From Bacteroidetes bacterium 37-13 (lineage in GTDB: Bacteria; Bacteroidota; Bacteroidia; Chitinophagales; LD1), in the NCBI GenBank assembly GCA_001897535.1, contig MKTC01000013.1:1-64000 (forward strand): a stretch of 64,000 nucleotides of DNA. The letters are read 5' to 3'. Positions 1 to 64,000 of the stretch are shown one piece after another. Position numbers and translations under genes: made by a program. The notes beneath the pieces are model-generated. The model saw nothing but the letters and a program-made list of their open reading frames with translations, ran no database searches and had not been told where the DNA came from. The number at the start of each line of letters is the position of its first letter. Position 1 is the stretch's first letter.

Positions 1-158
1 CTATTATGTTTTTCATAGGATAAAATTTTATTTGGTTCTGTAATCCTTTACGGCAACTCCAAACAAAAGGTTTCACTTTATTGAAATTTTTTTTGGGAAG
101 GGGATTTATATGCAAAATAGACCTGTTATTTAGTCTCCTTTTCATTTATCGTAATCTA

Positions 159-194
159 GCTGTTCGAGATGTTCTGAAAGGTATCTCGAACAGC
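159..194. repeat. Perfect 12-bp inverted repeat with 12-nt spacer
   Basis: GCTGTTCGAGAT (159-170) and its exact reverse complement (183-194) flank a 12-nt spacer. A related but degenerate arm, ATCTCGAAGAGC, follows near 272-283. This looks like part of a repeated intergenic element or a hairpin at the 3' end of the minus-strand transcript. I cannot see other copies in this window. Confidence 0.7.
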
Positions 195-203
195 AGATAT
201 GGA

Positions 204-218
204 GGGATTTAAAATCCC
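204..218. repeat. Short palindrome GGGATTT-A-AAATCCC
   Basis: A 15-bp palindrome with a single central A, next to the 12-bp inverted repeat. Together they suggest a compact repeat element; the function is unknown. Confidence 0.6.
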
Positions 219-346
219 GTTTATCTGTTCTTCCAGATGCGCTACGCTAACATCTCGAAGAGCGGGACGCTTTATATTTGACGAACCGGATGAAGCGGAA
301 GTGGGCACTGAGGAGCAACTCATTATGTTTAGTCCACACCTTAAAA

Positions 347-718
347 TCACTTTTTTCCCACTCCAAAAGCAAGAGTGAGCCAGCCGCCAATAAAACACAA
401 ACCGCCAATTGGTGTTATAGGACCTAAAATTATTTTAGGCATTCCGTGTAAATGTGCGGTTGCCAATAAATAAAGCGAACCGCTAAAAAGTAGTATTCCT
501 ACCAAAAACAGTATTGCAGGAAGTTTAATTTTCTGTGTAGTGCCTTGCCATGAAATTACAGCAATAATTAGTGTGTGAACAAACTGATAAAATACCGCTT
601 TGTTGTAAATTTCTGTTTGGTAGGCATCTAAATATGGTTTTAAACCATGTGCGCCAAAAGCACCTAAGGCAACAGCCAAAGCACCTGACACACAAGCAAG
701 AGCAAAAATATTTTTCAT
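347..718 (-). CDS. DUF423 family small membrane protein
   Basis: This 123-residue protein is almost entirely hydrophobic, with about four membrane segments and little loop sequence. The N-terminal GAFGAHGL motif, a mid-protein FSGSLYLL segment and the C-terminal PIGGLCFIGGW segment are hallmarks of the DUF423 family (E. coli YgdD type). The length is normal for the family. It is an inner-membrane protein whose biochemical role is not established. It starts only 2 bp after the stop of the upstream adhesin gene, so the two are probably cotranscribed, although a functional link is not obvious. Confidence 0.85.
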   Translation of the reverse strand: MKNIFALACVSGALAVALGAFGAHGLKPYLDAYQTEIYNKAVFYQFVHTLIIAVISWQGTTQKIKLPAILFLVGILLFSGSLYLLATAHLHGMPKIILGPITPIGGLCFIGGWLTLAFGVGKK

Positions 719-720
719 TG

Positions 721-3700
721 TTATCGCATTACGGCTACTGTTCCGGTATATGTGCTTTCAGTTTCGTCCCAGAAAGTAACTTTTATGGTGTAAACATAAG
801 TTTCAAAATTTGCTTTCGTACCTTTAAATGTACCGTCCCAAGCGTTTTTGCTTTGTGTCCCGTTTGGCTGGTTTGGATTGTCATAAATTAAATTCCCCCA
901 ACGGTCAAAAACTTGCACAGCAATATTTTTAGCCCCTAAAATATCGAAGTTAAAGTAGTCATTTAAGCCATCAGCATTAGGCGTAAATGCTGTAGGAATA
1001 AACGATTGCGGAGCATATTTTACCACCACGCGAACAGTATCAAAATTCACGCAGCTATCGCCATCCATCACACGCAGCACGTAATCTGTAGTACTATCCG
1101 GAGATGCTGAAACTTCGCGGCAAGTATCGCAATCCAAGCCATCTTTTGGTGTCCACAAATAACCAATTATTCCATTGGTAGAAGTTGCTGTTGCCACTAA
1201 TTTCACAGGTTCTTTGCGCAGCGAAACTTGGTCTTTTCCGGCACTTGCCGAAAATGCTTGCGGTTGGGTAATGCTAAATGTAGTTGTGCCGGGGCAGTTA
1301 TTATCATCTTCAACCACAACGGTATAAACGCCAGCGTATAAGCCATTGTAAACACTATCGGTTTGGTAAATACCATTCACATAATAATTGTAAACACCGG
1401 TTCCTCCTGTTGCATGAATAATTACTTGGCCATCATCGCCACTAAAACAAGAAACATCTTTTGGTACAGTTGTGGCTTGTACTTTCGCAGGGTTTATTAG
1501 ATGCGTAGAATCTACTTTTGTGCAGCCCCGCACATCAGTAATTGTAACTACATAAGTAATATCCCCATATAGATTTATTGGCATCACGCCCGTTTGTGGC
1601 GGAGTGGTGTTCCAAACAAAAGTATAAGGTGGCATTCCTCCACTATAACTCACTACGGCAAATCCGGTTGCGTTGCCATGGCAATTTGGGTTGTTCCCCG
1701 CAACTTCAGAAAGTATAGCCGAAGGTTCTTGAACATGATAGGTGTTTGTGTAAGTACAGCCTCTATTATCGGTAATGGTTAAGTGGTATTTTGCTGAGGC
1801 TAAATTGGTTTGGCTTCTTGCTGTATCTCCATTGCTCCATACAAAAGTGTAGCCGCCATTATTTCCGCTCACATTGGTAATAAAAATTGAACCATTGCTT
1901 TCTCCATTACAAACTACATGAACAATTGAGTCTTTCACGCTGTATGGAAGTGGTTGTGTGATGTTTATTAGCGTAACTGCTGTGCAGTGGTTTGCATCTG
2001 AAACTGTGAGTTGGTAAGGTCCTGCAACAAGTCCGTTTAGATTTGGCTGGGTAGAAAGATTGCTCCAAATAAATTGGTAAGGCGGTGTGCCTCCGGCAAC
2101 GTTTGTTGTTATAGAACCATCGCTGCCGCCATTGCAGTTTACATTAAAACCTTGTGCGCCAGAAGAAAGTGCCAAAGATGGCCCGGTAATGCTATAATCA
2201 GCAGAATCTATACAACCAAAAGCATCGGCAACTACCACACGGTAACTGCCAACCGGAACATTGTAAATATCTTCACTTGTGCCGAAGTTTCCTCCGTTAT
2301 TTATATCTGCCCATTGGAAATTAAAAGGTGCTGTGCCGCCATTTATTGAAATAGCAACAGAGCCTGTTGAATCAGCAAAGCAACGCGCATTTTGTATTAC
2401 TTCAAGCGTGATTAAAAACTTAGGATTTTGAGTAATAATCACACTATCTGCTGTGCTGCACGAATTAGCATCAGTAACGGTTACATAATATTTCGCAGCC
2501 GGAACATTTGCTAATACCGCAGTGGCATTTGCATTGCTCCATATAAAGCTATAAGGTGCTGTGCCTCCTGTAACAGCAGCTTCTACCGTTCCTGTGCTTT
2601 GTCCAAAGCAATTTACATTTTGCTGATTGATAAACGATAACAAGAGCGGTGCTGGTGTGGTAACATTAAACACCGCAGATTTTTGACAACCATTTATGTC
2701 TGTTACTAAAACATTGTAAGCTCCGGCAGGTACACCCGTAATATCTTGAGTGGTAGCATTGTTACTCCAAAAATAGGTGTAAGGTGCTGTGCCTCCAGTT
2801 ACAGTAATATCAACGCTTCCGGTTGAACCATTATTGCATAAAATATTAGTTACATTACCTGTAATGGTTAGCGGGCTTGTAGGCTGTGTTATGGTAACAC
2901 TTTGTGTGGTTGCACAAGCCTTACTATCAAAAACAGTTACGGCATAAGTTCCTCCTGAAATATTATTCAAGTCTTCAGTTACTGAATAGGCTGCACCATT
3001 TTTTGTCCAATTATAAGTATATGGCGGAGTACCTCCGGTTACTGAAAGGTCAATGCTGCCGCTGTTTATACCGTTGCATAAAGCGTGTGTAACCGAAGCT
3101 ATATTTGAAGTTAAAAGTGGCGGATCTTTTAGCTGAATAGAAACACCAAAATTCGGAACAGTGCAATAAGTGTCTTTTACTTTTATGAAATAAATTCCTT
3201 GTGTTAATCCTGTAAAATTACCGCTGCTTTGCCATGTTGCGCCATTGTTATTTGAATATTGCAACGCACCATTTCCGTTAGAAGCGGTAACGGTAATTGT
3301 GCCATCGGCAGCACCGTTGCATTTTGGGTCGGTAGCTGTAATAGAGTTAATAAGCGGCTGCCCAACAGTAATGGTAATTTCGCGGTAGCTCCAAGAGTTT
3401 TGTCCGCCATTTCTAGTATAAACACGGTAAGTTGTAGTAGAAGGAATATAAACGGTTAAAAAAGAATCGCTGTTAGAAGAATATTGCAGGAAGTTTCCAT
3501 TTTCAAACCAAACATAATCGCCACCAAAAACTGCTCCGTGCGTAGTAATGGTAACATAACCCGGTTCGCACAAATGTTGTCTTGTAGTTTTTAATGTATC
3601 TGGGCAAGGCGAAGTCCATTGTGAACGGAAAAGCGAACCCAAATCGTAACTTGAACTTGAAGTGCTTATTCCTCCCGCACCTGTTCTTTGCAAAACCTGT

Positions 3701-4284
3701 GGAGAAAAAGCATACGGTGGAAAGGCTCTAAAATCGTAGCGGTTACTTCCGGTGTGTTCGCCTTGTGCTAATTGGTCATCGCCATTGCAATCGCAGCCGC
3801 AAGGGCAGTTTGGCTGAAACTGATAAAAGTTTCCTCCGCTGCAACTTCCAAAACAAAGAAAACCACCTGAACAGTTCCAACAATCTTTTTCAAAACCATT
3901 AAAACCCATTTGAATACCAAGCGGAGTAGTTTGAGGTCCGGGCGTATTAAATGCGCCATAAGTATAAGTTTTGTTGTAATCGGTGATGCCACTTACATAA
4001 GGTCCCGATGTGCTTAAACTTCCATTTGAATATGGAATAAAACCGGAGTTTGTCCAGCTTACGCCATCAACATCGGGATAGTCGCGAGTTTTAATATCTA
4101 AAAACAATTCGTAAGATGGCACTTCTATAGCGTCCCAACCGCTGTTTCCGTTTCTGTCCATGTTCCAAGCATCTTCAAAACGCAATTGAACTTGCATAGC
4201 GCCATCTCTGCCCGGCTGTGCTAAAATTTTGGTACTTGAAATAATACTAGCAAAGAAAAATATTGTGTATAATATCTTTTTCAT
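721..4284 (-). CDS. SprB-repeat surface adhesin with T9SS type B C-terminal domain
   Basis: An exported protein of 1187 residues. It has a short signal peptide (about 1-22, ending ILAQPG), then a Cys/Gly-rich region (about 130-175) and a PKD-like segment. About nine tandem SprB-type repeats of 65-80 residues follow, each with the pattern C-N/F-G-x-S-x-G-S-I, GGTxPYxxxWS and VTDxxxC. The last ~90 residues match the gliding motility-associated (CHU_C, type B) domain: FTPNADGLND, FDRWGNLIYD, WDGTFKG, YVYTI and a basic C-terminus. Such proteins are secreted by the type IX system and attached to or released from the cell surface, as with the adhesin SprB. Cargo status is inferred from the C-terminal domain; the ligand is unknown. 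The paired cysteines suggest disulfides. Confidence 0.9.
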   Translation of the reverse strand: MKKILYTIFFFASIISSTKILAQPGRDGAMQVQLRFEDAWNMDRNGNSGWDAIEVPSYELFLDIKTRDYPDVDGVSWTNSGFIPYSNGSLSTSGPYVSGITDYNKTYTYGAFNTPGPQTTPLGIQMGFNGFEKDCWNCSGGFLCFGSCSGGNFYQFQPNCPCGCDCNGDDQLAQGEHTGSNRYDFRAFPPYAFSPQVLQRTGAGGISTSSSSYDLGSLFRSQWTSPCPDTLKTTRQHLCEPGYVTITTHGAVFGGDYVWFENGNFLQYSSNSDSFLTVYIPSTTTYRVYTRNGGQNSWSYREITITVGQPLINSITATDPKCNGAADGTITVTASNGNGALQYSNNNGATWQSSGNFTGLTQGIYFIKVKDTYCTVPNFGVSIQLKDPPLLTSNIASVTHALCNGINSGSIDLSVTGGTPPYTYNWTKNGAAYSVTEDLNNISGGTYAVTVFDSKACATTQSVTITQPTSPLTITGNVTNILCNNGSTGSVDITVTGGTAPYTYFWSNNATTQDITGVPAGAYNVLVTDINGCQKSAVFNVTTPAPLLLSFINQQNVNCFGQSTGTVEAAVTGGTAPYSFIWSNANATAVLANVPAAKYYVTVTDANSCSTADSVIITQNPKFLITLEVIQNARCFADSTGSVAISINGGTAPFNFQWADINNGGNFGTSEDIYNVPVGSYRVVVADAFGCIDSADYSITGPSLALSSGAQGFNVNCNGGSDGSITTNVAGGTPPYQFIWSNLSTQPNLNGLVAGPYQLTVSDANHCTAVTLINITQPLPYSVKDSIVHVVCNGESNGSIFITNVSGNNGGYTFVWSNGDTARSQTNLASAKYHLTITDNRGCTYTNTYHVQEPSAILSEVAGNNPNCHGNATGFAVVSYSGGMPPYTFVWNTTPPQTGVMPINLYGDITYVVTITDVRGCTKVDSTHLINPAKVQATTVPKDVSCFSGDDGQVIIHATGGTGVYNYYVNGIYQTDSVYNGLYAGVYTVVVEDDNNCPGTTTFSITQPQAFSASAGKDQVSLRKEPVKLVATATSTNGIIGYLWTPKDGLDCDTCREVSASPDSTTDYVLRVMDGDSCVNFDTVRVVVKYAPQSFIPTAFTPNADGLNDYFNFDILGAKNIAVQVFDRWGNLIYDNPNQPNGTQSKNAWDGTFKGTKANFETYVYTIKVTFWDETESTYTGTVAVMR

Positions 4285-4313
4285 AACTCAGGATTGTTTT
4301 GTGTGAAATAGGT

Positions 4314-5105
4314 TTAGTGTTTGTGGTTTTCTGGATCGGCTTGGTTTTTCTTCCATTCAGCATATTTTTCAGGCTGATATATTTTGTAAAATTCTTCTTC
4401 GTGAAACTTGTGATACCAAGCCTTCAAATAGGTTGAATAGCGCAGTGCATCTAACTCTTCGTTGCCTGAATTAAATGCTATGCGCTCTGGTCTCACTTCA
4501 GAAACTTTCACATACAAGTAAGCATTTTCGCCATCTATTTTTTGTAACTGAATATCTTCTTTAAGCACGGTGTGTGCTTTCATTTCAGCTTGGTTAAATA
4601 GCTGTGTTGCTTCGTTTGGGAAAAGCAACATCCAATCTTGAAAACTCCAGATGTAGTTTTTTTCTGCTAAAGGAATATTGGTTGAAGATAAATTCGGGAT
4701 AGGCAAATGTGGTGCAATAGATTTTAAAGTAGAAGTACTTAAACCCGATGCTGTAATCCATTGCCAATAGCTATTTTCAAATTTTGTGGCTTGTGCATTT
4801 TGCTGCAAGCCTAAATGCGCAAGTGCAGGATTTAGTTTTTTAATTTCAGGAAGTGTAAGAAAAGCATTTACTTCTTTTGTGTACTTAGCTTTCCACTGGT
4901 TTAGCTTTTGTTCAAACGCTGCATTTTCACTTTCGCTTGCCACTTTTATTTTAGGAAAATGTGGTGCAGCCGATTTAATTTTTTGATAATTTAAACCTGC
5001 GTATTCTATTAAAGAAAGCCAACGATTTTGGGATTTGTAGTTTGCTTGTGCAAAAGTTGAGCCAGCAAAAAGCACCCAAAAAAACATTAGAGTTAAACGT
5101 GCCAT
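4314..5105 (-). CDS. Secreted protein of unknown function
   Basis: 263 residues with a clear N-terminal signal peptide (about 1-19, cleavage after STFA). The mature part is charged and probably largely helical. Its first half contains two similar segments, each with an APH(F/L)P turn near residues 45 and 128, suggesting an internal duplication of roughly 80 residues. The C-terminus ends in a His/Lys-rich tail. I do not recognise the family. It lies 29 bp upstream of the SprB-repeat gene on the same strand and may be cotranscribed with it, so a cell-envelope role is likely but unproven. Confidence 0.7.
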   Translation of the reverse strand: MARLTLMFFWVLFAGSTFAQANYKSQNRWLSLIEYAGLNYQKIKSAAPHFPKIKVASESENAAFEQKLNQWKAKYTKEVNAFLTLPEIKKLNPALAHLGLQQNAQATKFENSYWQWITASGLSTSTLKSIAPHLPIPNLSSTNIPLAEKNYIWSFQDWMLLFPNEATQLFNQAEMKAHTVLKEDIQLQKIDGENAYLYVKVSEVRPERIAFNSGNEELDALRYSTYLKAWYHKFHEEEFYKIYQPEKYAEWKKNQADPENHKH

Positions 5106-5198
5106 ATCATCTAAATTTTTAGTAAATATAGAACCAAATTTTAAAGAACATAATTTATGTAAAATCGTATTTATGCGCTTCTACATAATTATTTAAAG

Positions 5199-6017
5199 CT
5201 AAGAAATTATTACCAAAGGAGTTTCGCCATCGTACACGAGTTCATTAATTAGGAATGGGCGAAACAGTTGGTCGCTAAGCAGTCTTGAACCGCGCTGCAC
5301 TACTAAAATTTCGTTTATAGAGCTATTTATTACTTTTTTAATATCTCTGTTTGGATTATTTGTTTCGTATATCTCAAAAGATGTTTTAAAATTTTTAGAA
5401 TAGAGTTGAGCCAAGTCGCTAAGTTTTTTTTCTATCTCTAAGTTGCTGTCGTTTGGCTTTATCAGGTGGAAAAAGGTTATTGTAGTATTTTTTGGATCTA
5501 TAAATTTCAAGAAATTATTAAACTCAAGAAGATTAAAAGTTACATTATCGGGTACTGCAACAAAAATATTTTCGTGCGAATAGTTATTTACAGAAAATGG
5601 CATTGCAACCAAAATGGCTTTTGTGTTTTCAATGAGTTGCAATGCCCTGTCTTTAAAAAGATATTTATCAACAAAACTCATTTTCTTTAATCCTGCAACA
5701 ACAATCTGCTCGTAGTTCTCGGTTAATAATTCATTTAGTTTTATTTGAAAATGAACTTCGCTAACTATGTAGTTTGCTTTTATTTTTTTAGATGTATTTG
5801 CTCGAATAAGTGCCTCTATTTGTTTTATTGCTTCTTTGTTCGTGTTGGCGGCAAACTCTTCTTTGTGTTCAACTTCGCTAAGTACCGGAACTAACGGAAA
5901 TGTTTCATGTATTATTAGAATTTCTGCATTTTCTTGCAAAGCCCACTGCGACACAAAACTTAATAAGCTTGCGGCATTTTCTAATAAGTCTATTAAAACA
6001 ACAAATCTTTTTCTCAT
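5199..6017 (-). CDS. Universal stress protein (UspA-like), possibly tandem
   Basis: 272 residues, cytoplasmic, opening with a beta strand (RFVVLIDLLENA) typical of the Usp alpha/beta fold. A second strand-like start occurs near residue 148 (NIFVAVPDN), and the chain ends ETPLVIIS as Usp domains often do. The length fits two Usp units, but the ATP-binding G-2x-G-9x-G(S/T) motif is not obvious, so it may be a non-nucleotide-binding type. It starts 6 bp after the antiporter gene ends, which implies one transcript and suggests a regulatory or stress partner for ion transport. Confidence 0.8.
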   Translation of the reverse strand: MRKRFVVLIDLLENAASLLSFVSQWALQENAEILIIHETFPLVPVLSEVEHKEEFAANTNKEAIKQIEALIRANTSKKIKANYIVSEVHFQIKLNELLTENYEQIVVAGLKKMSFVDKYLFKDRALQLIENTKAILVAMPFSVNNYSHENIFVAVPDNVTFNLLEFNNFLKFIDPKNTTITFFHLIKPNDSNLEIEKKLSDLAQLYSKNFKTSFEIYETNNPNRDIKKVINSSINEILVVQRGSRLLSDQLFRPFLINELVYDGETPLVIIS

Positions 6018-6023
6018 TAGTTC

Positions 6024-7496
6024 TTAAGTAGTTCTTGCTTTGCTAAAACATTCATTTATTCTTGTAAAATCGTCTTGATTATCTGCCAAGACTACCAATT
6101 TATCTTTTGCAAAAATTGGGGTAGATCCTCCGGGTCGTAAAAATTTATCTCCTCTCTTAATCATTACAATAAACGTATTCTTCGGCAGATTTAAATCTAC
6201 TATTTTTTTATTTACAGCTCTACAAGTTTCGCATACTTCAAACTCTCTTAAAAGTGATTTTGGCAAGTTGAGTAAAAGCTTATCGGTATCGTCTAATTCC
6301 TTTTCTGCCTCAGGAATTGCTACTTTAAGCCATTTTGCAACGGTAGAAATTGTAGTACCTTGTATTAAAACAGAGGTGAGAGAAATGAAAAATACAATAT
6401 TAAAGATCATATTGGCTTTATCTATCCCCGCAAGTAGCGGGTAGGTTGCAAATACTATTGGAACCGCCCCTCTTAGTCCAACCCACGAAATAAAGAGTCT
6501 TCGATTCATCTCCATTTTAAAAGGTAATAAGCATAGTAAAACACTTATTGGGCGAGCAAAAACTATTAAAAAAAATGAGATTAAAATACCTATTCCCAAT
6601 ACCGGCAAAATCTTAGATGGAAAAACTTGCAAGCCTAAGGTTAAAAAGAGGACAATCTGCATTAGCCAAGCCAATCCATCATACATATTTATTATGTTCT
6701 TTTTATGAATTACGTCTTGGTTTCCAAAATAAACAGCAGCAAGGTAGATAGCTAAAAACCCATTTCCACCAACAAAATCTGTGGCAGAGAAGGTAATAAA
6801 CATAAGTGCAATTACTAAAATCGGGTATAACCCATCAAAGGTTATTTGAATTCTATTAACAATAAGTTTGCTCAGCTTGCCAAATGCCAACCCAAGCATT
6901 GCTCCCAAGAACATTTGTTTGAAAAATATTGGAATCATTGTAACGACATTTTCATCTTGATTAACTACTAGTGTAAGAAAAATTATTGTGAGAACGTAAG
7001 CCATTGGATCATTGCTGCCGCTCTCCAGCTCTAAGGTTGGGCGGAGATTGGAGCGCAAGGCAATGCTCCGAGACCTAAGAATTGAAAATACGGCTGCGGC
7101 ATCTGTTGAAGATACTATAGACCCAAGTAATAAGCTTTCGTAAATTGTAAAATCTGTAACCCAAAATACAAAAAGCCCTATTAAACTTGCGGTTAATAAT
7201 ACTCCTAAAGTAGAAAGCACAATTCCCTGTTTCAATATTGGTTTTATGGATCTCCAGTTTGTTTCTAAGCCTCCCGAAAACAGAATAAAATTTAATGAAA
7301 CTATACCGATAAATTGAGCAATTTTAGGGTTGTCAAAATGAATTCCTCCAATACCTTCTGAGCCTGCCAACATACCAACTGCTAAAAAGAATATTAGTGT
7401 GGGAACTCCGAAACGGGAAGATGTTTTTCCGGCAATTATGCTTATGAAAAGCAGTATTGAGCCGATTAGCAATATATTTTCAATAGTTAAATTCAT
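6024..7496 (-). CDS. CPA1-type K+(Na+)/H+ antiporter with C-terminal RCK_C domain
   Basis: 490 residues. About 12-13 membrane helices span residues 5-390, carrying the family signatures STDAAAVFSILR and ESGSNDPMAY; the Asp of the latter is the expected ion-binding residue of the cation/proton antiporter family. After a charged linker, residues about 415-485 look like a TrkA-C/RCK_C regulatory domain (NTFIVMIKRGDKFL, KDKLVVLAD). This is the layout of CvrA/NhaP2-type potassium/proton antiporters of the inner membrane, used for K+ and pH balance. It is the first gene of a probable two-gene operon with the downstream Usp protein. Confidence 0.9.
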   Translation of the reverse strand: MNLTIENILLIGSILLFISIIAGKTSSRFGVPTLIFFLAVGMLAGSEGIGGIHFDNPKIAQFIGIVSLNFILFSGGLETNWRSIKPILKQGIVLSTLGVLLTASLIGLFVFWVTDFTIYESLLLGSIVSSTDAAAVFSILRSRSIALRSNLRPTLELESGSNDPMAYVLTIIFLTLVVNQDENVVTMIPIFFKQMFLGAMLGLAFGKLSKLIVNRIQITFDGLYPILVIALMFITFSATDFVGGNGFLAIYLAAVYFGNQDVIHKKNIINMYDGLAWLMQIVLFLTLGLQVFPSKILPVLGIGILISFFLIVFARPISVLLCLLPFKMEMNRRLFISWVGLRGAVPIVFATYPLLAGIDKANMIFNIVFFISLTSVLIQGTTISTVAKWLKVAIPEAEKELDDTDKLLLNLPKSLLREFEVCETCRAVNKKIVDLNLPKNTFIVMIKRGDKFLRPGGSTPIFAKDKLVVLADNQDDFTRINECFSKARTT

Positions 7497-7589
7497 AAAA
7501 CCTAAAGCTGTTCAATATAGAAAATATTTTACTTGGAATTGAATTTGTTTTGGAATTGCCGCTGCTAAGATGAGACTGCTAACGTACTA

Positions 7590-7919
7590 TTAATCGAGTA
7601 AAAAAAGTGCTGCTTCTAATTCTGAAAGCGTTTTGCTATCGGCTTGTTTTTTGGCTAATGCTATTCCTTGTTCGTACCAATCTTTTGCAGTTGCTGTTTC
7701 GTTTTTTTCTTCTTGCAATTTGGCGTATTGATAATAGGTTGGCAGGTAATCGGGAAATTTTTCCAGTAAAATTTCATAGTACATTTCGGCTGCAATTCTA
7801 TCGGGCATTGCGGCATATTCTTGTGCCAAAGCAAACTTTAAAAATGGATCGTTTGGCGATTGTAACTCTAAGTCTAAAAGCTGCTTCAGCCTTGCTTCTG
7901 AAAAACTCATGCTTTCCAA
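7590..7919 (-). CDS. Small TPR-like protein
   Basis: 109 residues, all helical, with two or three tetratricopeptide-like helix pairs: PFLKFALAQEYA, AAEMYYEILLEKFPDY and TYYQYAKLQEE. There is no signal peptide, so a cytoplasmic scaffolding role is likely. Its start overlaps the 3' end of the metallophosphoesterase gene by 13 bp, indicating translational coupling. Short proteins of this kind are common in Bacteroidota and have no assigned function. Confidence 0.8.
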   Translation of the reverse strand: MESMSFSEARLKQLLDLELQSPNDPFLKFALAQEYAAMPDRIAAEMYYEILLEKFPDYLPTYYQYAKLQEEKNETATAKDWYEQGIALAKKQADSKTLSELEAALFLLD

Positions 7920-8854
7920 TTGTAGAAATGAACTTCGCGCTCGGTAGAGCCGTCATCGTAAAAATTCATTACACAAAATGCGGGCGGAAATTCGTGATAA
8001 TCACCTTTCCACCAACCACCGCTGGCTGCGCCATTGCAATAGTAATTCACACCGCTGTATGCCACTTCGTCAATTAAGTGAATGTGTCCGCTGAGCGCTG
8101 CTTTCACATTGGTATGTTCGCTAAATAAGGTTTTTATTTTCTTAGAATCTTTATGCATCCAAGCGCCTGGTACTTTCCAATTTCCGGATTTTACATTGTT
8201 GCCATCGTAAAACACGCAAGCCGCCAAAATAGGAATGTGGCTTAGCACACACACAAATTTATTTTTGGGCGTGTTGGCAAGGTCTTCTTTGAGCCAATCA
8301 AATTGTTCGCCATCTAATTTTGCGGTGTAGCCAAAAGGTACGTGTGTCATGCTGTCCAAAACCACAAAATGCCAATTGTTTTTATCGAAAGAATAATAGC
8401 GGTTTTTTAGTCCAAGCATTTCTGCTGCCCATTGTTTGCCGTAGTGTTTATCGGTTCTGCGAGCAGAAAGTCCACTCCAGCCCCAAATATCGTGATTGCC
8501 GATACTACTATATATTTCCAAGCTGTTTTCATTTTTCAACAAGCCATTCCATGTTTCCCATTGTGCTTTCACGTTGCTTTTTTCGCGCCCCAAAGCGTCC
8601 ATAATGCAATCGCCCGTATTGATAATAAAATCGGGCTTGTCGCTCAACGATTGTATTTGGTGCAAACAATTTGCCATGCCGCGCGTGGCTGCGCCTTCGG
8701 GCTGCACGTGCATATCGGTGATGTGTGCTACACGAAGTACTCTTTTTTTGGTATTACTTGATTTTGCTGCTGCATGTAAAAAATCGGGCAACAACAATCC
8801 AGCACCAATAATGCCGCTGGTGAGCAAAAACTTTTTTCTTGAAAAACTTTCCAT
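7907..8854 (-). CDS. Exported calcineurin-like metallophosphoesterase
   Basis: 315 residues. The N-terminus (SRKKFLLTSGIIGAG) resembles a Tat-type signal with an Arg-Lys pair and ends near the Ala-rich HAAAK. The full metallophosphoesterase motif set is visible: TDMH (DxH), TGDCIMD (GDxxxD), GNHD, a late SHIP histidine and SGHIH (GHxH). These residues bind two metal ions and hydrolyse phosphoesters; the actual substrate cannot be told from sequence. It is periplasmic or surface located by inference. It is followed immediately by the overlapping TPR gene. Confidence 0.88.
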   Translation of the reverse strand: MESFSRKKFLLTSGIIGAGLLLPDFLHAAAKSSNTKKRVLRVAHITDMHVQPEGAATRGMANCLHQIQSLSDKPDFIINTGDCIMDALGREKSNVKAQWETWNGLLKNENSLEIYSSIGNHDIWGWSGLSARRTDKHYGKQWAAEMLGLKNRYYSFDKNNWHFVVLDSMTHVPFGYTAKLDGEQFDWLKEDLANTPKNKFVCVLSHIPILAACVFYDGNNVKSGNWKVPGAWMHKDSKKIKTLFSEHTNVKAALSGHIHLIDEVAYSGVNYYCNGAASGGWWKGDYHEFPPAFCVMNFYDDGSTEREVHFYNWKA

Positions 8855-8884
8855 GATGTAAATTGAAAATGGCGAGAGATGATT

Positions 8885-9160
8885 TTAAATTTCTTCCACA
8901 GTTACGCCAATTCCTCTTTCAGAAATGGCAATGCGCATATTGTTGAGCGAAGTAAAGTCGCCTTGCTTTACTGCATATTTTCCTTTGTAATGAATAAACA
9001 AGGAACACTGTTCGGCTTGCTCCATGCTGTGTTTACAAACTTCTATTAGGGCTAAAATTACCCAATCGAAAGTGTTGATGTTGTCGTTGTGAACAATCAA
9101 TCTATGTGTGTGTGTAACGGTTTCTTTAACTAAAACTTCTTCTTCAAACTGCGTGAACAT
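8885..9160 (-). CDS. clpS: ClpS, adaptor of the ClpAP/ClpCP protease
   Basis: 91 residues, normal for ClpS. The core motif HNDNINTFDWVI corresponds to the conserved N-end-rule binding loop, followed by the conserved helix with H-S-M-E-Q-A and the later strand region CSLFIHYKGKY. ClpS delivers substrates with bulky hydrophobic N-termini to the Clp chaperone and modulates it. It is cytoplasmic. It sits 30 bp downstream of nothing on its own strand except the small secreted peptide gene about 110 bp upstream. Confidence 0.88.
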   Translation of the reverse strand: MFTQFEEEVLVKETVTHTHRLIVHNDNINTFDWVILALIEVCKHSMEQAEQCSLFIHYKGKYAVKQGDFTSLNNMRIAISERGIGVTVEEI

Positions 9161-9269
9161 TGGCTTAAATATTTAGAAGCCGAATTTAAAAAAGAAATGA
9201 AACAATCGCCAAATAAATAGTTTAGAGAAACTATGAATTAACCATTGTTTTAAAAAGAATGAACGAAAT

Positions 9270-9392
9270 CTATTTAACAGCAACCATTTCAGTATCGTTT
9301 TTTTCTGCTCCGGAATTGTTATTAGATTTTGCAAAACTGGATAGCAACGCCAACACAAAGGCGATAATTAGTGGGGTAGCAATTTTTTTCAT
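9270..9392 (-). CDS. Small secreted peptide (40 residues), unknown
   Basis: The frame starts ATG AAA AAA ATT GCT and encodes MKKIATPLIIAFVLALLSSF, then a short polar tail (AKSNNNSGAEKNDTEMVAVK), stopping at TAG. The first ~22 residues form a textbook signal peptide with a Lys-rich n-region, a hydrophobic core and an Ala-Lys exit. The predicted mature peptide is only about 18 residues. Such short signal-bearing frames are frequent in Bacteroidota and often missed. No RBS is expected to be strong in this phylum, so its absence is not informative. The opposite-strand frame here is not protein-like. Confidence 0.6.
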   Translation of the reverse strand: MKKIATPLIIAFVLALLSSFAKSNNNSGAEKNDTEMVAVK

Positions 9393-9531
9393 AGGTTATG
9401 GTTTAGTGATAAAAACTCATCACCAAACACTGCGTAAATGGTCAGATAGGCACTAAACTTAATAGTGTACTTGTTGTATATACTCTATTTCAGAAAATTT
9501 GTTTCAGTATATATATCCTACGTATATTTTA

Positions 9532-10020
9532 CTATTTTATTTCGCCCCACAATCCGCGCTTATTTTCTCTTGCTTCTTGCTGTAATTTCACAAACTCTTT
9601 TGCGTGTTTTACATTAGGCGGAATGGTTAATACTGTTGCATAGCCGTTTTTTACCAAGGCTGCATTCACAAAAGTTCCATCTTCAAGATACACATAAGCA
9701 AGTGTTCTGCCATATTGGTCTTTAGAACTTACATCGTATTCAATACGTACATTTTTGCTGTTCAACAGTTGCTTTAAATAGGCTTTTGCTTCTTCGCCAT
9801 AATAACCAATTTCCTTTCTCCTCGATTTTTGAGTTTCGGGAGCATCTACTCCAATCAATCTAATTTTTTCTCCCTTTTCGGTTCCATTGTAAATCCAAAA
9901 AGTATCTCCATCTGAAACCTTTTTTACGGTATATGTTTTAGTAGCAGTTTTTTGCGGTTGCGGTTCAGAAACAGAACTGCACGAAACACTCAAGAGTAGT
10001 AATAAAAATGTAAATGTCAT
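9532..10020 (-). CDS. SNase-like (thermonuclease family) lipoprotein
   Basis: I chose the internal Met at 10020 because it gives a lipoprotein signal (MTFTFLLLLLSVSC, lipobox LSVSC), about 162 residues; the frame stays open upstream to 10053. The mature part is a staphylococcal-nuclease fold: KVSDGDTFWI, IRLIGVDAPET (catalytic Arg and Asp), YGEEAKAYLKQLL, YGRTLAYVYLEDG and NAALVKNGYA. The family cleaves DNA or RNA with Ca2+. By the signal it would be anchored in the envelope, suitable for scavenging nucleic acid. It stands alone on its strand. Confidence 0.87.
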   Translation of the reverse strand: MTFTFLLLLLSVSCSSVSEPQPQKTATKTYTVKKVSDGDTFWIYNGTEKGEKIRLIGVDAPETQKSRRKEIGYYGEEAKAYLKQLLNSKNVRIEYDVSSKDQYGRTLAYVYLEDGTFVNAALVKNGYATVLTIPPNVKHAKEFVKLQQEARENKRGLWGEIK

Positions 10021-10141
10021 TTTGGTTGAATAGGAAAACATCAGTTTAAACAAGTGAACTCAATAGTAATTTATGTTTGTAACATTGGTTGCAAAAATTA
10101 AGTGCTTTGTGCATTAGTTTAGCACACAAATAAATATAGTT

Positions 10142-10531
10142 ATGAGTTATACTTTTTCAAGGATAGTGAATACAGATTTTGCTACCGCAGTTGCAAACGT
10201 TACCGAAGAATTAAAAAAGGAAGGATTCGGCATTCTCACAGAAATTGATATTGCCGCTACTTTAAAAAAGAAATTAGATGTAGATTTTAGAGCCTATAAA
10301 ATTTTAGGTGCGTGCAATCCGCCATTTGCCTATCAAGCACTAATGGCTGAGGAAGAAATTGGCACCATGTTACCTTGCAATGTGATAGTGCAAGAAACAA
10401 AAGATGGCAAAGTGAAAGTGAGTGCCGTAGATCCAATTGCCTCAATGGCAGCAGTTAAAAACCCTGCATTGGAAAAAATTGCTGGTGAGGTTGCGGATAA
10501 ACTTCAAACAGTAATTCGGAATTTGGCATAA
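10142..10531 (+). CDS. DUF302 domain protein
   Basis: 129 residues, a single DUF302 domain covering almost the whole chain. Visible family features are the start YTFSRIVNTDF, the central FRAYKILGACNPPFAYQALMAE segment containing the conserved Cys and the Ala-rich helix, and LPCNVIVQE. The function is unsettled; members bind small ligands or occur beside redox and metal genes. There is no signal peptide, so a cytoplasmic place is likely. The gene is divergent from the SNase gene. Its last 28 bp overlap a convergent short frame. Confidence 0.85.
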   Translation: MSYTFSRIVNTDFATAVANVTEELKKEGFGILTEIDIAATLKKKLDVDFRAYKILGACNPPFAYQALMAEEEIGTMLPCNVIVQETKDGKVKVSAVDPIASMAAVKNPALEKIAGEVADKLQTVIRNLA

Positions 10532-10656
10532 TGTTTTTCCGCATAAATCAATAATTCATCAATAGGCAAAGCCCCGTTTAGCAACCAATCGCCAATTAAA
10601 GATACTTTGCCTTTTGTTTTTATTGTTTTGTCTTGAAAAACATTTTCGATTGTCAT
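10504..10656 (-). CDS. Possible short protein (50 residues), unknown
   Basis: ATG ACA ATC GAA starts a 50-codon frame ending TGA. The product, MTIENVFQDKTIKTKGKV then IGDWLLNGALPIDELLIYAEKH and a basic end, has normal amino-acid balance and codon use, which argues for real or formerly real coding. It overlaps the end of the DUF302 gene on the other strand by 28 bp. It could be a small gene or the front part of a truncated larger one. I do not recognise it. Confidence 0.4.
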   Translation of the reverse strand: MTIENVFQDKTIKTKGKVSLIGDWLLNGALPIDELLIYAEKHYAKFRITV

Positions 10657-10688
10657 GTTTTATATCAAAATTTTTTGTTGAAAAATTC

Positions 10689-11855
10689 CTACTCTTTCAC
10701 ATCTACTTTAACGCTATAATTTGGAAAAGCAGGGCTAATTCTTGCTAACTTTCCATCAGGCATATTCACTTTGTAGCAGGTAAAAACTTTGCTGGTATCG
10801 CAGCGATAATCTGGGCGGTAGTAATCGGTAGAAACTATTTGAGCACCGCTTGCAAAAGCTGCATTGGCTTGGGAATGGTCATCGTTTTTGGCAAAGGAAA
10901 TATTATCATCGGCACGGGTGCGAACCATAAAACCTTGCTTTATTAAATTTGTAATTTCTGTTTCGTTTCCAATTGGCGAGTTGCGGATAACGAATGCTGC
11001 ATCGGCTTCGTTTGGCTCTGCGAACACAAACATTGCTCTGCCTTCCAAAGTTGTTTTTCCTGCGCGGTAGGCATCAGTTCCTTCGCCATTTGTAACGAAC
11101 ATAATTTTGCCGCGTGCTTCGCCTAAAGTTGGCCAATTATTAGCCAAAGCGGCTTCGCGTAAAGTGCTGTAATTGCCTCTAAATTTATCGGGCGTAATTA
11201 CTTTATCCAAATTTGCACCAAATACTGCTTTTATTTCTGCGTCTAAATCATCAATAGCTTGCGGTGTGTATGGCAAGCCTTTCACAAAACCTGTAACCGG
11301 CAAATAATCTGCTGCGGTTTCTTTTTTTGTTTCAATATAAATTACAATTGGCAAATGGCGCGGATGTGCTTCAGACCAACTTTTTACGGTTTGCAATGCT
11401 TGCTTAAAAGTATAGTAGTTTGTATTGAAATCAATATCAGGAATGTGTAAAATTTTGTAGCCTTTATCTTTTAATTCAGGAATGCCTGATTCTGGATTTT
11501 CACCAATTAAAGACATTCCGCCTCGGCTGTAATATCGTCCGCCATCGGGGTCGTAATAAATATCTAATTCAATGCTGCGCACGCCATAAGTATCAAACTG
11601 GTCGGGCAATGGAATATGTGTGTAATCTAAGTCCTCCGGATCTAAACTTGCAGGCAAAGAACCTTTAAGTGAAATTAAGCCATCGAGTATAGGTTGGTAG
11701 GTTCTTTTGCGATAGCTGTTGTGGCTGGCTAAAACTTGTACTTTGTTCATCTTCACCGTGTCCCAAGCGGTGTCTGCGGCATTGGAGGTTACATCTTTTT
11801 TACAGCCCGCTGTGGCAAATAGCAATCCTGCCAACACAATACATATGTTTTTCAT
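10689..11855 (-). CDS. Ca2+-dependent phosphoinositide-specific phospholipase C-like lipoprotein
   Basis: 388 residues with a lipoprotein signal (MKNICIVLAGLLFATAGC). The catalytic barrel opens with ASHNSYRKR, carrying the first active-site His, and continues with RSIELDIYYDP (metal-binding Glu/Asp) and HIPDIDFNTNYYTF with the second His. A TIM-barrel strand IVIYIETKKE and a late TRADD segment follow. This is the PI-PLC-like C1 family found in many Bacteroidota. The substrate may be a phosphodiester lipid head group, but family members are poorly characterised. It has no cotranscribed neighbour. Confidence 0.82.
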   Translation of the reverse strand: MKNICIVLAGLLFATAGCKKDVTSNAADTAWDTVKMNKVQVLASHNSYRKRTYQPILDGLISLKGSLPASLDPEDLDYTHIPLPDQFDTYGVRSIELDIYYDPDGGRYYSRGGMSLIGENPESGIPELKDKGYKILHIPDIDFNTNYYTFKQALQTVKSWSEAHPRHLPIVIYIETKKETAADYLPVTGFVKGLPYTPQAIDDLDAEIKAVFGANLDKVITPDKFRGNYSTLREAALANNWPTLGEARGKIMFVTNGEGTDAYRAGKTTLEGRAMFVFAEPNEADAAFVIRNSPIGNETEITNLIKQGFMVRTRADDNISFAKNDDHSQANAAFASGAQIVSTDYYRPDYRCDTSKVFTCYKVNMPDGKLARISPAFPNYSVKVDVKE

Positions 11856-12028
11856 GCTAAATTTTAATTGTTTTAAAATACACTAAATAATTTTCCGATA
11901 AAAACAGTTTTCCTCACAAAGCAAGAAAAATTACTTTATACATTTTGCTAAAAATTTCAGTTGCAGAAAAATAATTAGCACAAGCAGTTGCCCTTTTTCG
12001 TATTCATTCCACTTTGGAACGTTAAACA

Positions 12029-12064
12029 TTTTGTAACTTATTAAAATATATTCACTCAAATTTG
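12029..12064 (+). promoter_or_regulatory. Candidate Bacteroidota-type promoter for aroK
   Basis: TTTTG (12029-12033) and CAAATTTG (12057-12064) resemble the -33 TTTG and -7 TAnnTTTG boxes, separated by 23 bp. One base of the -7 box differs. It ends 19 bp before the aroK start codon. Pattern match only. Confidence 0.35.
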
Positions 12065-12083
12065 TGTAAACAAGCACTAAAAT

Positions 12084-12626
12084 ATGAAACCAGTTTTTGT
12101 CGTTGGTTTTATGGGCTCCGGCAAAACCGGATGGGGAAAGCGACTCGCCAATACACTAAAATTGGAGTTTGTAGATTTAGATTGGGAAATAGAAAAGAGA
12201 ATAAAGAAAAGCATTTCGGAATTGGTGCTTGAAGAAGGTATTGAAGAGTTTAGAATTATAGAACACGATGTATTGCTTTCGCTGAACTATGAAGATAAAT
12301 TAGTTGCCACAGGTGGAGGCACGCCTTGTTTTTACGATAACATGGAATACATAAATTCCTTAGGCACAACTGTTTTTTTTGATGTGAGTGAAGAAATTCT
12401 TTATAGCCGATTGCGAAGCCAAGAGCATCGCGACCGCCCGTTAATTGCAAGCCTTTCGGGCGAAGAATTACGCGATTTTATTGCAAAAAGTTTAGAGCAG
12501 CGAAGACCTTTTTACGAGCAAGCCAATTTAATTTTTAATCCGGTGAAAACCAGTATTGATGCTATGGCAAAAGAAATTATTGCTTACGATGGAAGTTTCA
12601 ATGCTTCAATGGTTAAGATTGAATAA
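12084..12626 (+). CDS. aroK: Shikimate kinase
   Basis: 180 residues, standard length. The P-loop GFMGSGKTGWGKRLA lies at residues 8-22, DLDWEIE carries the Asp that binds shikimate and Mg2+, the FRIIEHDVL segment carries the substrate Arg, and ATGGGTPC is the conserved Gly loop. RDRPLI in the lid region completes the set. It phosphorylates shikimate at the 3-OH with ATP in the aromatic amino acid pathway, in the cytoplasm. Its TAA stop lies inside the left 5-bp duplication of a small inverted-repeat element that follows. Confidence 0.95.
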   Translation: MKPVFVVGFMGSGKTGWGKRLANTLKLEFVDLDWEIEKRIKKSISELVLEEGIEEFRIIEHDVLLSLNYEDKLVATGGGTPCFYDNMEYINSLGTTVFFDVSEEILYSRLRSQEHRDRPLIASLSGEELRDFIAKSLEQRRPFYEQANLIFNPVKTSIDAMAKEIIAYDGSFNASMVKIE

Positions 12627-12786
12627 TCCCAGATTTTGCAGTAGATTCTTTGCTACGATAAAACACTACTTTATATCTGCTTCAACTGTTCAAAAAACAT
12701 AATTCATTATGCTTTTATCGCAGTTTTGCAGCTTATTTTGTATTATTTCATCTCGCTTAAATTTCTACTGCAAAATTTGGGATAAT
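12623..12786. mobile_element. MITE-like element A (154 bp) with 5-bp target duplications
   Basis: The element proper is 12628-12781. Its ends are 18-bp inverted repeats, CCCAGATTTTGCAGTAGA at the left and CCCAAATTTTGCAGTAGA (read inward) at the right, with one mismatch. ATAAT is duplicated directly outside both ends (12623-12627 and 12782-12786). The inside is AT-rich and has no reading frame. A second element with related ends and its own different 5-bp duplication lies at 30382-30562, which supports mobility. The left duplication contains the aroK stop codon. It sits between convergent genes, so it may also act as a terminator-like structure. Confidence 0.65.
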
Positions 12787-12811
12787 TGAATGGCGGTATA
12801 GCTTTGAAAGA

Positions 12812-13687
12812 TTACTCTTTTCCTTCGTGCTTCCAGCGCTTGTGGCTCCAAAGCCAATCGTGAGGAGATTTTTTAATTTGTGTTTCTAACAAAGCCGCAA
12901 ATTGCGTGGTAATTTCTTCTGCCGAAAGTTTCTTTTGGCTATTGGTAATTGGCACTAATTCTATTTGATAAAAACCTCTTTCGGTTTGCACTACTTTCAC
13001 AAACAAAACTTCGCAATCGTTTGCTACGGCATAGCGCGCTGCACCCGAAAAAAATGGCAATCTACTATTTAAAAAATCGCACCAAACTGCGCCTTGTAAA
13101 CCTCTTGGCGATTGGTCGGCAACGTATAAGTGGATTGTTTTTTGTGCTTGTTTTTGTTTGTAATATTGGATAAAACCTTTGCCACGCATGCTCACTAATT
13201 TCATTCCAAATCGTTCGCGGTTGCGCTTTATCCAATTGTCCCAATGCTTATTGTTTGGTGGATTGTAGAGCGCCAGCATTTGTGGATAATCGGTAACAAG
13301 ACTTGCGGTTAAGCCAGCCCATTCCCATGAGCCGCAATGCCCCAAAAGCGCTACAATGCTTCGGTTTTCGCTGCTCCATTTTTCTACAATGCTTAAATCT
13401 TTTACGGTGCAGCGCTTTAGTATTTCTTGTTTTGAAATTCCAATTGCCATAATGCTTTCGGCAATTCTTTCACCCAATATTTTGTAGAATGAATTTGCAG
13501 TGGAGTTTACTTCTTCAGTAGAAAAATTTGGAAATGCTTTTTGAATATTTGAGCGTACTGTTCTTTTTCGATAACCGATAATTTTATTCAACAAAAAACC
13601 AATGCCATCTCCAATGCCGAATAATGTTTTTGCCGGCAGCTTTGCAATTAGCCAAAGCAAGGGAGAAAGCAAGTAGTAGCTGAACAT
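12812..13687 (-). CDS. LpxL/HtrB-family lysophospholipid acyltransferase
   Basis: 291 residues with one N-terminal membrane helix (YYLLSPLLWLIAKLP). The catalytic H-x4-D/E motif appears as GHCGSWEW near residue 116, and later family segments include VADQSPRG and the FFSGAARYA stretch. The C-terminus WLWSHKRWK is typical. This family transfers acyl chains to lipid A precursors or related lipids at the inner membrane. Which acceptor this one uses is not clear. It begins immediately after the PhoD-like gene ends (start and stop adjoining), so the two are probably one transcript. Confidence 0.88.
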   Translation of the reverse strand: MFSYYLLSPLLWLIAKLPAKTLFGIGDGIGFLLNKIIGYRKRTVRSNIQKAFPNFSTEEVNSTANSFYKILGERIAESIMAIGISKQEILKRCTVKDLSIVEKWSSENRSIVALLGHCGSWEWAGLTASLVTDYPQMLALYNPPNNKHWDNWIKRNRERFGMKLVSMRGKGFIQYYKQKQAQKTIHLYVADQSPRGLQGAVWCDFLNSRLPFFSGAARYAVANDCEVLFVKVVQTERGFYQIELVPITNSQKKLSAEEITTQFAALLETQIKKSPHDWLWSHKRWKHEGKE

Positions 13688-15024
13688 TATGGTTTAGAAA
13701 GTTCGTTTTGGTTGATGCTGTAAACCCATTTACGCTTGCCGTTTCGTTTAAAATTTTCTAAAGTGCAAATTCTGTTTCCTGCTTCACCACTTATGGAAAT
13801 TCTTCCAAAGTTATGCCCCAATTTTTTGGTGCCCGGAATTCGCAATGGGTTTTTGTTTAGCCCAACCAAGCGAACCGGAAGAGGGACGGAAGTAAGAGAA
13901 GAGCAAGTGTAATCGTACATTGGATAGCCGTTCCAATCTTTTTTGCAGAGTTCAGAAAAGTGCATATCTCCGGTTAAAAACATAGTGCCTTTAATATTGT
14001 TATCAGCAATAAAATCAAGCAAATCTCTGCGCTCACGGTCATAATCAATATACTTTTCACCAAATCTTTTTTCGCTAATAACTTGCGAGCCAATAACGAT
14101 AAATTTGAAAGTAGCTTGACTCGTTTGCAGTTGTTGTTTCAGCCAAAGTATTTGAGTTTCGCCCAGAAATGAACCTGCGGTATCGGCATGTGGCGCTTTA
14201 AAATATCGATTGTCGGTAACAAAGAAATCGGCATCGTAATAGCTATACTTAAAGTAGTTTCCGTAAAGCGCCTGATTTTCGGGATAAGTGTTTGGCCAAA
14301 AGCCTTTAAAAATCTTTAGCGAAGTATCTTTTAAATGCCAATCGGAGCCTGCATTGTTTGGACCAAAATCATGGTCGTCCCAACCAGCAACATTGGGTTG
14401 GTTGGCTAAAAAACGATTTAATTTTTTGAATCTGCTGCGCATTTTCATGTTTCGCTTAAACATGTTGTTGTAGTTTTTGTGGTCTTTCCAAAGTAGATAA
14501 ACATTGTCGCCCATCCACAGCATAAAATCGGCATTTTTATCTTTCATTCGGTTTAAGATAAAAGCCTTGAAACCAGGATAAAAAATGCGTGGTAAGCCTG
14601 TTTCTAAAAGCAGGCAAGAGCCTAATAAAAAGTTGAAGTTTTGTGTTTCTTCGGTTAAGGGTGTTTTAAATCCATAGCGAACTTCTTTGCCCCAGCCATC
14701 AATTTCAATAATGATGTTGTAGTAATGCCCGGGCTCTAATTTTTCAAACTGCATGGTAAGCGCAACTTGCCCTTTAGGTCCGGCAATATGCGATTCTGCA
14801 AGTGGGTAAAAAATCTTCTTTGCAGTGGTGTCCATTAAAATTAAAGTGTTCTTTCCCGTTCCTCTATAGCCAATCCAAACTTTTGCACTTGTTGGCGTTA
14901 CTGAACCAACCACCGGACCAGCCAAAAGTTTAGGTTTTTGTTGTGCTTGAAGCGAAAATGAAATAAATAGGAAGCAGAAAAAGAAAATGAAATTTAGTCG
15001 GGCGGAAGCGGAAAAATTATTCAT
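13687..15024 (-). CDS. PhoD-like alkaline phosphatase/phosphodiesterase, exported
   Basis: I start at the internal Met (15024) because it directly precedes a good signal peptide (FIFFFCFLFISFSLQAQ); the frame is open to 15048. An N-terminal fibronectin-like domain (GPVVGSVTPTSAKVWI) precedes the metallophosphatase domain with WMGDNVYL, WDDHDFGPNN, an aromatic-rich middle and TGDMHFSE. This matches the PhoD-like family, which hydrolyses phosphomono- or diesters using Fe/Ca. It is periplasmic or outer-surface. The start overlaps the 3' end of purE by 8 bp, implying a purE-phoD-acyltransferase transcript. Confidence 0.87.
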   Translation of the reverse strand: MNNFSASARLNFIFFFCFLFISFSLQAQQKPKLLAGPVVGSVTPTSAKVWIGYRGTGKNTLILMDTTAKKIFYPLAESHIAGPKGQVALTMQFEKLEPGHYYNIIIEIDGWGKEVRYGFKTPLTEETQNFNFLLGSCLLLETGLPRIFYPGFKAFILNRMKDKNADFMLWMGDNVYLLWKDHKNYNNMFKRNMKMRSRFKKLNRFLANQPNVAGWDDHDFGPNNAGSDWHLKDTSLKIFKGFWPNTYPENQALYGNYFKYSYYDADFFVTDNRYFKAPHADTAGSFLGETQILWLKQQLQTSQATFKFIVIGSQVISEKRFGEKYIDYDRERRDLLDFIADNNIKGTMFLTGDMHFSELCKKDWNGYPMYDYTCSSLTSVPLPVRLVGLNKNPLRIPGTKKLGHNFGRISISGEAGNRICTLENFKRNGKRKWVYSINQNELSKP

Positions 15025-15532
15025 CGAAATTATTGTTGTAGCCTGCAATTTTTAGTTCACGAACGGAGTAAAGCACTTTATCTGCTAATTCCTTTTTATA
15101 GGTTTCTAATTTATTGTAAACAGTTTTATCGCTTGCGCCAATAATTTGTGCCGCCAATATTCCGGCATTTTTAGCGCCATCTAAAGCTACAGTGGCAACC
15201 GGTACACCTGCGGGCATTTGCAAAATAGAAAGTACAGAATCCCAGCCATCAATAGAATTTGATGATTTTATTGGCACGCCAATTACGGGCAAAGCAGTAA
15301 CAGAGGCAATCATTCCGGGTAAATGTGCTGCACCGCCTGCTCCGGCAATTACTACCTTTAAACCTCTGCTTGCAGCAGTAGAAGCATATTCAATTAAACG
15401 TTGTGGTGTTCTGTGTGCGCTCACAATTGTTGTTTCAAAAGGGATTTGCAATTCTTGTAAAATATCAACGGCAGCTTGCATTACGCGTAAATCGCTTTGG
15501 CTGCCCATCACCACACCTACCAATGGCATCAT
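15017..15532 (-). CDS. purE: N5-carboxyaminoimidazole ribonucleotide mutase
   Basis: 171 residues. Class I PurE signatures are all present: VMGSQSDLRVM at the N-terminus, SAHRTPQR with the catalytic His, IAGAGGAAHLPGM, PVIGVPIKS and LLSI-type helix QMPAGVPVATV. It moves the carboxylate from N5 to C4 of AIR in purine synthesis. purK is not next to it here. It is the first gene of a likely transcript with the phosphatase and acyltransferase; that grouping has no obvious metabolic logic. Confidence 0.95.
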   Translation of the reverse strand: MMPLVGVVMGSQSDLRVMQAAVDILQELQIPFETTIVSAHRTPQRLIEYASTAASRGLKVVIAGAGGAAHLPGMIASVTALPVIGVPIKSSNSIDGWDSVLSILQMPAGVPVATVALDGAKNAGILAAQIIGASDKTVYNKLETYKKELADKVLYSVRELKIAGYNNNFDE

Positions 15533-15880
15533 TTTGCTGTTTTTTAATTGTGTGCCAAACCTAAGTTTTAAAATGAATTTAAGCTTAGGTTTTTTACTAT
15601 TTTTTTATGTTTTTAAATGAAACTTCACCAAATCAATGACGATAAACAAAAAGGTGCTTCGCGCTAAAAAGACGCTGAACAAGGCTTTGAAATTTTGCTT
15701 TTTTTAAGTTTTTTATCAACGCTTTTGTGTGGATAAGTGCCCAAGCTAAGGTGGTTAAAAGAATAGCGATTGTACCTTAGAATAATAGTAAATATGAGGC
15801 AGGAGCAAAATTTTTACGCAAATACTTTTGGTATTTCAAGATGTGATACCATATTTGCGCGGCTAAATTTTGACAATTAG
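15533..15880. other. Divergent promoter region between purE and actA
   Basis: 348 bp without a gene. Left part: CAAACCTA (15556-15563), which reads TAGGTTTG on the minus strand and matches the -7 box, 24 bp from the purE start. The same bases form the left arm of a hairpin, AAACCTAAG (15557-15565) with CTTAGGTTT (15584-15592). Right part: the candidate actA promoter at 15827-15857. The middle (about 15600-15820) shows nothing I can name. Confidence 0.5.
15827..15857 (+). promoter_or_regulatory. Candidate promoter of the act/cta respiratory operon
   Basis: TTTG at 15827-15830 and CATATTTG at 15850-15857 are separated by exactly 19 bp, the usual spacing for Bacteroidota sigma factors; the -7 box differs from TAnnTTTG at one base. 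Transcription would begin about 17 bp before the actA ATG. Confidence 0.5.
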
Positions 15881-17179
15881 ATGACAAATCTGTATTGGTG
15901 GTCGAATGACCGTATAAACAAAAAACAGGGTATAAGCTTATACTCGTTGGCATTTACTGCCTTATTACTATTGTTTTCAACACTATCGTTTTCGCAAGCT
16001 CCGGATCCTGCTGATATTGCTGCGGGCAAGGCTTTGTTTAAGGCAAATTGTGCTGCATGTCACAATCCAACCCAAAACGGAACCGGTCCTGCTTTGAAAG
16101 GCGTATTGGCGCGTTGGGAAGCTGCCGGAGATTACAAAGGTAAAACCGGAAAGCAGATGTTGCATGAATGGATTCGTAACTGGAACACTCCAGTTAAAGA
16201 AGGCTATCCTCATGCTATTGAAATGAGCAATTGGTCGCCTTCGCAAATGACCTTGTTCCCTGCGTTGAAAGATGACGAAATAGATAAAATTTTATTGTAC
16301 GTAGATAATTCTGATGTGAAACCTGCGGGCGCTGCTACAGCAGGCGCACAAGGTGCTGCTCCTGCAGCAGAAACAGGTGCTAAAGCTCCGGCAATGGCTA
16401 TCTATTTGTTCTTGGGGATTTTAGTTGCTTTAGTGGTTATTTTAGTTTCAGTTACAAGTAAATTAAATAATGTTCTTGCAGCTAAAAATGGCGAAGAAGT
16501 TAAGCTTAGTACACCTTTTTGGAAAAGCAGAAAACTTTTAGCAACACTAATTATTTTAGCTACTATTTTTGTTTTCTATAATTTAGTTGATGGCGCAATT
16601 CACTTAGGTCGCCAGCAAGGCTATCAACCAGCTCAGCCAATTAAATTCTCGCACCAATTGCATGCCGGAAAGCATAAAATTGAATGCCAATACTGTCATA
16701 GCACAGCCGCACAAGGTAAACACAGCAATATTCCTTCGGTAAATACTTGTATGAATTGCCATAAAAATGTTCAGAAAGGACCAGAATTCGGCACTACAGA
16801 AATTGCAAAAATTTATGCAGCTGCGGGTTGGGATCCTGACCAAGGGAAATATGTAAACGAGCCAAAACCAATTGAGTGGGTTCGTATTCACAACTTGCCT
16901 GAACACGTTTACTTTAACCACGCACAACACGTAAATGCAGGTAAAATTGCTTGCCAAAACTGCCACGGTCCGGTTGAAGAAATGAAAGAGGTTTATCAAT
17001 TTGCGCCACTTTCAATGGGTTGGTGTATCAATTGCCACCGCAATACAGAAGTACAGTTTGCTAACAACAACTATTATTCAATTTACGAAAAAATTCATGA
17101 AGAATTAAAGAGTAAAAAGTTGGATAAGGTTACTGTAGAAACAATAGGAGGAACCGAGTGTCAAAAATGTCACTACTAA
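15881..17179 (+). CDS. actA: Alternative complex III subunit ActA, multihaem cytochrome c
   Basis: 432 residues with six CxxCH haem motifs: one at residue 57 in an N-terminal monohaem domain (CAACH), and five at about 269-429 (CQYCH, CMNCH, CQNCH, CINCH, CQKCH). A signal-like helix is at 20-40. After an Ala-rich linker, two membrane helices occur near 173-195 and 217-237. ActA of alternative complex III is classically described as a pentahaem protein; here a single-haem domain is fused in front. It passes electrons from the iron-sulfur subunit towards the terminal oxidase on the periplasmic side. First gene of the operon. Confidence 0.92.
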   Translation: MTNLYWWSNDRINKKQGISLYSLAFTALLLLFSTLSFSQAPDPADIAAGKALFKANCAACHNPTQNGTGPALKGVLARWEAAGDYKGKTGKQMLHEWIRNWNTPVKEGYPHAIEMSNWSPSQMTLFPALKDDEIDKILLYVDNSDVKPAGAATAGAQGAAPAAETGAKAPAMAIYLFLGILVALVVILVSVTSKLNNVLAAKNGEEVKLSTPFWKSRKLLATLIILATIFVFYNLVDGAIHLGRQQGYQPAQPIKFSHQLHAGKHKIECQYCHSTAAQGKHSNIPSVNTCMNCHKNVQKGPEFGTTEIAKIYAAAGWDPDQGKYVNEPKPIEWVRIHNLPEHVYFNHAQHVNAGKIACQNCHGPVEEMKEVYQFAPLSMGWCINCHRNTEVQFANNNYYSIYEKIHEELKSKKLDKVTVETIGGTECQKCHY

Positions 17180-17249
17180 AAATTTAAAGCTAATCGTAAT
17201 TTAAAATACATTATCAAACTAAATCACCCTTCGGGTTAAAAGTTTAAAC

Positions 17250-20200
17250 ATGGCAGATAAAATATATTGGAAAGGGTTAGAAGAGAAAAATCAGCTGATA
17301 TCTTTCACAGAATCTGAAAGTAAAGAATTTGCTGAAAATCTTCCGGTAGTAGGCAGTGCCGTTGATGCAATTTCAACTAAAGGCAATACCAACCGTAGAG
17401 ATTTCTTGAAAATGTTGGGATTTAGCGTAACTGCTGCAACTATTGCTGCAAGTTGCGAAATTCCTGTTCGCAAGTCTATTCCTTATGCTTGGAAACCTGA
17501 AGAGATTGTTCCGGGTGTTGCGAATTATTATGCTTCTGCGTATTTTAGTGCAGGAGAATTTAATTCTATTTTAGTTAAAACCCGCGAAGGCAGACCAATA
17601 AAAGTAGAAGCTAACAAACAAAGCACAGTTACCGGACATGGAACTTCTGCTCGTGCACAAGCTTCAGTTTTAAGTCTATATGATGGCAGCCGATACACCA
17701 ACCCACGCAAAGGAAAAGAAAATATAACTTGGGATACTGCTGATAAAGAAGTTAAAGCAAAATTAGAATCAATAAAAGCAGCAGGCGGTAAAGTAGCATT
17801 GTTTACTTCAACAGTAGCAAGTCCTTCAACCAAAGCAGTTATTAAAGATTTTATTGCAACTAATCCAAATGTAGAGCATTTGGTTTACGATGCCGTTTCA
17901 TACTCAGGTTTGTTAGATGCAAACCAACAATCATTTGGTGTTCGTGCAGTTCCAAATTACCAATTTGCAAAAGCAAAAGTAATTGTAGGCGTTGGTGCAG
18001 ATTATTTAGGTTCTTGGTTAAACCATACTGAATACGAAGCAGATTGGGCTGTGAACCGTAGAGTGAGCAAAGCAAATACTGCTATGAGTAAAACATTCCA
18101 AATTGAATGTTTGCCAACTACAACAGGATTTAAAGCCGATGTTCGCGTACCTGTGAAACCGGCTGATGAAATTGCTGCTTTAATTGCCATTTACAACATA
18201 GTTACCGGAAGCAGCGCAGCAGGAGCTTTGCAGAATGCAAAAGTAGAAGCGGCAGCAAAAGCACTTGTGGCTGCAAAAGGCGAAAGTTTATTGGTTTGTG
18301 GAAGCAACAGCGTTCACGCTCAACTTTTAACTAATGCCGTAAACTCAGCTTTAGGGAATTATGGCACTACACTTGGTTTTGACCGTCCTGTTTATTTAAA
18401 ACAAGGTTCAGATACTGCGGCAACTGCATTGTTTGAAGGTTTGAAAAACGGAACTTACAAAGGTGTGCTTTTTTACGAAGCAAATCCGGTTTACAATTAT
18501 GCTAAGGGAAAAGAATTATCAGAGTTAATTTCTAAAGCAGAGTTAAGCGTTTCTTTTGCCAATCGCTTGGACGAAACATCTTCGGTTACCGCTTATGTTT
18601 TACCGGACAACCATTATTTAGAAAGCTGGAACGATATTGAAGTAAAAGCAGGTATTTTAAACACTGTTCAGCCAACTATTTCAAAATTATTCGATACTCG
18701 CCAATTTCAAGATACATTACTCACTTATAGCGGTCAAACTGTAAAATATTATGAGTACATGCAAAAGAATTGGGAAACCAATTTCTATCCTAAACAAACA
18801 AAATACACAGGTTTTTGGGCATTTTGGGATACTACAATTCACGATGGTGAAGTAGTGTTGAATGTTGCTCCAACAGCAACCACCGCAGGAAATCCAAACC
18901 TTGCAGAAGCTGCAAGTGTTTTGGCTGATTCAGTAAAAGGTTATGGAGAAAATCAATTGAAAATTTACGAATCTTCAGTAATAGGTGATGGAACACACTC
19001 CGATAACCCTTGGTTATTAGAAATTCCTGAACCAGTAACTAAGGTTACATGGGAAAACTTTGTAATGGTAAGCCCTAAGTTTGTTGAAAAGAACGGTTTA
19101 CAACCCGATCTTGAAATGAAAGATTACCATGTAATTAAGTTAAAAGCAGGCGATGTAGAACTTGAATTGCCTGTGGTTGCCGTTCCGGGAACACCTGAAA
19201 ACACATTCGGTGTAGCATTAGGTTTTGGCCGTACAGCAGTAAACCATGATTTGTTGAAAGTAGGTAAAAATGCTTATCCGTTATTAACTTCAGGTTTAGA
19301 TATTGTTGGCAATGTAACTTGGACAAAAGCAGGTAAAACCGAAAAACTGGGAATTACCCAAACACACCATAACTTAACTTTAAAAGGCTTAGGAGGAACA
19401 AGAACACGCCATATTATTAAGGAAACAACCTTAGAAGAATATAAGCAAAATCCTTACGCAGGAAACGAAGACAGAGCGGATATTTTAGAGCATTTAGTTA
19501 CTTTATATCCTACACATAATTTCCCGGGACATCACTGGTCTATGGTAATTGACTTAAACACTTGTACCGGATGTAATGCATGTGTAGTAGCTTGTAATGC
19601 TGAAAACAATATTCCGGTAGTAGGAAAAGACCAAGTAGTTCGTGCTCGTGAAATGCACTGGTTGCGTATTGATCGTTATTTTGCAGGAAGCGAAGAAGAT
19701 CCAACAGCGGTATTCCAGCCAATGCTTTGCCAGCACTGCGATAACGCACCTTGCGAAAACGTGTGCCCGGTTGCAGCAACCAACCACAGTAGCGAAGGAT
19801 TAAACCAAATGGCTTACAACCGTTGTATTGGTACAAGATATTGCGCAAACAACTGCCCTTACAAAGTTCGTAGATTCAACTGGTACGACTATGCAGGAAA
19901 CGATAGCTTCGACAAGAAATGGGGAACAGGAAACGATGCGGGATTGGCTGCATACCAATTAGGAATGCGCGAACCTTTAACTCGTATGGTATTGAACCCA
20001 GACGTTACTGTGCGTTCACGTGGTGTAATTGAAAAGTGTTCTTTCTGCGTACAACGCTTACAAGATGCAAAACTTACTGCCAAGAAAGATAATCGCCCAT
20101 TATTAGATGGCGAAGCACAAACAGCTTGCCAAACAGCTTGCCCAACAAATGCAATTACTTTTGGAGATAGAAACAATAAAGAAGCAGCAGTTGCGAAATT

Positions 20201-20306
20201 GTTTAACGAAGAAAGAGCATTTGGAGTATTAGAAGAGTTGCATACACTACCGAATGTGATGTACTTAACACAAGTTAGAAACACAGATAAAGAAGCAAAA
20301 GCATAA
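17250..20306 (+). CDS. actB: Alternative complex III subunit ActB, molybdopterin-like/iron-sulfur protein
   Basis: 1018 residues. A Tat-variant signal (NRRDFLKMLGFSVTAAT) starts near residue 49. Residues about 100-700 resemble the molybdopterin oxidoreductase fold, which in ACIII carries no Mo cofactor. Residues about 760-980 form the ferredoxin-like domain with CTGCNACVVAC, CQHCDNAPCENVC, CIGTRYCANNC and CSFC...CQTAC motifs, fitting three 4Fe-4S clusters and one 3Fe-4S cluster. The third motif lacks one Cys, as expected for the 3Fe-4S site. It relays electrons from quinol to ActA. It follows actA by 70 bp. Confidence 0.94.
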   Translation: MADKIYWKGLEEKNQLISFTESESKEFAENLPVVGSAVDAISTKGNTNRRDFLKMLGFSVTAATIAASCEIPVRKSIPYAWKPEEIVPGVANYYASAYFSAGEFNSILVKTREGRPIKVEANKQSTVTGHGTSARAQASVLSLYDGSRYTNPRKGKENITWDTADKEVKAKLESIKAAGGKVALFTSTVASPSTKAVIKDFIATNPNVEHLVYDAVSYSGLLDANQQSFGVRAVPNYQFAKAKVIVGVGADYLGSWLNHTEYEADWAVNRRVSKANTAMSKTFQIECLPTTTGFKADVRVPVKPADEIAALIAIYNIVTGSSAAGALQNAKVEAAAKALVAAKGESLLVCGSNSVHAQLLTNAVNSALGNYGTTLGFDRPVYLKQGSDTAATALFEGLKNGTYKGVLFYEANPVYNYAKGKELSELISKAELSVSFANRLDETSSVTAYVLPDNHYLESWNDIEVKAGILNTVQPTISKLFDTRQFQDTLLTYSGQTVKYYEYMQKNWETNFYPKQTKYTGFWAFWDTTIHDGEVVLNVAPTATTAGNPNLAEAASVLADSVKGYGENQLKIYESSVIGDGTHSDNPWLLEIPEPVTKVTWENFVMVSPKFVEKNGLQPDLEMKDYHVIKLKAGDVELELPVVAVPGTPENTFGVALGFGRTAVNHDLLKVGKNAYPLLTSGLDIVGNVTWTKAGKTEKLGITQTHHNLTLKGLGGTRTRHIIKETTLEEYKQNPYAGNEDRADILEHLVTLYPTHNFPGHHWSMVIDLNTCTGCNACVVACNAENNIPVVGKDQVVRAREMHWLRIDRYFAGSEEDPTAVFQPMLCQHCDNAPCENVCPVAATNHSSEGLNQMAYNRCIGTRYCANNCPYKVRRFNWYDYAGNDSFDKKWGTGNDAGLAAYQLGMREPLTRMVLNPDVTVRSRGVIEKCSFCVQRLQDAKLTAKKDNRPLLDGEAQTACQTACPTNAITFGDRNNKEAAVAKLFNEERAFGVLEELHTLPNVMYLTQVRNTDKEAKA

Positions 20307-20334
20307 ATTTTTAAATAGAAATTAAATAATATCA

Positions 20335-21789
20335 ATGCACGCATACGAATCGGATTATAGAGAACCGCTCATTGGACCTTCTGTAAAGAGCTATACTCAA
20401 ATTACTGACGAGTTGGTACGACCAACTGAAGGCGTTCCACCGCTAAGTTGGTGGATATTGTTTAGCATAATGGGAATGGGAACCTTGTTTTTCCTGTTTT
20501 GCTTAGGCTGGACAATTTGGTTTGGAATAGGCACTTGGGGCTTAAATAAAACTGTAAACTGGGCATGGGATATCACTAACTTTGTTTGGTGGATAGGTAT
20601 TGGACACGCAGGTACGCTTATTTCCGCAATCTTATTGTTATTCCGCCAACGTTTCCGTACCGGAATTAACCGTGCAGCAGAAGCGATGACAATTTTTGCG
20701 GTAATTTGTGCCGGTGTATTTCCATTATTACATACTGGTCGCCAGTGGTTAGATTTCTTTATCTTCCCTTACCCAAACACACGTGGTCCTTTGTGGGTAA
20801 ACTTTAACTCACCGCTTTTGTGGGACGTATTTGCAATCTCAACCTATTTTACTGTATCGTTGTTATTTTGGTACTCCGGCTTAATGCCTGATTTTGCAAC
20901 TATCCGCGATAGATCAAAAAGTAAAACAAGAAAGTTTATTTACAATATAGCTTCATTTGGTTGGCAAGGAACAGCAAAGCAATGGCAACGTTTCGAGTCA
21001 TTGTCGTTAGTTTTAGCAGGTTTGGCAACTCCGTTGGTATTATCAGTTCACACCATAGTATCGTTTGACTTTGCTACATCAGTAATTCCGGGCTGGCACA
21101 CTACAATCTTCCCTCCATATTTTGTTGCGGGCGCTATCTTCTCAGGTTTCGCAATGGTGGAAACTTTAATGCTTATCGTGAGAAAGCTATTTAAGTTAGA
21201 AGATTATATTACGGTGAACCACATCGAATCAATGAACAAAATTATTGTTCTAACAGGTTCGATAGTAGGTATTGCTTACATCACAGAATTATTTATTGCT
21301 TGGTATTCTGGATATTTATATGAGCAACATGCTTTCTATAACAGAGCATTGGGTAAATATTGGTGGGCTTATGCCATTATGATGTCTTGTAACGTAATTA
21401 CACCACAAGCTTACTGGTTCAAAAAAGTTCGTAGAAACTTATTAGTAACTTTTGTTCTTTCAATATTTGTAAACATCGGAATGTGGTTCGAGCGTTTTGT
21501 AATTATCGTAACTTCATTAGCTGATGATTTCTTACCATCAAGCTGGGCTTATTTCTCTCCTACTTGGGTAGATATTGGAATTTATGTTGGTTCAATGTGT
21601 TTGTTTATGACCTTGTTCTTGTTGTTTGCACGTACATTCCCTGTAATTGCTATAGCAGAGGTAAAATCTATATTTAGAACTTCTTCTGCAGTAGCAAAAG
21701 CTGAGCGCGCTAAAGAAGCCGGCTCTTCAAGTGGAGGTTATGTGGGCAGTTATCAAGTTGGAATATTAGATAAAGACGCGAAAAACTAA
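20335..21789 (+). CDS. actC: Alternative complex III subunit ActC, NrfD-like quinol-binding protein
   Basis: 484 residues with about ten membrane helices, the NrfD/PsrC architecture. Conserved features visible are WWIGIGHAGTLISA near the second helix (His and Gly at the expected quinol site), TGRQWLDF, WGLMPDF-like WYSGLMPDFATIRDR, and SVHTIVSFDFATSVIPGWHTT. ActC is one of the two large membrane subunits that oxidise menaquinol and are thought to move protons. The C-terminal ~30 residues are a soluble Ser/Gly-rich tail. It lies 28 bp after actB. Confidence 0.93.
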   Translation: MHAYESDYREPLIGPSVKSYTQITDELVRPTEGVPPLSWWILFSIMGMGTLFFLFCLGWTIWFGIGTWGLNKTVNWAWDITNFVWWIGIGHAGTLISAILLLFRQRFRTGINRAAEAMTIFAVICAGVFPLLHTGRQWLDFFIFPYPNTRGPLWVNFNSPLLWDVFAISTYFTVSLLFWYSGLMPDFATIRDRSKSKTRKFIYNIASFGWQGTAKQWQRFESLSLVLAGLATPLVLSVHTIVSFDFATSVIPGWHTTIFPPYFVAGAIFSGFAMVETLMLIVRKLFKLEDYITVNHIESMNKIIVLTGSIVGIAYITELFIAWYSGYLYEQHAFYNRALGKYWWAYAIMMSCNVITPQAYWFKKVRRNLLVTFVLSIFVNIGMWFERFVIIVTSLADDFLPSSWAYFSPTWVDIGIYVGSMCLFMTLFLLFARTFPVIAIAEVKSIFRTSSAVAKAERAKEAGSSSGGYVGSYQVGILDKDAKN

Positions 21790-21831
21790 TTTTAAAAATT
21801 GAAGTCATAAACACTATAATGAAATAATATT

Positions 21832-22371
21832 ATGAGTAATAAATTTTTAATTGGCATGTGGGATCATGAAGAAGTGTTTCTTCATGCAGCAAAGCACCTC
21901 ACTCATGACGGTGTAGAAATTCATGAAACACTTACTCCTTTTCCTGTTCACGGATTGGAACACGCATTGGGCTATAGAGAAACTCGCCTGCACACTGCAG
22001 GATTTTTATATGGTATCACAGGAACTACCATGGCTTTATTGCTTATGGGCTGGATTATGTCAGTAAACTATCCAATAGTGTTTGGCGGTAAACCATTTTT
22101 CGCTTTGCCTTCTTTTATTCCAATCACATTTGAATTAACAGTATTGTTTTCTGCAGTTGGTATGGTATTAACTTATTGCACACGTAATAAGTTATTCCCT
22201 GGTTATGTGCCTCGTATTTATGATCCGCGCACAACTGACGACCGTTTTGCATTTGTATTTGATATTGAAGGAAAGAGTGAAGCAGATGTTGCAAAATTGA
22301 GAACTATATGCGAATCAAACGGAGCTGTAGAAATTAAAACAAAAGAATTTAAAGAAGGAGACGGACTTTAA
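21832..22371 (+). CDS. actD: Alternative complex III subunit ActD (DUF3341)
   Basis: 179 residues. A cytoplasmic N-terminal domain includes DHEEVFLHAAKHL and FPVHGLEHALGYRETRL. Two membrane helices are near residues 62-80 and 100-120, followed by RIYDPRTTDDRFAF and a small C-terminal domain. This is the DUF3341 family, known as ActD. It is a membrane-anchored structural subunit of the complex. Spacing to both neighbours is about 30-40 bp. Confidence 0.93.
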   Translation: MSNKFLIGMWDHEEVFLHAAKHLTHDGVEIHETLTPFPVHGLEHALGYRETRLHTAGFLYGITGTTMALLLMGWIMSVNYPIVFGGKPFFALPSFIPITFELTVLFSAVGMVLTYCTRNKLFPGYVPRIYDPRTTDDRFAFVFDIEGKSEADVAKLRTICESNGAVEIKTKEFKEGDGL

Positions 22372-22403
22372 TTTTAAGAACTCCAAAAACTGATTGTTTA
22401 GAA

Positions 22404-23120
22404 ATGAGAAACACAATATACATTTTAGGCTTAATGGTTTTAGCTGTAGCAACCACAACTTCTTGCAGCAGAAATCCAAAAGAACCCGGAAAAATTTTCA
22501 TGCCGGATATGGCTTACAGTCCGGGTTATGAAACCTACTCAGAAAGCCCTATTGCTACTCCTGAAGGAGTAAAAATGAGTGCTCGTCTGCCAGTTGAAGG
22601 AACAATTCCTCACGGATTCATTCCATCTGATGAAAAGATTAGAACAAATCAAGCATACTTGATGAGTTATATGGCGAAAAACCATTTTACCGGTAAGGCT
22701 GAAAAGTGGAATGAAGAATATGCTAAAGCAGCTCAACTTTTACAAGACCCACTTGAGCAATCAAAAGAAAACTTAGACAAAGGAAAAGAAGTTTATACTA
22801 TTCACTGCAAAGTGTGCCACGGAGAAAAAGGAAATGGCGATGGACAAATTATTGTTCTTGCTGATGGAAGTGATGGCCCATACACAGCCGTTCCTCCTGC
22901 ATACAAAAAGCACTTGCCTGAAATTAAAGATGGCAATATGTTTTATAGCATTAGCTACGGAAAAGGCATGATGGGACCTTATGCGCATTCTTTAAGTGTA
23001 ACAGAAAGATGGCAAGTAATTCATTATATTAAAAGTTTAGCCGGATTAACAGCAACTACTGCCGCTGCAACAGATACAGCAGCAAAAGCAGCAACTCCGG
23101 TAACAGCAGAAAAAAAATAA
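22404..23120 (+). CDS. actE: Alternative complex III subunit ActE, monohaem cytochrome c lipoprotein
   Basis: 238 residues. The N-terminus gives a lipoprotein signal (LGLMVLAVATTTSC). One haem motif, CKVCHGEKGNGDG, lies near residue 136, with a distal Met candidate in GKGMMGPYAHSL. An Ala/Thr-rich tail of about 20 residues follows the domain. ActE is a peripheral electron exit or relay subunit on the periplasmic face, held by its lipid anchor. It lies between actD and actF with 32-bp gaps. Confidence 0.93.
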   Translation: MRNTIYILGLMVLAVATTTSCSRNPKEPGKIFMPDMAYSPGYETYSESPIATPEGVKMSARLPVEGTIPHGFIPSDEKIRTNQAYLMSYMAKNHFTGKAEKWNEEYAKAAQLLQDPLEQSKENLDKGKEVYTIHCKVCHGEKGNGDGQIIVLADGSDGPYTAVPPAYKKHLPEIKDGNMFYSISYGKGMMGPYAHSLSVTERWQVIHYIKSLAGLTATTAAATDTAAKAATPVTAEKK

Positions 23121-23151
23121 GAACCAATTAAATACGCTAAATAGCTAAGAA

Positions 23152-24549
23152 ATGACAGAAAAATTTCAATTTGATAGTAAACTCAAGAAGAACTTATTCA
23201 TTGCGATGGGCTTGGGTTTGGTAGGTTTGGTTTTGGCGTTTGTGTTATATCCGCATAACTCACACAGCCGTTTTTGGACAAACATTTTAGTAAATTCATA
23301 TTATTTTACTGGAATAGGAATATTTGGTTTGTTCTTTGTTGCAGCACACCAATTAGGATACGGAGGTTGGATAGTTTTGGTGCGCAGAGTAATTATGTCT
23401 ATGTCTGGTTTTGTATTTGTGGGAGCGCCACTTTTGCTTTTAATAGCATTGCTTACTTGGGGAAATGTGCACAATATTTACGACCATTGGCTGCATGTAA
23501 TTAAGCACCCGGAAAGCCTTCCGGAAAGTATGACAACGAAAGCAGTTTTCTTTAACTTAACATTTTGGACTGCCAGAATTGCTGTTTATGCAATTCTTTG
23601 GATGTTGTTTGCTCGTATCATTACAAAGTATTTTGGTAACATAACCGATAAAAGATCTTACAAAATATCTAAGCTTATCGCGGCAATGTGGATTGTTGTT
23701 TTTGCTGTGTCTGAAAGTTTTGTTAGCTGGGATATGATTATGAGTATTGATCCACATTGGTATTCAACTTTGTTTGGTTGGTATAACTTTGCCAGCTACG
23801 GTTGTGGAGCACTTTCATTTGCTATATTATTAACTATCTATTTAAAATCTAAAGGCTATTTAGCACAAGTAAATGAAAATCATATTCACGATTTGGGAGT
23901 ATTCCTTTTTGGATTTTCAATATTTTGGACATACTTGTGGTTTAGCCAATATATGTTGCAGTGGTATGCCAACATTCCTGAAGATACAATGTACTGGGTA
24001 AAACGTGCAGGCACAGGTTTTCATACTAGCATGTTTGTTTCTTTGGCTATTAACTTTGTGTTACCTTTATTGGTTATAATTAAGAGAGGAGCTAAAAGAA
24101 ATTTTAAAACCATATCTTTTGTGTCTGTTATGATAATTATCGGGCATCATATTGATTTTTGTAACATGGTAATGTATGAACCAAATGTAATTTCAACAGG
24201 ACATGGCGAACATGGACATCATGCACTTAACAGCAATGAAGCTACAGCATTATATGCTGAAAATACAGAAGCTGTAAAAGAACCTGCGGCTGCTACAGAA
24301 CACGCAGCTACAGATGCCGTTACTGCTAAGCCTGAAGTAAAAGCAGCTGAATCGGCACATGTAGAAGCTCATGGACACGAACACGGAAGCACAGCAAAAT
24401 CTTATGCAGGTTTTGGTTTGGTAGAAATCCTAATTTTTATTGGATTTACCGGAGTGTTTTTATATATGTTTTTTAATGAACTATCGAAACATCCTTTAGT
24501 TAACGAACAAGATCCTTACTTTAAAGAGTCTCAAAGACACCACATTTAA
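23152..24549 (+). CDS. actF: Alternative complex III subunit ActF, membrane quinol subunit
   Basis: 465 residues and about ten membrane helices, related to ActC. The recognisable motifs include FWTARIAVYAILWM, ESFVSWDMIMSIDPHWYSTLFGWY and FWTYLWFSQYMLQWYANIPED. A soluble insert between the last two helices, about residues 340-420, is rich in His, Ala and Glu (HGEHGHH, HVEAHGHEHG). That insert is not part of the core fold and may bind metal or be a flexible linker. With ActC it forms the membrane part of the complex. Confidence 0.93.
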   Translation: MTEKFQFDSKLKKNLFIAMGLGLVGLVLAFVLYPHNSHSRFWTNILVNSYYFTGIGIFGLFFVAAHQLGYGGWIVLVRRVIMSMSGFVFVGAPLLLLIALLTWGNVHNIYDHWLHVIKHPESLPESMTTKAVFFNLTFWTARIAVYAILWMLFARIITKYFGNITDKRSYKISKLIAAMWIVVFAVSESFVSWDMIMSIDPHWYSTLFGWYNFASYGCGALSFAILLTIYLKSKGYLAQVNENHIHDLGVFLFGFSIFWTYLWFSQYMLQWYANIPEDTMYWVKRAGTGFHTSMFVSLAINFVLPLLVIIKRGAKRNFKTISFVSVMIIIGHHIDFCNMVMYEPNVISTGHGEHGHHALNSNEATALYAENTEAVKEPAAATEHAATDAVTAKPEVKAAESAHVEAHGHEHGSTAKSYAGFGLVEILIFIGFTGVFLYMFFNELSKHPLVNEQDPYFKESQRHHI

Positions 24550-24613
24550 GGATTGAAAAATTTAATATTGTATTAGGATATAATTATTTTTTAAAGATAA
24601 ATAAATATTAGAG

Positions 24614-25699
24614 ATGACTATTTTGTTATCAACCGTAATTTTGGTTCTGCTTTTTGTTGTGCTTGTTTATGTGGCTCATGCCAGTGAACTTGCAATGGTT
24701 CTTAATGGTGAAGACAAAGACACCACAAAGGCAAGTAGAAGAAATGGCTATGCTTCATTATTATTCCTTATAGGATTCTTTGTTGCAGTAGCTTGGTCTT
24801 GTAAAGAATATTTGCCCGCATTATTGCCTAAGTCGGCATCATTACATGGCGTAGAAACCGATCGTTTATATAACGAAGGTATGATACTGATGTTTTTGGT
24901 GTTTATCTTAACCCACATCGCTTTATTTTGGTTTGCTTACCGCTACAACGAATCCAATAATAAGGTTGCTTATTTCTACCCTCACAACAATAAATTAGAG
25001 GCTATATGGACTATCATTCCGGCACTTGTGTTGGTTGCAATGGCTGTAACCGGAATGCGTGTTTGGTTTGATATTTTTGATGTGAGCAAACGCGATACAA
25101 AGAACATGATGGTGCTTGAAGTTACTGCGAAACAATTTCAGTGGACAGTTCGTTACTCAGGTAAAGACAACGCTTTTGGCGAAAGAATTATTGACAAGGA
25201 ACACGTTTCTCCTGAAAATGAATTAGGTATCAATTGGAAAGACGCAAAAAGCCATGATGACTTTTTTGCTGACAAAATCTATTTGGTTAAAAACAAGCCG
25301 GTATTGGTTAAGTTAGGCGCTCAAGATGTGCTTCACAGTTTCTTTTTGCCACATTTTCGTGTGAAATTAGACTGTGTTCCAGGGTTGCCTACACAGTTTT
25401 ATTTTGTTCCAACCCTTACTACCAAAGAGATGCAAGAGTATTTAAGCACTCAGCCTTGGTGGCAACAAGTAAATCCTGAAACAGGCAAACAAAAATGGGA
25501 AACATTTAAGTACGAATTAGCTTGCACCGAAATTTGCGGACGTTCGCACTATGGAATGCAAAAAGATGTAGTTGTTGTAGAACAAAAAGAATATGATGAA
25601 TGGATGAACAAACAAGACTCATATTATAAAACAGTTGTACAGCCAACTTTAGTTGGAAATAATAACATTCCTGCGGATAAAGTACAAGCATTAAATTAA
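24614..25699 (+). CDS. coxB: Cytochrome c oxidase subunit II (CuA protein)
   Basis: 361 residues. An N-terminal membrane helix is followed by two more (about 53-70 and 92-112, 130-155), then the cupredoxin domain. CuA ligands are complete: His241 in DVLHSFF, Cys304 and Cys308 in CTEICGRSHYGM, His312 and Met315. No CxxCH motif is present, so it is not a caa3-type fused subunit; electrons would come from ActA or ActE. It receives electrons and passes them to haem a in subunit I. It lies 64 bp after actF. Confidence 0.94.
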   Translation: MTILLSTVILVLLFVVLVYVAHASELAMVLNGEDKDTTKASRRNGYASLLFLIGFFVAVAWSCKEYLPALLPKSASLHGVETDRLYNEGMILMFLVFILTHIALFWFAYRYNESNNKVAYFYPHNNKLEAIWTIIPALVLVAMAVTGMRVWFDIFDVSKRDTKNMMVLEVTAKQFQWTVRYSGKDNAFGERIIDKEHVSPENELGINWKDAKSHDDFFADKIYLVKNKPVLVKLGAQDVLHSFFLPHFRVKLDCVPGLPTQFYFVPTLTTKEMQEYLSTQPWWQQVNPETGKQKWETFKYELACTEICGRSHYGMQKDVVVVEQKEYDEWMNKQDSYYKTVVQPTLVGNNNIPADKVQALN

Positions 25700-25746
25700 T
25701 CGAATTTTAAACCAAAGCGCAACGCTTAAAATATAAAAAATAGAGT

Positions 25747-27561
25747 ATGCAAACAGTAGCACATGGAGATGTACACACTCAAGATACACATCATGGAGAT
25801 CATGGACACCATGATCATCATGAGCAATCTTGGTTAGAAAAGTATGTTTTTAGTACTGACCATAAGATAGTAGCAAAGCAGTTTTTAATTACCGGAATGA
25901 TGTGGGCAATCGTTGGTGCATTGCTTTCAGTATTGTTCCGTATTCAACTTGCTTGGCCAGATGAAACTTTTCCATTTTTGGAAACATTTTTAGGTAAATG
26001 GGCAGAAGGCGGTAAAATCTCTAATGAGTTTTACAACGCACTTATTACTATGCACGGTACAATTCTTATTTTCTTCGTACTTACCGGAGGATTAAGTGGA
26101 ACGTTTGCAAACTTGCTTATTCCATACCAAATTGGTTCACGCGATATGGCATCAGGATTTATCAATATGTTGTCATACTGGTTCTTTTTTATTGCCTCGA
26201 TGGTAATGTTTTCATCTTTCTTTATCCAAACAGGACCTGCAGCCGGAGGTTGGACAGCTTACCCACCATTGAACGGCTTGCGCGATACTGCTATTAGTAA
26301 AGGTTCGGGGCTTGGTTTCGATTTATGGGCATTGGCAATGGTCTTATTTATTATATCTTCTTTGTTAGGAGGCTTAAATTATATTTCAACTACGCTTAAC
26401 TTGCGTACCAAAGGTATGACCATGTTTAAGTTGCCATTAACCGTTTGGTCTTTCATGCTTACTGCAGTTATTGGCCTATTGGCATTCCCGGCATTATTGG
26501 CAGGTGTAGCGCTTTTAGAATTTGACCGTTTGTTAGGCACTTCATTCTACTTGAACGATATTATTATTAACGGAAACTTATTAGACTACAAAGGTGGTTC
26601 ACCAATTTTATACCAACACTTATTTTGGTTCTTAGGACACCCGGAAGTTTATATTATTATTTTGCCTGCAATGGGTATTGTTTCTGAAGTAATTAGCGTA
26701 CACAGCCGCAAGCCAATATTTGGTTATAGAGCAATGGTGATGTCGCTTTCTACTATCGTTGTAATTTCATTCTTAGTTTGGGCGCACCACATGTTTGTAT
26801 CCGGTATGAATCCAAACTTAGGAGCTGTGTTTATGTTATTTTCATTGTTGATTGCAGTTCCTTCATCAATTAAAACCTTTAACTGGTTGGGAACAATTTG
26901 GCGCGGCTCTTTGCGCTTAAATTCACCAATGATGTTTGCAATCGGGTTTGTATCTATGTTTATTACAGGTGGTGTTACCGGTATTATTTTAGGTAGTGCT
27001 GCAATTGATATTCAATTACACGATACTTACTTTGTAATTGCGCACTTCCACTTGGTAATGGGTGTTGCTGCATTCTTTGGAATGTTTGCCGGAGTTTATC
27101 ACTGGTTTCCACGTTTTTATGGTCGTTATATGAACGAAACATTGGGCATGATTCACTTTTGGATTACGCTAATTGGTGGTTATGCAATTTTCTTCCCAAT
27201 GCACTTTATGAACGATATTCCAAGACGTTACTATAGTTTCGCAAACTTTGAAACCTTCAATAGATTCGAAGATATGATGGTATTTATTACCGTATCGGCA
27301 ATTATTGTATTCTTAGCACAATTATTATTTGTTGTGAACTTTTTCTATAGCATTTTTAAAGGTAGAAAAGTAGAAGGCGAAGTTTGCAATCCATGGGGAA
27401 GTACTACTTTAGAATGGACAGCTCCGGTAGAAAGATTACATGGCAACTGGCCTGGAGAATTGCCAACAGTTTACCGTTGGCCTTACGACTATAGCGTGAA
27501 TGGAAGAGATTTTATTCCTCAAAATGAGCCATTAAAACCTGGCGAAGTTGAGCATCAATAG
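25747..27561 (+). CDS. coxA: Cytochrome c oxidase subunit I
   Basis: 604 residues with about twelve or more membrane helices. Haem-copper ligands are visible: His103 (ITMHGT), His298 and Tyr in GHPEVY, the His347-His348 pair in WAHHMF, and His433/His435 in IAHFHLV. The His-Tyr motif indicates an A-type oxidase. The DMA segment retains the D-channel Asp, but the usual FPR that follows is changed to SGF. The first 25 residues carry nine His (HGDVH, THHGDHGHHDHH), unusual for this subunit. It reduces O2 to water and pumps protons. Confidence 0.95.
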   Translation: MQTVAHGDVHTQDTHHGDHGHHDHHEQSWLEKYVFSTDHKIVAKQFLITGMMWAIVGALLSVLFRIQLAWPDETFPFLETFLGKWAEGGKISNEFYNALITMHGTILIFFVLTGGLSGTFANLLIPYQIGSRDMASGFINMLSYWFFFIASMVMFSSFFIQTGPAAGGWTAYPPLNGLRDTAISKGSGLGFDLWALAMVLFIISSLLGGLNYISTTLNLRTKGMTMFKLPLTVWSFMLTAVIGLLAFPALLAGVALLEFDRLLGTSFYLNDIIINGNLLDYKGGSPILYQHLFWFLGHPEVYIIILPAMGIVSEVISVHSRKPIFGYRAMVMSLSTIVVISFLVWAHHMFVSGMNPNLGAVFMLFSLLIAVPSSIKTFNWLGTIWRGSLRLNSPMMFAIGFVSMFITGGVTGIILGSAAIDIQLHDTYFVIAHFHLVMGVAAFFGMFAGVYHWFPRFYGRYMNETLGMIHFWITLIGGYAIFFPMHFMNDIPRRYYSFANFETFNRFEDMMVFITVSAIIVFLAQLLFVVNFFYSIFKGRKVEGEVCNPWGSTTLEWTAPVERLHGNWPGELPTVYRWPYDYSVNGRDFIPQNEPLKPGEVEHQ

Positions 27562-27600
27562 TATCATCAAAGTTTTTGAAATCTTTAAAAATTAGATGTA

Positions 27601-28503
27601 ATGGAAACAGTTTACAAGCCGGCTAAAAATGTAGTTGTACAAAAGATAATTGACTATGCTCAATTAACTAAGATGCGATTAACGCTTTTAGTTGTATTTT
27701 CTGCTGTAATTGGTTTCCTATTTGGTGTAAATGGAGTTTATAGCATTACAAGTGTATTTTTTGTAGCACTTGGTGGTTTATTGGTTACTAGTTCTTCAAT
27801 AATAATAAATCAAATTATAGAGCGAGATATTGATAAGCTAATGTTGCGTACTGCTACAAGACCTCTGCCTTCGGGTAGAATGGGTTTGTTGGAAGCAGTG
27901 TTTGCCGCAGGCTTGTTTGGTATTGGCGGAATTTTATTGTTGTGGTATCAATTCAATGCCATTGCAGGTGTATTGGCAGCCATTTCCTTACTGAGTTATG
28001 GGTTTTTATATACACCATTAAAGCGTATTCATTCTATTGCGGTCTTTGTTGGCGCTATTCCCGGAGCATTGCCTACAACAATCGGTTATGTTTGTGCAAC
28101 AGGTACAATTGATTTTATCGCTGTTCTGCTTTTTGTAATTCAATTTTTATGGCAATTTCCTCATTTTTGGGCTATTGCTTGGGTTCAATATGATGATTAC
28201 AAAAAGGCTGGTATAATGCTGTTGCCAAGTTCAGGTGGAAAAAATAAGTTTTCGGCATTTCAAACAATGCTATACACTTTCACACTTTTGTTGGTTTCAA
28301 TTTTTCCTTATTATTTAGGAATAGTTGGCATTGTTGGCTCTATTGTAATTATTATTACGGGTACAATTTTTCTTTGGCAGTCAATTCAGCTATGGATAAA
28401 GTGCGATGATGCTTCAGCAAGAAAGTTGATGTTTGGTTCGTTTTTATATTTACCTGTGGTGCAGTTGGCAATGTTAATAGATAAAACAAATTTGATTAAG
28501 TAG
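27601..28503 (+). CDS. ctaB: Protohaem IX farnesyltransferase (haem O synthase)
   Basis: 300 residues, with about eight or nine membrane helices, an UbiA-family prenyltransferase. The Asp-rich site is NQIIERDIDKLMLRTATRPLPSG, matching the conserved N-x-x-x-D-x-x-x-D...M-x-R-T-x-x-R-P-L signature; a later DDYKKAGIMLLP is the second Asp motif. It adds a farnesyl group to haem B to make haem O, the precursor of haem A needed by subunit I. It lies inside the oxidase operon, 40 bp after coxA. Confidence 0.94.
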   Translation: METVYKPAKNVVVQKIIDYAQLTKMRLTLLVVFSAVIGFLFGVNGVYSITSVFFVALGGLLVTSSSIIINQIIERDIDKLMLRTATRPLPSGRMGLLEAVFAAGLFGIGGILLLWYQFNAIAGVLAAISLLSYGFLYTPLKRIHSIAVFVGAIPGALPTTIGYVCATGTIDFIAVLLFVIQFLWQFPHFWAIAWVQYDDYKKAGIMLLPSSGGKNKFSAFQTMLYTFTLLLVSIFPYYLGIVGIVGSIVIIITGTIFLWQSIQLWIKCDDASARKLMFGSFLYLPVVQLAMLIDKTNLIK

Positions 28504-28511
28504 CGATATAA

Positions 28512-29138
28512 ATGGATTATACTTTGAGCGATAAAGATGTTTTAAAAGAAAGGATGGAATACACAGGTGTTCATCCTCAAAAGTTTTTGCTGTGGCTTGC
28601 CATGGCAAGTATGACTATGTTCTTTGGGGCATTAACATCTGCTTTAATTGTAAAAAAAGCGGATATCCAAACTTGGGAAAATTTTCGACTGCCAACGGTG
28701 TTTATTTACAGTACTATTGCGGTAGTAGCAGTTAGCGTGTTGATGCACTTTAGTTTGATTCAATATAGAAAAGCAAAATTTGGATTGTTTAGAGTGTTAT
28801 TTTCAATTGCTTTTGTAATGGCAATTTTATTTTTGGGATTGCAATACCTTGGTTGGAAGCAGTTAGAAGCAATCGGAATGACATTAGATGGCAATATTTC
28901 AGGTTCTTTTATTTATCTAATCACCTCTTTGCACGGCTTGCATATTGTAATTGGATTGTTGATTACCTTAATTTTTTTGGCAAATGCAATTCGCTCAAGA
29001 AAAGATCCAATTTATGAATTGAGCAATATTGCAAATCCAAAGAGAGTGTTTAACTTAGAAATGTTAGTAACCTTTTGGCATTATATTGATGCCGTTTGGG
29101 TTTATTTATATGTGTTTTTATACTTTAATTATCAATAA
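28512..29138 (+). CDS. Cytochrome c oxidase subunit III, first copy
   Basis: 208 residues and five membrane helices, a short form of subunit III. The family signatures are SLHGLHIVIG in the fourth helix and VTFWHYIDAVWVYLY in the last. It starts 8 bp after ctaB. A second subunit III gene follows at 29178 with equivalent motifs, and the two differ widely in sequence. Two-gene arrangements of this kind occur in Bacteroidota; this one may be the distant paralogue often labelled only as haem-copper oxidase subunit III. Confidence 0.88.
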   Translation: MDYTLSDKDVLKERMEYTGVHPQKFLLWLAMASMTMFFGALTSALIVKKADIQTWENFRLPTVFIYSTIAVVAVSVLMHFSLIQYRKAKFGLFRVLFSIAFVMAILFLGLQYLGWKQLEAIGMTLDGNISGSFIYLITSLHGLHIVIGLLITLIFLANAIRSRKDPIYELSNIANPKRVFNLEMLVTFWHYIDAVWVYLYVFLYFNYQ

Positions 29139-29177
29139 AAGTTATTTCAAAATTATTTAAAAGTTCAATCTATAAAA

Positions 29178-29873
29178 ATGTCTACAGCAGCAATTACACA
29201 CGAACAAGGACACGCCACCACAGACGAGAAAGTACTTTGGCAAGGTGGTAAAAGCCCTTTTAAAGCGGGCTATGGAAAAGTGATGATGTGGTATTTCCTA
29301 ATTAGCGACACATTTACTTTTGCGAGCTTATTGGTAACTTATGGTGCCTTGCGTTTTGCAATGACAGATAATTGGCCAAAATCGGCAGAAGTATTTAGTT
29401 CTATTCCACTTCCAATGTTTGAAGGTGTTCACGCTCCTTTAGTATTTGTGAGTTTTATGACTTTCCTTTTAATTGTTAGCTCTTACACAATGGTGCGTGC
29501 AGTTCAAGAAGGCTATTTAATGAATAGAAAAGGTGTAATTAAGTTTTTGGTGCCAACTTTAATTTGTGGTTTAATGTTTTTAGGCTGCCAATACTTGGAG
29601 TGGACACACATGATGCACGATGGCGTTACTGCAACTACTGCTTCGGAAATTACTAAAGTGGTTAATTTTGGTCAATTATTTTTCATCATCACTGGTTTCC
29701 ACGGGTTACACGTTTTTGCCGGAACAATTTTATTAACTTGGTTAATTGTTGCAACTGCAAACGGTAGATTTGACAAAGTAGGACACTACGAAATGGTTGA
29801 AAAAATTGGGTTGTACTGGCACTTTGTAGATTTAGTTTGGGTATATGTTTTCTTGTGCTTTTATTTGCTGTAA
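29178..29873 (+). CDS. coxC: Cytochrome c oxidase subunit III, second copy
   Basis: 231 residues and five helices. Motifs equivalent to the first copy are GFHGLHVFAG and GLYWHFVDLVWVYVFL. The N-terminus before the first helix (KVLWQGGKSPFKAGYGKVMMWYFL) matches subunit III in this phylum. Subunit III stabilises the proton-pumping core and binds lipid. It lies 39 bp after the first copy. Confidence 0.9.
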   Translation: MSTAAITHEQGHATTDEKVLWQGGKSPFKAGYGKVMMWYFLISDTFTFASLLVTYGALRFAMTDNWPKSAEVFSSIPLPMFEGVHAPLVFVSFMTFLLIVSSYTMVRAVQEGYLMNRKGVIKFLVPTLICGLMFLGCQYLEWTHMMHDGVTATTASEITKVVNFGQLFFIITGFHGLHVFAGTILLTWLIVATANGRFDKVGHYEMVEKIGLYWHFVDLVWVYVFLCFYLL

Positions 29874-29925
29874 TAGTTAAGAAATAGAATTAGAATAAAT
29901 TTTTAAAACATAAAATAAGAATATT

Positions 29926-30297
29926 ATGAGTTTTGAAGCTCCTAGCGAAGGTCACTTACATTGGAACGAACAAGAGTATGCTGAAGGTAAAGCATCAGTT
30001 CTAAAAACGATCATTATTTTATCAGTAGTTACAGTTGTAGAAGTTGGTATTGCATTGGCTTACGACCTTTTAGTGCCGGATAATAAAGGTAAAATGTTTA
30101 TCGGTTTGTTTATGGCAGTGGCGAGTGTGGTAAAAGTTTGGTACATTATGGGTGTTTTTATGCACTTAGGTCACGAAACTAAGGCATTTAAAATGACAGT
30201 ATTGATGCCATTTTTGCTTCTTATTTGGGCTATTATAGCCTTTACGGTTGAAGGTGCAACTTGGAATCATTACAGACACTTGTTAAACGTATTCTGA
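29926..30297 (+). CDS. Cytochrome c oxidase subunit IV
   Basis: 123 residues with three membrane helices (about 26-44, 53-77 and 86-104). The central KMFIGLFMAVASVVKVWYI and FMHLGHETKAFKMTVLMP motifs identify the prokaryotic subunit IV (COX4_pro) family. It has a structural role at the edge of subunit I. It is the last gene of the respiratory operon, ending 27 bp before a strong terminator. Confidence 0.9.
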   Translation: MSFEAPSEGHLHWNEQEYAEGKASVLKTIIILSVVTVVEVGIALAYDLLVPDNKGKMFIGLFMAVASVVKVWYIMGVFMHLGHETKAFKMTVLMPFLLLIWAIIAFTVEGATWNHYRHLLNVF

Positions 30298-30324
30298 AGT
30301 ATAAAATTGATTTAAAGAATATAT

Positions 30325-30350
30325 AAAGGCTCATCATTTGATGAGCCTTT
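30325..30350 (+). terminator. Intrinsic terminator of the act/cta operon
   Basis: A perfect 12-bp inverted repeat, AAAGGCTCATCA and TGATGAGCCTTT with only TT between, followed by an AT-rich tract. It lies 27 bp after the stop of the subunit IV gene. The A-run before the stem and T-run at its end would also permit termination in the other direction. Confidence 0.85.
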
Positions 30351-30376
30351 ATTATTTAGGATTGAAAATCTTTTTT

Positions 30377-30567
30377 TTAAACCCAGATTACGCATTAGCT
30401 AATTTAATTTACTAAGTTTTCATTTCATTATAGCTGGAAACCCTTGCATATATTGATTTTTAGAAGATTATTTCAATAAAAATCTCTAATGCTACGCATT
30501 AGAAAAAATACGCTTCTTGTTGTTGATTTTCAGGCATTTGTAACTTTATTGCGTAATTTGGGTTAAA
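30377..30567. mobile_element. MITE-like element B (181 bp) with 5-bp target duplications
   Basis: The element proper is 30382-30562. It begins CCCAGATTACGCATTAG and ends, read inward, CCCAAATTACGCAATAA. TTAAA is duplicated on both sides (30377-30381 and 30563-30567). TACGCATTAG from the left end recurs inside at 30493-30502. Ends and polarity (G at the fifth base on the left, A on the right) are as in element A at 12628-12781, but the target duplication differs. No reading frame is present. The right duplication contains the stop codon of the flippase gene. Confidence 0.65.
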
Positions 30568-31792
30568 ACTTAAAATCGCTCCATTTAGGAATTAAATCAC
30601 TGAGTGAAAACTTCTCGATTTTAAGAAAGTAAACTAAAATCATTGCAGCGGCAGCAGCAAACGAAACTGTAGCAGCTAAACCCGCTCCGCTCATTTCATA
30701 ATGAGGTATCCAAATCCTGCATAAAAGCAGCGATACAGCAATTCCTGTGGAGTGAATTACACTCATTGCTTTATACTTTTCTTCAGCCATTAAATGGCTG
30801 CCTAAAACCAAAACAATTACATATAAACCAATGCCTGGAAATAGATATTTTACAGCGTATTTTACATACAAAAAGCCATCGCCAAAAACTAAAGCATAAA
30901 GTTCGATAGGAACTGAAAAAATAAGCAGCAAAGCTATAAATGAGCATAGTAACGAAAGCCGTAGCCAACGCAGTGTGTTTGCTGCAGATGGATTTTTTGC
31001 AGTGGCGGCAAAGTTAATGGTAGCAACGCTTCGCGGAAAAACCCACACGCTTTCTAAAATGGATATTCCTACGGAGTAAATTCCCAAGTTGTATAATCCA
31101 CCTTCGTTAAACCCAGCCAGCAAAAAGAAATATAGCCGCAAATGCAGCAGTTGTAATAACTCCGCTGCTTGAAAAGGAAAACCATTTGCCAACATGGCTT
31201 TGAATTTATTAAACGAAAAACTGAATGTTATCTTCTCGCTTTTCAAAAGCATCATCAAACTAATAAAATAAGAAGCAACGAATGAACTGTATAGCGCAAT
31301 TACAAACGCGTTGAATGTTTTATATTGGAAAAGATAAAGTAACACAAACAATACAGTCCATAGCACAAAAGGCTGCAAGAAAAATACAAAATTAAAAGCA
31401 CGAAAACGCGATTTACTAAGTAAGGCAGTTTGGTGAAAAGAAAAAAGGCTACTTAAAAATGTTAGAAAGAAAATATGCAAGCCAAAAGCAAAATTGCGGT
31501 GTAGAAAAGTACAAGCAATAAATGCAAAAATTAAGCAAGAAAAAAGACTCCAAATGTAGGTTGCGGTAAATACCGATGACTCTTCATTCCGTTTTAAAAA
31601 ATTGACAAGCGACAAGCCTCCAACAATATTTGAAGCAAAAACGCCAATAAAAATGGTGGTAATCCAAATGGTAGTTTCTCCTTTTAAAATTGGACCTAAA
31701 GAACGACTTACAGCAAGCACAACCAAAAAGTTGAATAGAAGCGAGAGCAGACGGGCTGCCGCATTCCACGATATAACTTTATGAAGTGCCAC
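30563..31792 (-). CDS. Polysaccharide flippase-like membrane protein (MATE/Wzx superfamily)
   Basis: 409 residues with about twelve membrane helices. The start (KVISWNAAARLLSLLFNFLVVLAVSRSLGP) is the typical Wzx/MurJ-like first helix with the conserved Arg-Ser-Leu-Gly-Pro. Others in the superfamily move undecaprenyl-linked glycans across the inner membrane. No glycosyltransferases adjoin, so the substrate cannot be guessed. It lies 6 bp downstream of the histidine kinase gene and is likely cotranscribed. Its stop lies within the target duplication of a small inverted-repeat element. Confidence 0.8.
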   Translation of the reverse strand: MALHKVISWNAAARLLSLLFNFLVVLAVSRSLGPILKGETTIWITTIFIGVFASNIVGGLSLVNFLKRNEESSVFTATYIWSLFSCLIFAFIACTFLHRNFAFGLHIFFLTFLSSLFSFHQTALLSKSRFRAFNFVFFLQPFVLWTVLFVLLYLFQYKTFNAFVIALYSSFVASYFISLMMLLKSEKITFSFSFNKFKAMLANGFPFQAAELLQLLHLRLYFFLLAGFNEGGLYNLGIYSVGISILESVWVFPRSVATINFAATAKNPSAANTLRWLRLSLLCSFIALLLIFSVPIELYALVFGDGFLYVKYAVKYLFPGIGLYVIVLVLGSHLMAEEKYKAMSVIHSTGIAVSLLLCRIWIPHYEMSGAGLAATVSFAAAAAMILVYFLKIEKFSLSDLIPKWSDFKF

Positions 31793-31798
31793 GCGCTT

Positions 31799-33160
31799 TT
31801 ATTTTTTAGGTAAAGTAAAAAAGAAAGTTGTTCCAATGCCAACCTGCGATTCTATCCAAATTTTGCCATTGTGAATATTCACTATCTTTTGGCAAATGGT
31901 TAAACCAATACCACTACCCTCAAACTCACTCTTGGTGTGCAAGCGCTTAAATGCCTGAAAAATAGTTGCAAAATACTCAGGAGAAATTCCTATTCCATTA
32001 TCTTTTATTGAAAAAAGCCAGTGATCTTTGTTATCTGCAAAACCAATTTTAATCATTGGATTAACGCCATTCCGTCTATATTTTATTGCATTAGAAATTA
32101 GATTTTGGAAGAGCTGAAACAAGAGCAACTGGTCAGAATTTATTTTGGTAAACTCAGTTGTTTCAATTGTAGCTCCGGTTTCAGAAATAGAAGCAGAAAG
32201 GCTATCTAAAACATCGCGCAAGATGATATTTGGATTGATAATCTTGAGCTTATATTCCGAAACATTTAATTTGGAGTAAACCAGTAAATCTTGAATTAGC
32301 GTATCCATTTGCTTGGTACTGTTTATCACCAAATCAATATATTCTATCAATTCTGTTTCTTCTTGCTCTTTCTTTTGTAGGCGTTTTTTAATTAAAGAAA
32401 CAAAGCCCGAGATTGTTCTTAGCGGCTCTTTTAAATCATGGCTCACGATGTAAGCAAATTCTTGAAGGCTTTTATTGCTTGCTTCAAGCGCATTGGTTCT
32501 CACATACACAGTGCGTTCCAAGTCTTCATTTTGAACTCGAAGCTGATTCGATATTTTAATATTCTGGATAATCAGATTTTCGGTTCCGGCTAAAAGAAAA
32601 TCAAAAATAGCAGCACTCACGGCAATGCCGGCAACAGCCACCATGTAGTGAATCCAAATGCTTTCTTTTATTTCAGCAGTGTTGTGCGGATGATAGTAAA
32701 GAATTACGGCATGAGCTGAAACAATTAAAAAGCCAATAAGTGCATAGAATAAAAATTTTTCGCGGTTGCGGAAAAACGACAAACACAAGATATACGTACC
32801 TAAAAGAGACACCAACGACACATACAATTTGAATTGCGAAAGCTGGCTCTGCCGTGTAAAATCATCTAATAAATCGGCAATGCAAATTACTACAAAACAT
32901 AGGTTTACTAAAATATCGCCAGCCCACTCAATTTTTCCTAATTTAATTACAGATAAGATAATGCAAACACCAATCACGCCAACAATATCGCCTGCTAAAA
33001 CTACAGTGTTTACTCCTGCTTTAAACTGAGCCAAACCAACCACAAAAAAGAATATGCCCATGATAACCGTAATGGACAAAAGCGATTGTGCTTTATTTCG
33101 CTCAAACTCATTGTTGAAACTGTATGATGAAAGGAAAAAACTGAATAGGTTTGAAAGCAT
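31799..33160 (-). CDS. Membrane sensor histidine kinase
   Basis: 453 residues. About six membrane helices occupy residues 28-205, then a short coiled coil (about 205-230) leads to the HisKA domain with the phospho-acceptor His in YIVSHDLKEPLRTI. The ATPase domain shows the N box (LISNAIKYRRNG), G1 (DNGIGI), and G2 (GSGIGLTICQKI). No sensor PAS domain or receiver is visible. The response-regulator partner is not adjacent, so this is an orphan kinase; its membrane region would sense an envelope signal. Confidence 0.9.
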   Translation of the reverse strand: MLSNLFSFFLSSYSFNNEFERNKAQSLLSITVIMGIFFFVVGLAQFKAGVNTVVLAGDIVGVIGVCIILSVIKLGKIEWAGDILVNLCFVVICIADLLDDFTRQSQLSQFKLYVSLVSLLGTYILCLSFFRNREKFLFYALIGFLIVSAHAVILYYHPHNTAEIKESIWIHYMVAVAGIAVSAAIFDFLLAGTENLIIQNIKISNQLRVQNEDLERTVYVRTNALEASNKSLQEFAYIVSHDLKEPLRTISGFVSLIKKRLQKKEQEETELIEYIDLVINSTKQMDTLIQDLLVYSKLNVSEYKLKIINPNIILRDVLDSLSASISETGATIETTEFTKINSDQLLLFQLFQNLISNAIKYRRNGVNPMIKIGFADNKDHWLFSIKDNGIGISPEYFATIFQAFKRLHTKSEFEGSGIGLTICQKIVNIHNGKIWIESQVGIGTTFFFTLPKK

Positions 33161-33416
33161 AAAATTCAGTTCAAACCTAAAATATTTTTTTTCTATTTTT
33201 TTGAAATAAATTGCTGCTAATCAAAATGTAATATAAAACTTATATCACACTTTAGCACTTCTAACCACAAACAAAAATTTTACTGAAACCGTTGCTGTGG
33301 AACTGTTTCAACCTGTTTTAGACCATTTTTATATCTGCAAAAAATACGAAATAAGTATCTCACACGCACAATTCTGTTACTTTCGCGTCCACTGAAATTT
33401 AAAAGCGAGTTATTTA

Positions 33417-34745
33417 ATGGATGTTTTAATTCAAATTGCTCAATTGATTTTGAGCCTTTCAATATTGGTTGTTTTGCATGAACTAGGGCATTTTATTCCT
33501 GCAAAACTTTTTAAAACGCGTGTAGAGAAATTCTATTTATTCTTTGATCCTTGGTTTTCTGTAGTTAAAAAGAAAATAGGCGAAACTGAATATGGTGTGG
33601 GTTGGTTGCCATTGGGTGGCTATGTGAAAATTGCCGGCATGATTGACGAAAGCATGGACAAAGAGCAAATGAAACAAGAGCCGCAGCCTTGGGAATTTAG
33701 AAGCAAACCAGCTTGGCAAAGACTTATTATTATGCTTGGTGGCGTAACGGTGAATATAATTTTAGCATTCGCTATTTATGCCATGTTGCTCTTTGTAAAT
33801 GGTGAACAATATTTGCCTGTAGAAGGAGCTAAATACGGCATTGTAGCCGATTCATTAGCGCAACAAATTGGTTTAAAAACAGGCGATAAAATTGTAGGCT
33901 ACGACCACGATAAAAAGTTTGAAACATTTAATTCTATCAAAGGAACTTTATTGCTTGAGAACGCACTAAGCATTCGCGTGGATAGAAATGGCGAAATTTT
34001 AGATATTCCAATTCCGCGCTCGCTCACAAAATCATTGGTAGAAAAAAAAGGTGAAGGCTTTATCAGTATTGCATTTCCGGCAGAAATTGGAGCAGTACAA
34101 GCAGGCTCACCAATACAAACTGCAGGTGCAAAAGATGGCGATTTTATTATCGGAATTAACGGAGAGCCAATACGCTATTTTGATGAATTGCGCATAGCAC
34201 TGCGCGGCTTAAAAGAAAAAACAGTTCCATTAGTTTTATTGCGCGGCACCGATACTGTTGCCACCACTGTTGCCGTGAGCAAAGCAGGCACATTGGGTTT
34301 TGCTGCCAAGCCTTTAGATAGTTATTTTCAACTTGAAACCAAAAAATATACCTTCTTTCAAGCTATTCCCGAAGGCGTGAAAAAAACAGGAGCCACACTT
34401 TCAAATTACATTAAGCAATTCCGCTTAATTTTTGATAGCGAAGTGGAAGGCTACAAGCAAGTTGGAAGCTTTATCACCATTACACAGCTTTTTCCTAAAA
34501 TGTGGGATTGGACAGCATTTTGGAACCTAACAGCATTTCTTTCTATCATGCTTGCGGTGCTGAATATTTTGCCAATTCCAGGATTAGATGGCGGACACGC
34601 ACTTTTTACCATTGTGGAAATTGTTACAGGTAAAAAACCAAGCGAAAAGTTTTTAGAGTACGCCCAAATGGTTGGTATGGTACTATTGCTTACGCTTATG
34701 GTTTTTGCTTTAGGAAACGATATAATTAGAAACTTCTTTAAATAA
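33417..34745 (+). CDS. rseP: Site-2 intramembrane zinc protease RseP
   Basis: 442 residues. The metal motif HELGH is at residues 21-25 in the first helix, and the third ligand is in NILPIPGLDGGHALF near residue 390. Two PDZ-type domains lie between (about 130-215 and 215-300), one of which carries GAKDGDFIIGINGEPI. This S2P family releases transcription factors by cutting anti-sigma factors in the membrane. It is followed by der after 14 bp. A -7-like TACTTTCG lies about 40 bp upstream. Confidence 0.93.
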   Translation: MDVLIQIAQLILSLSILVVLHELGHFIPAKLFKTRVEKFYLFFDPWFSVVKKKIGETEYGVGWLPLGGYVKIAGMIDESMDKEQMKQEPQPWEFRSKPAWQRLIIMLGGVTVNIILAFAIYAMLLFVNGEQYLPVEGAKYGIVADSLAQQIGLKTGDKIVGYDHDKKFETFNSIKGTLLLENALSIRVDRNGEILDIPIPRSLTKSLVEKKGEGFISIAFPAEIGAVQAGSPIQTAGAKDGDFIIGINGEPIRYFDELRIALRGLKEKTVPLVLLRGTDTVATTVAVSKAGTLGFAAKPLDSYFQLETKKYTFFQAIPEGVKKTGATLSNYIKQFRLIFDSEVEGYKQVGSFITITQLFPKMWDWTAFWNLTAFLSIMLAVLNILPIPGLDGGHALFTIVEIVTGKKPSEKFLEYAQMVGMVLLLTLMVFALGNDIIRNFFK

Positions 34746-34759
34746 AGAAATTAAGTTTT

Positions 34760-36070
34760 ATGAACTTCACCGTTGCCATTGTTGGCCGCCCGAATGTGGG
34801 CAAAAGCACTTTGTTTAATCGCCTTATTGGCGAAAAAAAAGCTATTACCGATGATGTGAGCGGAGTTACCCGCGATAGAATTTATGGTGAGGCAGATTGG
34901 AGCGGAAGAGTATTTAATGTAATTGATACCGGAGGGTTTGTGCCGCGCAGCGAAGATGTGTTTGAAAAACATATTCGCGAACAAGTTTTAATTGCAATGG
35001 AAGAAGCATCGCTTTTGCTTTTTGTGGTTGATGTTACTTGTGGCATCACCGATTTAGATGATGAATTTGCAGACCTGCTAAGACGTTCGCCAAAGCCTGT
35101 TTTTTTAGTGGTGAACAAAGTAGATAATGCTGAGCGCCAATACGATGCTACAGAGTTTTATAGCTTAGGAATAGAAAATGTTTTCATGCTTTCTTCAATT
35201 AGCGGAAGCGGCACGGGCGAATTATTAGATGCTATTACAGAAAAAATTCCTGCAGAAGCAGAAGAAAAGGAGGAAGAAAAAATTCCACGCGTTTGCATTA
35301 TTGGTCAGCCAAATGTGGGTAAAAGTTCTATCTTAAATGCACTTTTAGGCGAAGAAAGAAATGTGGTAACTCCGGTTGCCGGCACCACGCGCGATAGCGT
35401 TCATGCGCGATACAGCAAATTTGGCAAAGAACTTTTACTCATAGATACTGCGGGAATTAGACGCAAAGCCAAAGTGCAGGAAAATTTAGAGTTTTATAGC
35501 GTTATTAGAGCAATTAAAGCTTTAGATGAATCAGATATTGCTATTTTGGTAATTGATGCCTTAGAGGGCGTTACACAGCAAGATTTAGCCATTTTCCGCT
35601 TGGCGGTAAAGAAAAGAAGAGGCGTAGTGATTGCGCTGAACAAATGGGACGCAGTGGAAGATAAAGAGAGTAACACCATGAAATGGTATGAAGACTCTAT
35701 TAAATCAAAATTAGCGCCATTCAACGATTTGCCGATAGTATTTACCTCAGCCCTGGAGAAACAGCGTATTTTTAAGCTATTAGAGGCTGTAGAGCAAGTT
35801 TTTACCAATATGAATAGGAGAATCCCAACTTCGCAGCTAAACGAAATTATGATGGCTTCCATACAACGTTATCCGCCACCGCCAACCAGTGGCAAGTTGG
35901 TTTCTATAAAATATGTAACCCAGTTGCCAACATCAACGCCAATGTTTGCCTTTTTCAGCAACCATCCAAAATATATTCGGGAGCATTACAGAAGCTATTT
36001 AGAGAACCAACTTCGCAGCAAATTTGACTATTGCGGAGTGCCTGTTCACATCGTTTTTAGAGAAAAGTAA
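34760..36070 (+). CDS. der: Ribosome-assembly GTPase Der (EngA)
   Basis: 436 residues with two GTPase domains in tandem. Domain one has GRPNVGKST, DTGG and NKVD; domain two has GQPNVGKSS, DTAGIRRK and NKWD. The KH-like C-terminal domain closes the chain with FRYCGVPVHIVF-like FDYCGVPVHIVF. Der matures the 50S subunit. It is essential in bacteria studied. It is likely cotranscribed with rseP. Confidence 0.96.
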   Translation: MNFTVAIVGRPNVGKSTLFNRLIGEKKAITDDVSGVTRDRIYGEADWSGRVFNVIDTGGFVPRSEDVFEKHIREQVLIAMEEASLLLFVVDVTCGITDLDDEFADLLRRSPKPVFLVVNKVDNAERQYDATEFYSLGIENVFMLSSISGSGTGELLDAITEKIPAEAEEKEEEKIPRVCIIGQPNVGKSSILNALLGEERNVVTPVAGTTRDSVHARYSKFGKELLLIDTAGIRRKAKVQENLEFYSVIRAIKALDESDIAILVIDALEGVTQQDLAIFRLAVKKRRGVVIALNKWDAVEDKESNTMKWYEDSIKSKLAPFNDLPIVFTSALEKQRIFKLLEAVEQVFTNMNRRIPTSQLNEIMMASIQRYPPPPTSGKLVSIKYVTQLPTSTPMFAFFSNHPKYIREHYRSYLENQLRSKFDYCGVPVHIVFREK

Positions 36071-36087
36071 AATAATTTTTAATAAAA

Positions 36088-36121
36088 TTTGGAAAAATAA
36101 AGAATTACTCATTTATCTTTG
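36088..36121 (+). promoter_or_regulatory. Bacteroidota-type promoter of the acidic lipoprotein gene
   Basis: TTTG (36088-36091) and TATCTTTG (36114-36121) match both boxes of the phylum consensus exactly, 22 bp apart. The ATG of the lipoprotein lies 39 bp downstream. Confidence 0.65.
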
Positions 36122-36160
36122 CACGTCTTTTTTAATCAAACTTCAAAAACTAAAAGCAAA

Positions 36161-36376
36161 ATGAGAAAAGTATTTTTCGCTTTCGTTGCAGTAGCTGGAT
36201 TAGCATTAGCTTCTTGCAACAACAATTCAACTTCTGAGGAAGCAACAACAGAACCAGCTGCAACAGAAACTCCAGCTGCAGAACCAGCTGCAGAACCAGC
36301 TGCTGCTGAAGCTGCACCAGTTGCTACTGATTCAGCCGCTGCTGCAGAACCAGCTGCTACTGAAGCTGCTAAGTAA
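36161..36376 (+). CDS. Small Ala/Glu/Pro-rich lipoprotein
   Basis: 71 residues starting at 36161; a longer frame from 36119 is open but would place the promoter inside the coding region. The signal is MRKVFFAFVAVAGLALASC with a lipobox Cys at 19. The mature ~53 residues are almost only A, E, P, T and S in repeated EPAA/TEPAA units. It is acidic and surely unstructured. Similar short low-complexity lipoproteins are often highly expressed in this phylum. The function is unknown; an envelope linker or spacer is one guess. Confidence 0.8.
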   Translation: MRKVFFAFVAVAGLALASCNNNSTSEEATTEPAATETPAAEPAAEPAAAEAAPVATDSAAAAEPAATEAAK

Positions 36377-36401
36377 TTAGTAGTTAAGTTTAAAAGCTTA
36401 G

Positions 36402-36432
36402 AAACCTCGCCACAAGCGAGGTTTTCTTTTTT
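36402..36432 (+). terminator. Intrinsic terminator after the acidic lipoprotein
   Basis: Stem AAACCTCGC (36402-36410), loop CACAA, stem GCGAGGTTT (36416-36424), followed by a run of T. It lies 25 bp after the stop codon, so the lipoprotein is a monocistron with its own promoter and terminator. Confidence 0.85.
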
Positions 36433-36497
36433 TGTACAAGTAGGATTTCATAAACTACAAAATCACACTTTTCTAAAAATGCTGTAACTTTACACTT

Positions 36498-37151
36498 GTG
36501 TTCAACTTTTGGAAAAAAGAAATACCGAATTTAAATCGCTCTGCAGTTCCACAACATAGAAATACGTTGGAGTACGAAATTGCAGCAGCACTTTTGCCTT
36601 TAATGGCAGAAATGATTCGCCCTGTTGGTTTCTCAAAAAACTCTATTCAAATTGCGAAAACGTTTTTTGCAAAGCACTTTCCAAATTATCCGTTTCTAAA
36701 TGTTGAAACTTCTATCCAAAACCACATTGCAATAAGCGGGCACGCTTTTTTAAGAATTAGTTGCCGCCATTTGCATAGCATGATTGAAAATGATTCATGC
36801 AAAACAGTAGTTTATTTTTTGCTGGAACTTGCTGCGGCTGATGATTTTATTCATGCACGCAAAATGCGTATGGCACAGCGTGTAGCAAGCTATTTGGGTA
36901 TTTCTGAAAATGAGTTTGATGGTATAAAAGCTAAATTTATTTCTACCAACAATCCATATTTTTTATTGGAAATTGAAGATACTGCATCACTCGCAGAAGT
37001 AAAAAGAGCATATCGAAAAATGATATTGCGCTTTCATCCCGATAAATGCCTCGATTGTATTTCGGAAGTAGAAGCCAATGATAAATTTTTACAGATAAAA
37101 AATGCCTTTGAAACGATATTGAAAGGCTATTCTGTTGATGAGATAAAGTGA
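36498..37151 (+). CDS. J-domain protein with TerB-like region
   Basis: 217 residues, starting at GTG (36498). The middle (about 85-150) is helical and resembles the TerB/DjlA-type fold (HARKMRMAQRVASYLGIS). The C-terminal ~60 residues are a J domain: NPYFLLEIEDTASLAEVKRAYRK followed, after a few residues, by the HPD motif in RFHPDKC. J domains stimulate Hsp70 ATPase activity. Its architecture resembles the DjlA co-chaperone without the membrane anchor. It is convergent with tadA. Confidence 0.83.
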   Translation: MFNFWKKEIPNLNRSAVPQHRNTLEYEIAAALLPLMAEMIRPVGFSKNSIQIAKTFFAKHFPNYPFLNVETSIQNHIAISGHAFLRISCRHLHSMIENDSCKTVVYFLLELAAADDFIHARKMRMAQRVASYLGISENEFDGIKAKFISTNNPYFLLEIEDTASLAEVKRAYRKMILRFHPDKCLDCISEVEANDKFLQIKNAFETILKGYSVDEIK

Positions 37152-37172
37152 GCAAGCAACAACACTTACAAT

Positions 37173-37613
37173 CTACAATCGCTTACCTTTAAAGAATTGC
37201 CGCATTAGCTCGGCACATTCATTTTCCAGCACACCGCCAACAATTTCGGTAGTTGGGTGCAGCACTGTTTTTTGGAAAGTAGTGAAACCTGTTTTTGGCT
37301 CGCCCGTGCCATAAATAATTTTGCCAATTCTTGCCCAGCGCAGTGCAGTGGCGCACATTAAGCAAGGTTCCACGGTAACATAAATTTCGCACTCTTCTAA
37401 AAACTTGCTGCCTAAGTAATTTGAAGCAGCAGTGATTGCAATCATTTCGGCATGTGCCGTAACATCGGTAAGTTTTTCTACTTGGTTGTAGCCTTTGCCT
37501 ATTACTTGATTTTTACAAACCACCACTGCGCCAATTGGCACTTCGTCTTCTTCAAAAGCATACACGGCTTCTTTCAAAGCCAATTTCATAAAGTATTCGT
37601 GGCTGCGTTGCAT
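37173..37613 (-). CDS. tadA: tRNA-specific adenosine deaminase
   Basis: 146 residues. Zinc site residues are visible in TAHAEMIAI (His and catalytic Glu) and VEPCLMCATAL (two Cys). It converts A34 to inosine in tRNA-Arg(ACG), permitting reading of CGN codons. The length and domain are standard for TadA. The gene lies 21 bp downstream of porU on the same strand, and a shared transcript is likely. Confidence 0.94.
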   Translation of the reverse strand: MQRSHEYFMKLALKEAVYAFEEDEVPIGAVVVCKNQVIGKGYNQVEKLTDVTAHAEMIAITAASNYLGSKFLEECEIYVTVEPCLMCATALRWARIGKIIYGTGEPKTGFTTFQKTVLHPTTEIVGGVLENECAELMRQFFKGKRL

Positions 37614-37634
37614 TTCGGCTGCGAAACTAATTTT

Positions 37635-40600
37635 TTATCGAATTACAACCACGCGATCGGTCTTAGAAGTTTGGTTGCCGTCTTGGTCTTTAAGTGTAAT
37701 TCTGTAAATGTAAACACCTTTCATTACGCTGCCGCCTTCATCGGTGTCGCCTTCCCATTTTATGCCAGTTTCGCGATAGCCGCTTGGCGTAAAATTGCTG
37801 CGGATGTTGCGAACCAAACTGCCATTTAGTGAATATATTTTCACATCTACATCTAAAGGTTTATCGGTGTAATTGTGTTCAAAAGAAAATGTGGTTGAAG
37901 TGCTGAATGGATTTGGATAACAAAAGATTTTGTTGAGCACCAACGAAGGCGAAGTGCCTACCACAAAACTTATACTTGCTTCTGCTGAATTATTTTGTGT
38001 GTCCCACGCTTTTACGGTGAGTGTGTGCGGACCATCTTCTAATTTATGAAGTGGATAAAAAACACTGCCTTTTTTATAGCTGTTTAATTCACTTTCAAAA
38101 TAATCGTTTAAGATAATCGGCTTGGCAGAATTTTCGTCTAATATGGCTGTAATTTCATGCCCTAAAGAATTGCCAACATTTATACCGAAATCATCTTCTA
38201 ACAAAGCCAATAGTTTTGGATTGGCATCGGTGATTCCGCCATGAATAAAGTTGGTATCGTTCATAAATAGTGAAATAGTTGGGCCTTGGTCGTCAAACGC
38301 AATGCTATCAACACTTTCACCTACATACACATCATTATCTAATCCGTGTGCATCAATATTTCTGCTTGGATCTTCTGCGTAATAGCTAATGCGCGCGTTG
38401 CCAATTTTATAGTCAATATCTTTTGGCACCATAAAGCTAAAACTGAATTTGCCGTTTTGTACGCTTGCTTTGCCGTTAAACACTATGCTGTTGTATAGTT
38501 TAAATGTAGCTTTCGGGCTGCTTGGCGAGTTAGAAAGTGTGGTGAGGGTAGAAACTTTATCAAAGACTGTTGGATAAACAAAGCCATTAAAATCGTTGGC
38601 AAGTGAGCCGTCCCAATTATGCACTTCGCCTTGCATGGTAATTTGTTGAAGTGCTTTCATGGTATCGTTAGAAAGGTTTGTGGGAACGCCATTTACCTCA
38701 GTTGTTACCACATTGAGTTCAGGATAATTTAGCGTGAGCGCAGGGTCGCCAAGTAATAAAAACTTGCGGTTGTTTACATCGTTTACCGCCCAAATACTAT
38801 TTTTTGCTTGCATTAACAATTCGCCCATGGTTGGCATTTTGCCGCGATATGGATTGAAAACATTTTTGATTAAAGCAGTGTTCAACACTTTGTTTTGGTA
38901 AGAATAAACCACACGCACAGTTGATACCGCGCCAATACCACCTCCTTTAGGATTTACAATCAAATTTTCTCCGGCAGTTTGCCCTCCACTTCTATCAAAC
39001 ATGCCAAACTCGCAAGTGGCAGTTACAAAAAGTGGCAGCGTATTAAAGTTGGTGAGTTGCTGAATATCATTAAGGTTAAAAACTCTTTCGTGTGCCCAAT
39101 TGGTTACGCTTCCGTGTCCAACCCAATTTAAAAGCAGCGTTCCTCTGTTCAACGAATTTAAAATAGCATCGTTTACTGCAGGATAGCGCGCTCCGGCAGG
39201 TGTGTTTACTCTTTGGTAGGCATCTAAGTAAATTTTGTTTTGGTTGTAAATTGGGTCTGTATTTGCCAAGTAATCTGCATAGCCGTTGCAATCGCTTAAA
39301 TGTACGTTTCCGTCTCCATCATCTGCTACAAAAGTTATTCTGTTTCGCCAGTTGCCTAAGGTGTTTGTAGATTTGTAGTTAATGATTTTGGTTACTACAC
39401 CATCTGCTTCATCTGCGCTGCCCACAGGTAATCTTCCAATAGCAACATCAATAAAATTATTGCTGCCTAAAATATTTCCTCCTTCGCCATCATCTAACAA
39501 GCCATAAAAATCGTCACTCACAAATGTTCCAATCTCGTTTAGCGATTCATAGCTTTGGTAAGTAGGTATAAAATTTGTACTTGGCGAAATTCTGTTTTTC
39601 ATATCAAAACTTCCATCGCCAAACAGCAATAAATAGCGCGGAATTTTATTAGAATCTCCGGCAGCATTATCGTAAAGCATTTTCATGAAATTGCGAATTG
39701 CTGTAGCATCTTGCTTGCCTGAACTAAATTCGTTGTAAATAGTTTGTGGCGTAGTAACAACAACCGAAATATTATTTTGCGTGCGATGAAAATCTGCCAA
39801 GCGATTTGCTGCATCAATAAAATCAGGATAAGTAACAATTACCATATCCGGTTGCTCGCAGTTGTGCAAATTTTGGTTGCTTGTTTCTTCTACAAATTCA
39901 GGCTCAGGAAATGCAGCGTCAGATTTAAAAGCAACAAACTCTTTTAGTGTTGAAGTTGCAACAGTAAAAGTGCCGTTGTTCAGTGTTTGTTTTCGGGCTT
40001 CGTAAGGATTGGTAACGTCCCACACTTGCGCACCATTTGCATTGCCAATTTCAAATTGAGAAATTGCAGAAGGTGCAATGCTTCCCACGTTTCTAAAATT
40101 CATGCTGCTGCCCGTAAAAATTAAATTGCGCAAGCAGTTGGCTTCAATGTAATCAATATAAGCTTCACCGGTATTGTCTATGCTGCTGTAGCTGTAAGTG
40201 AGTTTAAAGTTATCGCTTGTGGGGCTAAATGTTTTTTGTATTGTTTGGCTATAAGCCACTGTGCCATAAAGCACAGCGCCAGAGCCGTTTATGCTATGGT
40301 TAAAGAGTGCGCTGCCTTGAGTGGAGCAGCTTATTTGTGTAGCGCCACTTGCGGTAGTTTGTGGTGTTCGTGCTGCTGCTACCGAAACTATATTTACAGG
40401 AGTAGAAGTTACAATATTTGGAAATGAAAAATCTACATTTACAGTAGTGCTAGTAGCGCTCATTTTATTGCCCAACCAAAGCCTGCCCGATTCCAATAAA
40501 TTTTTTTCGTCTAATTCGTGGAAAGCAAAATCGTTGAAAGTATTTACAGTTTGATTTGCTACGCCCGTAAAGTTTTCATCAACTGCTTGCTTGCCGCTTC

Positions 40601-41501
40601 CTTTTTCAGTAGTAATAAAATAATAGTTTTTATCGGCATAAATATTTTTGCTGTGCACAAAAGGTTTTTGGTCGCCCGGATAGTTCCAAGCGTCAGCACT
40701 TTCTCCATAGAAAAGCACAAAATCATCGGTGTCGAATTTGCCGTTTCCGTTTTTATCAAAAATATAAATTGGAAGCTCTAAAAGGTCATCAGCTTTTGGC
40801 TCTTGCCCCGCAGTTTCGTTTAGTTGTGCATGATAATTTCCAAAAACACCAAAGGTTGAAAAACTAATATTGGAAGGCTCTATGCCTAATTTCGATTTCA
40901 AAAAACTGTAAGTGAGTTTAAACATCGAAGTTTTATCGGTAGAAATTCTAAACCATTTGCCGGAAGCTAAAACAGAATTTGCAGCATAGGCATTTGTTCC
41001 ACGCTGTGCGCTTTTATTTGAGTGCAAAACGGCATCGGCAAGTTGAATATTAAACGAAACAAGTTTTTCAATTGCACCTGAACTTTCATTTTTTCTAAAT
41101 GGAAATATTTTCACTATCGCAATATTTCTTAGCGCAGTTTTTCCGTTGTTTATTTCAATTTTGGGTTCAGTAGATATATCGCTCAACAAAAGTGCTGTTG
41201 CAGAATCTACAGCTTCGTATTTGGCATTGGTAATTGCTGCGCTTGCTTCGTTTTTTGTATAGAAGGAAGTGGTAAACGTTGGGAAAAAATTTTCGGTTTT
41301 GTTATGAATGGCATCAGTAAATTCAGGGCGAAGAAAATTACCTTCCGGCACTTCAACATTTTTTAAACTGCTGCTCCATTTTAATTCAAAGTGGTTTTCT
41401 TGCGCTTGAATAATGTTTATTACAAAACACAATGAAAATACCAAGGCAACGTTCTTTGGTAAATTTTTTATTTGGTTTAGAAAATAATTGGTTCGCATCA
41501 T
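37635..41501 (-). CDS. porU: PorU, T9SS signal peptidase (gingipain-like C25 family)
   Basis: 1288 residues. A signal peptide precedes an N-terminal beta-rich region. The C25 (gingipain-type) peptidase domain spans about 590-940; the catalytic His is near residue 797 (NWVGHGS) and the nucleophilic Cys near 829 (TATCEFG). An Ig-like region follows, and the C-terminal ~80 residues resemble a T9SS type A domain (FCYPNPFS, YSLNGSLV, GVYIYRI, VVVIR), as in known PorU proteins. PorU cleaves the C-terminal secretion signal of cargo at the outer membrane and attaches cargo to a lipid or sugar anchor. Its usual partner gene porV is absent from the window. Confidence 0.93.
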   Translation of the reverse strand: MMRTNYFLNQIKNLPKNVALVFSLCFVINIIQAQENHFELKWSSSLKNVEVPEGNFLRPEFTDAIHNKTENFFPTFTTSFYTKNEASAAITNAKYEAVDSATALLLSDISTEPKIEINNGKTALRNIAIVKIFPFRKNESSGAIEKLVSFNIQLADAVLHSNKSAQRGTNAYAANSVLASGKWFRISTDKTSMFKLTYSFLKSKLGIEPSNISFSTFGVFGNYHAQLNETAGQEPKADDLLELPIYIFDKNGNGKFDTDDFVLFYGESADAWNYPGDQKPFVHSKNIYADKNYYFITTEKGSGKQAVDENFTGVANQTVNTFNDFAFHELDEKNLLESGRLWLGNKMSATSTTVNVDFSFPNIVTSTPVNIVSVAAARTPQTTASGATQISCSTQGSALFNHSINGSGAVLYGTVAYSQTIQKTFSPTSDNFKLTYSYSSIDNTGEAYIDYIEANCLRNLIFTGSSMNFRNVGSIAPSAISQFEIGNANGAQVWDVTNPYEARKQTLNNGTFTVATSTLKEFVAFKSDAAFPEPEFVEETSNQNLHNCEQPDMVIVTYPDFIDAANRLADFHRTQNNISVVVTTPQTIYNEFSSGKQDATAIRNFMKMLYDNAAGDSNKIPRYLLLFGDGSFDMKNRISPSTNFIPTYQSYESLNEIGTFVSDDFYGLLDDGEGGNILGSNNFIDVAIGRLPVGSADEADGVVTKIINYKSTNTLGNWRNRITFVADDGDGNVHLSDCNGYADYLANTDPIYNQNKIYLDAYQRVNTPAGARYPAVNDAILNSLNRGTLLLNWVGHGSVTNWAHERVFNLNDIQQLTNFNTLPLFVTATCEFGMFDRSGGQTAGENLIVNPKGGGIGAVSTVRVVYSYQNKVLNTALIKNVFNPYRGKMPTMGELLMQAKNSIWAVNDVNNRKFLLLGDPALTLNYPELNVVTTEVNGVPTNLSNDTMKALQQITMQGEVHNWDGSLANDFNGFVYPTVFDKVSTLTTLSNSPSSPKATFKLYNSIVFNGKASVQNGKFSFSFMVPKDIDYKIGNARISYYAEDPSRNIDAHGLDNDVYVGESVDSIAFDDQGPTISLFMNDTNFIHGGITDANPKLLALLEDDFGINVGNSLGHEITAILDENSAKPIILNDYFESELNSYKKGSVFYPLHKLEDGPHTLTVKAWDTQNNSAEASISFVVGTSPSLVLNKIFCYPNPFSTSTTFSFEHNYTDKPLDVDVKIYSLNGSLVRNIRSNFTPSGYRETGIKWEGDTDEGGSVMKGVYIYRITLKDQDGNQTSKTDRVVVIR

Positions 41502-41619
41502 TACATTTGTCCGCTTTAATAAAATTCAATAACAAGACGAGGTTCAAACGATATTAGGTTTGCTTTATTGTGAAACAAATTTGCAGATATTATAAATTCT
41601 TTTTGGCAACAGCAGCAGT

Positions 41620-41943
41620 GTGAATGGTGTTTTTAGCAATAATTTTATTTGCCGTAACCATCAGGCTTCGCAAAAGCATTTGAGTACAACACGTTTTAAA
41701 GTGAACTTTATTGTATTACTTATTTTTTGTGCATTTACTTTTTCTGTTAAAGCGCAAGATGTGGTAATGAGCCAGTTTTATTCGGCACCGCTTTATCTAA
41801 ATCCGGCTATGTCGGGCATTGCTTACGGACCGCGCTTTACGGTAAATTACCGCAATCAGTGGCCGTGAATGGGAAGTGGATTTAATGGCGGCTACACCAC
41901 TTACATGGGTTCTTTTGATATGCACTTCAAACAGCCTACATAA
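41620..41943 (+). pseudogene. Truncated duplicate of porP, broken by a nonsense codon
   Basis: The frame has its own signal-like start (residues 24-46, LLIFCAFTFSVKA) and then QDVVMSQFYSAPLYLN as in the intact porP. Bases 41755-41930 match 43501-43676 at about 92%. At 41866 the codon GGA of the intact gene is TGA. Without that stop the frame continues in homology to about 41930 and then leaves it, ending TAA at 41941. So both a point nonsense mutation and a downstream truncation are visible. A -7-like TAGGTTTG lies at 41555-41562. The remaining 82-residue product, if made, would lack the barrel. Confidence 0.85.
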
Positions 41944-41989
41944 CGTTTTTAAACTGTTTTACTTTATTGTTTAATGGATATAGCCTGTT

Positions 41990-42460
41990 TTACATTCTTC
42001 TTAATATAAGTACATTTTTACTATTACTGTCTTCCGTATAATGGATTAAAAGGGTATCATTCTTTACCGCATAACACAGTGAATTATTTAATGCACTTTG
42101 CATCCTTTTTTCTGTTTTAAAAAGTTCTCTATATTCTGTTGAGGCAGCCTGTATAGAAAGGTTATTAGGCGAAGTAATGTTATAGCTCCCTTTAATACCG
42201 GCCATTGCTGTTCCTGAAATTACTCCGTTATTAAATAAGATATATCCGAGGACATGAGCAGAGTCATTTTGGGTTATTCCATTTCCGTCAAAAGTATAAG
42301 CAAAATACTCAAACCCCCATTTTCCCTCAAACAATACTGTATCCGCAACACCACGATTTAAAAGGTTGGAACAAACAACTTGAGATGTAGCTCCTGTTTT
42401 TTTACAAGAGGAACTAAAACATAGCACAATAAGAATTATGATATTTATAATACGCTCCAT
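41990..42460 (-). CDS. Lipoprotein of unknown function
   Basis: 156 residues. The N-terminus IINIIILIVLCFSSSCKK is a lipoprotein signal. The mature part is polar, with a WGFEYFAYTFDGNG segment and a beta-rich middle that resembles small META/lipocalin-like lipoproteins (FEGKWGF, GSYNITSPNNLS). I do not recognise the family. It sits between the broken and intact porP copies, 14 bp downstream of another small lipoprotein gene, and probably shares its transcript. Confidence 0.7.
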   Translation of the reverse strand: MERIINIIILIVLCFSSSCKKTGATSQVVCSNLLNRGVADTVLFEGKWGFEYFAYTFDGNGITQNDSAHVLGYILFNNGVISGTAMAGIKGSYNITSPNNLSIQAASTEYRELFKTEKRMQSALNNSLCYAVKNDTLLIHYTEDSNSKNVLILRRM

Positions 42461-42474
42461 AGATTATTGATTAT

Positions 42475-42807
42475 TCACTGGTAGAAATTTTCATTTAGGG
42501 CTTTATCCAAATCACTCTCCTTTATTTTGCACTGTATCTTGTAGCCATCTATACAATTACATGCCTCACACAAAACTTCATACTCTGCCCTGTTATCCGT
42601 AATTTGAACTTTAAGCACTTTTATTCCTTTGCTCTCAAGATATGCCTTAATGTTCTTTTTCTTTTCATTTTCGGGAACATTACTATTTCCCCATTTATCA
42701 AAACACCATGTTTCATCATAATAAACCCATGTGGTGTCTATTATTTTTTCGCAACTAATGAATGTTGTTACCCCAACAAGAGCAAATATTATCAGTATTT
42801 TTTTCAT
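42475..42807 (-). CDS. Small Cys-containing lipoprotein, unknown
   Basis: 110 residues with a lipoprotein signal (IIFALVGVTTFISC). The mature part holds four more Cys: one in ETWCFDKWG, and a group VLCEACNCIDGYKIQC. The region ILKVLKVQITDNRAEYEV-like suggests a small alpha/beta domain. I do not recognise it. It heads a likely two-gene transcript with the lipoprotein at 41990. Confidence 0.72.
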   Translation of the reverse strand: MKKILIIFALVGVTTFISCEKIIDTTWVYYDETWCFDKWGNSNVPENEKKKNIKAYLESKGIKVLKVQITDNRAEYEVLCEACNCIDGYKIQCKIKESDLDKALNENFYQ

Positions 42808-43410
42808 AGAAATTATTTTAATCCGTTTTGTAAAACCAAAACTTCCCGTTTTAGTTGTTCAATTTCTTTCATTTGCATTTAGTTCATGCGTTAAGGTGCT
42901 TGTGCCAACTTGTAGATTGGAAAAGAGTTTCATAAAAAATAAATTTTATTAAAGGCTAATGGTAAAAAAAATAATTATATATTTTTTAATTTTTTGTTAA
43001 AAATGGGATTTGCTTATAGTTTTCAATCCTTTATCCATCTTATACTAAATTGATTTATAAATTAGTCTAATAATATATTGTATAATGCTCCCGATAGCTA
43101 TCGGGATGATAGTCGTTTAGGACAATGTAATTGGACTATTACGAATATCCAATCGGTATTACGTGTAAGCAGACTATAATTGCGCGGTATAAAACAACAA
43201 ACGGTGGAATATCTTATTTAACCATTTAAGGAAATACGGGTATCATTGTGGCGCGAAACAAATACGATTTAATTTTAAATAACAGTTTTGAAAAGTCAAG
43301 GAAAAAAGAAGCAATGGACTTGGTTTATTGTTGAAAGAATAAAATTTTTAAAACATTGTTTTTTATTTGCAAAACAACAACAAGGCAAATTAAACGTTTT
43401 GCCGTTTGCC
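42808..43410. other. AT-rich gap before porP, with palindrome and possible relics
   Basis: About 600 bp without a convincing gene. On the minus strand near 42830-42880 a short frame reads MQMKEIEQLKREVLVLQNGLK, a heptad-like coiled-coil tail that may be the relic of a larger gene. An 18-bp perfect palindrome is at 43089-43106. The open frame that leads into porP from 43288 starts with TTG and is treated as upstream sequence. Otherwise nothing is seen. Confidence 0.5.
43089..43106. repeat. Perfect 18-bp palindrome TCCCGATAGCTATCGGGA
   Basis: Both halves are exact reverse complements with no spacer. From memory, this type of GC-rich palindrome is frequent between genes in some Bacteroidota genomes, but only one copy is in this window. 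A related 20-bp palindrome occurs at 60504-60523. Confidence 0.75.
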
Positions 43411-44469
43411 ATGCAGTTTTTTCAAGGAAAATTAAAGTCAGTTTATAGGTATAATGCACTAATGCTTTTAAGCGTTTGTTTATTGGCAAATGTTGTAGCA
43501 CAAGATGTGGTAATGAGCCAGTTTTATTCGGCACCGCTTTATCTAAATCCGGCCATGTCGGGCATTGCTTACGGACCACGTTTTACAGTAAATTACCGCA
43601 ACCAGTGGCCGGGAATGGGAAGTGGGTTTAATGGCGGCTACACTACTTACATGGGCGCTTTCGATATGCATATTGATAAAATTCGTAGCGGCATAGGTTT
43701 GCTTGTGGTTGCAGATCAAATGATGAATAATATTTTCGGCAATTATTATGTTACACTTTCTTTTGCGCCACAAATAAAATTCAACCGAAATGTTGCCATG
43801 AAAATTGGTGCTTCGGGCACTTTTATTCACCGCAGGTTAAAGTGGAACGAATTGCAATTTTCTGATATGATAAATCCGTACTCCGGTTTTTTTGATGCCA
43901 ACGGAAATCCCAATGCCACAGGCGAACCAACACCTTCGCGTTTATCGCTTAACAGAGGTGACCTTTCAGCCGGATTTGTAATCTTTACACGGAAACTTTA
44001 TTTCGGCTTTGCCGTAAATAATTTTATTATGAACAAAGAAAACTTCTCCGATGCAGTGGAAGCGCGAACTCCCATGCGGTTTACTGCACACTTTGGAGGA
44101 AGCTTTCCGCTAAAAACAAAATACAGTTACAAACGCAATATTTATTTATCGCCAAACGTTTTAATTGCAAACCAAGGAAGAAATTTGCAAGTAAATGCAG
44201 GGCTTTTAGCCGGAATTGAAATGATATACTTTGGAGCGCAATTCCGCTATGTGATTAACAATCCGGAATCGTTTATTATGATAGTTGGCGTAAAAAAAGG
44301 AAAGTTCAGAGTTGGGTATAGTTACGACTTTCCGGTGAGCAAATTAGTGAACAAAACCGGAGGCGCACACGAGCTAACTTTCACTTTTAACATTGCCGGA
44401 GACGATAATTCTTTGGAAAATAAAAATAACCGAGGATATTTGGCATGTCCAACAATTTTGAATTTTTAA
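43411..44469 (+). CDS. porP: PorP/SprF-family T9SS outer-membrane protein
   Basis: I start at ATG 43411 (352 residues). A longer frame to TTG 43288 lacks a good start, and a second ATG at 43462 is also possible. The signal region is NALMLLSVCLLANVVAQ. The mature part begins QDVVMSQFYSAPLYLNPAMSG, as usual for the family, and continues as a beta barrel with YRNQWPGMG, FGFAVNNF and the C-terminal VGYSYDFPVSKL. PorP/SprF proteins help secrete or anchor particular T9SS cargo on the surface. It lies 49 bp upstream of gldJ; a broken copy of its 5' half is 1.7 kb upstream. Confidence 0.88.
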   Translation: MQFFQGKLKSVYRYNALMLLSVCLLANVVAQDVVMSQFYSAPLYLNPAMSGIAYGPRFTVNYRNQWPGMGSGFNGGYTTYMGAFDMHIDKIRSGIGLLVVADQMMNNIFGNYYVTLSFAPQIKFNRNVAMKIGASGTFIHRRLKWNELQFSDMINPYSGFFDANGNPNATGEPTPSRLSLNRGDLSAGFVIFTRKLYFGFAVNNFIMNKENFSDAVEARTPMRFTAHFGGSFPLKTKYSYKRNIYLSPNVLIANQGRNLQVNAGLLAGIEMIYFGAQFRYVINNPESFIMIVGVKKGKFRVGYSYDFPVSKLVNKTGGAHELTFTFNIAGDDNSLENKNNRGYLACPTILNF

Positions 44470-44518
44470 ATAGAAAACATATTTTAGCAACCTTCAAAAA
44501 AAAGCAAACAGAAAAACA

Positions 44519-46021
44519 ATGAGAAATAACCTCATCAAGGCTGCACTACTACTGGCTGTTCCAGCAGTTGCATACATGAGTTCTTGCAAGAAAGAAAAAT
44601 CAGCTGTTACTGGCTGGAACTACAACGACTCCAAAAACGGAGGATTTGAAGTAGTAAAATACCAAGGGCAAGAAACAGGACCAAACTTAGTACTTATTGA
44701 AGGCGGTACTTTTGTGATGGGACAAACAGAAAATGATGTGATGTACGATTACAACAGCGTACCGCGCAGAATTAGCGTTTCTTCTTTCTACATGGACGAA
44801 ACAGAAATTGCCAATGTTCATTACGGTGAATACATGTATTGGATGGATAGAGTTTTCACAAACGAATTTCCTGAAGTAGTTAGAAAATGTATTCCTGATA
44901 CTTTGGTTTGGCGCGATGAATTAGCATACAACGAACCTTTTGTTGAATACTACTTGCGTCACCCGGCATATAATTTCTATCCGGTAGTTGGTGTAAACTG
45001 GAATCAAGCAAACGACTTTGCTTCTTGGAGAAGCGACCGTGTAAACGAGCGCATCTTAATCAATAAAGGAATTTTAGCTGAGAACCCAAGCCAAGTTGGT
45101 GCCGACCACTTCGATACCGAAGTTTATTTGGTAGGCCAATACGAAGGTTCACAAGGTAAAAAACCTAAGAAAGATTTGAATCCTAACGGAAACGGTACAC
45201 GCCCTGTGAGAATGAGCGATGGTATCATGTTGCCTAAGTATCGTCTCCCAACAGAGGCTGAATGGGAATACTCTGCTTTAGCATTAATTGGAAACCAACC
45301 GGCTAAAGGCGAAGAGCGCATCAGCGACCGTAAAATTTACCCTTGGAACGGAACAAGCACTCGTTTTCCTAAACCAGGAGCTACACAAGGTGAATTTTTG
45401 GCAAACTTTAAACGCGGTCGTGGTGATAATATGGGTATTGCAGGAAGATTAAATGATAATGCAGATATTACTGCTCCTGTAAAATCTTATATACCAAACG
45501 ATTTCGGTTTATACAACATGGGAGGAAACGTTAGCGAATGGGTATTAGACGTTTATCGTCCGATGACTTCTATTGATGCAAACGATTTCCGCTACTATCG
45601 TGGTAACGTGTTTAAGCACAAAGAACTTGACCCAGACGGACAACCGGTAAAAGATTCTTTGGGTGGACTTTCTTATGTAGAAGTTACTCAAGATGAAGCT
45701 GCAAACCGCAGAAACTACCGCAGAGGTGATGTTCGTAACTATATTGACGGTGATGAATCTTCAAGAAACGGTGATGAAAAAGATATGTATAAATTCGGTA
45801 TCACTTCATTGCTTGATGATAACGCAAGAGTAATTAAAGGAGCAAGCTGGAACGACCGTGCTTACTTCCTTTCTCCTGGAACACGCAGATTTTTAGATGC
45901 AAACATTGGTAGCAGCGAAATTGGTTTCCGTTGCGCAATGGATAGAATTGGATCACCTGCCGGTAACAAAATGAAAGGTGGAAACACTATTAAATACAAA
46001 CCAAAAGGCAAAAAGAAATAG
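44519..46021 (+). CDS. gldJ: GldJ-type gliding/T9SS lipoprotein (formylglycine-generating-enzyme fold)
   Basis: 500 residues. Lipoprotein signal LLLAVPAVAYMSSC. Then TGWNYNDSKNGGFEVVKY and GQETGPNLVLIEGGTFVMGQ, wording typical of GldJ, as against GldK/PorK. The rest is an FGE-sulfatase fold (FYMDETEIANVHY, RLPTEAEWEYSAL, NVSEWVLDV, GASWNDRAYF, GFRCAMDR). GldJ stabilises GldK and is needed for T9SS and gliding in flavobacteria. A basic tail, KYKPKGKKK, closes the chain. A terminator follows. Neighbour order (porU nearby) also fits GldJ. Confidence 0.85.
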   Translation: MRNNLIKAALLLAVPAVAYMSSCKKEKSAVTGWNYNDSKNGGFEVVKYQGQETGPNLVLIEGGTFVMGQTENDVMYDYNSVPRRISVSSFYMDETEIANVHYGEYMYWMDRVFTNEFPEVVRKCIPDTLVWRDELAYNEPFVEYYLRHPAYNFYPVVGVNWNQANDFASWRSDRVNERILINKGILAENPSQVGADHFDTEVYLVGQYEGSQGKKPKKDLNPNGNGTRPVRMSDGIMLPKYRLPTEAEWEYSALALIGNQPAKGEERISDRKIYPWNGTSTRFPKPGATQGEFLANFKRGRGDNMGIAGRLNDNADITAPVKSYIPNDFGLYNMGGNVSEWVLDVYRPMTSIDANDFRYYRGNVFKHKELDPDGQPVKDSLGGLSYVEVTQDEAANRRNYRRGDVRNYIDGDESSRNGDEKDMYKFGITSLLDDNARVIKGASWNDRAYFLSPGTRRFLDANIGSSEIGFRCAMDRIGSPAGNKMKGGNTIKYKPKGKKK

Positions 46022-46047
46022 TAAGAAAACTTACTTAATTATATTTG

Positions 46048-46078
46048 AAAGGCTACTCATTTTTGAGTAGCCTTTTTT
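46048..46078 (+). terminator. Intrinsic terminator after gldJ
   Basis: Stem AAAGGCTACTCA (46048-46059), loop TTTT, stem TGAGTAGCCTTT (46064-46075), followed by T residues. It lies 26 bp after the gldJ stop codon. Confidence 0.87.
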
Positions 46079-46094
46079 GTAAAACACTTCATGT

Positions 46095-46940
46095 ATGAAA
46101 CAGTTGTTTTTAAGCGTAGCATTGCTTTTTTCAATTTATTCTTTTAGCCAATACCAAGGTGTACTTTGGAAAATTTCGGGCAATGGATTAAAGAAAGATT
46201 CGTATCTGCTCGGCACCATGCATTCTGCCGATAATCGGGCATTTAAGAATGTAGAAAAGATAAAAACCCTACTTGGGCAATGCGATGCCTATGCAATGGA
46301 AGTGGTTGCAGATGCAAGTAGTTTAGGTATGGGAACTATTATGAAATTGATGATGAAAGGCGATACCACACTTTCCATGCTATTTACAAAAGCCGAATAC
46401 AAAACTTTAGATTCACTAATGCAGAAAAACACCGGCTTTCCACTCGTAATGTTAGAAAAAATGCAGCCAATAGTACTTTCTGTGTTGGTATCAAAAGCAG
46501 ATATGGCAAGCGATAGCAGTGCGCCACTCGATTTTTATTTGCAAGATTGGGCTAAGGAAAATGGCAAAAAAATTATTGGTATAGAAACCGTACAAGAACA
46601 ATTAGAAGCATTGCAAGCCTTATCCTATAGCGAGCAAGCACAGTTGGTAAAAGAAGAATTGGCACACCAAAATGGAACAGATATAATGGAGCAGTTATTC
46701 AGGTTTTATACAGGTGAGAATTTAGACAGCTTAGCAGCATTAAATAATAAGAATCCGATGCCTCCAAAATTAGAAAAAGCACTTGTAGGTGATAGAAATA
46801 AAAGAATGATAGAGCGCATCGCAGAAATTGTTCGCAAGCAACCAACTTTCTGTGCTGTTGGCGCATTGCATCTTCCTATGCAAAACGGTATTATTGAAGG
46901 CTTGCGCAAAATTGGTTTTGTAGTGGAAGCTGTGAAGTAA
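46095..46940 (+). CDS. TraB/GumN family exported protein
   Basis: 281 residues. A short signal (LFLSVALLFSIYSFS) precedes the domain. TraB/GumN signatures are LGTMHSAD with the first GxxH-like His, an AMEVV strand with Glu, and the C-terminal VGALHLPMQNGIIEGL with the second His. This fold is related to the Tiki metalloproteases, and the conserved His/Glu residues are kept here. The role in this organism is unknown. It is located in the periplasm or on the envelope. Confidence 0.85.
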   Translation: MKQLFLSVALLFSIYSFSQYQGVLWKISGNGLKKDSYLLGTMHSADNRAFKNVEKIKTLLGQCDAYAMEVVADASSLGMGTIMKLMMKGDTTLSMLFTKAEYKTLDSLMQKNTGFPLVMLEKMQPIVLSVLVSKADMASDSSAPLDFYLQDWAKENGKKIIGIETVQEQLEALQALSYSEQAQLVKEELAHQNGTDIMEQLFRFYTGENLDSLAALNNKNPMPPKLEKALVGDRNKRMIERIAEIVRKQPTFCAVGALHLPMQNGIIEGLRKIGFVVEAVK

Positions 46941-47042
46941 CAATACTTTCAAGTGTATCTTTTTCTTTGAAGTGCTACCTAAACTTTAGCTGCATTATTT
47001 TCAATCAAACCAAAAACCTTTTTACCTTTCCGCTCTCGAGAA

Positions 47043-50000
47043 ATGAAAAAACAATGGATTGCTGTTTTGTGGTGTTTTGTGTTGAGCTTTGGGCAAGCAA
47101 ATGCTCAGGTTGATAACGTTACTTTCGGACAAAATAGAGTTCAGTATAAAGACTTTACTTTTTCTTATTACGAAACCGACCACTACACCGTTTATTTTTA
47201 CCAAGGTGGACAAGATGTAGCGAAGTATGTAATTAAGCAATCGGAAAATATTGCAGAAGATTTGCAGCGCTTACTCGATATGAAATTTAGAAGTAAGATT
47301 GATATTGTGGTTTACAATTCGATAAATGAGTTGAACCAAACAAATATCGGCATTTACGAACCAAAGCAGAATTCCGGTGGCACAACTCAGTTGCCAAGCA
47401 ATAAAGCGTTTGTATATTTTGATGGCACACACGATGCTTTGGATTATCAACTTCGCAAGCGCTTGACAGAAATCTATATGAATAAATTACTTGCCGGAGC
47501 CACGGTGTTGGAGTTTATTCAAAATGCGGTTGCCATGAATATGCCGGATTGGTTTAAGCGCGGTTTTATCGAATACTATGCCGAGCCGTGGAATAGCAAT
47601 GCAGAAGACCGTTTGCGCGATGGTATTATGAGCGGAAGATTTTCTAAGTTAAATAAGTTAGAGCCGGACGAAGCAATGTTTGTAGGCAAATCGGTGTGGC
47701 ATTATGTTGAAGAAAGATATGGAAAACAAGCCGTTGGAAATTTGCTGTATTTATCGCGCATTAACCGAAGTGTAGAAAATGGTTTTCAATTTGTGCTTGG
47801 GCAAGGTGTTGATGAAACACTAACCGATTGGTTCAATTATTATTTAGAAAGATACATTGCCGAAAGTGCAAAAACAATGAAGCGAAGCAGCAGCTACATT
47901 GTGAACTACCACTACAAAAGAGGAATTGATTACTACCAGCCGCGCCTGAGCAACGATGGTAAAACCTTGCTCTATGCCAAAAATGATATGGGACGTTATC
48001 ACGTGAAATTGTTAGATACCGAAACCAAAAAACATAAGGTTTTGGTGCGTGGCGGCTTTAGAACCAACACTATTTTTACTGATGACAAACAACCGCTAAT
48101 TGCATGGGCTCCAGATGGAAAACAAGCAGCAATTGTGTTTGAAAAAAAGAAGAGAATCTATCTTGGAATTTGGAACAATGAAAAGAAAAAGTTAGAAGTA
48201 AAAAGCATAGAGAAATTTCAGAAAGTAGTACAGATAGCTTACGCAGGCGATTCTAAAAATTTAGTAATGAGCGCTGTGCAAGCAGGGCAAAGCGATATTT
48301 ATCTTTACAAGATAGCTTCAACTACTACCACCAAACTCACAAACGATTATTTTGATGATTTATATCCAACTTATGCTGAACTAAGCAATGCGCGAGGAAT
48401 TATTTTTAGCAGCAATCGCGGCAGTGCAGAACTTAAAGAAGAGCGCTACCAAAATCAGAGTTTTTTCAATCGCCAATTAGACCTTTATTTTATTTCATTA
48501 GATGATTTGGCAACCGTTCACCGCATCACGAACACGCCAATGGCAAACGAAATTTATCCGCAACAGTTTTCTGAAGATGAGTTTGCTTTTTTAAGTGATG
48601 CAAACGGAATTTACAATCGCTTTACCGGAATTTTAGAAGATGGTTTTAGCCATTGGCAAATAAAATATGCCACACAAAATAGAGAAACAGGAAGTGAAGA
48701 TACTATTACACTTGGCGAAGGAGAAAATGAGTTTGAAGTAATTGACACTTCTATTTATGAAATAAAATCGAGCACAAAAGTTGCCGTGAATAAACTGCGC
48801 GGAATCACTTTGCAACAGAGCAATTATTTATACAACATTCGCGAACAGCAAATACTGCCACAAAAAAATTTGATGGTGGAATTGGTAAAGCAGAACAACA
48901 AAATATTGTTCTACAAAATGCCTTTAGATTCTACTTCGCACGAAGCAGCTTCGTTTGTTTCTTCTTGGGGAAAAATATCTTCTGATAACATTAATGCAGA
49001 TAAACAAAAAGCAGATTCTTTAGCAAATGTGAAAGCAATTTTGCAGAAGAACACACAGCATACTTGGCAGCCGCCAAAACCGCACGATTTCCAAAGTGAG
49101 TTTGATTACAAAGTGCTATTGTTCGATTGGGATTCGGTGAGCAAAATTCAAAATAATGCAGTAGCAAATGCAATGGAAGAAAGCGGTTTTGAGTTTAAGC
49201 AAACCAAGGTGCGACCTTACTTTGTGCGCTTTTCGGTTGATGATATTATTTCTCAGTTAGACAATAATTTAATTCTCACGCGCTACCAGCCGTTCAATCC
49301 AAACAACCCAAATTTCTACACCCCACCGGTAAGTTTTGCCATTAAATTTGGTGTAACTGATGTATTGGAAAATCATAAAGTTTATGGAGGCTTTCGTTTG
49401 CCATTTTCCAATATAAAAGGTAACAGCGAGTATTTTATTTCTTACGAATATTTACAAAAGCGCTTAGACCATAAATATACTTACTACCGCCAATCTATTA
49501 CGCAGAATAACATTGCCATAAAAACAAATTACTTTGAAGCGAGTTACAAGTATGCTTTAGATGTGTTGCAACACCTTGGTTTTGGCTTTGCTTTCAGAAG
49601 TGATAAAACAGTGTACAAAGCAGTTGATAGTGTAAGTTTATATCAACCTAACCAAATAAATAACTGGCTCTATTTTAAAGGTGAATATGTGTTTGATAAC
49701 ACGATACAGTTGATGGATAACATTCGCTATGGTTTTAGAGCTAAAGCCTTTTTTGAATTGCACAAAGAGTTTCCGTTTAAAAACAAAAAGGCTGGCAGCG
49801 ATTACACTTTTAATTTGCCAAGTATGAACAATGCTTGGTTTGCAGTAATTGGAGCCGATGCGCGTTATTATCAAAAAATTTACCGCAAAATTATTTGGGC
49901 TTCGCGCATTAGTGCTGCAACAAGTTTAGGCAATCGAAAATTGATTTATTATTTGGGCGCAGTAGATAATTGGTTTATTAGCGAACGCTCCGAAAAGTTT

Positions 50001-50453
50001 GATAAAAGCACTCCGATAAACACCAACAACAATTATGCTTTCCAAACTTTGGCAACACCATTGCGCGGATTTTTACAAAATGCCCGCAATGGTAATAGCT
50101 ATGTGGTTTTGAATACAGAAATTCGTTTCCCATTGTTTTCTACCTTTAGGCGAGCGCCAATTCGCAGTGAGTTTATTCGCAACTTTATGTTGGTTGGTTT
50201 CTTCGATGCGGGAACTGCGTGGGAAGGTCTTTCGCCATTTGATGGAAACAATTTGTATAGCGAAACTTATACCAATAGCGTTTCTACTATTAAAATTAAA
50301 CGTTACAAAACTCCTGTAATTATGGGCTTTGGCGCAGGTTTGCGCACTTCGCTACTGGGTTATTTTATGAAGATGGATTTAGCTTGGGGCTACGATACAG
50401 GAGTAATTACTAAGCGTCCAATTTTCTATTTCACTTTCGGCTACGATTTTTAA
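47043..50453 (+). CDS. Large outer-membrane protein: peptidase MA-like, beta-propeller and beta-barrel parts
   Basis: 1136 residues with a signal peptide (about 1-21, ending GQANA). Residues about 30-260 resemble a gluzincin (peptidase MA-like) domain; the WFKRGFIEYYAEPW part is kept, but the HExxH helix is replaced by a RKRLTEIY-type sequence, so it is probably inactive. Residues about 270-620 hold TolB/PD40-like propeller repeats (SNDGKTLLYAKND, WAPDGKQAAIVF, IIFSSNRGS). The C-terminal ~400 residues look like a surface-antigen type beta barrel ending in YFTFGYDF with terminal Phe. The molecular role is unknown; many Bacteroidota carry such a protein near T9SS genes. Confidence 0.75.
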   Translation: MKKQWIAVLWCFVLSFGQANAQVDNVTFGQNRVQYKDFTFSYYETDHYTVYFYQGGQDVAKYVIKQSENIAEDLQRLLDMKFRSKIDIVVYNSINELNQTNIGIYEPKQNSGGTTQLPSNKAFVYFDGTHDALDYQLRKRLTEIYMNKLLAGATVLEFIQNAVAMNMPDWFKRGFIEYYAEPWNSNAEDRLRDGIMSGRFSKLNKLEPDEAMFVGKSVWHYVEERYGKQAVGNLLYLSRINRSVENGFQFVLGQGVDETLTDWFNYYLERYIAESAKTMKRSSSYIVNYHYKRGIDYYQPRLSNDGKTLLYAKNDMGRYHVKLLDTETKKHKVLVRGGFRTNTIFTDDKQPLIAWAPDGKQAAIVFEKKKRIYLGIWNNEKKKLEVKSIEKFQKVVQIAYAGDSKNLVMSAVQAGQSDIYLYKIASTTTTKLTNDYFDDLYPTYAELSNARGIIFSSNRGSAELKEERYQNQSFFNRQLDLYFISLDDLATVHRITNTPMANEIYPQQFSEDEFAFLSDANGIYNRFTGILEDGFSHWQIKYATQNRETGSEDTITLGEGENEFEVIDTSIYEIKSSTKVAVNKLRGITLQQSNYLYNIREQQILPQKNLMVELVKQNNKILFYKMPLDSTSHEAASFVSSWGKISSDNINADKQKADSLANVKAILQKNTQHTWQPPKPHDFQSEFDYKVLLFDWDSVSKIQNNAVANAMEESGFEFKQTKVRPYFVRFSVDDIISQLDNNLILTRYQPFNPNNPNFYTPPVSFAIKFGVTDVLENHKVYGGFRLPFSNIKGNSEYFISYEYLQKRLDHKYTYYRQSITQNNIAIKTNYFEASYKYALDVLQHLGFGFAFRSDKTVYKAVDSVSLYQPNQINNWLYFKGEYVFDNTIQLMDNIRYGFRAKAFFELHKEFPFKNKKAGSDYTFNLPSMNNAWFAVIGADARYYQKIYRKIIWASRISAATSLGNRKLIYYLGAVDNWFISERSEKFDKSTPINTNNNYAFQTLATPLRGFLQNARNGNSYVVLNTEIRFPLFSTFRRAPIRSEFIRNFMLVGFFDAGTAWEGLSPFDGNNLYSETYTNSVSTIKIKRYKTPVIMGFGAGLRTSLLGYFMKMDLAWGYDTGVITKRPIFYFTFGYDF

Positions 50454-50464
50454 TAGGCAATTGC

Positions 50465-51226
50465 TTACCAATCTTTTTCAACTTTTACATTAGCCGGTTT
50501 GGCATTTGCCTTTTGTACTTTTTGGTTAGCTTTTTGCTCTTCGTTTTGCAATGCTTGCAATAGCTTTTCAGCATCTTCTTTACTTAGTTTTGGCTGTGGC
50601 TGCTGCTGTTTGTTTTCTTTATTATCAGCTTGCTGCTGGTCGTTTTGGTTCTGCTGATCGTTGTTTTTATTATCCTTGTTTTGATCTTTTTTGTTGTCTT
50701 TGTTTTGTTGGTCTTTGTTATCTTTTTGGTCGTTTTTATTGTCTTTGTTTTGCTTGTTTTGGTCTTGTTGTTGCTGGTGGAGCATAGCATTTGCGTACGC
50801 TAAATTGTATCGCGTATCAGCATCTTTAGGGTTTAGTTTTAGCGAAGACTTAAATGCATTTGCCGCCTCTTCGTATTTTTTTTGAGAGAGATAGCTATTG
50901 CCCAAGTTGTGGAATGCTTTTGCTTTAATTGAATTATCTGTTGCAGTTTTTGCGCTTTGTTCAAATTGTTTTGTTGCCTCATCAAAACGTTTTTGTTCGT
51001 AAACAGCATCGCCCAAATTAAAAGTAGCTTCGGGCATATTTTTATTTTTCTCTAAGGCTTTCCGGTAGCTTATTTCTGCTTCGTTGTATTTTTCTTTTTT
51101 AAATAAATTATTGCCTTCGCGTGTAAGGGTTTTATCTTCTTGCGCAGCAATATTTTCCAAACTGAAAACAGATAGTGCTGCTAACAAAAAGAGGAAATTC
51201 AAGTTCTTAAAGCAACTGTTTTTCAT
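50465..51226 (-). CDS. batC: TPR protein with low-complexity tail (BatC-like)
   Basis: 253 residues from the ATG at 51226, which opens a signal peptide (CFKNLNFLFLLAALSVFS); an ATG 12 bp earlier overlaps the batB stop. Residues about 35-145 contain three TPR units (NLFKKEKYNEAEISYRKALE, NLGDAVYEQKRFDEA, NLGNSYLSQKKYEEA). Then comes a stretch of about 65 residues made almost only of N, Q, D and K, then a short Lys/Ala-rich tail. It is periplasmic by inference. It forms the last gene of the Bat operon seen here. Confidence 0.8.
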   Translation of the reverse strand: MKNSCFKNLNFLFLLAALSVFSLENIAAQEDKTLTREGNNLFKKEKYNEAEISYRKALEKNKNMPEATFNLGDAVYEQKRFDEATKQFEQSAKTATDNSIKAKAFHNLGNSYLSQKKYEEAANAFKSSLKLNPKDADTRYNLAYANAMLHQQQQDQNKQNKDNKNDQKDNKDQQNKDNKKDQNKDNKNNDQQNQNDQQQADNKENKQQQPQPKLSKEDAEKLLQALQNEEQKANQKVQKANAKPANVKVEKDW

Positions 51227-51231
51227 ACACT

Positions 51232-52236
51232 TTACCATTTTAATCTCCAGTTAATTTTGCGCTCATTCAGCAGCATTTCCAAAAACAATAAAAGTGCTGC
51301 AATGCCAAGCCCCCACTGAAATTGATTGTTGAAATCGGTAAACACATATTCTTCAAATTTCTTGGTGCTGATGGTGCCTAGTTCTGTAAGAATTTCTTGA
51401 ATGGCGTTGTTGCTATTACCAATTAAATAAGCTTTGCCTTTGCCATACGAAGCTAAATCTTTCATCATGCCGAAGTTTGCTTTAGTAAGTACAATTGCAC
51501 CGTTTTCATCGCGTTTAAAATCGCTATTGCTCACTGGAATTGGTGCTCCCTTTTCGGTTCCTATTCCAAGAATAAAAGTTTTAATTCCTTCGTCTGCCGC
51601 TTGTTTTATGGCATCTTCTGCACCTCCTTCGTTGTCTTCGCCATCGGTAATAATCAGCAGTGCTTTGTGTTTAGTTTCACCCTTCACAAAGCTTTGTCTG
51701 GCAAGGTTCACGGCTTCTGCAATATCAGTTCCTTGCGTGGGAATCATTCCCGTTGAAATATTGTTTAAATAAAGTTTAGCTGCGGAATAATCAACCGTGA
51801 GTGGCATTTGTAAATAGGCTTTTCCTGCAAAAACAATTAAGCCCAAACGGTCGTTGTTTAGCTGTTCAATAAAGGAGGAAATAAAGTTTTTAGCACGTAG
51901 CAAACGGTTGGGTTTTATATCTTCAGCCAACATGCTGTTCGATACGTCTAAAGCAATCATTACATCAATTCCCTTTCGCTGTACTTTTTCCATTTTGCTG
52001 CCTATTTGTGGGTTGGCTAAACCCAGCACTAAAAACAACCAGGCAAAACTCCACACAATAAATTTTATGGTTAGTTTTTTGGTTGAAGCCAAAGGCATGA
52101 GTTGGGTAATTAAATACACTTCGCCCAATGCAGCAGTTTTCTTTTTCCGCCAAAGCAAAAACAATGCGTAAGCTACTGCAAACGGAATGAGCAGCAAAAG
52201 CAGGTACAGTAATTCTGGTCGTTCAAACCGAAACAT
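51232..52236 (-). CDS. batB: BatB-like von Willebrand factor A membrane protein
   Basis: 334 residues. Two N-terminal helices (about 9-27 and 61-77), a VWA domain, and a C-terminal helix (WGLGIAALLLFLEML). The MIDAS site is DVSNSMLAED with ITDGEDNEGG. It is paired with the other VWA protein upstream in the same operon. It acts in the membrane with the VWA domain on the periplasmic face. Role: probably envelope integrity or stress tolerance together with MoxR, as proposed for Bat systems. Confidence 0.85.
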   Translation of the reverse strand: MFRFERPELLYLLLLLIPFAVAYALFLLWRKKKTAALGEVYLITQLMPLASTKKLTIKFIVWSFAWLFLVLGLANPQIGSKMEKVQRKGIDVMIALDVSNSMLAEDIKPNRLLRAKNFISSFIEQLNNDRLGLIVFAGKAYLQMPLTVDYSAAKLYLNNISTGMIPTQGTDIAEAVNLARQSFVKGETKHKALLIITDGEDNEGGAEDAIKQAADEGIKTFILGIGTEKGAPIPVSNSDFKRDENGAIVLTKANFGMMKDLASYGKGKAYLIGNSNNAIQEILTELGTISTKKFEEYVFTDFNNQFQWGLGIAALLLFLEMLLNERKINWRLKW

Positions 52237-52245
52237 ATTTTCTAT

Positions 52246-53256
52246 TTACGGAATTGATTTGGTAATAAAAAATCGCAACAAAAACTCTACGGCTAAAATT
52301 AAAGTTGCCAAAAGTGCAAACGGCAAAAACTGCTCATTTTTTCTTTGGTAAGCACTCACTTCAATTTTTGTTTTTTCGAGTTTATCTATCTGCTTGTAAA
52401 TTTCTTCTAACTTTTGGTTGTTGTTTGCTCTAAAATATTTTCCACCGGTTTTATCGGCAATGGTACGCATCAATTTTTCATCAATTTGCACATCGGCATA
52501 ATCAAAAATTAGTTTGCCGCTTTGGTCAATGGCAATCGGTGTATAAGCTTTTCCGTTTGTGCCCACGCCAATTGTGTAAACGCGTACACCAAACTGCATG
52601 GCAATATCTGTTGCGGTAATCGGGTCAATTAAACCGCGGTTGTTTACACCGTCTGTCATTAAAATTACCACCTTGCTTTTTGCTTTGCTTTCGCGCAGGC
52701 GCTGCACCGAAGTGGCAAGTCCCATTCCAATGGCAGTGCCATCTTCGAGAATGCCATCTTTAATAGCTTTCAGTTGATTTTTTACGATGGCATGGTCTAT
52801 GGTTACAGGACACTGCGTAAAACTTTCTCCGGCAAAAATTACTAAGCCAATTCTATCGGCTTTTCGTGCATCAATAAATTTTAGTGCTTCTGCTTTTGCA
52901 GCTTCTAAACGGTTAGGTTTAAAATCTTGTGCCAACATGGAAGTAGAAACGTCCATAGATAAAACAATGTCTATGCCTTCGGTGTTTATTTTCTCTTCGT
53001 TGAAAGAAGTTTGAGGACGCGCCAAAGCCACAAGCAGCAAGCTTATTGCAACTATGCGAAATATTGGCAACCATTGTTTTAAACGAGCAGCAAACGGTTG
53101 TGGATTGTTTTTTATTGAGGCAGTAGAAGCAAGTGTGAATGTTGCAAAAAGTTTTTTTCTGCGATACCAAAACCAAAGTGCACTCGCAACCCACAAAACG
53201 GGAATAAGCAAAAGCACCCATTTATCGGCAAAAGTTATATGTTGTAACCAGTTCAC
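52246..53256 (-). CDS. batA: BatA-like von Willebrand factor A membrane protein
   Basis: 336 residues, same architecture as BatB. The first helix is LLLIPVLWVASALWFWY and a second is FRIVAISLLLVALA; the MIDAS site is DVSTSMLAQD with LMTDGVNNRG. The C-terminal helix (FLPFALLATLILAVEFLL) anchors it again. It starts with a 4-bp overlap (ATGA-type) with the upstream gene and is 9 bp from batB, so all are translated together. Confidence 0.86.
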   Translation of the reverse strand: MNWLQHITFADKWVLLLIPVLWVASALWFWYRRKKLFATFTLASTASIKNNPQPFAARLKQWLPIFRIVAISLLLVALARPQTSFNEEKINTEGIDIVLSMDVSTSMLAQDFKPNRLEAAKAEALKFIDARKADRIGLVIFAGESFTQCPVTIDHAIVKNQLKAIKDGILEDGTAIGMGLATSVQRLRESKAKSKVVILMTDGVNNRGLIDPITATDIAMQFGVRVYTIGVGTNGKAYTPIAIDQSGKLIFDYADVQIDEKLMRTIADKTGGKYFRANNNQKLEEIYKQIDKLEKTKIEVSAYQRKNEQFLPFALLATLILAVEFLLRFFITKSIP

Positions 53257-54206
53257 TTTTTTGCTTCGTTGTTTGGTGATTGATTATTGGCAATTTCTTC
53301 TTTCCAAGCAGTTGTTTTTACAAATTCGCGTGTAGTGTTCAGTGCGTTTTTATTTTGCTCGGGAAGCGGTTGTTGTTTTGCGAATTTTACTAAGTCGGCA
53401 AGTTTTAAAAGCGATACTAATTCCTTTTTTGCTTCACCGGAAATATCATCTCTGGTAAGCATCAGGTCAATTTCATCGGTGGTGCTTTCCATTGCAGAAA
53501 CGCTAAACCTATATTCCAAATATCTTCTAAAAATATCGGTAAGGCGCGAGTAGTATGTTTTTGGATTTTCTTGCCACACTTTTTCTTGTTCCAATTTTTG
53601 AAGTTCTTTCAATGCCCATTCGTGTGCAGTTTTTTTCCTGTTGATGGCTTCTTTTGCAGCATCTTTTTTCTTGTAATATTTTTTGAAAAGCCACCACGCT
53701 AAAAGTGCGATAACAATTACACCCAAAGCAATTAAAACGTATAGCAAATATTCGCGCCAACTGCGTTTTACTTCCAATGGTGCTTTAATTGGTTTAAAGT
53801 TTTTTGTGGTATCAACCGGAACGGTATTTACGGTTATGGCAATTTCATTAGTAAAAGTAGAATCTGCCATTCCATTTTGAGTAAACAAAATTGCTTGTGG
53901 TGGAATGGTGTACAATCCGGAATCATAAGCTGAAACTGTGAATTGTTGAGTGATGACAGTTTCTTCTCCAATTTTTGCAGTGTCTTTTTTTGAGGCAGCA
54001 ATAATATCGAGTGCGCCAATGCTATCTTTAAAAATAGGCAATTGTACTGCGGTAGCATTAGGAAATTTTGCAGCGAATTTTAAGTGCAGAAAATCACCAA
54101 TTAAAATTTGTGTAGAATCTGCTGTGAAGCTTGCTGAAACTTGTGAGTAAACATTTGCAGCAAACAAAAACAGTAGCGCAAAGGAAAATGCTTTTAGCGT
54201 TTTCAT
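53253..54206 (-). CDS. Bat-operon membrane protein with N-terminal beta domain
   Basis: 317 residues. A signal peptide (about 1-21) is followed by a periplasmic beta-rich domain (about 22-150: FTADSTQILIGDFLHLKF, VITQQFTVSAYDSGLYTIPP), then one membrane helix (about 162-182), and a cytoplasmic helical, charged region. BatD-type proteins share the BatD beta domains, but this one is much shorter. It overlaps both neighbours by 4 bp. The precise role is unknown; the position between DUF58 and BatA is standard in Bacteroidota. Confidence 0.75.
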   Translation of the reverse strand: MKTLKAFSFALLFLFAANVYSQVSASFTADSTQILIGDFLHLKFAAKFPNATAVQLPIFKDSIGALDIIAASKKDTAKIGEETVITQQFTVSAYDSGLYTIPPQAILFTQNGMADSTFTNEIAITVNTVPVDTTKNFKPIKAPLEVKRSWREYLLYVLIALGVIVIALLAWWLFKKYYKKKDAAKEAINRKKTAHEWALKELQKLEQEKVWQENPKTYYSRLTDIFRRYLEYRFSVSAMESTTDEIDLMLTRDDISGEAKKELVSLLKLADLVKFAKQQPLPEQNKNALNTTREFVKTTAWKEEIANNQSPNNEAKK

Positions 54207-55219
54207 CGTTTCATCTCCCTTCGTTTAAACATATTCATAAGTGCAATAGTGTAATTTTCGTTGGTGCTTATGCTGGCAAGTTCTGCTCCGCTTTTGCCGA
54301 AAAGTTCTTTGGTTTCTTTTAAGTGTGTTGTGAAATTTTTAGCGTAGTTGGTTCTAATATTTTTGTCGCTGGAGTTGAGCCAATTTTCTTCCTCGCTTTC
54401 TGCATCGGCAACTAAAACTAAACCCACATCAGGCAATTCTGCTTCGCGTTTATCGTATAAATGAATACCAATTAAGTCGTGTCTTCGCGCAGCAATATTT
54501 AGCGCATCGCGATAAGGTTTTTCGGTAATAAAATCGCTGATTAAAAATGTAATACACTTTTTCTTCATCACGTTGTTGAACAGTTTCAGTGCTTCGGCAA
54601 TATCGGTTCCTTTTCCTACAGGTTCAAAATCGTAAATATCATTTATCAAACGAAGAATGTGGCTCTTTCCTTTTTTAGGTGGAATAAATTTTTCTATTCT
54701 ATCGCTAAATAAAATCATACCCACTTTATCGTTGTTGGTAATAGCCGAAAACGCAAGCACACCACCAATTTCGGCCATAATGTGATTTTTGAAACTGTTC
54801 TGCGTGCCAAAAAAACCGGAGCGGCTCACATCAATTAAAAGCATTACAGTAAGCTCGCGTTCTTCTTCAAAAACTTTAATAAAAGGTGTGCGCAAACGCG
54901 CAGTTACATTCCAATCTATTTGCCGAATATCATCACCGTATTGGTATTCACGCACTTCGCTAAAACTCATGCCACGACCTTTAAAAGCAGAGTGATAACT
55001 TCCTGAAAAAACTTGATTAGAAAGTTTGCGAGTTTTAATTTCTATTCTGCGCAAAGCACTGCGTTTATCACTTGCATCGCTTGTGATATCGGAAGTTTTA
55101 TTTTCTTCTTGTTGGCTTTCAGTTTGGCTGTGTTTGGTTTTAAATTTATACAGCAGCAGCCCGATGCCAAGTAGCAACAGAACACTCACAACCACTAAAA
55201 CAACTGCGTATTCAGTCAT
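54203..55219 (-). CDS. DUF58 domain protein
   Basis: 338 residues, with one N-terminal helix (YAVVLVVVSVLLLLGIGLLLY) before a long charged linker. The DUF58 signature FKGRGMSFSEVREYQYGDDIRQIDWN is visible, and a VWA-like fold follows with DVSRSGFFGT and FLISDFITEKPY. These proteins accompany MoxR ATPases and likely are their substrate or partner. The reading frame overlaps the next gene by 4 bp. Cytoplasmic domain with a single membrane anchor. Confidence 0.87.
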   Translation of the reverse strand: MTEYAVVLVVVSVLLLLGIGLLLYKFKTKHSQTESQQEENKTSDITSDASDKRSALRRIEIKTRKLSNQVFSGSYHSAFKGRGMSFSEVREYQYGDDIRQIDWNVTARLRTPFIKVFEEERELTVMLLIDVSRSGFFGTQNSFKNHIMAEIGGVLAFSAITNNDKVGMILFSDRIEKFIPPKKGKSHILRLINDIYDFEPVGKGTDIAEALKLFNNVMKKKCITFLISDFITEKPYRDALNIAARRHDLIGIHLYDKREAELPDVGLVLVADAESEEENWLNSSDKNIRTNYAKNFTTHLKETKELFGKSGAELASISTNENYTIALMNMFKRREMKR

Positions 55220-55280
55220 TTAAACTGCCTTTTGTTTTTTAAAACTTCTCGAATATTTTTTATGAATAAAATGCTGTGGA

Positions 55281-56288
55281 CTATGGCACTTCAACAGCGT
55301 TAAGAATTTCGTTTACCACTTCTTCGCTTGTAACGTTTTGCGCTTCAGCTTCGTAAGTTAAACCGATTCTGTGGCGCATTACATCGTGGCAAATAGCGCG
55401 TACATCTTCAGGAATCACATAACCTCTGCGCTTAATAAAAGCATAAGCTTTTGCCGCCAAAGCCAAGTTAATACTTGCACGTGGCGAGCCTCCGTAGCTG
55501 ATTAAGCCATCGAGTTTACCAAGTTTATATTCTTTTGGATTGCGCGAAGCAAAAACAATATCGAGAATGTAGTGCTCAATTTTTTCGTCCATATAAACCT
55601 CGCGAACTGTTTTGCGGGCTGCAAGAATTTGTTCTTTTCCCACTACTTGATTTATTGCGCGAGTTTGGTTTTCTAAACTTTGACGAATAATTAAACGCTC
55701 TTCTTCTTTTTTAGGATAAGTGATAACCACTTTAAGCATAAAGCGATCCACTTGCGCTTCGGGCAGCGGATAAGTTCCTTCTTGCTCAATTGGGTTTTGA
55801 GTGGCAAGTACTAAAAAAGGCTCTTCTAATTTGTAAGTATTTTCGCCAATAGTAACTTGCTTTTCTTGCATGGCTTCGAGCAAAGCGCTTTGCACTTTTG
55901 CAGGTGCGCGGTTTATTTCATCAGCTAAAATAAAGTTAGCGAAAACCGGACCGTGTTTCACGGTGAAAGCATTTTCTTTTTGATTGTAAATCATGGTGCC
56001 AACCAAATCGGCAGGCAGCAAGTCTGGAGTAAATTGTATGCGGCTAAACTTCGCGTTAATAGCTTGTGAAAGCGATTTAATTGAAAGTGTTTTGGCAAGT
56101 CCCGGAACGCCTTCCAGCAAAATGTGTCCGTTGGCAAGTAGTGCTAAAATCAATCGCTCTGTCATGTATTTTTGACCAACAATGGCTTTGCCAATTTCCA
56201 TGTTTAGTACATCTACAAATGCACTTTCGCGGTTAATGCGTTCGTTTAATTCGCTAATGTTTACTGAAGAAGATGCTGCTATTTCCAT
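55281..56288 (-). CDS. MoxR-family AAA+ ATPase
   Basis: 335 residues. Walker A is GVPGLAKT, Walker B is ILADEINRAP, the sensor-1 region is LATQNPIEQEGTYPLPEAQVDRF, and the C-terminal lid has GSPRASINLALAAKAYA with the sensor-2 Arg. MoxR ATPases act as chaperones that help assemble or activate proteins with VWA domains. This is the first gene of the MoxR-DUF58-BatA-BatB-BatC operon; it lies 61 bp before the DUF58 gene. Confidence 0.93.
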   Translation of the reverse strand: MEIAASSSVNISELNERINRESAFVDVLNMEIGKAIVGQKYMTERLILALLANGHILLEGVPGLAKTLSIKSLSQAINAKFSRIQFTPDLLPADLVGTMIYNQKENAFTVKHGPVFANFILADEINRAPAKVQSALLEAMQEKQVTIGENTYKLEEPFLVLATQNPIEQEGTYPLPEAQVDRFMLKVVITYPKKEEERLIIRQSLENQTRAINQVVGKEQILAARKTVREVYMDEKIEHYILDIVFASRNPKEYKLGKLDGLISYGGSPRASINLALAAKAYAFIKRRGYVIPEDVRAICHDVMRHRIGLTYEAEAQNVTSEEVVNEILNAVEVP

Positions 56289-56492
56289 ATCTTATTTTTA
56301 AAAAGAGTAGCGAATATAGCCACTTCCGCGCCCTTTTAACATTTCGGACGTAGTCAATTTTTGTTAAGCAAAACATTCGTTATGAAATTTAGGAATGAAA
56401 CTACTCAAGAGAATAATTGCAATTTGATGCAATTTCTTTTGCAGAAATGTTGTAGTAAAATTGTGTTTGTTTGCACTTAAATTTACAGTACA

Positions 56493-56774
56493 ATGGAAAC
56501 TTTTGTGGCATCGCGATTGACTGGAGGAAATAGAGTTTTTCCTGCAAAAATTATTATTGATACACTTGGCGTAACACTTAAAATTCCAAGCCTTTTTAGC
56601 GGTAGTGAACGAACAATTCCTTTCACCCGAATTTCATCTGTAGATATCGATTGTCCTTTCATTGGATTTTCAACTATCATCATTGAAACCACAGGCGAAG
56701 GAAAAATTCAAGCACATGGTTTCACCAAAGCAGAAGTAGAAAGAATGAAAGCGTTGATTCTTGGAAAGATTTAG
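56493..56774 (+). CDS. Small PH-like domain protein, unknown
   Basis: 93 residues with an alternating beta-strand pattern (NRVFPAKIIIDTLGVTLKIPSLFSG, TIPFTRISSVDIDCPFIGFSTIIIET) and a C-terminal helix (KAEVERMKALILGK). This is typical of bacterial PH-like domains. There is no signal peptide. Its TAG stop overlaps the stop of the convergent ABC permease by 4 bp. I cannot assign a role. Confidence 0.7.
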   Translation: METFVASRLTGGNRVFPAKIIIDTLGVTLKIPSLFSGSERTIPFTRISSVDIDCPFIGFSTIIIETTGEGKIQAHGFTKAEVERMKALILGKI

Positions 56775-58048
56775 CTTCTGATAGCATCAACGGGTTTCAT
56801 GCGCGATGCGTTCCAAGCCGGAATAAAACCGGAAACAATTCCTGTAACAACCGAAATGCCAATGCCGATGGCAATGTTTTCAGCAGTGATATAAAAAGTA
56901 AAATCGGTTTCTGCCCAATGTTTAAGCAAGTATTGCAATACTTGGAAAAGTGCTACCACAGAAAGCAAACCGGCAATGCCGCCAATTAAGCAAAGCAAAA
57001 TAGCTTCTAACAAAAATTCGAGAAGAATATAAACTTGTTTTGCGCCAATTGCTTTTTTAATTCCAATAATGTAGGTGCGCTCTTTTACACTCACAAACAT
57101 AATATTTGCAATACCGAAACCGCCAACAATTACAGCAAAAAATCCGATAATAAATCCTGCAATATTGATAACCGAAAAAATTGATTTTATGCCTTCGCTA
57201 AATACGCTTACTTGGTTTATGGCAAAGTTGTCATCGGTGTTTGGAGGCAAACGTCTAATGCCGCGCATCACGCCTTTAATTTCATATTTTAAGTTGCTCA
57301 CTTTTACTCCGGCTTTTGGCAACACTGCAACGAGCGGATCGTTTTCATCGTTATTCAAACTAATAAAATTATTGAGCATGCCGTAAGGTGCAATTACATC
57401 GTTGTCGGCACTAAAACCGAGCATGTCGTTTCCCTCTTTTTTCAATACGCCAATAATGGTTGCTTTAATGCCTTCCACTCTAATTTCTCTGCCTTCGATA
57501 TTTGAAAAATTCGGGAAGAGCGTTTCCGCTACATTACTGCCAATAATCACTACCGGATTAGCGCTAAGGATTTCGCCTGCGGTGAAGTATCTTCCTTGTG
57601 TAAATTCTAAAGATTTTATTTTGTTGTAATCGTACGAAACACCTTTAAGTGCAACGCCTTTGGCAGTTTGCCCTTCTGCAACAGCACTTTTTCCATTTAG
57701 TGAATAAATAATAGCAACCGCTTCAGCACTTTTTAAACGCTCTTTTAAAAACTGCATTTCGCGCGGGTTAGAAGTCGGGCGATTCATGTAGCGCCACCAA
57801 GGGTAATTTTCGCTCCAAATCCAAGGCCATTTTTGTATGTATAAAACATCATTGCCAATACTTTCTATGCTGTTGCGAATATTCAATTCCATAGAATTTA
57901 CAGCCGTGCGAATGCTTACAATACACAAAATACCAATAGTAATTCCGGTAAGCGAAAGGAAAGAGCGCAACTTAGCAGCTCGCAATTCTTCAAACGAAAT
58001 GCGCAAGCTCTGTGTGAATACTTTCCAAAGAATTAAAATGTTTTTCAT
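56771..58048 (-). CDS. MacB-type ABC transporter permease (FtsX fold)
   Basis: 425 residues from the ATG at 58048 (KNILILWKVFTQSLRISFEELRAAKLRSFLSLTGITIGI). The preceding 22 codons up to 58114 are formed by AGAACCAAG-type repeat DNA, so I exclude them. The N-terminal helix is followed by a periplasmic MacB_PCD domain (about 45-260) and three helices of the FtsX domain (AGFIIGFFAVIVGGFGIANIM, LLEAILLCLIGGIAGLL, a last one near the C-terminus). The terminus NASRMKPVDAIRS is typical. The ATPase partner is not adjacent. Confidence 0.87.
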   Translation of the reverse strand: MKNILILWKVFTQSLRISFEELRAAKLRSFLSLTGITIGILCIVSIRTAVNSMELNIRNSIESIGNDVLYIQKWPWIWSENYPWWRYMNRPTSNPREMQFLKERLKSAEAVAIIYSLNGKSAVAEGQTAKGVALKGVSYDYNKIKSLEFTQGRYFTAGEILSANPVVIIGSNVAETLFPNFSNIEGREIRVEGIKATIIGVLKKEGNDMLGFSADNDVIAPYGMLNNFISLNNDENDPLVAVLPKAGVKVSNLKYEIKGVMRGIRRLPPNTDDNFAINQVSVFSEGIKSIFSVINIAGFIIGFFAVIVGGFGIANIMFVSVKERTYIIGIKKAIGAKQVYILLEFLLEAILLCLIGGIAGLLSVVALFQVLQYLLKHWAETDFTFYITAENIAIGIGISVVTGIVSGFIPAWNASRMKPVDAIRS

Positions 58049-58092
58049 GCGATGCTGAAGCGAAGAAAGTACTTTTTTAAATAGAAGAGATA

Positions 58093-58116
58093 AGAACCAA
58101 GATTTTAGAACCAAGA
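58093..58116. repeat. Tandem AGAACCAAGA repeat
   Basis: AGAACCAAGA occurs at 58093-58102 and 58107-58116 in direct orientation, and again at 60443 and (inverted) 60550-60558. The surrounding sequence has no protein features, so this appears to be a dispersed intergenic repeat. Confidence 0.5.
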
Positions 58117-58353
58117 AGCGTGAAAGCCAAAGATAAGAAGCAGATGTTTCGGTCTATTACACCGTTTGTTTGTATTTTAAGATGAGTAATTTGAGTTTAA
58201 GAAGTGCTTTACAGAAACAATTAAAACCATATTTTACATTGGAGATTTTATTATCTAGTTAGAAACAAAATATTGGTAATAATTATAATAAATATTTTAT
58301 ATTCGCCAGAAACAAGAACAGATTTTTTTTTCGTACAACTTAAATTAAATACT

Positions 58354-60207
58354 ATGAAAAAATATTTATATTTTTTAGGGTTCTTTTTAATATCTACATT
58401 TGCTAATAAAAGTTTTGCTTCTAAAACTAATGCAAGTGTTTGCCAAGGTAGCACTTATACATGGAAAGGGCAGGCCTATACACAAAACGGCACATTCACA
58501 AACAGTGGAGATACTCTTGTGCTGGTTGTAAATCCATTGCCTTTTATTTCATTGTCATATTCGGGCAATGCTTGCTTAGGCAGCACTTTAACTTTTATTT
58601 ACAGCGATTCTTCCTCATTGCTTTCGGGTTGGTATAATGATACGATTACATCATATTACGGAATTCCTTTTGATTCTATTCCTGCAAGTACGGTTTCTAG
58701 TCCTTATAGTTTTTCTAATCCTAATCCGGGTAAATACAAAATAACCGCAGTTTCTCAGGCAGGGTGTTCTTATTCTGATTCTATAATTACTGGAAAGTGC
58801 GCATCAAGTAGCCTTTTTGATACTATTTGCCAAGGCGATAGTGTTTTTTTTAATAACCAGTGGCGTTATACTTCGGGTTCATACCAACAACAGTTTCAAA
58901 ATGGAAACGGAGTGGTTGATAGCCTTTCAACATTATACCTTACTGTTAATAGCCTTCCAAGTGTTACTGTTTTTTGCTACAATACTTCTACGGGTGATAC
59001 AATCAACGTTTGTTTTGATAATAATTCGCAAAATCTTGTCTTTTATGCGCAAACAAACATTACAGCTACAGTTGCATGGAAATTAGGAGGAGTTTCGGTT
59101 AGTAATAGTCAATATTTTGCTCCAGCAACTTCGGGAACTTATACTGTTTATGCAACTTCTGCTTGTGGAACAGATACTGCAACATATACTCTAGAACCAT
59201 GTTTATTAGATTTAATTTGGCCAGGAGATGCCAACCATGATGGTGTTGTGGATAATAACGACCTGCTCCCCATAGGCATTGCAAATGGTTTAAGCGGTTT
59301 AGCACGCAACTCCACCTCTATTGCATGGCAAGGATATGCCTGTGCAGATTGGGGGTTGCAGTTGCTAAACGGCACCAATATAAAACATGCAGATTGTGAT
59401 GGGAACGGACAAATAAATAACAATGATACATTAGCAATTGCACAAAATTTTAGTTTAACACATAACAAGAAAGATGATGAGCGTAAGCCTTCCCGAGCAG
59501 GTATTCCAGATCTACAGATTGTATTTTTTAAGAATGAATTTGTAGCAGGAGATACGCTAATTGCAAGCATACAGTTAGGCAATGCCCAACAACCCATTGC
59601 AAGTATTTATGGCTTGGCATTTACTTACAATTTCGACCCAAATGTGTTAGATGCCTCAACCATTAATTTTAATTATTCCAATTCGTGGTTGGGTGCAAGC
59701 ACGGATAAGATTTCACTTGTAAAAATTTTTAACAGCATTGGCAAAATTAAAACAGCTATAACAAGAACAGACCATATTAATCGTTCAGGACAGGGTGAAA
59801 TAGCCCAATTTCGGGCGGTTGTAACTACTAATAATATTAGTGCAGATAAGATGATTACACATTTTATATCTAATTTGAAAGCAATAGATAAAAGTGAAAA
59901 TGTAGTAGATGTAAATGAAGGTACGTCCTCAGTAAAAATTATTAGTAATGTTACCAGTATTAGGCAGCAAGAAATTTTATGGTGGCTCTACCCAAGCCCC
60001 GCACAAAACTATGTTACTATAAGTGGCAGTGAAAATATTAAGGATATTGTGATACTTAATGTGTTAGGTGAAAAAGTTTATACGGAAACAAACCTGAAAA
60101 CACAATTGAAAACGGTTGATATATTAAACTTACCAACTGGCATTTACATTGCACAGATTGCAACAGAAAAAGGGCGAGGAGAGAAGCGTTTTATGATAAT
60201 GAGATAA
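58354..60207 (+). CDS. T9SS type A cargo protein with dockerin-like repeat
   Basis: 617 residues from the ATG at 58354, which gives a clean signal peptide (KKYLYFLGFFLISTFANKSFA); the frame upstream is open but lacks such a start. The N-terminal half is Cys-bearing and beta-rich (CQGSTYTWKGQAY, CQGDSVFFNNQWRY; adhesin-type repeats). Residues about 287-375 hold two dockerin-like EF-hand segments, GDANHDGVVDNNDL and DCDGNGQINNNDTLAI. The last ~75 residues are a T9SS type A sorting domain: LYPSPAQNYVTIS, ILNVLGEKVY, LPTGIYIAQI and a basic end. It is predicted to be secreted to the cell surface. Confidence 0.85.
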   Translation: MKKYLYFLGFFLISTFANKSFASKTNASVCQGSTYTWKGQAYTQNGTFTNSGDTLVLVVNPLPFISLSYSGNACLGSTLTFIYSDSSSLLSGWYNDTITSYYGIPFDSIPASTVSSPYSFSNPNPGKYKITAVSQAGCSYSDSIITGKCASSSLFDTICQGDSVFFNNQWRYTSGSYQQQFQNGNGVVDSLSTLYLTVNSLPSVTVFCYNTSTGDTINVCFDNNSQNLVFYAQTNITATVAWKLGGVSVSNSQYFAPATSGTYTVYATSACGTDTATYTLEPCLLDLIWPGDANHDGVVDNNDLLPIGIANGLSGLARNSTSIAWQGYACADWGLQLLNGTNIKHADCDGNGQINNNDTLAIAQNFSLTHNKKDDERKPSRAGIPDLQIVFFKNEFVAGDTLIASIQLGNAQQPIASIYGLAFTYNFDPNVLDASTINFNYSNSWLGASTDKISLVKIFNSIGKIKTAITRTDHINRSGQGEIAQFRAVVTTNNISADKMITHFISNLKAIDKSENVVDVNEGTSSVKIISNVTSIRQQEILWWLYPSPAQNYVTISGSENIKDIVILNVLGEKVYTETNLKTQLKTVDILNLPTGIYIAQIATEKGRGEKRFMIMR

Positions 60208-60249
60208 TATATCCTTACTTTATTTTTGGTTTTATTACAAACATAAAAT

Positions 60250-60440
60250 AGGAGTATCAAAAATAACGAAAAGCATTTATTCGGTCAGCCGATTTTTAAA
60301 CAACAGATAGATTTCATTCCCGGAAATAAGTTTGATATACTGGTAAATAAGTACCGAATAGACTGTTATTACAAGACCTTTGATTCGTAGACACAGCTTG
60401 GATTAACTTCCTTAAAAGCGACAGCCTACTGAAACATTGA
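60250..60440 (+). pseudogene. Relic of an IS4-type transposase N-terminus (DUF4372-like)
   Basis: The frame from 60250 reads RSIKNNEKHLFGQPIFKQQ, then IDFIPGNKFDILVNKYRID, CYYKTFDS, stop, TQL. The order GQP-F-Q, a FIP segment, a vNKY..D-YY-K-FDSW-TQL pattern is that of DUF4372 at the start of IS4-family transposases. The W expected after FDS is TAG here (60388-60390). Shortly after TQL the match seems to continue in another frame (FLKSDSLLK), meaning a frameshift. No start codon, catalytic domain or terminal repeats are present. It is a small dead fragment. Confidence 0.55.
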
Positions 60441-60503
60441 AAAGAACCAAGCAATTAGAATATTTGTGCAGCTTCAAAGCCCGGCTCTATTTGCATTTGC
60501 TCA

Positions 60504-60523
60504 AAGCCGATAATTATCGGCTT
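60504..60523. repeat. Perfect 20-bp palindrome AAGCCGATAATTATCGGCTT
   Basis: Exact reverse-complement halves without spacer. The core CCGATA..TATCGG is shared with the palindrome at 43089-43106, which differs only in its centre and flanks, so they may be related intergenic repeats. It could also form a hairpin for the transcript leaving the T9SS cargo gene. Confidence 0.7.
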
Positions 60524-60612
60524 AACTCACTGCCTGTCTTTTCTTGACTCTTGGTTCTAAAAAATCTAAATTTCAATTTTGAGTTCTGTTTCATAATTCT
60601 ATTTTTAAAACC

Positions 60613-63600
60613 ATGAATAAAATTTTTGCCGCTTTATTGCTCTTTTCATGCTCTATCATTCATGCACAAAAATTAACCCTGTTTTCTACCGAACCACAAC
60701 AGTTTGTGCGCGATTTAGATGCTTTTATGAATATCAATAAAATGCCTGATTGCAAAGAGGCTACCGATAATTTTCAGAAAGCAGTAAAAGATAAACTCAT
60801 CACTGACCAGCAACTGGGCTACATTGCAGCAACGGCAAATGTGATGCGCGAGAAAAACTTTCCGGCATCACCACAATTTGTAAATTATATAAATGCCATT
60901 ACTGCTTTTGCGCGAAGTGGAAAACCGGAAAGTATATTCAACGATTGGGATGAAGTTTGCGACCAAATGCTGCGTAATTTAAAGCGTGGAGCGAATTCTG
61001 ATTTCACCAAATTCTTAGAATTTTCTAAAGTTTATTTCGGAGAAAATTTACTGAACAAAACTCAAAATAAAGCATGGAAAGTTGATGCCACAGATTGCAA
61101 AATGGTGTTTGTAGATGGTCGTCCGGCACTCAAAATTCCGGTTACACGTTTCTATGGTTTTTTAGAAAGCGATACCATACAAGTTTACAATACGCAAGGC
61201 AATTATTTTCCGGTAGAAAACAAGTTTGAAGGCAAAGGCGGAAAAGCCGATTGGAAACGCTCCAGCCAAGACGTGAATAAAGTGTACGTAACACTTAAAA
61301 ATTACACAGTTGATTTGGGCGCTTATGGTTACACTGCTGATTCAGTAATGTTTACCAATACGTATTATTTAAAGCGTGTTTTAATGGGGAAATTTACCGA
61401 TAAGTTGGTGCCGAATAAAGATACCACAAAGTCAGATTATCCGCGTTTTGAATCGTATGAAACAGATATTGTGCTGAACCAAGTTGCACCAAACGTAAAC
61501 TACTTTGGAGGCTTTAACTTTTGGGGCACAAAAGTGGTAGGCTATAACAGTAATGGTGAAAGCGCTGGCTTCGATTTCTATTCGCACGATGGCAAAAAAT
61601 TGGTGATGCGTGCGCGCTCAAAAGACATCTTAATTATTCGCGATAAAGAGTTGGGAGCCAGCAATGCAGAAATTTCTATCTATTTTGGAAAAGACTCTAT
61701 TTATCATCCTTCGGTGAGCTTAAATTATAGAGTTGATAAGCGCGAAATGCGCGTGTTTAGAGGCGAGAATGCGATTGGCCGCTCACGTTTTTTAGATTCT
61801 TACCACCAAATGGAATTTGAAACTGATGCGCTTGTTTGGAATTTAGACTCAACACGAATACAAATGAAAATGCTTACTGGTGTAGGCAAAAATGCTTCAA
61901 ATTACGAGAGTACAGACTATTTTAATAAAGATAGAATACGACAAATACAAGGGGTTTCTTCGTATGAACCTTTGGCAATTATTTATCAACTACAAAAGCA
62001 ATTGGGCACAGATGATATTCCGGCAATTGATATTGCAAAACGAATTGATCCAAAACTTACAGAAGTTCAAATTAAAAGCTTGCTCTACAAATTAGTTGAA
62101 AACGGTTTTATTGTTTACAACGAAAAAATTGGCATGGTGCATGTGAGCGAAAAGCTTTCAAAATATGTGTTGGCAAATGCGAAACGTGTGGACTACGACT
62201 ACTTGCGAATGCGCTCTATTCCACAAGATGGAATTGATTATCTCGATATTAAAAATGCCGATATGCAATTGCGCGGTGTGGGCTTAATCCCAATTAGCGA
62301 CACAGCAAATGTTACCTTCTTTCCTACTAAAAAAACAGTGGATATTCAGAAAGATAGAAACATGCAATTTGATGGTACAATTATTGCCGGAAGAATTGAT
62401 TTAGCGGGAAAAGAGAACAAGTTTGTTTACGACACTTTTATTGTGAACATGAAGCACGTGGACTCGCTAATGATGTATATTCCCGATGGCGATAAATTAG
62501 ACGAAGAAGGCAAACCGATTTTAAAACCATTGCGCTCTAAGCTCGAAAATCTTTCTGCTCGCTTAGAAGTTGATGCGCCAATCAATAAGTCCGGGCGCAC
62601 GCGTTTGCAACAGTTCCCGCGAATTGCAACCGAAGGTTCTTCGTATGTTTATTACGAAGATTCAACCACAAACAAAGCTGCATACAGCAAAAAAGATTTC
62701 TTCTTTCAAGTAGAACCTTTTGAAATTGATAGCTTAAATAATCTTGAGCCAACTGTATTAGATTTTAAAGGAAAATTGGTGAGTGGTGGCATTTTTCCTG
62801 ATATGGCAGAAAACCTAAAATTACAAGATGACCTTTCGCTTGGTTTTAAAACTGAAGCACCACCAAGCGGCTTGCCCTTGTTTAAAGACAAAGGAAACTA
62901 CAAAGGCAAAATAGAATTAGATTATAACGGTTTAAAAGGCGAAGGCGTAATTACACACAGTACAGCGGCATTCACTTCTTCTGCCATAAGATTTTATCCT
63001 GATTCTGTTTTAGCGCAAACTGATTCTTTCACAATTGCAGCTACCGATAAAGGCGTAATGACACCCGATGTACAATCTACCAAGGTAAATATTTTTTGGA
63101 AGAGTAAAACAGATAGCATGTATGCAAGCATGACCGAAAATCCTTTTGCCATGTATGGAAAATCAACACAGCTTAAAGGGAATTTATTGCTCACCAACAC
63201 AGGACTTTTTGGGAATGGAACAATGGACTGGAACGAAGCAAATTTGATTTCGCAGGGCTTCTATTTTAAAACACGCCACTTGGGGGCAGATACAGCAGAA
63301 TTGCGCATCAAAACACCTGATGGCACAGATGTTGCTTTCGTTTCACCAAACGTGAAGGCAAAGGTAGATTTTGATAAACGCGAAGGTGATTTCAGTAATA
63401 ATTTAGTGGGTGTGCCAACAGAATTTGCTTACAACCAATACAACACTTTAATTCCAAATTTTCGTTGGGATATTGATAAACATATTTTGGAATTTAAGTC
63501 GCCTGAAGGCAGTAAAGGCGAGCAATTCAACTCTTTAAATAAAGCACAAAAAGGTTTAAACTTTATCGCCAAGCGCGCTACATACGATTTGCTTACTTCA

Positions 63601-64000
63601 ATACTCACCGTTGAACAAATTCCTGAAATTATAGTTGCTGATTCGCGCATTATTCCCGATTCGGGCAAAGCGGTAATTGAAGCTGATGCAAAAATGCGCA
63701 CACTTACCAATGCAACCATTATTTCTGATACCATTAGCGGCACACACAAAATATCTAAAGCCACATTAGATATTATCAGCAAAGCAGAATTAAAAGGAAG
63801 CGGAGAATATAAATACAGCACTATTAACACACCGGAGCAAACGATTGTGTTCGATGATATTAGCGTGAAAAAAACTGCAATAGGCAAAGGTAAAAAGGCA
63901 GAAGAAGAATATCATTTAGCATCAAGCGGCCCAATTAGCGAAGCCGCTAAGTTTATACTTTATCCGAATGTGGGATTTGTGGGCGATGCAAGCATGTATT
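60613..64000 (+). CDS. Very large exported protein, 3' end outside the window
   Basis: An uninterrupted frame from ATG 60613 to the end of the window encodes at least 1129 residues. The signal peptide is MNKIFAALLLFSCSIIHA. There are no strong motifs I recognise; the region near residues 470-500 (PAIDIAKRIDPKLTEVQIKSLLYKLVENG) looks like a small helical insert, while most of the chain is rich in beta-type sequence with repeated phrases such as SKATLDIISKAEL. The tail lies beyond the window, so a C-terminal sorting domain cannot be checked. Bacteroidota carry proteins of this kind without an assigned function. No neighbour clarifies it. Confidence 0.85.
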   Translation, partial: MNKIFAALLLFSCSIIHAQKLTLFSTEPQQFVRDLDAFMNINKMPDCKEATDNFQKAVKDKLITDQQLGYIAATANVMREKNFPASPQFVNYINAITAFARSGKPESIFNDWDEVCDQMLRNLKRGANSDFTKFLEFSKVYFGENLLNKTQNKAWKVDATDCKMVFVDGRPALKIPVTRFYGFLESDTIQVYNTQGNYFPVENKFEGKGGKADWKRSSQDVNKVYVTLKNYTVDLGAYGYTADSVMFTNTYYLKRVLMGKFTDKLVPNKDTTKSDYPRFESYETDIVLNQVAPNVNYFGGFNFWGTKVVGYNSNGESAGFDFYSHDGKKLVMRARSKDILIIRDKELGASNAEISIYFGKDSIYHPSVSLNYRVDKREMRVFRGENAIGRSRFLDSYHQMEFETDALVWNLDSTRIQMKMLTGVGKNASNYESTDYFNKDRIRQIQGVSSYEPLAIIYQLQKQLGTDDIPAIDIAKRIDPKLTEVQIKSLLYKLVENGFIVYNEKIGMVHVSEKLSKYVLANAKRVDYDYLRMRSIPQDGIDYLDIKNADMQLRGVGLIPISDTANVTFFPTKKTVDIQKDRNMQFDGTIIAGRIDLAGKENKFVYDTFIVNMKHVDSLMMYIPDGDKLDEEGKPILKPLRSKLENLSARLEVDAPINKSGRTRLQQFPRIATEGSSYVYYEDSTTNKAAYSKKDFFFQVEPFEIDSLNNLEPTVLDFKGKLVSGGIFPDMAENLKLQDDLSLGFKTEAPPSGLPLFKDKGNYKGKIELDYNGLKGEGVITHSTAAFTSSAIRFYPDSVLAQTDSFTIAATDKGVMTPDVQSTKVNIFWKSKTDSMYASMTENPFAMYGKSTQLKGNLLLTNTGLFGNGTMDWNEANLISQGFYFKTRHLGADTAELRIKTPDGTDVAFVSPNVKAKVDFDKREGDFSNNLVGVPTEFAYNQYNTLIPNFRWDIDKHILEFKSPEGSKGEQFNSLNKAQKGLNFIAKRATYDLLTSILTVEQIPEIIVADSRIIPDSGKAVIEADAKMRTLTNATIISDTISGTHKISKATLDIISKAELKGSGEYKYSTINTPEQTIVFDDISVKKTAIGKGKKAEEEYHLASSGPISEAAKFILYPNVGFVGDASMY

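Follow-up and report, generated by a model that had tools for sequence, protein, structure and literature searches.

A miniature transposon family with IS1380-type ends, and its placement at gene ends, in a Bacteroidota genome

The window analysed here, a stretch of 64,000 nucleotides from contig MKTC01000013.1 of Bacteroidetes bacterium 37-13, contains the shikimate kinase gene aroK, which scores above the NF010555 cut-off. Directly behind it lies a short non-coding element, element A, and beyond that a gene of the opposite strand that resembles lipid A acyltransferases of the LpxL/HtrB type, with scores below the curated cut-offs. An earlier note, made from the sequence alone, had described 18-bp inverted ends, flanking ATAAT and a body without a reading frame between convergent genes, with the aroK stop codon inside the duplicated target. 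All of this was found again in the window: the two ends agree at 17 of 18 positions, no ORF of at least 60 aa lies within the element, and the ORF positions confirm both the convergent setting and the place of the stop. With up to three mismatches allowed, the element A end has three matches in the window, where chance alone would give 0.11.

Table 1 Features at the two element sites of the window
Feature	Position	Strand	Remarks
aroK (shikimate kinase)	12084..12626	+	3' end within duplication
Left target duplication ATAAT	12623..12627		holds aroK stop TAA (12624-12626)
Element A, MITE	12628-12781		154 bp
Left terminal inverted repeat CCCAGATTTTGCAGTAGA	12628..12645	+	identical to one end of IS1380 elements L204/L264 and L269
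Element A interior	12646..12763	+	non-coding; conserved among 17 genome copies; partly decayed foldback
Right terminal inverted repeat CCCAAATTTTGCAGTAGA	12764..12781	-	
Right target duplication ATAAT	12782..12786		
Lipid A acyltransferase-like gene (LpxL/HtrB type)	12812..13687	-	convergent neighbour
Element B left target duplication TTAAA	30377..30381		
Element B	30382..30562	+	ends CCCAGATTACGCATTAGC / CCCAAATTACGCAATAAA; MITE family distinct from A
Element B right target duplication TTAAA	30563..30567		holds stop (30563-30565) of minus-strand ORF 30563-31792

The earlier note had also pointed to a related element further along the window, element B, with a different duplication. The duplication is indeed different, but the kinship to element A is limited to the terminal ~17 bp: the interior of element B has no match to family A and has one other copy in the genome (C16:240343, 93%). 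Two inverted 14-bp arms, perfectly matched around a 2-bp loop, form a terminator-like repeat at 30323-30352, in the gap that separates ORF 29926-30297 from element B; element B has this repeat on one side and the end of the convergent ORF 30563-31792 on the other. Elsewhere in the genome, at C40:41586-41751 (in L137), further IS1380-class ends form a third pair. It spans 166 bp, has TTGAA-like flanks (4 of 5 positions matching) and encloses a hairpin-forming interior unlike that of A or B.

We searched the whole genome (G000; 3.12 Mb in 43 contigs), as the earlier note had proposed, with the 18-bp ends. The end pattern gave 27 forward and 29 reverse matches, compared with two and two for a reversed control. 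BLAST with element A returned about 17 full-length copies with 82-100% identity and four further copies of which only the left part was present; some other solo ends proved to be remnants of the right part. We compared 20 full or paired elements, comprising 17 of family A, two of family B and the third pair. Sixteen of them are flanked by a perfect 5-bp duplication, and the duplicated sequences differ: TTAAA or TTTAA in 11 elements, ATAAT/ATTAT in three, and TTGAA and CTAAA in one each. That separate sites carry independent 5-bp duplications argues strongly for transposition. We inspected the solo end matches and their surroundings by eye for signs that they bound an autonomous element; several turned out to be truncated MITE ends, and genome-wide IS1380 searches came back empty.

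No credible copy of element A was found by BLAST in 40 relatives, and its exact interior pattern had no match in GTDB contigs or viral contigs. The aroK of a congener (G002), 83% identical, has no element 3' of the gene. The same sequence behind aroK in all relatives, which the earlier note had named as grounds against an insertion, is therefore not what we observed. The comparison it had proposed at this locus yielded an orthologue without the element, but a site with a single ATAAT was not seen, the neighbourhood being rearranged in G002. At seven other copies we located the G002 orthologue of the gene whose 3' end falls in the duplication, and none of these orthologues is followed by an element in the sequence examined. 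They stop at or near the same codon, and in four of the seven the two proteins can be aligned right up to their final residues (for example, KLPRKKHDNIPL and then the stop in both species). In these genes the targeted stop codons are therefore native gene ends and not products of insertion. At copy C6:37054, G002 has both flanking genes in the conserved order with no element between them.

The earlier note had tied element A to the IS1380 family by its ends and its A/T-rich duplication. Complete IS1380 elements, 1382-1398 bp long, were recovered from genomes of the same order and from Bacteroidota MAGs, and they back this link. One, L204/L264 (1398 bp), has the ends CCCAGATTTTGCAATAGG and CCCAGATTTTGCAGTAGA; another, L269 (1382 bp), has CCCATATTTTGCAGTAGA and CCCAGATTTTGCAGTAGA. 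The left end of element A is thus the same as one end of each (18 of 18 positions). A third element, L272, has CCCAAATTTTGCAGTTGA at both ends and a duplicated TTTAA. Duplications of 5 bp were also present in L266 and L271 (TTAAA) and L268 (TTTAA), and for L204 and L272 the transposase scores exceed the NCBIfam cut-off for IS1380 (NF033539). Likewise, ISEcp1, an IS1380 element, gives 5-bp A/T-rich duplications (PMC2887853). Beyond the ends, no sequence common to element A and the insertion sequences found was visible. Three IS1380 copies (L205:1394-2790, L206:1459-2851 and L269:1946-3327) are flanked by TTAAA (left) and TTTAA (right), that is, by a mirror pair and not a 5-bp direct repeat; these perhaps reflect a 4-bp TTAA duplication as in piggyBac.

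The search for an insertion sequence with matching ends thus succeeded in other genomes of the order and in MAGs, but not in this genome, where neither the PF13701 profile nor a full IS1380 transposase query (E<=10) detected an IS1380 transposase. Across the order, PF13701 matched at E<=0.001 in 51 of 396 genomes, 19 of them above the curated cut-off. Family A therefore looks orphaned. Active MITEs usually have their parental insertion sequence in the same genome; an orphaned family does not strictly require one. Element A itself is short, lacks a transposase, has inverted ends, is multicopy with target duplications and shares the end of an autonomous element, as a MITE does.

Miniature elements with the same class of ends were seen elsewhere. 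Another family of the same order (genome G047) contains a MITE family unrelated to A, with end pairs mostly 144-157 bp apart (L244-L258; for example C28:16003-16146 and C18:6654-6810). In genome G125, L171:1108-1517 is a 410-bp deletion derivative with IS1380-class ends, whose ORF resembles N-terminal and C-terminal fragments of an IS1380 transposase joined together (identity judged by eye); it is a possible intermediate toward a MITE. Together, the L171 element and the G047 MITEs suggest that IS1380-class ends repeatedly give rise to miniature elements.

We have high confidence that family A is a miniature IS1380-type transposon, inserted through its ~18-bp ends into a 5-bp A/T-rich target that was duplicated. 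In the mechanism we propose, an IS1380-family transposase acting in trans would have recognised the ends (CCCAGATTnnGCARTAGA) and inserted the element at a staggered 5-bp target such as TTAAA, TTTAA, ATAAT or similar, the target being duplicated in the process. The transposase would have come from an IS1380 element no longer detectable in this genome. Against this reading count the lack of a resident source of activity, the unlike sequence of element A and the insertion sequences inside their ends, and the mirror flanks of some IS1380 relatives. At aroK, the native stop lies within the target, so the reading frame and its stop were left intact.

This arrangement is not confined to aroK. In nine of the 19 full copies outside genes (flanks joined by script), the native stop of a gene lies wholly inside the 5-bp target, as TAA in seven cases and as TGA and TAG in one each. 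Non-coding sites with the same 5-mers at the same loci give an expectation of 7.3% (p 2.7e-6). When the two window copies that had suggested the test were left out, seven of 17 remained (p 1.1e-4); both p-values are post hoc, and the second is the fairer figure. The background is conservative because it was taken from the same loci, with the real target sites included. ORFs for these counts came from a simple longest-ORF script and not from a gene finder. Among the copies within 60 bp downstream of a stop, nine of 11 have it inside the target, against 17% expected. Four truncated copies likewise abut a stop. Truncated copies or solo ends that have kept an end beside a gene's stop were seen at C10:133870, C7:187227, C18:70854 and C40:188902.

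Two explanations of this placement go beyond simple insertion. The first is that transposition brought the element and that it was then kept for a role at gene ends, its hairpin behind the stop ending or insulating transcripts or stabilising mRNA. Besides the stops inside targets, the excess of convergent gene pairs (nine of 20 copies against 18.5% expected, p 0.006) would fit such a role, as would folding: element A as a whole forms a single hairpin, largely by pairing of its ends (z -4.94), and the sister copy at C41:31269 has a near full-length foldback with an interior z of -5.65. However, the interior of element A alone folds no better than shuffled sequence (z -0.68), Rfam holds no family that matches element A, some copies lie upstream of genes or between divergent genes, and the G047 MITEs show no such placement. 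We consider this role improbable.

The second is that the transposase of family A chose stop codons or features adjoining them, the duplication always rebuilding the stop. The excess over expectation, both overall and close to gene ends, would be accounted for, and stops lie even in the less common targets TTGAA (TGA) and CTAAA (TAG). However, the excess was not replicated in the G047 MITEs (two of 13 copies) or in IS1380 copies (none of 12); a DNA transposase has no obvious means of reading a stop codon, and survival bias after insertion could produce the same pattern. Such targeting is unlikely in our judgement, and the G047 MITEs and IS1380 copies likewise give no support to a stop preference as a general trait of this transposase class. 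Most likely, copies at stop codons are over-represented through tolerance or retention in a compact genome, and not through recognition of the stop by the transposase. That family A is a REP-like or chance palindromic intergenic repeat and no transposon at all, although it is palindromic, extragenic and repeated, is refuted by the exact 5-bp direct duplications of differing sequence at independent sites and by the element-free orthologous sites in the congener, and an end identical to those of insertion sequences also speaks against it; we give this next to no credence.

The ends of family A vary in an unusual way. Where the ends could be aligned (15 copies), their positions 9, 10 and 14 differ between copies at ~0.56 per site on either side, compared with 0.07 in the interior, or about 8 times as much. 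Within a copy, left and right nevertheless match at 38 of 45 such positions. Shuffling the right ends among copies gave 21, and none of 20,000 shuffles reached the observed agreement, a result that the relatedness of the copies inflates. Copy C19:107988 has the same one-base insertion at both ends, and the copies on C29 and C41 have nearly identical interiors (two differences) and different end types. Matched ends may arise from templated correction of the quasi-palindrome, or they may stem from mobilisation by successive IS1380 types that differ at those positions. In G047 MITE copies, the two ends usually differ at inner positions (ACGCGATAGG and CAGCATTAGA types), so left-right matching is not a general requirement. 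Selection for matched ends in an RNA of one strand is not supported, since most differences between left and right ends are transitions compatible with wobble pairing whichever strand is considered (judged by eye).

Taken furthest, the miniature IS1380-type transposon would slot seamlessly into the native stops of genes, each stop being restored by the 5-bp target, with copies either directed to gene ends or retained there, and with two ends that evolve fast and in concert through hairpin-templated correction or by tracking successive IS1380 specificities. We regard this fuller account as doubtful, yet both its parts deserve to be followed, the placement at stop codons as well as the concerted ends. 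Should further genomes show the same placement, this would illustrate how transposons of bacteria can spread at low cost in a compact genome, and would make targeting versus retention testable.

What emerges is an orphan MITE family of a Bacteroidota lineage tied to IS1380. In the part of the literature on IS1380 and MITEs and on Bacteroidetes MITEs that we covered, we recognised no description of an IS1380-derived MITE. Family A is a new MITE family; MITEs with the ends of known insertion sequences are already established, also in Bacteroidota. The IS1380 insertion sequences (ISEcp1; L204/L264, L266, L268, L269, L271 and L272) share with element A ends of the form CCCARATTTTGCAGTAGA, but at 1.38-1.40 kb they encode a transposase of ~440 aa, whereas element A is gene-less. 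MITECca01 of Cardinium, also a member of the Bacteroidota, is an IS982-derived MITE; like element A it is short and gene-less, bears the ends of a known insertion sequence and has multiplied in one lineage, mostly between genes, but it has IS982 ends, is ~240 bp long and still shares its genome with the parental element (PMC9769881). The BrickBuilt and MITEPgRS elements of Porphyromonas gingivalis are again Bacteroidota MITEs, with ends that resemble insertion sequences resident there; unlike element A, they have IS5-type ends, internal tandem repeats and irregular duplications (PMC4596501). The piggyBac superfamily resembles family A in ends that start with CCC and in TTAA-type targets, a likeness in general description, and differs in its 4-bp TTAA duplication and its eukaryotic hosts. 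IS1380 transposases serve as the outgroup for that superfamily (PMC10813416).
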